From Prevotellaceae bacterium (GTDB lineage Bacteria > Bacteroidota > Bacteroidia > Bacteroidales > UBA932), in contig JAISGH010000047.1 of the NCBI GenBank assembly GCA_031263185.1, positions 1-36,245 of the forward strand: DNA of 36,245 nt, in the 5' to 3' direction. This document shows, one piece after another, positions 1-36,245 of the stretch. The translations under genes and the position numbers were made by a program. The notes beneath the pieces were generated by a model, which was not told where the DNA came from, did not search any database, and saw only the letters and a list, made by a program, of their open reading frames with translations. The first letter of the stretch is position 1. The number at the start of each line of letters is the position of its first letter.

Positions 1-1
1 A

Positions 2-193
2 GTACGCGATACTGTTACTATCGTAGCCATACAGCAGCGCGAGGTGGTGCGGTACGTAAAGGATAGCGCGTATACCGACAGCATTCGTGAGCAATATGCA
101 CGCCATCAGTACGAGTACCATTCTCTCCGCAACCAGCAATTATTTTACAGCGAATTACAGATGAAATACAATGCCAAGCCATCTTCAACGTAA
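2..193 (+). CDS. C-terminal part of a hypothetical protein (truncated by window edge)
   Basis: Open frame 2 from the window edge to TAA at 191-193 (...VVRYVKDSAYTDSIREQYARHQYEYHSLRNQQLFYSELQMKYNAKPSST*). It overlaps the next ORF start at 171. Confidence 0.5.
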   Translation, partial: VRDTVTIVAIQQREVVRYVKDSAYTDSIREQYARHQYEYHSLRNQQLFYSELQMKYNAKPSST

Positions 194-563
194 ATCGGAA
201 GCGCTAAGCAGTGCAGCAACGCTGCTGCACGAAAAAGAGCTGTATCCCGCCGTAGCGCACAGCGCCTACTACAGCTGCTACCAGCTGATGATGCACATTT
301 GGCTGCTTGTAATGAAGAGGTCAGAGCGGGAGTTAACGCGCCAAAAAAGTTCGCACGAATACCTTATTATAGCGGTGCGGGAAATGATTAAAAAAAGTAA
401 CCCCGCCAACTTTTACGCATTTAACGGCAAAATTTGGATGCTAAAGCAGCTAAGAACAAATGCCGACTACAGCAATACGCCATTTGGCAAGAACGATAGC
501 GCCAAAGCGCTATCGCTGTCGGCGGATATTACGCCAATTCTAAAAAAATACTGGCGACCATGA
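171..563 (+). CDS. HEPN-domain protein, candidate RNase/toxin
   Basis: 130 aa. Small helical layout typical of HEPN (ELYPAVAHSAYYSCYQLMMHI, then LKQLRTNADYSN), with R-QKSS-H matching the HEPN Rx4-6H motif. Overlaps the downstream ORF by ATGA (560-563). Confidence 0.65.
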   Translation: MPSHLQRKSEALSSAATLLHEKELYPAVAHSAYYSCYQLMMHIWLLVMKRSERELTRQKSSHEYLIIAVREMIKKSNPANFYAFNGKIWMLKQLRTNADYSNTPFGKNDSAKALSLSADITPILKKYWRP

Positions 564-874
564 ACGCAAAACAATTCATAGCAAAAGAGCTAAGCGCACT
601 CGTAAGCCGGTTGCCCGGCGCTACGCTACGCTATAAGTGTGACCAGAACGACACGCATGTGGTGGAGGTGTCTCCTAAATCCGTGTATAGCTCAGATAAA
701 TTTATGGCGCTGGGTATTGAGGTTGATGATAAAATTTGTGCACAATTCCCCGAAGCGTGGCTTGTTTTTCTTCCGGATGACAGCTATGTGGGTATTGATG
801 ATATAGCCGGTGAAGAGTTGGTTTTTTCGCAGCGAAAGCCAAGCAGCGCAGCGGCCTGCGCCTGCCCGCCGTAA
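560..874 (+). CDS. Hypothetical protein, partner of the HEPN protein
   Basis: 104 aa ORF with a 4-nt ATGA overlap with the HEPN ORF. No MNT nucleotidyltransferase GS motif seen. Confidence 0.6.
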   Translation: MNAKQFIAKELSALVSRLPGATLRYKCDQNDTHVVEVSPKSVYSSDKFMALGIEVDDKICAQFPEAWLVFLPDDSYVGIDDIAGEELVFSQRKPSSAAACACPP

Positions 875-908
875 AGCCAAAGCGCAGGCAATGGAGTACG
901 CTTAGCTT

Positions 909-1081
909 AAACCTTATTTTTTCAACAAAACAACCTCAGTAGCAGATTGTTGAATAAAATTTCCCCAACCCCCATTACTTCATTTTCCCTCCGATTAATG
1001 AGGTAATGAGGTATTGCTATATTTGCTAATTAATTGCTACTGAGGTTATTTTGTTAGATAAATTAGGTAAAAATAAGGTTT
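909..1081. repeat. MITE-like inverted-repeat element (repeat family A in both arms)
   Basis: AACAAAACAACCTCAGTAGCA (924-944) versus TGCTACTGAGGTTATTTTGTT (1035-1055): 20/21 inverted match. Outer AAACCTTATTTTT / AAAAATAAGGTTT also match. Internal CATTACTTCATT / AATGAGGTAATG hairpin. Confidence 0.7.
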
Positions 1082-1149
1082 GCGTAACCATACGCATATA
1101 TCTCCTAACAATCCTACTAACGTTATACAGCTTCAGTTACCGCTATTTC

Positions 1150-2622
1150 TCAACTTTCAACTTTAAACTTTCCAAAAGCTTCGTCCCACATGGCGGTATC
1201 TTGCGGCTCATATACTTCGAGCTCTACCGAGCTGCGCACTATTGCGCGGGCTTCGTCCACCGATTTTACGCAGCCTGCCGCCATAGCCTGCACCATAACG
1301 TTGCCAATGGCCGTAGCTTCCGACGGCCCTGCCACTACGGGCAATCCAATAGCGTTTGCCGTAAGCTGGTTGAGCAGCGGGTTTTTGGCGCCGCCGCCTA
1401 TCACGTGCAGCTTTTCTATCGGGTGCTGCGCAAATCCTTTGAGCTTGTCCAGCGTGTAGCGGTACTTCATGGCCAAGCTGTCGAAAATGCAGCGCACCAG
1501 CTCGGCATCGGTGGCAGGCGCCGTCTGTCCCCGCTTGGCGCAGTAGCTTGTAATGGCGCCGGTCATGTTTTCCGGATTGGCAAATTCGGGGGCATCGGGG
1601 TCTATCAGGAAGCGGAATGGCTGCTCGGCTTTGGCCATGCTCACCAGCTCGGCGTACTCAAGTTTCTTGCCGTCGCGAAGCTCCCACTCTGCCTTGCAGC
1701 GCTCAAGCAGCCACATACCCGTGATATTTTTCAGAAAGCGGAACGTTCCGCCAACGCCGCCTTCGTTCGTAAAGTTTTGGCTGTACGAGCTGTCGTTTAT
1801 AACAGGCTCTTTGCTCTCAATCCCCATGAGCGACCACGTGCCGGAGCTCAGGTAGGCAAAGTTTTTGTCCGACGCCGGCACAGCCAGCACGGCGGAGGCT
1901 GTGTCGTGCGTTCCTACGGCAACCACCGGAATGGGAGGAATGCCCTCTGTCAGGATGGTAGGCTCTTTTACTTCGCCTATCACGTCGCCGGGCATTACTA
2001 TGGGCGCCATAATGTCTATCGAAATGCCCATTGCGTCGAAGAACCTTTTTTCCCACGCCATTGTGCGGGGGTTGAACAGCTGCGACGTGGTGGCAAAGGT
2101 AAACTCGGTGCGCTTTTCTTTCGTTAAGAAGTAGGCAAGCATGTCCGGCACAAAGAGCAGGGAGCGCGAGCGCTCAAGCAAGTCCGGTTCGTTTTGCTTG
2201 ATAGTAAAAAGTTGGTAGAGGGAGTTGATGCTCATCACCTGAATACCGGTAGCCTCGTACACCTCTCGGCGCGGGATGATCTCAAAGAATTTTTCGGGCA
2301 TGCCGTTAGTACGCGGGTCGCGGTAGGCGTAAGGAGGGTTTACCAGCTTGCCATCCAAGCTGAACAGCCCAAAATCCACCCCCCACGTATCGATACCTAC
2401 CGAGGTTGGGGTGATTTTTGCGGCTATGCCGGCAGCAAATCCCGCGGTAAGGCTTGCAAAGAGCGAGGTGGTATCCCAGTAGTAATGGTTGTCCTTGTGC
2501 ACAGGCGCGTTAGGAAATCGCGTAAGCTCCTGCATGTGCAGCTTGCCGTTTTCCAGCGTACCTGCGTAGCAGCGCCCGCTGGTAGCGCCTAAATCGAATG
2601 CTAAAAAAGTGTGCTGTCCCAT
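1150..2622 (-). CDS. rhaB: Rhamnulokinase (FGGY carbohydrate kinase)
   Basis: 490 aa. FLAFDLGATSGR, GIDTWGVDFG, GTHDTASAV, SSGTWSLMG and HVIGGGAKNPLLNQLTANA are typical of RhaB. Confidence 0.92.
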   Translation of the reverse strand: MGQHTFLAFDLGATSGRCYAGTLENGKLHMQELTRFPNAPVHKDNHYYWDTTSLFASLTAGFAAGIAAKITPTSVGIDTWGVDFGLFSLDGKLVNPPYAYRDPRTNGMPEKFFEIIPRREVYEATGIQVMSINSLYQLFTIKQNEPDLLERSRSLLFVPDMLAYFLTKEKRTEFTFATTSQLFNPRTMAWEKRFFDAMGISIDIMAPIVMPGDVIGEVKEPTILTEGIPPIPVVAVGTHDTASAVLAVPASDKNFAYLSSGTWSLMGIESKEPVINDSSYSQNFTNEGGVGGTFRFLKNITGMWLLERCKAEWELRDGKKLEYAELVSMAKAEQPFRFLIDPDAPEFANPENMTGAITSYCAKRGQTAPATDAELVRCIFDSLAMKYRYTLDKLKGFAQHPIEKLHVIGGGAKNPLLNQLTANAIGLPVVAGPSEATAIGNVMVQAMAAGCVKSVDEARAIVRSSVELEVYEPQDTAMWDEAFGKFKVES

Positions 2623-2655
2623 AGTTTTCTTTTTTTATGAGTGAATGTATTTGTC

Positions 2656-4395
2656 CTAAAAGTTAAACCTTATCCCCACAAATCCCGATACGTTCTCGCT
2701 GCGGCGCCCGCTGAAAACATCGCCATATCTGCTTGGCATATCTGTTGCTGCGCTACTTCCGTTGTTATCTTTAAGCTTAAGTGTTGGCTTAGCGTACAGC
2801 AGACTGCTCACGCCGCCCACCAGCTGAAACGGGTAGTAAAGGTTAATGGCTAAATTGGCTCCGGCCTTGTAGTAGTGGCTCTCAAGCGAAATGCTCCCTA
2901 CGCTCACGGTTTCCCACCCAAATCCTACATACGGCGAGAGCGAAAAGTTACGCCAAAAGTAGAATCCTTTGCCTAACCCCACGTTACCCCGCATGAAAGA
3001 GTAATTTTTTTTGCCGAGATTCTCCATACCATAGCTAATTGCAAAGTTATCGGTTAGCGTATAGCTTGCCGCTTCCATTTCGCCTTCGACGTACACGTAC
3101 AATCCCGGCCATATTCCCAGGTTAATAGCCTTGTTGGTGAGCGCTTCTGCCCGCAGCAGCCATTTTTGGGCGCCTCCAACTCCGGGGTCGTACCCCAGCA
3201 TCATGCCTATTCCGGCGTCGTTGCGCTGCTCCAGCGTCATGCCCTTTTCGACCTTTCGTCCGGCAATCTGGTAAAATTTGCTAGTCTCGCTTTTTCCGGT
3301 TGCCAGCGTACGGTTGTCGGCAACGCCGCCGGAAACGCGTACAACCGCTTTTCGCATGGCCTTTAGCTGACCTTTGCTGTCTTGCTCGTACTCCAGCACG
3401 TAGTAACGCTGGTCGGTTTTTAGCCCCTCCTTTTTGCCAATTTTGGCGCGGATAGGGTCGAGATCCCACACGCCCGACTGCACCTTGAATGCTGCTACTT
3501 TTTTCTCCAAGTCGTTCACCATGCTGCTGTACCCCTTGCCCAGCATTTCGTTCAGCAGCGCCTCTTTGGACTGCACCTTGAGGGCGAAGCTTGCCAAGGC
3601 TTGCATGCCGCTTTGGTTGTTCTTGAGCTTACCTGTAATGAGCGCGCTGGCGCTGACGTTTACGCCCGACTGCAGCACAAACTCCAATTCAAAAGGAATT
3701 TGGTCAAAGTGCTTGCTTTTTTCGCTCAGCGCTTCCGGCGTATCCTGCTCGTCCGGCCACGCCTCGTAAATGCTGTTCTCTACCTCGCTGTTGAATTTGA
3801 GCTTGAACACCATAGCGCGTACCGTAGATTTCCACGAGTGGGTGTCTGTTTCGCTATTGGCCGAGTAGCCAACGCCGCTGTAGTCCAGCGCTACCACGTA
3901 GGTTTTGGAGATGAGCTTTCTTCCCAAATCTTTTAGCTCGTCAACGCCGCGCTTGGTAGCGTTGGCCATGAGAAAAGCATCGTCGGTGGCGTTAACTTCG
4001 CCGCGTCGGTGAATTAAATCCATGCTCATGCTGCCGTCAGGCTTGCGGAGATACCATGCCTCGACCTCCTGCCGGGCTACATTTTGCCGCGTAAGCTCCG
4101 CCTGCACCACCTGCCACGCCGTTGGCGAAGCGTTGCTGCGGGGCATTTGAGGAAGCTTCACCTCGCCTGTAGCCAGCTTGTTGGCGTAAAACTTTGCTTC
4201 GGCAGGAATTTTTTGGAGCTCCTGTAGCGTTACCGCGTCGTAGCTATCGCCGTGCGTAAGCAGAATAAAGTTTACAGTTGGCCTGTCGTAGGTCGCTGTT
4301 TGCGCCATGGCCATTTTGCCCGGCAGCGTAGCCGACAGCAAGACGAATACAGCAGCCGTCCGGAAAGTGAGAGCTGAAAGTCGAAAAATCTTCAT
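2656..4395 (-). CDS. Secreted/outer-membrane protein of unknown function with C-terminal beta-barrel-like region
   Basis: 579 aa. N-terminal signal peptide; C-terminus rich in alternating aromatic/glycine strands ending in ...GFVGIRFNF, a typical outer-membrane terminal Phe. Confidence 0.6.
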   Translation of the reverse strand: MKIFRLSALTFRTAAVFVLLSATLPGKMAMAQTATYDRPTVNFILLTHGDSYDAVTLQELQKIPAEAKFYANKLATGEVKLPQMPRSNASPTAWQVVQAELTRQNVARQEVEAWYLRKPDGSMSMDLIHRRGEVNATDDAFLMANATKRGVDELKDLGRKLISKTYVVALDYSGVGYSANSETDTHSWKSTVRAMVFKLKFNSEVENSIYEAWPDEQDTPEALSEKSKHFDQIPFELEFVLQSGVNVSASALITGKLKNNQSGMQALASFALKVQSKEALLNEMLGKGYSSMVNDLEKKVAAFKVQSGVWDLDPIRAKIGKKEGLKTDQRYYVLEYEQDSKGQLKAMRKAVVRVSGGVADNRTLATGKSETSKFYQIAGRKVEKGMTLEQRNDAGIGMMLGYDPGVGGAQKWLLRAEALTNKAINLGIWPGLYVYVEGEMEAASYTLTDNFAISYGMENLGKKNYSFMRGNVGLGKGFYFWRNFSLSPYVGFGWETVSVGSISLESHYYKAGANLAINLYYPFQLVGGVSSLLYAKPTLKLKDNNGSSAATDMPSRYGDVFSGRRSENVSGFVGIRFNF

Positions 4396-4436
4396 GCGCG
4401 TTTATATTTTTAATTTTGTGACTTATAATACGTTAC

Positions 4437-7250
4437 TCAATTCTCGCAGGTGCACACCAAGTTTCTATCGCCGTATCCGTTATCTATTTTGCTCACGTAG
4501 GGGAAAAATTTATTTTCCTTTACCCACTCCAGCGGAAATGCAGCGCGCTCGCGGCTGTAGGGGTGTGCCCACTCGTCGGCGCACAGCTCGTGCGCCGTGT
4601 GGGGCGACATTTTGAGCAGGTTGTCGGCTTTGTCGGCAGCGCCGCTTCTGATTTCCTCACATTCAGCTTTTATGGCAACCAGCGCCTCAATAAACCGGTC
4701 GACTTCTGCCTTATCCTCGCTCTCGGTAGGCTCTACCATGAGCGTTTCGTGGACGGGGAACGACAGCGTTGGCGCGTGAAAGCCGTAGTCCATCAGGCGG
4801 CGGGCAATATCGCTGCTTTCCACCCCGTAGTCGCTGCGAAATTCGCGGCAGTCAATAATGCACTCGTGCGCTACGCGGCCGCTGCTGCCCGAGTACAGCG
4901 TGGCGTAGTGCGGCGCCAGCTTGCACGAAATGTAGTTGGCGTTGAGGATAGCTACGGCGGTAGCGCGCCGCAGGCCATCGGCGCCCATCATTTTGATGTA
5001 GCCGTAGGTGATAGGCAGTATGCTTGCGCTGCCCAGCGGCGCTGCGGCAACAGCGTGTGTACCTTTTTCGTCGCCGACTTTTGCCATGCCGTGCGAGGGC
5101 AAAAACGGCGTGAGGTGCTTTGCGGTGCAGACAGGCCCCACGCCCGGCCCGCCGCCGCCGTGCGGTATGGCAAACGTTTTGTGCAGGTTGAGGTGGCATA
5201 CATCGGCGCCAATAAAGCCGGGGCTGGTGTACCCCACCTGGGCGTTCATGTTGGCGCCATCCATGTAAACCTGCCCGCCGCTGCCGTGCACAATATCCGC
5301 TATTTCGCGAATTTTGCTCTCAAAAACGCCGTGCGTCGAGGGGTAGGTAATCATGAGGCACGACAGGTTTTGCGCATGTAGCGTAGCCTTTGCCTTCAGG
5401 TCGTCCACGCTGATGTTGCCCTGCGCGTCGCATGCCACCACCGCTACGGTCATGCCGGCCATGGCGGCGCTTGCAGGGTTTGTGCCGTGCGCCGAGGCGG
5501 GAATTAGCACCACGTTGCGGTGAGCCTCTCCGCGCGAAAGGTGGTACCGGCGAATAGCCATCAGGCCGGCGTACTCGCCGTTGGCGCCGGAGTTGGGCTG
5601 AAACGAAACCGCGTCGAAGCCTGTAATTTCGGCCAAGTCTTTTGCCAGCTCATCCGCCAGCTCGAGGTAGCCTTGCGCCTGCTCGCACGGCACAAACGGG
5701 TGAACATCGCCGAACTCCTGCCAGCTGATGGGCAGCATTTCGGCGGCGGCGTTGAGCTTCATAGTGCACGAGCCTAACGGTATCATGCTGTTCGCCAACG
5801 ATACGTCGCGACGCTCCAGCTTCTTGATGTAGCGCATCAGCTCCGTTTCGCTGCCGTGCTTGGAGAAAATCTGCTCGGTCATGAAGGCGCTGCTGCGAAG
5901 CTGGTTTTTATCAAAAAAACGCTTGTCGGCAGGTTGTACTTGACAGCCAAATACAGCGGCGACTTTTTCTACCTCGTCCGCTGTGGACAGCTCGTCGAAG
6001 CTAATGCGTACGCTGGTTGAGGTTGGGTAAAAAAAGTTGAAGCCACAGGCTTCGGCTTTCTTCTTTACCTCGTCGGCGTTTACATTTTGAACTTCTACCG
6101 TATCAAAAAAGTTGCTGCTTGCCAGCGTATAGCTTTTCTGTAGCAGCGTGGCGGCAAGGTCGGCAGCGCAGCGGTGTACGCTTTGCGCTATGGCGGATAT
6201 TCCTTTTGCGCCGTGGTACACGGCGTACATGCCCGCCATGGTAGCCAGCAGCGCCTGCGCCGTGCAGATGTTGCTGGTTGCCTTTTCGCGCTTGATGTGC
6301 TGCTCGCGCGTTTGCAGCGACATGCGCAGCGCCTGCCTGCCCGTCCGGTCTACCGAAATGCCGATGATGCGCCCCGGCATGGAGCGTTTGTACTCGCTCT
6401 TGGTAGCCATGTATCCGGCGTGAGGCCCGCCAAATCCCATAGGAATACCAAAGCGCTGCGTGCTGCCCACGGCAATGTCGGCGCCCCACGCGGCGGGCTC
6501 CTGCAGGAGTGCAAGGCTCAAAATATCGCAGGCGGCGGTGAGCAAAATCTGTTTGCCGTGCAGCTTCTGCGCAAAAGCGGCGTAACTCCGCACGTCGCCG
6601 TTGGCGGCGGGATACTGCACTACGGCGCCAAAGCATTTTTCGCTTGGCTCATACTGCTCAAAGCGGCCTGCAACAACCTTTACGCCAAGCGGCGCAGAGC
6701 GCGTACGGATAACATCGAGCGTTTGCGGAAAAATATTTTCGTCAACAAACAGCTCGTTTTTTCCCTGCCTTACGGCTTCCCGCGGACGCAGCTCCAGCAT
6801 CATGTGCATGGCTTCGGCGGCGGCGGTGGCCTCGTCGAGCAGCGAGCAGCAGCTCACCTGCATACCGGTGAGGCTGCATACCATAGTTTGGAAGTTAAGC
6901 AGCGCCTCCAGCCGTCCTTGCGAAATCTCGGCCTGATAGGGCGTGTAGGAGGTGTACCATGCGGGATTTTCCAAAATGTTGCGCTGAATGACGGCAGGCA
7001 GGTATGTGCCGTAGTACCCCATTCCTATCAGGGTGCGCAGCGGCTTATTTTTGGCGGCAAGCTGCTTTATTTTTTGCAAGTACTCGTGCTCGCCCATGGC
7101 GGCGCTTAGCTTGAGCGGTTGCGGCAGGCAAATATCGGCAGGAATAACCTGCGACATCAGCTCATCTATACTTTTAACGCCAACAGCGTCGAGCATTTCG
7201 GAGATTTCTGCTTCGTTTGGCCCAACGTGACGGTAATAAAATGGATTCAT
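4437..7250 (-). CDS. gcvP: Glycine dehydrogenase (decarboxylating), glycine cleavage P protein
   Basis: 937 aa. Full-length P-protein with RHVGP start, NLHKTFAIPHGGGGPGVGP PLP-lysine region and MEVTEPTESE-like C-terminus. Confidence 0.95.
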   Translation of the reverse strand: MNPFYYRHVGPNEAEISEMLDAVGVKSIDELMSQVIPADICLPQPLKLSAAMGEHEYLQKIKQLAAKNKPLRTLIGMGYYGTYLPAVIQRNILENPAWYTSYTPYQAEISQGRLEALLNFQTMVCSLTGMQVSCCSLLDEATAAAEAMHMMLELRPREAVRQGKNELFVDENIFPQTLDVIRTRSAPLGVKVVAGRFEQYEPSEKCFGAVVQYPAANGDVRSYAAFAQKLHGKQILLTAACDILSLALLQEPAAWGADIAVGSTQRFGIPMGFGGPHAGYMATKSEYKRSMPGRIIGISVDRTGRQALRMSLQTREQHIKREKATSNICTAQALLATMAGMYAVYHGAKGISAIAQSVHRCAADLAATLLQKSYTLASSNFFDTVEVQNVNADEVKKKAEACGFNFFYPTSTSVRISFDELSTADEVEKVAAVFGCQVQPADKRFFDKNQLRSSAFMTEQIFSKHGSETELMRYIKKLERRDVSLANSMIPLGSCTMKLNAAAEMLPISWQEFGDVHPFVPCEQAQGYLELADELAKDLAEITGFDAVSFQPNSGANGEYAGLMAIRRYHLSRGEAHRNVVLIPASAHGTNPASAAMAGMTVAVVACDAQGNISVDDLKAKATLHAQNLSCLMITYPSTHGVFESKIREIADIVHGSGGQVYMDGANMNAQVGYTSPGFIGADVCHLNLHKTFAIPHGGGGPGVGPVCTAKHLTPFLPSHGMAKVGDEKGTHAVAAAPLGSASILPITYGYIKMMGADGLRRATAVAILNANYISCKLAPHYATLYSGSSGRVAHECIIDCREFRSDYGVESSDIARRLMDYGFHAPTLSFPVHETLMVEPTESEDKAEVDRFIEALVAIKAECEEIRSGAADKADNLLKMSPHTAHELCADEWAHPYSRERAAFPLEWVKENKFFPYVSKIDNGYGDRNLVCTCEN

Positions 7251-7299
7251 AAAGATTAACCAGCTTAAAATAAATAATCAATTAGTGTATGCCTGACCG

Positions 7300-7307
7300 C
7301 AAAGGTA
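7300..7307 (-). promoter_or_regulatory. Possible Bacteroidetes -7 box (TAnnTTTG) upstream of gcvP
   Basis: CAAAGGTA on the plus strand reads TACCTTTG on the minus strand, about 50 nt upstream of the gcvP start. No clear -33 TTG. Confidence 0.35.
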
Positions 7308-7351
7308 GTTATTTCTTATCGTATCTAAAAATCCGAAAGAATTTTGGGCTA

Positions 7352-7399
7352 ATTACCTCATTAAAGCGATGAAATGGGCACAAAAAAAATGAGGTAATG
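7352..7399. repeat. Stem-loop ATTACCTCATT ... AATGAGGTAAT
   Basis: ATTACCTCATT (7352-7362) pairs with AATGAGGTAAT (7389-7399). The same motif lies inside the 909-1081 element. Confidence 0.55.
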
Positions 7400-7427
7400 A
7401 GGTTTTGGGTATATTATGTAGCTAATG

Positions 7428-7553
7428 TGCTACTGAGGTCGTTTTGTTAGATAAATTAGGTAAAAATGAGGGTTTCAGCTGCCCCTCATTCTATCTGTAC
7501 CCTAGCTACCGAGCTGCAAGCTATTTTCATAGCACCTCAAAAAAAGATTTAGC
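7428..7553 (+). repeat. Composite dispersed repeat A - spacer - B
   Basis: TGCTACTGAGGTCGTTTTGTTAGATAAATTAGGTAAAAATGAGGGTTTC (A), about 50 nt spacer, then TTTTCATAGCACCTCAAAAAAAGATTTAGCC (B). Same order in reverse complement at 35969-36103. Confidence 0.7.
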
Positions 7554-7640
7554 CCTTATTTTTGTAGCTATAAACACACCTCCTGCTTGGTAAGGTAGTA
7601 AGGTTGAAAAATGGCCATATTCTGCTATTCCGGCATAATG

Positions 7641-8642
7641 TTATGGCTTCTTGTTTATTAGATACTTCCTTCCCTTGTTTTTTCCTTCGACTTTTAAAAC
7701 GTCGATTTCTACAAATTTGGCAAGATATTTTTTCACGCTAATACCCGATTTGTTGGTAAGCAGCCGGGCGCGATAGTTGGTTACTTCACCGTTCTTATCC
7801 AAGTAGCCTGCAATCTGTTCCAAAAATTCCAGCTCAGTTTTCGTGAGCTTATCGGTATTTATATCGGTAAATATATCGGTAATTTTATGCACGGGCAATT
7901 CTTCCAATGCCAGCAAAATAGTATTGAGCATAAATTCAATAAAAGATTCCGAGTTGCCTGTTTTTTGTGATATTGCCAAAGCGTCATAGTAACCCTGCTG
8001 ATTTTCATAAGCTACTGTTTCTGCCGGCAGCCATGCAAAAAGTTCGTTCCACTTTGAGAGAATAAGCGTTTGCCATAGCCGTCCAATTCTGCCATTTCCG
8101 TCTATAAAAGGGTGTATAAATTCAATCTCAAAATGCACGACGGAGCTTTTGATAAGCGGGTGTATATCTGTTTTTTCCGCCCATGCGAATAAATCTGCAA
8201 TTAATTGCGGCACAAATTGGTAGCTTGCTCCTGCATGAATTAGCTTAGCCCCTTCAAATACGCCAACGCCCTGCGACCGAAAATGCCCCGAATCTTTTAC
8301 CAATTCAGCGGTCATAAATTGGTGTGCTTTCAAAAAATCCTTGACTTTATAAGGGTTATATTCAGGTAAATGTTCGTATGCCCGATAAGCGTTTTTTACT
8401 TCCTGAATTTCGCGTGGTAAGCCCAAAACACGTTTACCCTCAATAATATCGGTAACTTGTCCCAGCGAAAGCGTATTGTTTTCAATAGCCAAGGACGACT
8501 GAATGGAACGCAGCCGATTAATTTTCCGCAGCTGCAAATTGCGGCTGTATTCGCCTGAACCTTTCAATTCGCCCACTATTTCGGCAATGCGGGCAACGAG
8601 GCCAATGGCTTTCGTGCTGATGGTGTATGCGGGGGCGCTCAT
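7641..8642 (-). CDS. Fic family protein (predicted AMPylase/nucleotidyl transferase) with N-terminal inhibitory motif
   Basis: HPFIDGNGRIGR matches the Fic motif HPFxxGNGRxxR. SLAIEN matches the (S/T)xxxE(G/N) inhibitory motif. Winged-helix-like C-terminus. Confidence 0.9.
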   Translation of the reverse strand: MSAPAYTISTKAIGLVARIAEIVGELKGSGEYSRNLQLRKINRLRSIQSSLAIENNTLSLGQVTDIIEGKRVLGLPREIQEVKNAYRAYEHLPEYNPYKVKDFLKAHQFMTAELVKDSGHFRSQGVGVFEGAKLIHAGASYQFVPQLIADLFAWAEKTDIHPLIKSSVVHFEIEFIHPFIDGNGRIGRLWQTLILSKWNELFAWLPAETVAYENQQGYYDALAISQKTGNSESFIEFMLNTILLALEELPVHKITDIFTDINTDKLTKTELEFLEQIAGYLDKNGEVTNYRARLLTNKSGISVKKYLAKFVEIDVLKVEGKNKGRKYLINKKP

Positions 8643-8983
8643 ATTATTCTATGTTTTGGGTGGCGTCTATGATTTTATTAGAGTTTATATTCAATAGTTG
8701 GTTAGCGTGCCAAAAATGATTTTGTTGCAACGGTGATGGGCGCTTGCGCCGTCCCTACGAGTGGGGTGTACAAAAGGTGCAAAATTTTTCTTTAAAAAAT
8801 CAGCTTTTTTGTCATCTAATATTCTATAAATAAATTTATTACAAATATAATATGTGAAGAATTTTATTTTTTTACAAAAATCTTGCTGAAATCTTATATT
8901 TTATGTTCCGTATATCAGCGAATTAGGTTGATTTTTTCAGCAAAATGTAACAGAAAAAATTACGCAGCTTTGCACACCCTACC

Positions 8984-9172
8984 CTACCGAAGCCATTTTT
9001 TGCAGTTAACGCTCCAGGCAAGATGCAATCCTGCCGTGTGGTTATGCCTACCGGTTGCATAAGCAAAAATATAAGCGGAAGCAGAATCAGGATCAGGCTC
9101 AGGCTCATTTGCCTGCAACTTCACCGAAAGCATTAACGATGAAATGGCTAATACCGAAATTAATTTTTTCAT
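8984..9172 (-). pseudogene. Possible remnant of a secreted glycoside-hydrolase-like protein (GH43-like N-terminus)
   Basis: MKKLISVLAISSLMLSVKLQA signal peptide followed by AYIFAYATGRHNHTAGLHLAWSVNCKKWL, resembling the 'AYLFAYFTG...LHLAWS.DG..W..L' start of GH43-type proteins, then an early stop. Confidence 0.4.
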
Positions 9173-9196
9173 AGGATAATCCATTTTCAGCAGGCC

Positions 9197-11629
9197 CTAA
9201 ATATTTGCCACCCTGATGATGTCGCCAAACACGCCGGCAGCCGTGACTGCCGCGCCTGCTCCGGCGCCTTTTATTACCATTGGCAGCGCGCTGTACCGCT
9301 CGGTGTGCAGCGTAATGATGTTGTCGCTGCCTTGCAGGTTGAAGAACGGGTGCATAATATCGACCTCCTGCAGCCCGATTTTTGCCTTTCCGTCGCTGAG
9401 CGAGGCCACAAACCGCCAGCGCTTGCCGGCGGCGTACAGCGCCTTGCGCCGCGCCTCAAAGTCGGCGTCTAACCGCTGCACCTCGTCAAAGAACATTTCT
9501 ACCGTGGGCGTACCGAAGCAGGCGGCGGGCAGGAACGTGCTTACCTCCACGTCGGATTTTTCCAAAGGGTAGCCGCACTCGCGGGCTAAAATCAATATCT
9601 TGCGGAGCACGTCTACTCCGCTCAGGTCAACGCGCGGGTCAGGCTCCGAGTAGCCTTTCTCTTTGGCCATGCGTATGGCTTGGCTCATGGAGATTTCTTC
9701 GCTGATGGTGTTGAAAATAAAGTTGAGCGTGCCGGAGAGCACGGCCTCCAGCTTTGTCACCCTGTCGCCGCTCAGCACCAGCTCGTTTATGGTTTTAATC
9801 ACGGGCAGCCCTGCGCCAACGTTGGTTTCGTACAGAAACTTTACGCCTCGCGCCCGCGATACGCTTTGCAGCTTTTGGTAGCGCTCGTAGCTGCTTGAGC
9901 AGGCTATTTTGTTGGCCGTTACCACCGACACAAACGATTGCAGCGCTTTTTCGTAAAAATCTGCCACCTCGGCGCTGGCGGTGCAGTCAACAAAAATGCT
10001 GCTGCGCAGGTTCACCGAAGCGATGTGCTGCACAAAGCTGCTCAGGTTGAGCGGTGCTCCCTTGCGCTCCAGCTCGTCTTTTATATCGTCGAGGTTTATG
10101 CCCTGCACGTCGAACAGCATTTTCCGGGAGTTCATCACGCCTACCACGTTTATTTTGAGGCGGTGATTTTTCATCAAGCCCTCGCGCTGCTGCCGTATTT
10201 GCCGTATAAGGTTTCCACCAACAGTCCCAATGCCGGCTATATACAGGTGGACCTCTCTATAGCCCGACAGAAAAAAAGCTTCGTGAATTACGTTGAGCGC
10301 CTTGCGCAGGTTTAGCCTGTGGACTACCGTAGATATGTTTAGCTCCGACGACCCCTGCGCGATGGCCACCACGTTCACGCCGTTTTTGCCCAGCGCGTTG
10401 AACAGCTTGCCCGATATGCCCGGCATTCGCTTCATGTTTTCGCCCACAATGGCGATGATGGACATTTCGGTCTCGATTTTCAGCCCGATGGTTTGGTGGC
10501 GGATTTCCACCTCAAATTCGCTCTCTATGGCTTGCCCGGCCTGCTCCACGTGCTCCGGCGCAATGGCAAAGGTGATGGATTGCTCCGACGAGGCTTGCGA
10601 AATGAGTATCACGCTAACCTTTGCCTCGGCCAGCGCGCCGAACAGCCGCCGCGAAATGCCCGAAACGCCGGTCATCCCAACGCCGTGCAGCGTAAGCAGC
10701 GCAATATCGTCAATGGACGATATGCCCTTGATTGCCTGACTGCCCGATGTGTCGGCGTGAGCGGTTACCAGCGTTCCGTCGGCTGCCGGGTTGAACGTGT
10801 TTTTTATCAGCATTGCGATGTTGTCGGCCAGCAGCGGGTGCACCGTAGGCGGGTAAATGACCTTGGCGCCAAAATTCGACAGCTCAAAAACCTCGGAGTA
10901 GCTGAGGCGCTTAATGGGGTAAGCCTTTTCGACCTTGCGCGGGTCGGCTGTCATGAAGCCGTTCACGTCCGTCCATATTTCTACCGACGAGGCCCCTATG
11001 GCGGCGGCAAGAATGGCGGCGGTGTAGTCGCTTCCGCCTCTGCCCAGCGTGGTGGTACTGCCGTTTTCGTCCGACGCAATAAATCCCGGCAGCACCGCAC
11101 GCCCTTTGACCTCGCGCAGCGCGGCGCCGGAGAGCCGGTTGGTTTTTTCAAAGTTTACGTTGGCCTTGCCAAATGAGCTGTCGGTTTTTATGATGCTGCG
11201 CGAATCAACCAGCACGGCGTCCGCTATTGTTTCGCTCAGCAGGAACGCGCTCATGCGCTCGCCAAAGCTCAGCGCGTAGTCTTGCAGCTTTGGCGTGAGC
11301 TCGCGCAGGCGCGCAATGCTTTGCAGGTAATCCTCGAGCTCGTTGAGCATTACCTTCAGCTCGCTCAGCACGTGCCCCTGCTGCTGCGGCTTTATCAGCG
11401 ATTTTGCCGCGCTCAGGTGGCGCTGCTCTACTTCGTGCAGCTCTTTTTTGAAATTTTCATTGCCCGATGCAGCCATTGCACATGCCCTCACCAGCTGGTC
11501 GGTTACGCCCCCAAGCGCCGATACTACCACAAATTTATTGTCGGGGCTTTGCTCTACGATTGCCTTTACCTTCGTAATGCTTTCGGGCGTAGCAACCGAA
11601 GAACCTCCGAATTTTAGTACTTTTGCCAT
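9197..11629 (-). CDS. thrA: Bifunctional aspartokinase / homoserine dehydrogenase
   Basis: 810 aa. KFGGSSVATPESI and GRGGSDYTAAILAAA (aspartokinase), ACT region, then GIGTVGGNLIRQI and LSGTLNFIFNTI (homoserine dehydrogenase). Confidence 0.95.
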   Translation of the reverse strand: MAKVLKFGGSSVATPESITKVKAIVEQSPDNKFVVVSALGGVTDQLVRACAMAASGNENFKKELHEVEQRHLSAAKSLIKPQQQGHVLSELKVMLNELEDYLQSIARLRELTPKLQDYALSFGERMSAFLLSETIADAVLVDSRSIIKTDSSFGKANVNFEKTNRLSGAALREVKGRAVLPGFIASDENGSTTTLGRGGSDYTAAILAAAIGASSVEIWTDVNGFMTADPRKVEKAYPIKRLSYSEVFELSNFGAKVIYPPTVHPLLADNIAMLIKNTFNPAADGTLVTAHADTSGSQAIKGISSIDDIALLTLHGVGMTGVSGISRRLFGALAEAKVSVILISQASSEQSITFAIAPEHVEQAGQAIESEFEVEIRHQTIGLKIETEMSIIAIVGENMKRMPGISGKLFNALGKNGVNVVAIAQGSSELNISTVVHRLNLRKALNVIHEAFFLSGYREVHLYIAGIGTVGGNLIRQIRQQREGLMKNHRLKINVVGVMNSRKMLFDVQGINLDDIKDELERKGAPLNLSSFVQHIASVNLRSSIFVDCTASAEVADFYEKALQSFVSVVTANKIACSSSYERYQKLQSVSRARGVKFLYETNVGAGLPVIKTINELVLSGDRVTKLEAVLSGTLNFIFNTISEEISMSQAIRMAKEKGYSEPDPRVDLSGVDVLRKILILARECGYPLEKSDVEVSTFLPAACFGTPTVEMFFDEVQRLDADFEARRKALYAAGKRWRFVASLSDGKAKIGLQEVDIMHPFFNLQGSDNIITLHTERYSALPMVIKGAGAGAAVTAAGVFGDIIRVANI

Positions 11630-11770
11630 CTATAATTGCCAAGTATTTAACTGTTTACCATTGCTAATGCAAATCAAAAAGTTGGGAAATGTCTTTTCCT
11701 GTTAATTTTCTTCTCAATATGCCGTAACAACTCCATTATCAAGAAGTTGAACAACAACATGCAAATTTGG

Positions 11771-11801
11771 CAAAGGTAGCATAATTTTATGGCATTAGCA
11801 A
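11771..11801 (-). promoter_or_regulatory. Predicted Bacteroidetes promoter for thrA (TTG-N20-TACCTTTG)
   Basis: Minus-strand TACCTTTG (plus CAAAGGTA 11771-11778) with TTG 20 nt upstream (plus CAA 11799-11801). Confidence 0.5.
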
Positions 11802-11860
11802 TATCTTTTTTCGATAAAAATGCGTAAATTTGCAGCTTATCACTATGTAAAAATTCGTAT

Positions 11861-13762
11861 ATGAGGTACATATTTGCCACTTTGTTGCTGCTACTTTGCC
11901 ACATGATGTTGTTTGCCCAGCGGCAGCAGCCACCCATTATTACCCGCTCAACCGAAATTCTTACCGATGGCAGCAACCGCTACTACCTGCATGTAGTCAA
12001 ACCGGGCGAAACGATATACTCTATCTGCCGCGCCTACACTGTTACGCGGGAGGATCTCCTGCGCAGCAACCCCGTGCTGAGCGGCGGCCTCAAAACAGGG
12101 CAAAAGCTCAAAATTATGCTCCCGCCCGACAGCAGCAGCGTAGCGCACTTTACCCGGCATGTAGTGCAGGCAAAAGAAACTGTGTACTCCATAGCCCGCA
12201 TGTACGGCGTAAGCGCTAACGACATTCTTGCTGCCAACCCCCAAGTATCTCAAGTGCTGTCGGTGGGCACTGTGCTGCAAATTCCGGCGCCCAAGCAGAG
12301 CGCAGCGCCCGAAGTTGCCGCTTCGGAGCAGCGTCAGGCCGATGGCAGCGGGGACAAGTCAATGCTTATAGAGCATGTTGTGCAGCGCAAGGAAACGCTG
12401 TTTTCTATCTCCAACCTTTATGAAGTCAGCATAGACTACATCAAGCAGTATAATCCGCAAATATTCAACGGCAAAACGAATAAGATAAAGGCAGGTCAGG
12501 TTGTTTACATTCCCGTTGTGCTGTCGGGCTTGAAAAACAGCAGTCCACTCCGGCAGCCGAGCGTAGCAGCCGCCTCCCTGTGCGATAGCAGCGCAAAGCA
12601 CACAGCGCCCATCAACGTGGCTATTCTTTTTCCGTTTGACGCAAAAAATCAGGATGACGAAGATGCCCTCTACAGCTCGTTTCGCTTTGTAGAAATGTAC
12701 GAAGGCGCGCTGCTGGCGCTCGAAACCCTGAGCCGGCAGGGAGTATCGGTCAACCTTAATGTGCTCGACTCCAAAAGTATCGACGAAAGTACATGGGCGC
12801 CCGACGTGGCGCTTGATAAGACCGACCTGATTATTGGGCCGGTGTATCAGGAAAGATTTATCCCTGTTGCAAAGTTTGCCAACCAGAGAAACATAAAAAT
12901 AGTGTCGCCGCTAACGCCCGTTGATACGCTTCTGTATGGATATTCCAACGTGTTTCAGGCGCCTGCCGACTTCAGCACCCAAGTGCAAAAAGCCCTGACC
13001 CACGAGCATCTCGACCCGGTGCAGAGCAACATTATTCTGGTATCGCAGCGCGACGAAGAGGCAAGCCAGCAGCTTCGCAACGACTATCGGCAGTACCTGC
13101 CAAAAAGAGATAGCGTTATGTACTACAATGCGGCTATCCGGCGCGATTCTCTGGACGTGGAGCGGCTGCGCCGTGCATACGAGACCCGCCAGCACAGGCA
13201 TACCGTGAAAAATTTGTCGTACAGAATAGGCATACAGCCGCGCGAAAATCAGGAAACGTTCTTAAAGATATTCCAGCCCAACATGGACAATAAGGTGATA
13301 GTTGCATCGCAGGACGAGCCTTTTGTATCGGAGCTGCTGGCAAACCTGAAAGCCTTTTCCGACCGCTACAAGTGCAACATCACAGTGTACGGGCCAAGCG
13401 ACTGGCAAAAGTACGACAAGGTGGAGCGCAAGCTTTTTTACGACCTGAAGCTGCACCTTGCCGCGCCATACTTTATCGATTACCAATCGGAGAACGTAAA
13501 AAAATTTGTGCAGACCTACCGCTACCGCTACAAAACAGAGCCTTCGCAGTTTGCTTTTCAGGGCTACGACGTTATGCTGTACTTCACCTCCGCCATATAC
13601 CGCTACGGCAAGGATTTTGAAAATTGCCTACCATCCCACCGCGAAGACCTGCTGCAATCCACCTACAACTTTGTCCCCATAATCCCCAACGGGGCGTACG
13701 AAAATAAGGGCGTTTTTCTTTTGCGCTATACTCCCTGGATGGAAATAGTGCAGTACCGATAA
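11861..13762 (+). CDS. LysM repeat protein with periplasmic-binding-protein-like C-terminal domain
   Basis: 633 aa. Three LysM-like repeats (HVVKPGETIYSICRAYTVTREDLLRSNP, HVVQAKETVYSIARMYGVSANDILAANP, HVVQRKETLFSISNLYEVSIDYIKQYNP), then a type-1 PBP-like region (VAILFPFDAKN, LIIGPVYQERFIPVAKFANQRNIKIVSPLTP). Confidence 0.85.
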   Translation: MRYIFATLLLLLCHMMLFAQRQQPPIITRSTEILTDGSNRYYLHVVKPGETIYSICRAYTVTREDLLRSNPVLSGGLKTGQKLKIMLPPDSSSVAHFTRHVVQAKETVYSIARMYGVSANDILAANPQVSQVLSVGTVLQIPAPKQSAAPEVAASEQRQADGSGDKSMLIEHVVQRKETLFSISNLYEVSIDYIKQYNPQIFNGKTNKIKAGQVVYIPVVLSGLKNSSPLRQPSVAAASLCDSSAKHTAPINVAILFPFDAKNQDDEDALYSSFRFVEMYEGALLALETLSRQGVSVNLNVLDSKSIDESTWAPDVALDKTDLIIGPVYQERFIPVAKFANQRNIKIVSPLTPVDTLLYGYSNVFQAPADFSTQVQKALTHEHLDPVQSNIILVSQRDEEASQQLRNDYRQYLPKRDSVMYYNAAIRRDSLDVERLRRAYETRQHRHTVKNLSYRIGIQPRENQETFLKIFQPNMDNKVIVASQDEPFVSELLANLKAFSDRYKCNITVYGPSDWQKYDKVERKLFYDLKLHLAAPYFIDYQSENVKKFVQTYRYRYKTEPSQFAFQGYDVMLYFTSAIYRYGKDFENCLPSHREDLLQSTYNFVPIIPNGAYENKGVFLLRYTPWMEIVQYR

Positions 13763-13779
13763 AAAAAATTTTTTTTTCT

Positions 13780-14442
13780 ATGGTAGCAGAAAACCTACAT
13801 AGCGTAAAGCAGCATTTGCCTCCACACGTGGCTTTGGTAGCCGTATCGAAAACGTACAGCGCAGAAGATATTGCGGCTGCATACAGCGCAGGGCAGCGCG
13901 ATTTTGGCGAGAGCCGTCCGCAGGAGCTACTGCAAAAGGCGGCGGCGCTACCCCGCGATATCCGCTGGCACTTCATAGGCCACCTGCAAAGCAACAAGAT
14001 CAAAATGGTAACGCCCCACGCGCACCTTATCCACTCCATTGACAGCGCAGGCCTCCTGCAGGAGGTAAATAAAGCCTGCGAAAAAGCGGGCACCACCGCC
14101 CGCTGCCTTTTGCAGGTGCACGTTGCGCAGGAGGAGACAAAATTTGGCTTCCTGCCCGACGACCTGCTGGCGTACCTGCGCTCGGGCGAGCCGGGTGCGC
14201 TCCGCAACGTTCGGCTGTGCGGGCTGATGGGCATGGCCTCCAACACCTGCAACATGGAGCAAGTACGCAAGGAATTTCGGCTCATAAAGCAGCTGCACGG
14301 GCAGGGGAAAGCCCTCGCCCCCCAACCCGAGCTGTTCGCGCAAGTCTCCATGGGCATGTCCGGCGATTACCCCATTGCCGTTGAGGAAGGCGCAACGCTG
14401 GTGAGGGTAGGCACCCTGATTTTCGGAAAAAGAGAAGCATAA
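13780..14442 (+). CDS. YggS family pyridoxal phosphate-dependent protein (PLPBP)
   Basis: 220 aa. LVAVSKTYSAEDI, FGESRPQELLQKAAALPRDIRWHFIGHLQSNKIK, LMGMAS and SMGMSGDYPIAVEEGATLVRVGTLIFG. Confidence 0.93.
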   Translation: MVAENLHSVKQHLPPHVALVAVSKTYSAEDIAAAYSAGQRDFGESRPQELLQKAAALPRDIRWHFIGHLQSNKIKMVTPHAHLIHSIDSAGLLQEVNKACEKAGTTARCLLQVHVAQEETKFGFLPDDLLAYLRSGEPGALRNVRLCGLMGMASNTCNMEQVRKEFRLIKQLHGQGKALAPQPELFAQVSMGMSGDYPIAVEEGATLVRVGTLIFGKREA

Positions 14443-14482
14443 ACCCAAAATATCCATTAATGTACATATTTTTTTTTGCTAA

Positions 14483-14695
14483 ATGGTAGTAATTAGTTCG
14501 GCGGAGTTACGCAACAATATGGAAAAATACCTCAACTTAGCGACTACGGAAAGAGTTGTTATCCAAAGGGGGGAAACGGAAACGTTTGTGCTGTCAAGGC
14601 AGGAGCATACTCCTGATGATTTGCTTCGCGCAATTACAGGCGATGAGCTATTGAGGCGGCTAATACCTCGTATAGAAAAATTGTCAGAAAAATGA
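14483..14695 (+). CDS. Phd/YefM-like antitoxin
   Basis: 70 aa. VVISSAELRNNMEKYLNLATTERVVIQRGETETFVLSRQE is Phd/YefM-like. ATGA overlap with the downstream ORF. Confidence 0.75.
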   Translation: MVVISSAELRNNMEKYLNLATTERVVIQRGETETFVLSRQEHTPDDLLRAITGDELLRRLIPRIEKLSEK

Positions 14696-15030
14696 AAATT
14701 TTGTTCTTTCCAGAAGTAGAAGAGTATTTATTCGAGTTAGCAGAACTCCTATATCGAAAGGACTACTTTGGTTTTAAAGAAACCGCGAGACAGTACGTGA
14801 TAGAATTGGTAGAAGATATAGTAGATCTGTTGCCTACCAAGCGGAAAAGACAATCTCCACCATACTTTGACCGATACGGGGAGGGTATGTTTTATGCTGT
14901 TTTCAAAAAAAGAAAACATACACAATGGTATGTTTTCTTTAATATTTGTGCAGCCGAGGAAGAGGCGGTATATCTGGTACGCTATATTAGCAATAATCAC
15001 ATGAGTGCACATGTTATGTTGTTATTGTGA
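14692..15030 (+). CDS. RelE/ParE-like toxin
   Basis: 112 aa basic ORF overlapping the antitoxin by 4 nt. Ends in a RelE/ParE-like pattern (YAVFKKRKHTQWYVFFNI...YLVRYISNNH). Confidence 0.6.
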   Translation: MKILFFPEVEEYLFELAELLYRKDYFGFKETARQYVIELVEDIVDLLPTKRKRQSPPYFDRYGEGMFYAVFKKRKHTQWYVFFNICAAEEEAVYLVRYISNNHMSAHVMLLL

Positions 15031-15095
15031 TACTTGTCCGTTTGTTAATGCCTCAAATTGTCCCTGTTTCAACTAAAAGAATTATTTCCTGTACC

Positions 15096-15168
15096 ACATT
15101 CCGCCAGGAATGTATCGCTCGGTAGAAAATACCGTATCGCTTCGCGCCCTACATTCCATCGGAATGTA
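15096..15168. repeat. Paired short palindromes (REP/BIME-like)
   Basis: ACATTCC-GCCA-GGAATGT (15096-15113) and TACATTCC-ATC-GGAATGTA (15150-15168), with CGGTA-GAAAA-TACCG between. Confidence 0.65.
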
Positions 15169-15251
15169 TCCTCCAGACATTTGAAATAAAGAATTTTCGG
15201 CTGAAAGAAAAGTTGCGTATTTTGTTCAGGTTGTGGAGATTGCTATGCTAT

Positions 15252-15283
15252 AAAAAACAAAACCCGCTCTACACGAGAGCGGG
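15252..15283 (-). terminator. Intrinsic terminator
   Basis: 8-bp perfect stem CCCGCTCT (15263-15270) / AGAGCGGG (15276-15283) followed on the minus strand by TTTTGTTTTTT. Confidence 0.75.
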
Positions 15284-15335
15284 CCTTCTAACCTAAAACT
15301 TAACCTATGAAAAAACTCTACTGTGCTTTCGCACG
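15252..15335 (-). ncRNA. Candidate small RNA downstream of alaS
   Basis: Minus-strand transcript model: TACATTTG -7 box (plus 15339-15346), 5' hairpin around GTGCGAAAGCAC, and a terminal hairpin CCCGCTCT-loop-AGAGCGGG followed by TTTTGTTTTTT. Confidence 0.45.
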
Positions 15336-15399
15336 GTACAAATGTAAGGCATTTTTTCGAGATTGATTCCCAACGGATATTAATGTATGTTATTAAAAG

Positions 15400-18030
15400 T
15401 TATTTCACTCCGTTCTGCCTGTCTATCAGCTCTATTATTTTTTGTAATGCCGCGTTTAGCCCATCAGAATTTTTTCCGCCTGCCGTTGCAAAAAACGGTT
15501 GCCCGCCCCCGCTACCCTCTATATGCTTGGCAGCTTCGCGCACAATGGCTGAGGCGTTTAGCCCTTTTTTTACCATATCATCGCCAAGCATGAGCGTGAT
15601 GGCAGGCTTGCCGTTGTGCTCGCTTGCCGCCGCAAAAACAATGTCGCTTGCCGACGCGCGCAGCTGAAACGCCAGCTCCTTTGTAAAATCGGGCGGAAAG
15701 TTCATCTGCGTTTGCACCAGCCTGTATTCGCCTTTGCCTACTGCGCGGCTAAGCAAGTCGGCCTTGAGCGTAGCTACGCGCTCTTTCACAAAAAGCTCTA
15801 TCTGCTTTTGCAAGTCGGCGTTTTCGCTAACCGTTTTTTTGATGGCGGTAACAAGGTTGGGCGTGTTGTGGAAAAATGTGCCTGCCTCCTTGAGCATGTT
15901 CTGTATGCGGTATACTACCTGCTCGGCGGCCTCGCCCGTTACTGCCTCTATGCGGCGCACCCCTGCCGAAACTGCCGACTCCGAAATTATCTTGAACAGG
16001 CCTATTTGCCCGGTAGCTTTTACGTGCGTTCCGCCGCACAGCTCCACCGAGTCGCCCAGCTGGATAACGCGCACGCTGTCGCCGTACTTTTCGCCAAACA
16101 GCGCAATGGCGCCCAGCTCTCTTGCCTGGCTCATCGGCACAGCGCGGCGCTCAACCAGCGGCGAGTTTTTGCGGATAAGCCGGTTCACCAGCAGCTCTAC
16201 CTGCGCTACCTCGTCGTCGGTTACTTTTTGGAAGTGCGAAAAGTCAAAGCGTAGCGACTTGGACGAAACCATAGAGCCTTTTTGCTCCACATGCTTTCCC
16301 AGCGCCTCGCGCAGCGCGTGGTGTAGCAGGTGCGTTGCCGAGTGGTTGTTGGCCGTCGCCGTGCGCCTCTCGACGTCAACCACGGCGCGTAGGGGTGCGG
16401 CTACGTTTTGCGGCAGCTGCGCGGTGATGTGTATGGTCAGGTTGTTTTCCTTGCGCGTGTCCGGCACCTCTATGCGCTCGCCGGCGCTTTGGAGGTAGCC
16501 GGTGTCGCCGTGCTGGCCGCCGCTTTCGCCGTAAAAAGGCGTAACGTTGAGCGCAACCTGATACAGCTCCTTACCCTTGCTTTTCACCTTGCGGTAGCGC
16601 ACAATTTCGGCTTCGGCCTCGCACGTATCGTAGCCCACAAATTGAAAGTCGGCGCAGGGCTTTACCTCTACCCAGTCTCCGGCTTCTACTGCTGCTGCGT
16701 TGCGGCTCCGGTCTTTCTGTGCGTTCAGCTCCCGCTCAAACGTTTTTTGGTCAACGGTAAATCTTTTTTCGCGCGCCATGAGCTCGGTGAGGTCGAACGG
16801 AAAACCGTAGGTGTCGTACAGCACAAAGGCTGTTTTTCCGTCAATTTGCGCTTTACCTTCTTTTTGCAGCTTTTCTATTTCGGCGTCGAGCAGGCGTATG
16901 CCGGTTTCGAGCGTACGCAAAAACGTAGCTTCCTCTTCGGCTATTACCTTTTCGACCAAATCTTTTTGGGCTTCGAGCTCGGGGAAGTACGCCCCCATTT
17001 GCGCTACCAGCACAGGCACCAGCTTGCATATAAACGGCTCGTTGAAGCCGAGAAAAGTAAACCCGTAGCGCACGGCGCGGCGCAAAATCCGGCGGATAAC
17101 GTAGCCGGCTTTTACGTTGCCCGGCAGCTGCCCGTCGGCAATGGAGAAGCTCACCGCCCGCAGGTGGTCGGCTATAACGCGCATGGCGACATCGCACGAT
17201 GCGTCGTCGCCGTATTTTTTTCCGCTCAGGGCGGCTATTTGCGAAATAATGGTTTGGAAAATATCGGTATCGTAGCTGCTTGTTTTGCCCTGCAGCAACA
17301 TGCACAGGCGCTCAAACCCCATGCCCGTGTCAACGTGCTTGGCGGGCAGCGGCTCAAGGCTGCCGCTTGCCTTGCGGTTGAACTGAATGAATACCAAATT
17401 CCAAATTTCTACTACCGTAGGCAAGCCTTTGTTCACCAAAGTTGCTCCGTCAACCTCGCTGCGCTCGGCGTCGCTGCGCAAATCTACGTGAATTTCGGTG
17501 CAGGGGCCGCAGGGTCCGGTATCGCCCATCTCCCAAAAGTTGTCCTTTTTATTGCCGTATATGATTTGCGATGCGGGCAGAAATTGCTTCCACAGCTCCA
17601 GCGCCTCGGCATCGGGGTCAACGCCGCTGGCCTTGTCGCCCTCAAAAACGGTGGCGTACATGCGCGATTTATCGATTTTGAATACGCCGGTAAGCAGCTC
17701 CCATGCCCACGAGATAGCCTCTTTTTTGAAGTAGTCGCCAAAGCTCCAGTTGCCCAGCATTTCGAACATGGTGTGGTGGTAGGTGTCGCGCCCAACTTCC
17801 TCCAAGTCGTTGTGCTTGCCGCTCACCCGCAAGCATTTTTGGGTATCGGCAACGCGGCGGCTGCCCGGCGTGGCGTTACCCAAAAAGTAATCTTTAAACT
17901 GGTTCATGCCAGCGTTGGTGAACATGAGGGTAGGGTCGTTCTTTACCACCATTGGCGCCGAAGGAACAATAAGGTGCTCCTTCGACTTGAAAAATTCCAG
18001 AAAGGCGCTACGAATTTCTTGTGAAGTCAT
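15400..18030 (-). CDS. alaS: Alanyl-tRNA synthetase
   Basis: 876 aa. [69 protein letters not shown] and [12 protein letters not shown]. Confidence 0.97.
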
Positions 18031-18104
18031 TAGTTATAAACTATTTATGAATATTTATTGTAACAAAACAACTTACAAAGATAAAAAAATGCGCGTAATG
18101 TTCT

Positions 18105-19476
18105 CAATACTTCGTTATAAAACCACCTTTTATTTAAGCCGCGATTAATCCATAATCACAGCGTTCATTGATAATTTTTTGATTTTTTCGGGTGTTCGGG
18201 TTGATCGCGAACCTGCGAATAAATAGTTCGAGCATTAACATATTGTTACATTGCGTTTTGTAGTTAGCCATGGAAAATGGCTCGCGCTCTGATTTTCGAT
18301 TTTTCAGCCGCTGAACTTTGGCTAAGTTGACGGTTGTGAGCGCGGCGTTGAAGTGAAAATCGAGCTTATTTTTACTTCGCGCCTGGCAGCCGTTCAACCC
18401 GCAATGCTGCTTGGCATCGCGATAGCGAAATTCGATTTGAAAGCGCGCGCGGTAAAAATTTACCGCTTCAACCCCGTCCATTTCGAGGTCCGTTGCGCCG
18501 TAAAGTTTTCGCGCAACCTCCTTGCCCTCCTTGCTGTAAAATACGGCAATAGACAAGTTTATCTTTTGCTTGAAGGCGTTGTAGTAGACCGTTGCGTTGT
18601 AAATTTTCAGCTCTTCTGTGCTGAGTATCAGCCGAAAAAAGTTCATATCGGGCTGTTTGACGTTGACTTTTCCCGCGTATGTTTTTGGCCTTCCTTTTCC
18701 GGAGTACGCACCCTGGTAAAGGTACTGCAAGCTGGCATCATTGCGCAAGCGGCTGATAAAGTGCATGCCCAGCGAGCGAATAGCGTCCACCATCGGCTTT
18801 TTTGAAAAGTAGGCATCCGCCACCAAATAATTTGATAATTCTTTGAAATACAGATAGTTTACTTTGACGATTTGGCAGTAGTGATCAAGGAGGGTCGTAT
18901 TTTCGAGCGGCGGTGTTTGTATGGCGTTGAGGTGGAACGCCGTGCGCAGCCCAACATCGATGGCCGCGAAGCCGCAGATTTCGAGCCCGCGTTTAGCCTT
19001 TTTTGCGCAGCCCGACCAGTACGGGCCAAGCCCGTAAGTTTTCTTTCCGCTCTTGGGGATGAAGCTTGGGTCGAAAGCGATAGCGCATTTTTGGATGCCT
19101 TGCCGCGCTACCATTTTCGTATTAAATGCTTGGAAATTAAATTTTTGCTCAAAATTGGCTCTAAAATACTGCTCGCGCTGGCCTGTAAAACGGCCAAAGT
19201 TCAGGAAGTTTTTCTTACCTTTGAGGCTTGAAAAACAGCCGAGCGCAGCGGCGATAAATTTTTTGCGGCAGCCTTTAAGCGATTTGAAGCGGCCATCGCT
19301 TAAAATGCTGTAAATAAGCGAAACAATATTTGCGTAATAGTTGGTTATCATAATTTTACGTATTGGAATAACCGATAAATTACTAATAACCAGCGAATTA
19401 CGCAAATATTTTAACGCGATTTACTAATTAATTTATTGATTTTTAATGAATTAAACCATTTTATAACGAAGTATTG
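18105..19476. mobile_element. IS4-family insertion sequence
   Basis: Perfect 18-bp TIR CAATACTTCGTTATAAAA (18105-18122) and its reverse complement TTTTATAACGAAGTATTG (19459-19476), flanking an IS4-type transposase; 1372 bp in total. Confidence 0.9.
18134..19405 (-). CDS. IS4-family transposase
   Basis: 423 aa. YRARFQIEFRYRDAK matches the IS4 signature Y(2)R(3)E(6)K exactly. DPSFIPKSGKKTYG and LVADAYFSKKP give the first Asp positions. Real start may be MITNYYAN at 19351. Confidence 0.9.
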   Translation of the reverse strand: MRNSLVISNLSVIPIRKIMITNYYANIVSLIYSILSDGRFKSLKGCRKKFIAAALGCFSSLKGKKNFLNFGRFTGQREQYFRANFEQKFNFQAFNTKMVARQGIQKCAIAFDPSFIPKSGKKTYGLGPYWSGCAKKAKRGLEICGFAAIDVGLRTAFHLNAIQTPPLENTTLLDHYCQIVKVNYLYFKELSNYLVADAYFSKKPMVDAIRSLGMHFISRLRNDASLQYLYQGAYSGKGRPKTYAGKVNVKQPDMNFFRLILSTEELKIYNATVYYNAFKQKINLSIAVFYSKEGKEVARKLYGATDLEMDGVEAVNFYRARFQIEFRYRDAKQHCGLNGCQARSKNKLDFHFNAALTTVNLAKVQRLKNRKSEREPFSMANYKTQCNNMLMLELFIRRFAINPNTRKNQKIINERCDYGLIAA

Positions 19477-19498
19477 TTTTTTATTATCAGAGAAGAAC

Positions 19499-19945
19499 AT
19501 GGGAGAAGTACGAGCAGAAGTTACCCTGGTAAACATCGGGGATAAAGAAGTTGCAAATCGGGGTTATATGCCCCAGGAGCAAGTCAGACGGGTCACGGTC
19601 AACGCCGTGGTGGATACCGGCGCGTGGACGCTGGTCATCAATGAAAAAACCCGCGAAAAGTTGGGATTGCGGGTGAAAGAATCCACCGAAACCGGTGTTG
19701 CCGGAGGGGGAACGGTTCCCGGCGGGATAACCGAATACGTAGAGGTGCGCTGGAAAGACCGGAATACCGCCTGCGAAGCGTTAGTCCTGCCCGGTGAAGA
19801 AGATGTCCTGCTGGGAGCGTACCCTCTGGAAGGTATGGATTTAATGGTGCACCCCAAGAAGCAGGAAGTAATTGGCGCTCACGGCGACAAAGTGCGCTAC
19901 GTTGTTAAGCAATGCGGTAACGAGATTTCGGCAAAAAGCAAGTGA
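19499..19945 (+). CDS. Clan AA (retropepsin-like) aspartic protease
   Basis: From ATG 19499: VNAVVDTGAWTLVINEKTREKLGL (DTG catalytic motif) and LLGAYPLEGMDLMVHPKKQEV. The ORF track start at 19436 would read through the IS end, so ATG 19499 is preferred. Confidence 0.8.
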   Translation: MGEVRAEVTLVNIGDKEVANRGYMPQEQVRRVTVNAVVDTGAWTLVINEKTREKLGLRVKESTETGVAGGGTVPGGITEYVEVRWKDRNTACEALVLPGEEDVLLGAYPLEGMDLMVHPKKQEVIGAHGDKVRYVVKQCGNEISAKSK

Positions 19946-20108
19946 GTAAATGAGCCCCTCCCCAAAGATTTTTTTAATTTTTGGAATATACAACATTTGA
20001 GGTGCGCCGTAGCGTTGCAAAAATGCGTACCTTTGGCTTTCTGCTGCTTTGCCGATTTTTCGGGCAGAGAGCAAGCCGCCGGACATTAAAAATACTAAAC
20101 GCAGAGCA

Positions 20109-21371
20109 TTGAAGATTTTTGACATAGACCTTTGGTCGGAAATTTGGATAACCATTACGCGCAACAAAATGCGGAGCCTGCTCACAGGCTTTGGCGTGTT
20201 TTGGGGTATCTTTATGCTCGTCGTCATGCTTGGCTCGGGCGTGGCGCTGGAAACCGGCATCTCGAAAAACGTGGAGGGCTTTGCGACCAACACCGCCTTT
20301 TTCTTTACCGAAAGAACCGGAAAGCCGTTTAAGGGATTTCGCAAGGGGCGCAGCTGGGATATGCACAACAGCGATATTGAAGTAATTCGCAAAACGGCGG
20401 AAGGCGTACGCTACGTTTCGCCCATACTCTTTGGCGGACGCGCCGAGGGCAACGTGGTGTACAACGACAGGGCCGGCGCCTACAACGTGCGCGGCGTGTA
20501 CCCCGACTACGCTAAAGTAGAGCAGCAGCGCTACATCTTTGGCCGCTTTGTCAACGATGTGGACGTGCTGCACAAGCGAAAGGTGTGCGTTATCGGGACG
20601 CGCGTATACGAAGAGTTTTTCCGAAAGGGCGAAGACCCCATTGGGCAGCAAATCCGCGTAAAGGGCATCTACTTCCAGATAGTTGGCGTTGTGGACGGCG
20701 TTTCGGGGATACAGATTGGCGGGCGATCGTCCGAAACGGTAGCCGTTCCGTTCTCGACCTTTCAGCAAGCCTACAATCAGGGCGACAGGGTGCACTTCCT
20801 GGGCATTACCGCCAAAGATGGCGTCAACATTGAGCAAGTGGAGCAGGAGGTAAAGGCAATCCTGCGGGCGCAAAACAAAATTGCCCCCGACGACGAGCAG
20901 GCTACGGGCAGCTTCAACGTATCGCGCATGTTCAACATGTTCAGCGCGCTGTTCTTGGGCGTTCGGACGCTGGTGTGGTTTGTGGGCGTCGGGACGCTGC
21001 TGGCGGGCATAGTGGGCGTGAGCAACATTATGGTGGTAACGGTGCGCGAGCGTACGCGCGAAATTGGCGTAAGGCGCGCGCTGGGCGCCAAGCCCTCAAA
21101 AATCGTTACGCAAATTCTCACCGAGAGCTTGCTGCTTACCTCCCTTGCCGGCTTGCTGGGGCTGAGCGTGGGCGTGGGGCTGCTGAGCGTTGTGGATACT
21201 CTTTTGTCGGCCAACGCCAACCCCGATATGTTTTTTCTCCACCCGCACATTGAGTTTGGGTCGGCAGTAACAGCCTCGGTAATACTGCTGCTGAGCGGCG
21301 TAATGGCCGGCATAATCCCAACATGGCGCGCGCTCAAAATAAAAGCAATTGACGCAATCAGGGAAGAATGA
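20109..21371 (+). CDS. ABC transporter permease, MacB/FtsX-like
   Basis: MKIFDIDLWSEIWITITRNKMRSLLTGFGVFWGIFMLVVMLGSG, MacB-like periplasmic core, and C-terminal TREIGVRRALGAKPSKIVTQILTESLLLT. Likely TTG start at 20109 (ORF track gives 20049). Confidence 0.88.
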   Translation: MKIFDIDLWSEIWITITRNKMRSLLTGFGVFWGIFMLVVMLGSGVALETGISKNVEGFATNTAFFFTERTGKPFKGFRKGRSWDMHNSDIEVIRKTAEGVRYVSPILFGGRAEGNVVYNDRAGAYNVRGVYPDYAKVEQQRYIFGRFVNDVDVLHKRKVCVIGTRVYEEFFRKGEDPIGQQIRVKGIYFQIVGVVDGVSGIQIGGRSSETVAVPFSTFQQAYNQGDRVHFLGITAKDGVNIEQVEQEVKAILRAQNKIAPDDEQATGSFNVSRMFNMFSALFLGVRTLVWFVGVGTLLAGIVGVSNIMVVTVRERTREIGVRRALGAKPSKIVTQILTESLLLTSLAGLLGLSVGVGLLSVVDTLLSANANPDMFFLHPHIEFGSAVTASVILLLSGVMAGIIPTWRALKIKAIDAIREE

Positions 21372-21379
21372 AAAATAGC

Positions 21380-22536
21380 GGATTAAATCTTTTTTTGAGG
21401 CGCTATGATAAAAGTTAGGTAAAAGATATTTTTTTGCATGGTATAGCAAAAAAATTATATTTAAAACGTGAAATTAAAAAAGTAAAGCCATGAAACGTGA
21501 ACGGGTACTGATATCTTTTGACTATGCATTAAAGCGTTTACTGCGCAACAAGGCAAACTATGAGGTTTTGGAAGGATTTTTGAGCGAGCTGCTTTCAAAA
21601 AATGTTTCGGTAAAGAATATCGGCGAGGGCGAGAGCAACAAGGAAAATCCGAATGACAAGCACAACAGAGTGGATATTTTGGTGGAAGACGAATCCGGCG
21701 AAATCTTGCTGATAGAGTTGCAGTTTAGGCATCAGATAGATTTTTTGCACCGCATGCTTTTCGGGACAAGCAAAACGATAAGCGAGCGTATAGTTCAGGG
21801 AGAGGAGTATATGCAGGTGAAGAAAGTCTACTCGATAAACATCGTCTATTTCGACATTGGACAGGGAGCCGATTACGTTTATCACGGCAAAACACACTTC
21901 ATGGGCCTTCACAAAAATGACGAGCTTCATCTTTCCAGCGCCCAGCGCGAAATTTTCGGAAAGGAAACAGCCGCTGACATCTATCCGGAATACTACCTTT
22001 TGAAGGTAAATAGCTTTGACGATGTCGCAAAGGATACGCTTGACGAATGGATATATTTTTTAAAGCACAACGTCATCAAGGATGAGTTTAAAGCCAAGGG
22101 TATGGACAAGGCGCGCGAAGCGCTTAAGCGGGATAATCTTCCACCGGAAGAGCAGAAAGCTTACGATTACATGATGTATCAGCGCAGTGACGATTTGAGC
22201 GCCATTGCTTCATCAAAACTCGAAGGTAGAATAGAAGGCAGAGAAGAAGGCAGAGAAGAAGGCAGGATAGAGCGTGAAAAACTTGCGGAAGAACTCGAAA
22301 AAGAACGTAGAGAGCGTGAAGAGCGTGAAAAGGAAATCGAAAAAGAGCGTGAAGAGCGTAAGGAGCGTGAAAAGGAAATCGAAAAAGAGCGAGCCTATTT
22401 TCTTGCCGAAATTACCCGATTGAAGCAAAATGGAAAGTAATTTGTCAAAATACGAATTTCTTATTTTCCATACCTGAACGGTGTTTTATAAAATACTGTC
22501 CCGTTTTTACCATAGCACCCCAAAAAAGAATTAGCC
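21380..22536. repeat. Inverted B repeats bracketing the rpn gene
   Basis: GGATTAAATCTTTTTTTGAGGCGCTATGATAAAA (21380-21413) and reverse complement of TTTTACCATAGCACCCCAAAAAAGAATTAGCC (about 22505-22536). Confidence 0.6.
21490..22440 (+). CDS. Rpn family PD-(D/E)XK nuclease / putative transposase with charged coiled-coil C-terminus
   Basis: 316 aa. NRVDILVEDESGEILLIELQ nuclease core, FLHRMLFGTSKTISERIVQGEEYMQVKKVYSINIV, and a C-terminal EGREEGREEG / EREKEIEKE repeat tract. Confidence 0.85.
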   Translation: MKRERVLISFDYALKRLLRNKANYEVLEGFLSELLSKNVSVKNIGEGESNKENPNDKHNRVDILVEDESGEILLIELQFRHQIDFLHRMLFGTSKTISERIVQGEEYMQVKKVYSINIVYFDIGQGADYVYHGKTHFMGLHKNDELHLSSAQREIFGKETAADIYPEYYLLKVNSFDDVAKDTLDEWIYFLKHNVIKDEFKAKGMDKAREALKRDNLPPEEQKAYDYMMYQRSDDLSAIASSKLEGRIEGREEGREEGRIEREKLAEELEKERREREEREKEIEKEREERKEREKEIEKERAYFLAEITRLKQNGK

Positions 22537-22556
22537 AATTTTTAAATTTTTGAATT

Positions 22557-23663
22557 ATGAAGCGATTTTTCCGTATTTTTCTCCTTGCCCTGTTGGGCTT
22601 GGTCGTGGTGTTTACCTTTGTTTTTCTGTGGAGAAAGTCAAGGCCCAAGGAAGTTGTGTACGAGGTTGTCGTACCCAGCGTTCGCACCATTGAAAATAAA
22701 ACGGTGGCCACCGGCACGGTTGAGCCTCGCGACGAGGTGCTCATTAAACCCCAAATTAACGGCATCATCTCGGAGCTCTACAAGGAGGCCGGCCAGCTCA
22801 TCAAAAGCGGAGAGGTGGTTGCCAAGGTGAAGGTCATCCCCGAAATGTCGCAGCTGAGCGACGCCGAGTCGAACGTGCGGCAGCAGGAAATCAACCTTGA
22901 GTACGTACAGCAGGTGTACGACCGCCAAAAAAAGCTCTACGAGCAGGGCGTAATTGCCAAAGAAGAATTTCAGAAAACGGCCACCGACCTCACCAGCCAG
23001 GAGGAGTCGCTTTCGCAGGCGCGGGACAGGCTGAGCATTATTCGCGATGGCATTTCCAAAAAATCATCCTCGTACAGCACTACGCAGGTGCGCTCTACCA
23101 TTACCGGTATGATTTTGAACGTACCCGTAAAGGTGGGCAACTCCGTTATACAGTCCAACACGTTCAACGAGGGCACCACCATTGCCGCCATTGCCGACAT
23201 GGGCGATATGATTTTCAAAGGGAAGGTAGACGAAACCGACGTGGGTAAGGTGCGCGAGGGTATGACCATTACGCTCACGGTGGGAGCCCTCGAAAACGTA
23301 AAGTTCAGCGCCAACCTTGAGTACATTTCGCCCAAAGGCGTAGAGGAAAACGGCGCAATAATGTTTGAAATAAAGGCTGCCGCCGAAATTCCAAAGGGCG
23401 TGTACGTGCGCGCAGGCTACAGCGCCAACGCCGAAATTGTGCTGAGCCGCGCCGACAGCGTGCTGAGCATTCCCGAAGGCTGCATTGAGTTCAGCAACGA
23501 CAGCGCATTTGTGCAGGTGCTCAAAGCCGAAACGCCCAAGCAGGAGTTTGAAAAGCGGTTTGTGACGGTGGGGCTTTCCGACGGCATCAACATGGAGGTG
23601 AAAGCCGGCTTGACCGAGGATGAGAAGGTGCGGGGAAATGAAAAAGTGGACAAAAAGAACTGA
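22557..23663 (+). CDS. HlyD/MacA-like efflux periplasmic adaptor subunit
   Basis: 368 aa. N-terminal TM, TVATGTVEPRDEVLIKPQINGIISELYKEAGQLIKSGEVVAKV (lipoyl-like), coiled coil, beta-barrel. Confidence 0.9.
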   Translation: MKRFFRIFLLALLGLVVVFTFVFLWRKSRPKEVVYEVVVPSVRTIENKTVATGTVEPRDEVLIKPQINGIISELYKEAGQLIKSGEVVAKVKVIPEMSQLSDAESNVRQQEINLEYVQQVYDRQKKLYEQGVIAKEEFQKTATDLTSQEESLSQARDRLSIIRDGISKKSSSYSTTQVRSTITGMILNVPVKVGNSVIQSNTFNEGTTIAAIADMGDMIFKGKVDETDVGKVREGMTITLTVGALENVKFSANLEYISPKGVEENGAIMFEIKAAAEIPKGVYVRAGYSANAEIVLSRADSVLSIPEGCIEFSNDSAFVQVLKAETPKQEFEKRFVTVGLSDGINMEVKAGLTEDEKVRGNEKVDKKN

Positions 23664-23690
23664 AGATTATAGCCGAATAAAGAGAATTGT

Positions 23691-24029
23691 ATGCTCTACT
23701 ATTATGCTTGTGCACTTTTTACACTAATTAGCGCAGCGGTTAGCTGTGGGTTCTCAGCCGAAACCTGCTTAAAATCAAAATCACAAAAAGGAGTAGCTTT
23801 TACCAATGCCAAGTATGCTATGTCGAGAAGCTTTTCGTTGTTTCTTGCTGCGGTTGGGTTGTTTATATTTATTTCTGATGCATATTTAGCAGCGCTATCA
23901 GTAATTATGATTGGGATTCAGCTATTTGATGGTATTATTGGCATCAAAATAAGTACGTTCAAAGCCGCTGGTCCTATATTGACAGCTATAGGAAACGTTA
24001 TTGTATTAACGCTATTTCTAATGAAATAG
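23691..24029 (+). CDS. Small multi-spanning membrane protein, unknown function
   Basis: 112 aa, about four hydrophobic segments. Confidence 0.6.
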   Translation: MLYYYACALFTLISAAVSCGFSAETCLKSKSQKGVAFTNAKYAMSRSFSLFLAAVGLFIFISDAYLAALSVIMIGIQLFDGIIGIKISTFKAAGPILTAIGNVIVLTLFLMK

Positions 24030-24068
24030 AGAGCATTTGGAGTTAGATTACGCGCAATCAATGTTTTT

Positions 24069-24098
24069 TTGTTCGATGTCGGAAAAGTCGTATCTTTG
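24069..24098 (+). promoter_or_regulatory. Predicted Bacteroidetes promoter (TTG-N19-TATCTTTG)
   Basis: TTG 24069-24071, 19-nt spacer, TATCTTTG 24091-24098, placed 29 nt before ATG 24128. Confidence 0.7.
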
Positions 24099-24127
24099 CA
24101 ATGCTAATTAATTAAAAACATAAAGTT

Positions 24128-24295
24128 ATGGCATTAGAAATAAAACCTTCCCCCGTATTGACCGGCAAAGCCGCTCAAGATTTCTACAAATCGTTGGAAC
24201 AGGCAAAAGAGAGCAAGCCTGCAAAAGAAGTCAGGGAAATAATCGGCAGGGCTAGGAAACACTTGGTGTCTAACACTCTTTGGCATCCGAGATGA
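24128..24295 (+). CDS. Small protein, antitoxin-like
   Basis: 55 aa (MALEIKPSPVLTGKAAQDFYKSLEQAKESKPAKEVREIIGRARKHLVSNTLWHPR*). Own promoter; ATGA overlap with the next ORF. Confidence 0.5.
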   Translation: MALEIKPSPVLTGKAAQDFYKSLEQAKESKPAKEVREIIGRARKHLVSNTLWHPR

Positions 24296-24423
24296 TTGAC
24301 TTAATTGAAGATTGTGAATTAGTTGCGTCGAAGTTGTTAAATTATCCTTTAGACGAGCCTATTAACGGCTTCGACCAGTATGCCAAAGATGGAGTAACAT
24401 TCATGTGGAGTAGAAATAATTAA
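24292..24423 (+). CDS. Small protein overlapping the antitoxin-like ORF (possibly truncated partner)
   Basis: 43 aa (MIDLIEDCELVASKLLNYPLDEPINGFDQYAKDGVTFMWSRNN*), overlap ATGA at 24292-24295. Confidence 0.35.
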   Translation: MIDLIEDCELVASKLLNYPLDEPINGFDQYAKDGVTFMWSRNN

Positions 24424-24461
24424 ATCTCATTAAAAATTAAAAAAATAGTAGAGCAAGCAGT

Positions 24462-25808
24462 ATGAATTTTCCAAGCTTAAAAACACTTGCCGCCGTTGCT
24501 GGCCTGCTCGCGGGCTTCCACGTGGCTGCGCGCGCGCAGCCGTGGACGCTGGAGAGGTGCATTGAACATGCCATTGCCAACAACCTGAGCATAAAAATGG
24601 AGGAAATCAACCACGAAGCAAAGGCGATAGACCTCAGCACGGCCAAGTACAGCAGGCTGCCCAACCTTAGCGCCGGCGCAGACCACTCGTTCTCCTTCGG
24701 CAGCGTGGAGGATACGAGAGGCGCTATCTCCAAGCAAAAAATGACGTCCAACACTTCGTTCTCCGTTTCGTCGAGCATGCCGATTTTTACCGGATTTCAG
24801 ATTACGAATGAAATCAAGGTGCGGCATTACAGCGTTATGGCAGCAGAGGAATCGCTCAAAAAGGCAAAGGAGAACATTGCCGTGTCTGTGGCGCGGGCTT
24901 TTCTGGATGTGCTGCTGAAGAAGGAGATTTACAAGATAAGCGAGGAAACGATGAACTTTACGTCGGAGAACGTGAAGAAAACCGAAATCATGGTCAACGC
25001 CGGCAACGTGCCGCTGGCGCAGCTCTACGAAATCAAATCGCAGCACGCGTCCGACGAGGCGCGCGTAACCACCGCCGAGAATGACGTAAGCTTGAGCCTG
25101 CTTACCCTTGGGCAGCTGCTTGAGCTTCCCGACGTGAACCGCTTCGATATCGAAATACCCAACCTCCCCGACAGCGCGGCGCTCCTGCTGGAAAATCTGC
25201 CGTCGTCCGAGAAAATTTACGGCGAAGCCCTTGCTGTGAAGCCGCAAATTCGCGAAGCCGAGCTGCAGCTGGAGGGCAGCAAGTACTCGCTCTTGGTTGC
25301 CAAGTCCGCCTACTTGCCTCAGCTCAGCCTCAGCATGGGCATAAGCGACCGCTACTTTCGCGCCAACAACCCCCTCGTACCCAACGACTTTTCTGCCCAG
25401 CTGGGCGATAACCTGCAGGAGTACGTGGGGCTGTCGCTGCGTATTCCGGTGTTCAACCGCTTTGCAACAAAAAACAGCGTGCACACGGCGCAAATCAACA
25501 TCAACAGCCGGCAGCTGGCGCTGGAGGACGTGAAGAAAACGCTGTACAAGGAAATTCAGCAGGCGTACCACAACGCTGCCTCAGCGCAGAAAAGCTACCG
25601 CGCGGCGCAAAAGTCGGTTGAGGCAGCTCGCGAGGCATTTCGCTACGCCGACTCCAAGTACCAAACCGGAAAATCGAGCGTGTACGAGTTCACGGAGGCT
25701 AAGGCTACGCTTACGCGCAGCCTCTCCGAAGAATCGCAGGCAAAATTCAGCTACATTTTTGCCTCCAAAATTTTGGATTTTTACAGCGGAAGGCCGATAA
25801 AGCTGTAA
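24462..25808 (+). CDS. TolC family outer-membrane efflux protein
   Basis: 448 aa. PWTLERCIEHAIANNLSIKMEEINHEAKAIDLSTAKYSRLPNLSAGADHSFSFG and tandem OEP-type repeat (LVAKSAYLPQLSLSMGISDRY). Confidence 0.9.
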   Translation: MNFPSLKTLAAVAGLLAGFHVAARAQPWTLERCIEHAIANNLSIKMEEINHEAKAIDLSTAKYSRLPNLSAGADHSFSFGSVEDTRGAISKQKMTSNTSFSVSSSMPIFTGFQITNEIKVRHYSVMAAEESLKKAKENIAVSVARAFLDVLLKKEIYKISEETMNFTSENVKKTEIMVNAGNVPLAQLYEIKSQHASDEARVTTAENDVSLSLLTLGQLLELPDVNRFDIEIPNLPDSAALLLENLPSSEKIYGEALAVKPQIREAELQLEGSKYSLLVAKSAYLPQLSLSMGISDRYFRANNPLVPNDFSAQLGDNLQEYVGLSLRIPVFNRFATKNSVHTAQININSRQLALEDVKKTLYKEIQQAYHNAASAQKSYRAAQKSVEAAREAFRYADSKYQTGKSSVYEFTEAKATLTRSLSEESQAKFSYIFASKILDFYSGRPIKL

Positions 25809-25907
25809 AAAGGGTAGAGCGAGGTTGAAAATCAGTTGTGATTAAAAACCGTGAAACGCGAAAACCGATGCTGAAAGGGGGTTTGCCAACATCCCTGAGA
25901 AGGAATT

Positions 25908-26789
25908 TTATTCCTTGCCGGTGTAGCTTTCCTTTACCAGCGGGCAATTTAGCAGGTAGTCCAAGCTGATTTTAATGCTTTCTGCGGGTGCATGGTTGTA
26001 CTGCTCTACTTCCACAATCAGGAATTTTGTGCCGGCGGTGTCGGTGTTTTTGAAGATGGCGTCGAAGCCTACCATGCCGCTTTGCCCCAACTCCTTGTGG
26101 TCTTTGATGTGAAGCAGGGTGAAGCGTCCGGAATATTTTTGGAAGTATTCCACCGGGCTTTGCCGCCCCATGACCGTCCAGTACACGTCCATTTGGAAGA
26201 ATACCCATTCGGGGTTGGTGTGCTCCAGCATGTAGTCATACATCACCACGCCTTCGATTTTAGTAAATTCGTGCGCATGGTTATGGTAGCCGAACAGCAA
26301 TCCTTTTTCTTTGCATTTTTTCCCGATAGCGTTGTAGTAGTCGCAGTACGTTTGCAGGTCGGCAAGCGTTTTGGGCACGTCCATCCACGGCGCCACAATG
26401 TACTTCATGCCGGCGGCGAGGTGCGCCTCAATAGCCTCGTCCCACCACGCCAGCGGCGCTGCGAAATCTTTGGCGCGCAGCTCTTGCTCCGACAGCAGCT
26501 TTGTGGTGTGCGAAGACAGCACCTTCATTCCTGCGGCTTCCACAGCGGTTTTAAATTCTGCCGGCGCTTTGCCGTAAAATTTTCCGCTTTCGTAGCTGGC
26601 GGCTTCTACAGCGGTGTAGCCCGCCTCTCCTGCTTTCTTGATGGCCGCGTCAAAATCATTTTTGAAATCCTCGCGCAGCGAGTAGAGCTGCAAGGCAATG
26701 TCCTTTTTCGGCAGCTGCTGCGCTACCGGTGCTGTTGTGCAGGCTGCCAAAGACAGCGTAGCGGCGCATAGTAAAAATATTTTTTTCAT
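25908..26789 (-). CDS. Sugar phosphate isomerase/epimerase family TIM-barrel protein (secreted/lipoprotein)
   Basis: 293 aa. Lipobox LSLAACTT; QLYSLREDF, GYTAVEAASYESGKFYG, GYHNHAHEF, FQMDVYWTVMG, LHIKDHKEL. Confidence 0.85.
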   Translation of the reverse strand: MKKIFLLCAATLSLAACTTAPVAQQLPKKDIALQLYSLREDFKNDFDAAIKKAGEAGYTAVEAASYESGKFYGKAPAEFKTAVEAAGMKVLSSHTTKLLSEQELRAKDFAAPLAWWDEAIEAHLAAGMKYIVAPWMDVPKTLADLQTYCDYYNAIGKKCKEKGLLFGYHNHAHEFTKIEGVVMYDYMLEHTNPEWVFFQMDVYWTVMGRQSPVEYFQKYSGRFTLLHIKDHKELGQSGMVGFDAIFKNTDTAGTKFLIVEVEQYNHAPAESIKISLDYLLNCPLVKESYTGKE

Positions 26790-26792
26790 CGC

Positions 26793-27917
26793 TTATTTTT
26801 TGTTTTTTAAGTTGTTTTTTTCGGACGCATGTTCGTCAACAATCGGCCACAGCGGTAGCCCGTAGCCCTGCTTCATGGTTCTGCGGCGGGCAAGGATTTC
26901 GTCCATTTCCTCGGGCTTCCCGATGCAGGGTGCGCCGTTTTTCACGGCGTCGTCAAACATTTTCCACGCCATGCTGGACGCAATCACGCTATCCTTTACG
27001 GTAGGGTAGCCTAAATTTTTTCCGGCCAGCACCGATTTTGCAAACACATCCACCAAAATATCAATTTTCTTATCGTTGAAATCGTCGGTTTTTGTAATGG
27101 TATCGTGCACACCGTGCAGCTCCACTGTGGCCGTTTTGAAGTCATACTTGAGGCGGGCGATACCTTTTGTCCCAATCACATCCACGTAGCAGTTGTGCGT
27201 CTGCACCTGCGCCATGTGTCCATACACAAACCCTTGCGTAATGTCGAACACCACGCCGTTTTGGAACGTGCCGTGCACCTGCACCCACCAAGGGTCGCTG
27301 TAGCTCCACATCCGGACGCCCTGCGCATGGTAAGTTTCATAATCGCTGCCGGCGTACCAGCGGGCGACGTCCACGTAGTGCATACCGCAATCGTGGAAGC
27401 ATGGACCTTCCGGCCCGTGCCCTTCCTGCGGCATGTGCCCGGGCGTCATGTGGGCAATTCGAATGATGGCCAATTCGCCAATTTCTCCGGAGCGGATAAA
27501 GTCAACCATCATTTTATGGTACCACGCATTGCGGTTAAATATGTTCACGGCCACCATCCGGTCGGATTTTGCCACCGCCTCGGCCACCTCCCACTCCGTT
27601 TTGATGTCGCCGGCAATCGGTTTTTCTGCCAGCACGTGCTTGCCTGCCTTCAGCGCCTTGTATAGCTGCGCGGGGCGCGAATCTGCCAAAGCAAATAACC
27701 CGACGACATCTATCGTCGGGTTTGCAAATATTTTATCTTCGTCATCGATGATTTCGGCGTGGGGCGCTATTACCTCGGCAGCTTTTCCGGCTGCAATGCC
27801 GGTGTCGCATATGTAAGCCAGCTCCCACAGCGGGTTTTTTAAGAGCTCCCTGCCGTACAGCTGCCCCATGCGCCCAAATCCGATAACTCCAATTTTAAGT
27901 TTCTCCTTGCGCTCCAC
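26793..27917 (-). CDS. Gfo/Idh/MocA family oxidoreductase
   Basis: 374 aa. IGVIGFGRMGQLYGRELL Rossmann motif, LAEKPIA, HDCGMHYVDVARWYAG. Confidence 0.9.
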   Translation of the reverse strand: MERKEKLKIGVIGFGRMGQLYGRELLKNPLWELAYICDTGIAAGKAAEVIAPHAEIIDDEDKIFANPTIDVVGLFALADSRPAQLYKALKAGKHVLAEKPIAGDIKTEWEVAEAVAKSDRMVAVNIFNRNAWYHKMMVDFIRSGEIGELAIIRIAHMTPGHMPQEGHGPEGPCFHDCGMHYVDVARWYAGSDYETYHAQGVRMWSYSDPWWVQVHGTFQNGVVFDITQGFVYGHMAQVQTHNCYVDVIGTKGIARLKYDFKTATVELHGVHDTITKTDDFNDKKIDILVDVFAKSVLAGKNLGYPTVKDSVIASSMAWKMFDDAVKNGAPCIGKPEEMDEILARRRTMKQGYGLPLWPIVDEHASEKNNLKNKK

Positions 27918-28748
27918 TTAGTCTAACAATTTTATACGAATATTCCGAAACCAAATGTCGTTGCCGTGATCTTGCAGCCCGAAGAAGCCTTCGTGATCTT
28001 TTCCGCCGCAGCTGTTCAGCAGCTCAAACGCCAGCGGCCATGCCTTTTCGCTAAATTTGCTGGCCTGCAACATTTCCGTCCACTTGGGTGTCCACAAATG
28101 GTATTCCAGCACATTTTCGCCATTTTGCCCGTGTACCACCGTGCCCTGATAAACCATCACTTTTGCCGTATTCCACTCGTCAAAAGGATTTGCGTTTTGC
28201 GGTACCGCCGGAATCATGTCGTACAGCGAAGCGGCCTGCCGGTTGTTGTCCTTGCCTAACTTGGCGTCGGGATGATTTTCGTTGTCTAACAGCTGAAATT
28301 CGGGCGCCGAGATGTAAATAGGCTCTATTACCTCTTTTCCGTCTTTATCTTTCGTTGCCACTTCCTGCGCCAAGTAAAGGATTCCGGAGTTTCCACCCTT
28401 AGAAATTTTCCAATCCAGCAGCAGCTCAAAGTTTTTGAACTTGTGGTTGAAAATAAGGTCGCCTCCATCGGCTTCCTGCGCTTCGCCGCCGCCGGAGCCG
28501 TTGAATTTGATGCAGCCGTCTTCGATCACCCACTTGCCCGGCACGTGGTCTTTTCCGTAGCCGCGCCAGCCGTTGAAAGTTTGCCCGTCGAAGAGTACGA
28601 TGTAGCCATCGTTATCAACAGGAAATGTAGAGAGGTCAGCTGCCGGCTTGTCCAATACGGTGTAAACCGGCTTTGTTGTGCCGCCGCTGCAAGCAGCAAA
28701 CACGCCCGCAGCAATAAAGCAGCTCTGTAGCAAAATACTTTTTGTCAT
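27918..28748 (-). CDS. DUF1080 (3-keto-disaccharide hydrolase-like) lipoprotein
   Basis: 276 aa. Lipobox GVFAACSGG; GYIVLFDGQTFNGWRGYGK, FELLLDWKISKGGNSGILYLAQE, GPVGLQDHG-like FFGLQDHGNDIWFRNIRIK. Confidence 0.9.
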   Translation of the reverse strand: MTKSILLQSCFIAAGVFAACSGGTTKPVYTVLDKPAADLSTFPVDNDGYIVLFDGQTFNGWRGYGKDHVPGKWVIEDGCIKFNGSGGGEAQEADGGDLIFNHKFKNFELLLDWKISKGGNSGILYLAQEVATKDKDGKEVIEPIYISAPEFQLLDNENHPDAKLGKDNNRQAASLYDMIPAVPQNANPFDEWNTAKVMVYQGTVVHGQNGENVLEYHLWTPKWTEMLQASKFSEKAWPLAFELLNSCGGKDHEGFFGLQDHGNDIWFRNIRIKLLD

Positions 28749-28789
28749 GATTGTTTTTGAATTGTTAATTGTTAATTATTAATTGTTAA

Positions 28790-30277
28790 TTAATTCGGCA
28801 TGGCCGGTAATTGCCACCCGTTGCGATAAGTATGCTTAATCATTTCGTTAGCAAACGCCACTGCGTTCTGCGGCTCGGTCTCGGTCGGATTCCATGTTGG
28901 GTGCCCGTCCTTAATGCTGAACCCGTCGCTGATTTTCATTTTGATTGTTTCGCTGGGGCTAATGTTGGTGAACTTCATATTTATGCCATCCCAGTGCAGC
29001 TCCTTGTTTAAGGCTTGCAGGCGAACGGCCAGCACACCCATCACCACCATTTCGTTGAACGGGCCTGCTTCGCTAAACGGAGAAGCCGTTTCTACGCGGC
29101 CGGCGGCGTCTTCCTTGCAGGCGCGTACCCAGTCCATTTCGTGGCTCTCCTTTACTTCGCGCAGCACCTCCGGCGATTTGGGCGTACGACCCGACAGCAG
29201 CCACGGGTCTGCGCCGTAGCAGTTACAAATCAAGGTGTCTTTCGTGCCGTGGAAAATCACCAGCCCGCCGCCGTCTCCCATCAGCTGCTTGCCTTCGGGG
29301 AAGCCAGCCGGACGGTTGGGCATCATGCCGCCGTCGTACCAATGTACCACCACTTCGGGCATGGCCACCTTCGGCAGGTTTTCGCGGGCGGGGAACGTCA
29401 GCTTGACGTGCTGCGCCTGCGGTGCGCAATCTTTCAGCAGCTGGGTGGAAGAAGCTTCGACTTTGGTTGGGTAGCCTAACTTCAGCGCCTTGAATACCGG
29501 ATGCAGAATGTGGCAAGCCATGTCGCCCAGCGCGCCGGTGCCGTAAGGCCACCATCCGCGCCAATTCCACGGGTGATAAATGGCGTTGTAGGGGCGCACT
29601 TCGGCCGGGCCGGAGAACAAATCCCAATTTAAGGTAGAAGGAATTTTGTCTGCTTTGGCAGGCGTTTCCAATCCTTGCGGCCAAATGGGGCGGTCGGTTG
29701 CAGCTTCAACCTTCACGATTTCGCCGATTTCGCCGCTCCAAATCCATGCGCAGGTTTGGCGTACACCCGCGCCCGAAGCGCCCTGGTTACCCATCTGGGT
29801 GGCCACCTTGTGCTTGGCGGCCAGCTTGGTCAGCAGCCGAGATTCGTACACTGTGTGCGTCAGCGGCTTTTCCACGTACACATGCTTACCCAGCGCCATT
29901 GCTGTGGCAGCAATAATAGCGTGGGTGTGGTCGGCTGTAGCCACTACTACAGCGTCGGCTTCCTTGCCGAGTTCGTCGAACATTTTGCGGTAGTCGTAGT
30001 ACTTTTTCGCATTCGGGTAGCGCTTGAACGTGCCGTCGGCATACTTCCAGTCCACATCGCAAAGCCCGATGATATTTTGGCTGTTGATAGCTTTCAACAC
30101 GCCGGAACCGCGTCCGCCGATACCAACTCCCAAAATATTCAGCTTATCGCTGGGCGCAACGTGCCCTGCGGTTTTACCCAATACCGTATTGGGCACAATA
30201 GTAGGCGCCATGGCTAATCCGATAGCAGCTACAGCGCCTGTTTGAAGGAATTCCCTCCTTGAAATGTTTGGTGTCAT
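28790..30277 (-). CDS. Gfo/Idh/MocA family oxidoreductase with Tat signal
   Basis: 495 aa. NISRREFLQTGAVAAIGLA twin-arginine signal, LGVGIGGRGSGVLKAI, YVEKPLTHTVYE, GWWPYGTGALGDMACHILHP. Confidence 0.92.
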   Translation of the reverse strand: MTPNISRREFLQTGAVAAIGLAMAPTIVPNTVLGKTAGHVAPSDKLNILGVGIGGRGSGVLKAINSQNIIGLCDVDWKYADGTFKRYPNAKKYYDYRKMFDELGKEADAVVVATADHTHAIIAATAMALGKHVYVEKPLTHTVYESRLLTKLAAKHKVATQMGNQGASGAGVRQTCAWIWSGEIGEIVKVEAATDRPIWPQGLETPAKADKIPSTLNWDLFSGPAEVRPYNAIYHPWNWRGWWPYGTGALGDMACHILHPVFKALKLGYPTKVEASSTQLLKDCAPQAQHVKLTFPARENLPKVAMPEVVVHWYDGGMMPNRPAGFPEGKQLMGDGGGLVIFHGTKDTLICNCYGADPWLLSGRTPKSPEVLREVKESHEMDWVRACKEDAAGRVETASPFSEAGPFNEMVVMGVLAVRLQALNKELHWDGINMKFTNISPSETIKMKISDGFSIKDGHPTWNPTETEPQNAVAFANEMIKHTYRNGWQLPAMPN

Positions 30278-30448
30278 TTATAAATGTATTTTTTTGGTTA
30301 GCAATAAAAAACAATTAAGCAACAAATATATAAATTAAATGGCAAATTAGAAAATTTGCAGGGAAAAAAAGATATACTTTTTTGGTAGAAATCACGAAAT
30401 AAAGCATTACTTTTACAGCCTGATTTTAACCGAAATAAAGCAGCTTTT

Positions 30449-30841
30449 ATGGAACTTACGCTCAAGGAAGGATTGCAATACATTGCAGACAAGATTGTTA
30501 CCGAAGAAGATACGGCTTCAAGGTATGGCTCCGGGCTGGTAGCGGTATTTGCCACGCCGGCCATGGTTGGCCTCATGGAAAATGCCGCCATGAACGCCGT
30601 GCTGCCGCACCTGCCTCAAGGCTACGGCACGGTGGGTACCTCCATTTGCGTTGCGCACAGCAAGGCTACGCCTGTTGGCATGAGGGTTTGGGGCGTTGCA
30701 ACGCTGGTAAAGGTTGATGGCAAGCGGTTGCAGTTTGAAGTTGCGGCCAAAGACGAGCAGGGCGAGATAGGGCGCGGCACACATGAGCGCTGCGTAGTTG
30801 ATGTGGAAAAATTTGCGGGTAGAGTTTATAGAAAAATTTAG
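30449..30841 (+). CDS. Hotdog-fold thioesterase (FlK-like)
   Basis: 130 aa. VFATPAMVGLMENAAMNAVLPHLPQGYGTVGTSICVAHSKATPVGMRVWGVATL, HERCVVDVEKF. Confidence 0.85.
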   Translation: MELTLKEGLQYIADKIVTEEDTASRYGSGLVAVFATPAMVGLMENAAMNAVLPHLPQGYGTVGTSICVAHSKATPVGMRVWGVATLVKVDGKRLQFEVAAKDEQGEIGRGTHERCVVDVEKFAGRVYRKI

Positions 30842-30843
30842 CA

Positions 30844-31053
30844 ATGACAAATAAACAAGATATAACAGTAGAGACCTCACCCCCGGCCCCTCTCCAAAGG
30901 AGAGGGGTGGCTGACGCCGAATATCGTGTCTCTGCTCCCCTCTCCTTTGGAGAGGGGCTGGGGGGTGAGGTCTCTACGACGAGCAGGTGTTACTTCCGCT
31001 ACGTCCCGCAGAGGCGACATTTTATTAACTGTTATATCTTGTTTATTTTTCAT
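30844..31053. repeat. Nested long inverted repeat
   Basis: Outer arms ATGACAAATAAACAAGATATAACAGT (30844-30869) / ACTGTTATATCTTGTTTATTTTTCAT (31028-31053), 25/26. Inner arms AGAGACCTCACCCCCGGCCCCTCTCCAAAGGAGAGGGG (30870-30907) / reverse complement (30937-30975) with one indel and one mismatch. Confidence 0.9.
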
Positions 31054-31070
31054 GCCTTAGGAGTTTAGAG

Positions 31071-32414
31071 ATGATGAAGAAGTTGATGGAGTGGTACCGG
31101 CAAAGCGTTCAGTTCGTAACCTACGACATTTGGCACATGAACAAAACGCGCGTCAACGCTCGCGATGTTCTGCTTATCAAGCTGCTCAAGGTCATATTCA
31201 TTTCCGTACAGGGCTTTTTTGTTGATAAAATATCGCTACGCGCCTCTGCCCTTACGTTCTATACGCTCATTGCCATTGTTCCGGTGCTGGCCATGCTACT
31301 TGGCATTGCCAAAGGGTTTGGGCTGGACGAGTACATGGTAAACCTGCTGCACACGCGCTTTTCCGAACAAAAAGAGCTGCTGACCCTTCTGCTCAACTTT
31401 TCCGAATCTATGCTTCTCACCCGTGCGGGGAGCAGCATAGTTGCGGGCGTCAGCGTGCTGTTCCTGCTGTGGGCAATACTGAACTTGCTCAACAACATTG
31501 AGGTTTCGTTCAACTACATTTGGCAGGTCAAGCGCGCCCGTCCGTGGTCGCGCAAGGTTGCCGACTACCTTTCGATTATGCTCATTGCGCCCATATTTCT
31601 CATCGTATCGAGCTCCATTACGGTGGTGATGCACGCGCACGTTATTTCGTTTGCGGCAGAGGTTGGCATTTACCCCTACGTTGCGCCGATAGTCAAGCTG
31701 GGATTTAAATCGCTGAGCTACGTGCTGCTGTGGTTAGTGTTCACCTTTGTATACGTGGCCATGCCCTACGCTAAGGTCAAAGTAGCGCCGGCGCTCATAG
31801 CCGGCATCATTTCGGGGACGCTGTTTCACCTTGTTCAAAACTTTTACATCTACTCGCAGGTCATGGTATCGAAGTACAGCGCCATATACGGCAGCTTTGC
31901 CGCCGTACCGCTGTTTTTGCTGTGGGCGCAAACCAGCTGGTTTATCCTGCTGCTTGGGGCGGAGCTGTCGTTTGCCGCGCAAAACGTGCAGCACTACGAG
32001 TACGGCGTCAGCACGCAGAACCTGAGCATACGCGAGCGCAAGCTACTGTCGCTGCTCATTGCGCAGGTCGTTGTCAAAAATTTTGCCCTCGGCAGCAAGC
32101 CAATGGGGTCGTCGGAAATTGCGGCAACGCTCAACATCTCCATGCGCATAACGCGCGATATTCTGTTTAACCTCGTGCAGTGCGGCATTGTGAGCGAAGT
32201 CGTAACCAACGACCCCAAGGTAAACACCTACCAGCCGGCTATGGATATACACGCCATCACCGTAGGCTACGTGCTCGACAGCGTCGAAGCGCGAGGCGAG
32301 CAGTACGCCGACGGCGAAGATACCGTTGAACGGCAACACTTTTCGCGCCTGCTTTCGCAAATTTCGCTCCACGCAAGCGCGCACGAGGGGAGGGTGAAAA
32401 TTATGGAGGTATAG
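31071..32414 (+). CDS. YihY/virulence factor BrkB family membrane protein
   Basis: 447 aa. LRASALTFYTLIAIVPVLAMLLGIAKGFG, WAILNLLNNIEVSFNYIWQVKRARPWSRKVADYLSIMLIAPIF, FLLWAQTSWFILLLGAELSFAAQN. Confidence 0.9.
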   Translation: MMKKLMEWYRQSVQFVTYDIWHMNKTRVNARDVLLIKLLKVIFISVQGFFVDKISLRASALTFYTLIAIVPVLAMLLGIAKGFGLDEYMVNLLHTRFSEQKELLTLLLNFSESMLLTRAGSSIVAGVSVLFLLWAILNLLNNIEVSFNYIWQVKRARPWSRKVADYLSIMLIAPIFLIVSSSITVVMHAHVISFAAEVGIYPYVAPIVKLGFKSLSYVLLWLVFTFVYVAMPYAKVKVAPALIAGIISGTLFHLVQNFYIYSQVMVSKYSAIYGSFAAVPLFLLWAQTSWFILLLGAELSFAAQNVQHYEYGVSTQNLSIRERKLLSLLIAQVVVKNFALGSKPMGSSEIAATLNISMRITRDILFNLVQCGIVSEVVTNDPKVNTYQPAMDIHAITVGYVLDSVEARGEQYADGEDTVERQHFSRLLSQISLHASAHEGRVKIMEV

Positions 32415-32483
32415 AGGCTTTTGCCGTACCGCAAAAGGCAAAAACGCAAAAGGCGCAACCGAATAACGCAATTTTTTTCATGG

Positions 32484-33398
32484 CTAAAACGCATAACCCA
32501 GAGAAATTCCTCCCGTAAGCCCGAAGGAGCTGATTGTGTACATGGGCGTGAGCCCGATGCGAAGCAGAAAGCCTTCTGCCGGCTGATAGCGGTAGCCAAT
32601 GGTTGCCGTGCCAACAGTCCACCAAACGGCGCCTGATGTTGGGAGGCTTCCCTGCGCTGTTGCGCCTATTCCCAGCTCCAGGTGGCTGCGCCCGCTGCCT
32701 GTCAGGTAGTAAAGGCTAACAGGTACCATAGCCGCCGTAACGCCAAAAATACCAATGTAACCCATCCCCACAGAAGCGCCCAGCCCGCTCTTGCCTACAA
32801 CAAAATGGCAATCGTAGTTCACTGAGTATAGTAGCGGTGTTCGTCCAAAAAGCTCAAAATATACTGCTTGCTGAAATCGGGGACGGGTTTCCTCTTTTTC
32901 CCGATTTTTTATGGCCTGTAGCTTAGCCGAAAGCTTGGACTTGACGCTTGCCGGGCTAACAGGAACAAAAATCCCTGCCTGAAACATTGGCAGCACTTCC
33001 CCTCTTTTTTGCTCTCCGCTTTCGGACAGGAATGTTCCCAGCCCAGCCCCCGCCTGAAACCATTTTTTGTAGCGGTAAACGTACATTACGCCAAGAATAT
33101 CAAAATTCTCTTTACCGCCAATTTGATGCCAGTACTGTAGCGAAACGAAAGGCGAGTTGATGCGCGGCTTCAGGTGGTAGCTGACGCCTGCGCCAAAGCT
33201 CAGCAAGCCTGCACCCGCCTGCACACTCCAGCGGTTTTTGGCAAACAGGTACTCCACATCGGCGCCAAGCGAAGCGCCGCCGCCCATAAAAAAACCGGCG
33301 TTCACCGCCATGCTGGGCGATTTGGCGCTGTCCTGCTGCCCCAGCGCAACGGCGGGCAGCCAAAGCAAAAATAAAAGGATACAAAAAAATGGTTTCAT
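32484..33398 (-). CDS. Outer-membrane beta-barrel protein (paralogue 1)
   Basis: 304 aa. Signal peptide; shares the MGGGxxxGADVEYLFAKNRWxxQxGAGLxSFGAGxxYHLKPRINS unit with the neighbouring ORF. Confidence 0.75.
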   Translation of the reverse strand: MKPFFCILLFLLWLPAVALGQQDSAKSPSMAVNAGFFMGGGASLGADVEYLFAKNRWSVQAGAGLLSFGAGVSYHLKPRINSPFVSLQYWHQIGGKENFDILGVMYVYRYKKWFQAGAGLGTFLSESGEQKRGEVLPMFQAGIFVPVSPASVKSKLSAKLQAIKNREKEETRPRFQQAVYFELFGRTPLLYSVNYDCHFVVGKSGLGASVGMGYIGIFGVTAAMVPVSLYYLTGSGRSHLELGIGATAQGSLPTSGAVWWTVGTATIGYRYQPAEGFLLRIGLTPMYTISSFGLTGGISLGYAF

Positions 33399-33439
33399 CG
33401 GATGTCAACAGATTTCAGATTTCAAAATTCAAAAATACG

Positions 33440-34318
33440 CTACCACGGGAAGTACGCGCCAATGTTGAACAGCCAGTAGTACTTGTACTTTTCCGAAGCG
33501 TAAACATCCGCGCCGTGGTAAAGCGCGTAGCTAAGGCCCAGCCCAGCCTGAAAATATTTCGGAGCCCTATAGACAAGCAGGGGGCCAGCCATAATAGTAG
33601 CGCCGCCGGGTTGCCAAAGTTGCCAATGCCAATACTGCACCGACGCAAACGAAGAGTTGATGCTCGGCTTGAGATGGCAGTTAACGCCTGCGCTAACCCC
33701 TTTTAACCCCGCGCCCGCCTGCGCTCCCCAGCGGCTGCCGGAAACAAGGTATTCAACGTCGGCACCCAAAGACCCACCTCCCATACCAACGCCAACGCTA
33801 ACCGCCTTGTTCTTTTGCGAACTTGCCGATGCCTCTTCTGAGGGTGGACTTGTGAATCGCTTAGAGGAAAACGGAAGGTAGCTGCCAACGTTGAACAGTG
33901 GTACCGGCATTCCGCCCAATCCTGTAAAGTAGCCTTGGGGGAGGGCAATACCGCAGCCTACCCCTGCCTGAAAAGACTTTGTACGAAAAACAAACATGGG
34001 CGCAATAAACGACATTTGTACAAAGGGAGCAAGCCACATTTCCCAGTACTGCACAGAGATGAACGAAGAGTTAATGCGCGGCTTCAGGTGGTAGTTGATA
34101 CCTGCGCCAAAGCTGATAAGCCCCGCGCCCACCTGCACGCCCCAGCGGTTTTTGGCAAACAGGTACTCCACATCGGCGCCGTACATAGCGCCACCACCCA
34201 TAAGAAACCCCCTGTTTACCGCCATGTTGGGCAACCTTTGCGGTTGTAGCGTACTATCTACCTCTCCGTATAAGGAAACAGATAACAATATGAATATCGA
34301 AAATATCAGCCATTTCAT
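33440..34318 (-). CDS. Outer-membrane beta-barrel-like protein with two internal repeat units (paralogue 2)
   Basis: 292 aa. Residues about 33-151 and 172-292 repeat each other (GADVEYL...RWG.Q.GAGL...HLKP.INSSF.SVQYW...FQAG.G..). Confidence 0.75.
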   Translation of the reverse strand: MKWLIFSIFILLSVSLYGEVDSTLQPQRLPNMAVNRGFLMGGGAMYGADVEYLFAKNRWGVQVGAGLISFGAGINYHLKPRINSSFISVQYWEMWLAPFVQMSFIAPMFVFRTKSFQAGVGCGIALPQGYFTGLGGMPVPLFNVGSYLPFSSKRFTSPPSEEASASSQKNKAVSVGVGMGGGSLGADVEYLVSGSRWGAQAGAGLKGVSAGVNCHLKPSINSSFASVQYWHWQLWQPGGATIMAGPLLVYRAPKYFQAGLGLSYALYHGADVYASEKYKYYWLFNIGAYFPW

Positions 34319-34326
34319 AATTTAGA

Positions 34327-35409
34327 TTAATTGAAGTTTAGATATACTGTTTTTACAATTTCGCCACTTTCGACATCTATAAACAGGACATTTGTTTCTA
34401 CCTGTATTACAAAAAATCGTCCGATATGGAGCTGATAAGCGCCATTTGTATATCCTTCCGGTATGGCTAAAGGTTTTATGTCTTCTAAGGCAAGGGATGT
34501 AGAGTTTAGCTTCATCCAGTAGCAAATATAGTTTCCTTCCTCATTGTGCTTACCTAAAAAGCCATACACAAAACCATTTATTTCTTTAGGCGAAAATATG
34601 TGATTTACATTTAAGGAAACAACTTCAGGGTATTGGCTTATTTTTACAAATTTTGCATGACGATTATTTACGTTGACAGCACAAGCGTCTTTGCTCACAA
34701 CATTGAATACGTATAGCGTGGTATCATGCCTCCAGATGCTCAGCGCTGCTTCTGTAAAGAAATCATCCTTTACAGAAAATTCTGTTGTATCTCCGTTGCT
34801 AACATCCAATTGGACAATATAGCTATGCGCCCTATCTCGAAAGGGAGGTGGAACATCCACCCCAAAGTAAGCATAATTCTCATATTCTGCTATTTTCCAT
34901 GCATCTATCATATCTTCCAGCAAGAACTCCTTTTTAAGCGAAAAAGTTTTCGTATCGTACAGCTGAAATTTGTGTTTATTCCCTTCTTCTATGGCGCTAC
35001 TGCCTACCATAAGCACATCGTTTAGCACTTTTGGCGCCATTGGCGACAGGCAGATGGGATATTTATTAGTAATGTTATAGCCATTATCGGTAACATATAG
35101 CGTATTGCCCCAAGCGTTATCGCTCGCTCTGCGGTGGTGCGTAAAGGCAATTCCGCCCTGCGGCAGCTTGGCAACGCCGCCTATGGACATATTTTTCATG
35201 CGCACCCATGCCTCCACCGTAAACGTTGTGGTGTCAATGCCCACAATGTCGGAACCGGTAGCGCATAAAAGAAATACTAAGTTTTCAGGATTGGCGGATT
35301 TCATAATCTGGTAATCATAACCTTTTTCCGGAAAGATTTTATCGCAACCGCTACACGCAAGCAGGCAGCATAGCGCTGGGGTAATAATAATGGTAATAAT
35401 GTATCTCAT
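34327..35409 (-). CDS. Lipoprotein, predicted beta-propeller-like, unknown function
   Basis: From MRYIITIIITPALCCLLACSGC (lipobox); WD/YVTN-like spaced strands. ORF track start at 35448 is upstream of the likely signal peptide. Confidence 0.65.
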   Translation of the reverse strand: MRYIITIIITPALCCLLACSGCDKIFPEKGYDYQIMKSANPENLVFLLCATGSDIVGIDTTTFTVEAWVRMKNMSIGGVAKLPQGGIAFTHHRRASDNAWGNTLYVTDNGYNITNKYPICLSPMAPKVLNDVLMVGSSAIEEGNKHKFQLYDTKTFSLKKEFLLEDMIDAWKIAEYENYAYFGVDVPPPFRDRAHSYIVQLDVSNGDTTEFSVKDDFFTEAALSIWRHDTTLYVFNVVSKDACAVNVNNRHAKFVKISQYPEVVSLNVNHIFSPKEINGFVYGFLGKHNEEGNYICYWMKLNSTSLALEDIKPLAIPEGYTNGAYQLHIGRFFVIQVETNVLFIDVESGEIVKTVYLNFN

Positions 35410-35417
35410 TGCTGTAA

Positions 35418-35555
35418 TTATAAGGCATCTTCCTTTATTTGTGCCCATTCCGAATCTTCAATTTCGGCAATTACAGGTTCCGGTGTAATTTCTTCCTTCA
35501 TACAGGAAGAAATTACGGCTATCGCAAGTAGCGAAATATACTTTATACGCTTCAT
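35418..35555 (-). CDS. Small lipoprotein (45 aa), not in ORF track
   Basis: MKRIKYISLLAIAVISSCMKEEITPEPVIAEIEDSEWAQIKEDAL*. Signal peptide with lipobox ISSC; ends 8 nt before the next lipoprotein start. Confidence 0.65.
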   Translation of the reverse strand: MKRIKYISLLAIAVISSCMKEEITPEPVIAEIEDSEWAQIKEDAL

Positions 35556-35665
35556 AACTTCTAAATTTTTTAATTTAAATTCAATTTCAAATAGTTAAAA
35601 ATAAACAGGTTACAATGTGCCTGCCTTGTCGCTTTACGTAACGGGAAGGTGTCCGTTGTATGCGT

Positions 35666-35702
35666 TAGGGCTGGCGCTACGGCAGGAGTAGCGCCAGCCC
35701 TA
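35666..35702. repeat. Perfect 15-bp stem-loop
   Basis: TAGGGCTGGCGCTAC - GGCAGGA - GTAGCGCCAGCCCTA. Confidence 0.8.
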
Positions 35703-35968
35703 CTAAAATGAACTTATTTTTGCCCAAGCGCCAAATGGAGGGTGCACAGAAAGCGGGTAAAGCCATGAGAGAGGCAACCGTGCGTACGCTATATTCACGC
35801 ACACATGCTACATACAAGCCCCGGCCTGAATGTAGCGTAGAGAAGAAAGCAATATGTGCAACCGTTTTTGGCATAAAAAATTAAGCTTATTCGCCGTTTT
35901 AAATAGGTCATCAACAAAAATACACATAGGTTACTATAAAGATAACATTTTTCTCAATAGGGAAAGAT

Positions 35969-36103
35969 GGCTAAATTTTTTTTTTGAGGTGCTATGAAAA
36001 TTTCATTCTGAGTCTTTCCCTCCTCTCTCCCACTGTCATTCTTGCGAAAGTTTGAAACCTCATTTTCACCTAATTTCTTCTAACAAAACAACCTCAGTAG
36101 CAA
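35969..36103 (-). repeat. Composite dispersed repeat A - spacer - B (second copy, reverse orientation)
   Basis: GGCTAAATTTTTTTTTTGAGGTGCTATGAAAA (35969-36000) ... GAAACCTCATTTTCACCTAATTTCTTCTAACAAAACAACCTCAGTAGCAA (36054-36103). Confidence 0.7.
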
Positions 36104-36245
36104 TGAATTAATACGTATATCAACAACCTTTCATATAACTTAGACGCAAATTCTTCTTTTACAGGAGTTTCACTTTTTATGTTTAACATTTTTAAAGGTT
36201 TGCTATAGCAACCCCTTCCAACCCTTGATTTAAGCCACTTGGGCA

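Follow-up and report, generated by a model that had tools for sequence, protein, structure and literature searches.

The rpn gene of the window, the 36,245-nucleotide stretch of a Prevotellaceae contig analysed here, lies between two inward-facing arms of a repeat, termed B, which sequence comparison identifies as the terminal inverted repeat of an ISL3-family, ISAon1-type insertion sequence and not as an end belonging to Rpn. On comparison with related genomes, the rpn segment is a lineage-specific, horizontally acquired gain at the junction between a permease gene and an adaptor gene. The reading adopted here, with a probability of roughly 0.5, is that rpn is a passenger in a unit resembling a mobile insertion cassette, held between ISL3-type ends and now immobile. 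Whether rpn travelled between the arms or was bracketed by coincidence is about even, coincidence being nearly as likely.

The left flank of the segment is the 3' end of a gene for a MacB/FtsX-type ABC permease (20049..21371, + strand; PF12704, MacB_PCD, E=4.8e-32; PF02687, FtsX, E=2.5e-19) and the right flank is a gene for a periplasmic adaptor of the MacA/HlyD type (HlyD/RND_mfp; 22557..23663, + strand; TIGR01730, E=1.8e-37), as the original prediction had named them. The sole complete gene between the two B arms is rpn (21490..22440, + strand), which encodes a PD-(D/E)XK recombination-promoting nuclease of 316 aa with matches to PF12784 (E=6.3e-26) and TIGR01784 (E=2.5e-18) above the curated cut-offs (91.9 bits compared to 27.4, and 66.8 compared to 52.1, respectively). 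The left arm (21380..21411, - strand, with its interior to the right) reads GGATTAAATCTTTTTTTGAGGCGCTATGATAA and ends approximately 80 bp upstream of the rpn start, and the right arm (22507..22538, + strand; reverse complement GGCTAATTCTTTTTTGGGGTGCTATGGTAAAA) starts approximately 70 bp past the rpn stop, so that the arms face each other 1.14 kb apart. Compared with the left arm, the right arm is one A shorter and has CCC in place of CTC, giving the variant GGCTAATTC, which resembles the right end of the insertion sequence copy L247 described below. The 21-base B core had four matches in the window at up to three mismatches and none in 100 shuffles, and the bracketing of rpn by two inward arms is not a product of chance sequence matches. 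The predicted arrangement of an inverted repeat after the permease, another before the adaptor and only rpn between them was therefore confirmed. The accompanying remark that no target duplication is obvious also held, as no 8-bp duplication surrounds the rpn unit, the left flank ending in AATAGCG and the right flank reading AATTTTTA.

The origin of the B ends was indicated by two contig ends that carry the C-terminus of an ISAon1/ISL3 transposase with the stop codon inside a B arm. When the genomes containing such loci were searched, L247 was found, a 1539 bp element in a further termite-gut Bacteroidales genome, G429 ('Bacteroidales bacterium isolate Kf353_bin88'), with both transposase ORFs between two B arms. 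The 17-base core is perfect in the two arms, each of which has a single mismatch further outwards. The first ORF (1119-1505, 128 aa) matched NF049916 (ISAon1_upstream, E=4.5e-14) slightly under the cut-off. The second (1540-2496, 318 aa) matched PF01610 (E=1.2e-44) and, under the cut-off, NF049917 (E=1.5e-40), this DDE protein scoring below the NCBIfam cut-offs of both ISAon1_downstr and ISL3. The stop codon lies within the right B arm of L247, and the best alignments placed the left arm of the window on the left end of L247 and the right arm on its right end. The L247 element itself has no target duplication. The assignment of B to an ISL3/ISAon1-type terminal repeat is drawn from the position of the L247 ORFs between B arms together with 8-bp duplications in the B family, such as are documented for an ISL3 transposon (PMC9782665). 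The rpn unit shares with insertion sequences of this type (NF049916 with NF049917, PF01610) a terminal repeat core that is nearly identical to both B arms, and B-ended elements also share the 8-bp duplications and, in L247, the two-ORF layout with a stop in the right arm; the rpn unit differs in having no DDE_Tnp_ISL3 transposase between its ends and no 8-bp target duplication.

No ISL3 transposase was found in the assembly of the window itself using PF01610 and NF049917, and a 40-aa query from the transposase C-terminus had no match in the window genome. This assembly is 87% complete and MAGs often lose repeats, so the missing transposase carries little weight. A pattern combining the transposase end with B gave no match in 393 genomes of the order, which is attributed to the small number of close kin in that sample. 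No relatives of the transposase were found among viral contigs, and in more distant kin (G017, G040, G042, G043 and G016) the ISAon1-type transposases had no B ending. In VGGL01, a MAG from a lake sample, four short contig edges (L091, L099, L153 and L170) are identical, each ending in B and followed on the inside by an ATG frame, MEKKDVKSLLAPQEIIEKF; they probably represent the left end of a further ISL3-type element from outside termite guts.

The B family is abundant in the window genome, with approximately 160 arms (80 forward and 86 reverse; 17-base core, up to three mismatches) compared to 10 and 14 for the same pattern reversed. Many of these arms terminate ORF-free units of approximately 380 bp with the layout B'-A'-core-A-B and others stand alone. 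Within 1.07 Mb of contigs from this genome, scanned by mismatches, 125 B arms were found compared to 4 for the control; these made up 23 complete pairs, and of the 79 arms left unpaired 75 were in intergenic DNA. Exact 8-bp duplications were present at 6 of the 39 B-ended units with both ends clear, where 0.14 would be expected from shuffles, and an exact duplication of any other tested length was seen only once. Being short and ORF-free, with insertion-sequence-type terminal repeats and target duplications, the A-B units are MITEs, an element of approximately 380 bp in its own right. The rpn unit is unlike them in holding a gene and no MITE interior. Two A-B MITEs are represented in the window by one half only, at 7428..7554 (+ strand) and, inverted, at 35970..36102 (- strand). 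In other Bacteroidales MAGs the same B arm was found on units whose insides are quite different; the termite-gut origin of these MAGs is suggested by their isolate codes and not by a record field. The family is common in termite-gut Bacteroidales.

Several further repeats and B-flanked sequences were observed. A stand-alone A'-A inverted unit of approximately 158 bp without B arms is present at positions 911-1068 of the window, which suggests that the B element contains A as a smaller, nested element. A second nested inverted repeat, at 30844-31053, has outer arms ATGACAAATAAACAAGATATAACAGT and inner G+C-rich arms that begin CCCCTCTCC. Sequence resembling GTTATATCTTGTTTATTT is also found beside other elements (L015) and, in degenerate form, in the permease-adaptor gap of G010, and its recurrence at other sites makes a second interspersed family likely. 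Neighbouring paralogous genes at 32484-34318 contain 190-nt repeats at 62-81% identity. Elsewhere, inward B pairs surround a DinD-like ORF (L323, 15955-16961; by eye, no Pfam match), a PF18762 kinase fragment (L326, 55-868) and a 484-aa protein that is transposase-like by eye (L264, 12234-14606), and in L168 (JAISQD010000083.1) the B arm directly abuts the end of an ORF on its inner side, a possible captured gene.

The original prediction viewed rpn as the transposase of a 1.16-kb B-ended mobile element, with the solo B and A-B repeats as its possible non-autonomous derivatives. In favour of this reading are the arrangement itself and the label 'putative transposase' that TIGR01784 has in the database, but it is now very improbable and largely refuted. 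The B ends belong to an ISL3/ISAon1 element, the A-B units are a separate element, and B-ended units occur in many genomes with insides unrelated to rpn. No bracketing B arms were found at the nine other PF12784 places in the window genome or at other rpn loci in the relatives; the rpn genes of G011 and G035 have a B arm nearby, yet rpn lies on its outer side. Published work has found no transposition by rpn genes and holds that they are not transposases (PMC10327210). Two of the three observations named in advance as refuting rpn as the element's own gene, other rpn genes without B repeats and B repeats around unrelated genes, were thus made. What stands of the proposed mobile element is that its arms are genuine transposon terminal repeats and that the segment was gained in one lineage; Rpn as the mobilising enzyme does not.

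The permease-adaptor junction carries rpn and the left arm in the window genome (G000) and in its sister G005, and the rpn segment is absent from the same junction in eight relatives (G010, G009, G003, G001, G006, G008, G007 and G011). Empty sites had been proposed as a check, and with the site polymorphic the third refuting observation, an rpn fixed at this position, was not made. The left B arm is absent from the junction wherever rpn is missing. As read from the sequences, the homology shared with the empty G010 site stops within approximately 2 bp of the outer end of this arm. At the orthologous site of G005 (L171, G005:C48, reverse strand) rpn is tandemly duplicated. The duplication junction lies within the right B arm, where CATAGCGCCTCAA is joined to the permease 3' end with CAA microhomology, and the first rpn copy has a truncated right arm and the second copy none. 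The right end of the unit differs between the two genomes; since the right junction with the original DNA has been lost or altered in both lineages, the missing target duplication is not conclusive. No second copy of the rpn unit was found at any other locus in 61 genomes, and the inner flanks of its arms match solely this locus and that of G005. In G003 and G009 the same gap (L057, L058) contains unrelated genes, by eye for an S23/four-helix-bundle-like and a cupin-like protein, which marks the gap as a repeated insertion site.

The transposase-free B arm pairs of the window genome are mostly MITE ends, and rpn could have inserted into a B-ended MITE already in the gap, replacing its inside. 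This is improbable given that no remnant of a MITE interior (A arms, x/y segments) is left beside the rpn arms and that no B element is present in the gap of any relative lacking rpn.

A quite possible alternative is that ordinary recombination, the usual route for rpn genes, brought rpn into the gap, and that two separate B half-elements came to flank it, one on each side. The many unpaired, intergenic arms in the contigs examined mean that any gene is easily bracketed, and unrelated genes are bracketed too. Inward-facing pairs 0.7-1.5 kb apart numbered 3, with 0.5-1.0 expected by chance (P 0.01-0.08), and those 0.7-5 kb apart numbered 5, with 3-4 expected (P 0.18-0.35), a weak excess over chance. 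The unbracketed state of other rpn loci also favours coincidence, and both the missing duplication and the variation of the ends among relatives agree with what has been published on rpn (PMC10327210). It accounts less readily for inward arms within approximately 80 bp of both rpn ends, or for a left arm that is missing wherever rpn is missing and whose outer end is the insertion junction.

The Rpn protein itself resembles the published Rpn toxin-antitoxin and anti-phage genes, for which variable four-residue repeats, patchy distribution and tandem duplication are described (PMC10327210). It has the PF12784 domain, EGRE-type four-residue repeats at the C-terminus and a patchy presence, and the tandem duplication is found in the sister genome. 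The first Rpn copy of G005 is 99% identical to the window protein up to residue 244, past which it has one extra four-residue repeat and further changes; the variability of the repeats described for Rpn is therefore seen between the two orthologues. The published rule places the start of the antitoxin RpnS 8-20 residues from the repeats (PMC10327210). M228/M229 lies approximately 15 residues ahead of them, and the frame from M229 to the stop (22174..22440, + strand) is a predicted intragenic RpnS candidate. Searches of PADLOC and of PDB sequences with rpn gave no match. One difference is that the published rpn genes are reported without flanking inverted terminal repeats (PMC10327210), while the window rpn has them, though they are not its own.

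A mobile insertion cassette consists of insertion sequence ends around a passenger gene without a transposase, as in the qnrS2 cassette of pAC3 (PMC5444012). The rpn unit is similar in that its gene lies tightly between inward ends with no transposase, in its presence/absence polymorphism and, putatively, in a transposase supplied in trans. It is unlike such cassettes in having neither a target duplication nor several copies with the same ends, in occupying a single locus and in its movement being putative. Under the passenger reading, the swarm of short elements without a transposase in termite-gut Bacteroidales would be mobilised in trans by an ISAon1-type ISL3 insertion sequence, and an Rpn toxin-antitoxin or anti-phage gene would have come to lie between two B ends. 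An ISL3 transposase supplied in trans would have moved this unit, we infer as one piece via its arms, and the unit may have reached the gap between permease and adaptor in an ancestor shared by the window genome and G005. Later decay would then have rearranged the right flank in both lineages and duplicated rpn in tandem in G005. As the B arms are not its own, rpn is at best a former hitch-hiker, carried as a passenger in the past and no longer moving.

One terminal repeat, with apparently one type of ISL3 transposase behind it, is common to very different short elements in MAGs named as Prevotellaceae, Tannerellaceae and Dysgonamonadaceae. The spread of Rpn genes is thought to proceed via hitch-hiking on other elements. 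It is unlikely that single genes, whether of defence type or not, are regularly picked up and carried by ISL3/ISAon1-type ends as cassettes lacking a transposase in termite-gut Bacteroidales, although if true this would be a concrete hitch-hiking vehicle for Rpn genes that published surveys have missed. The rpn locus is a candidate vehicle of this kind that is open to testing, set against the reported lack of flanking repeats at rpn genes (PMC10327210).
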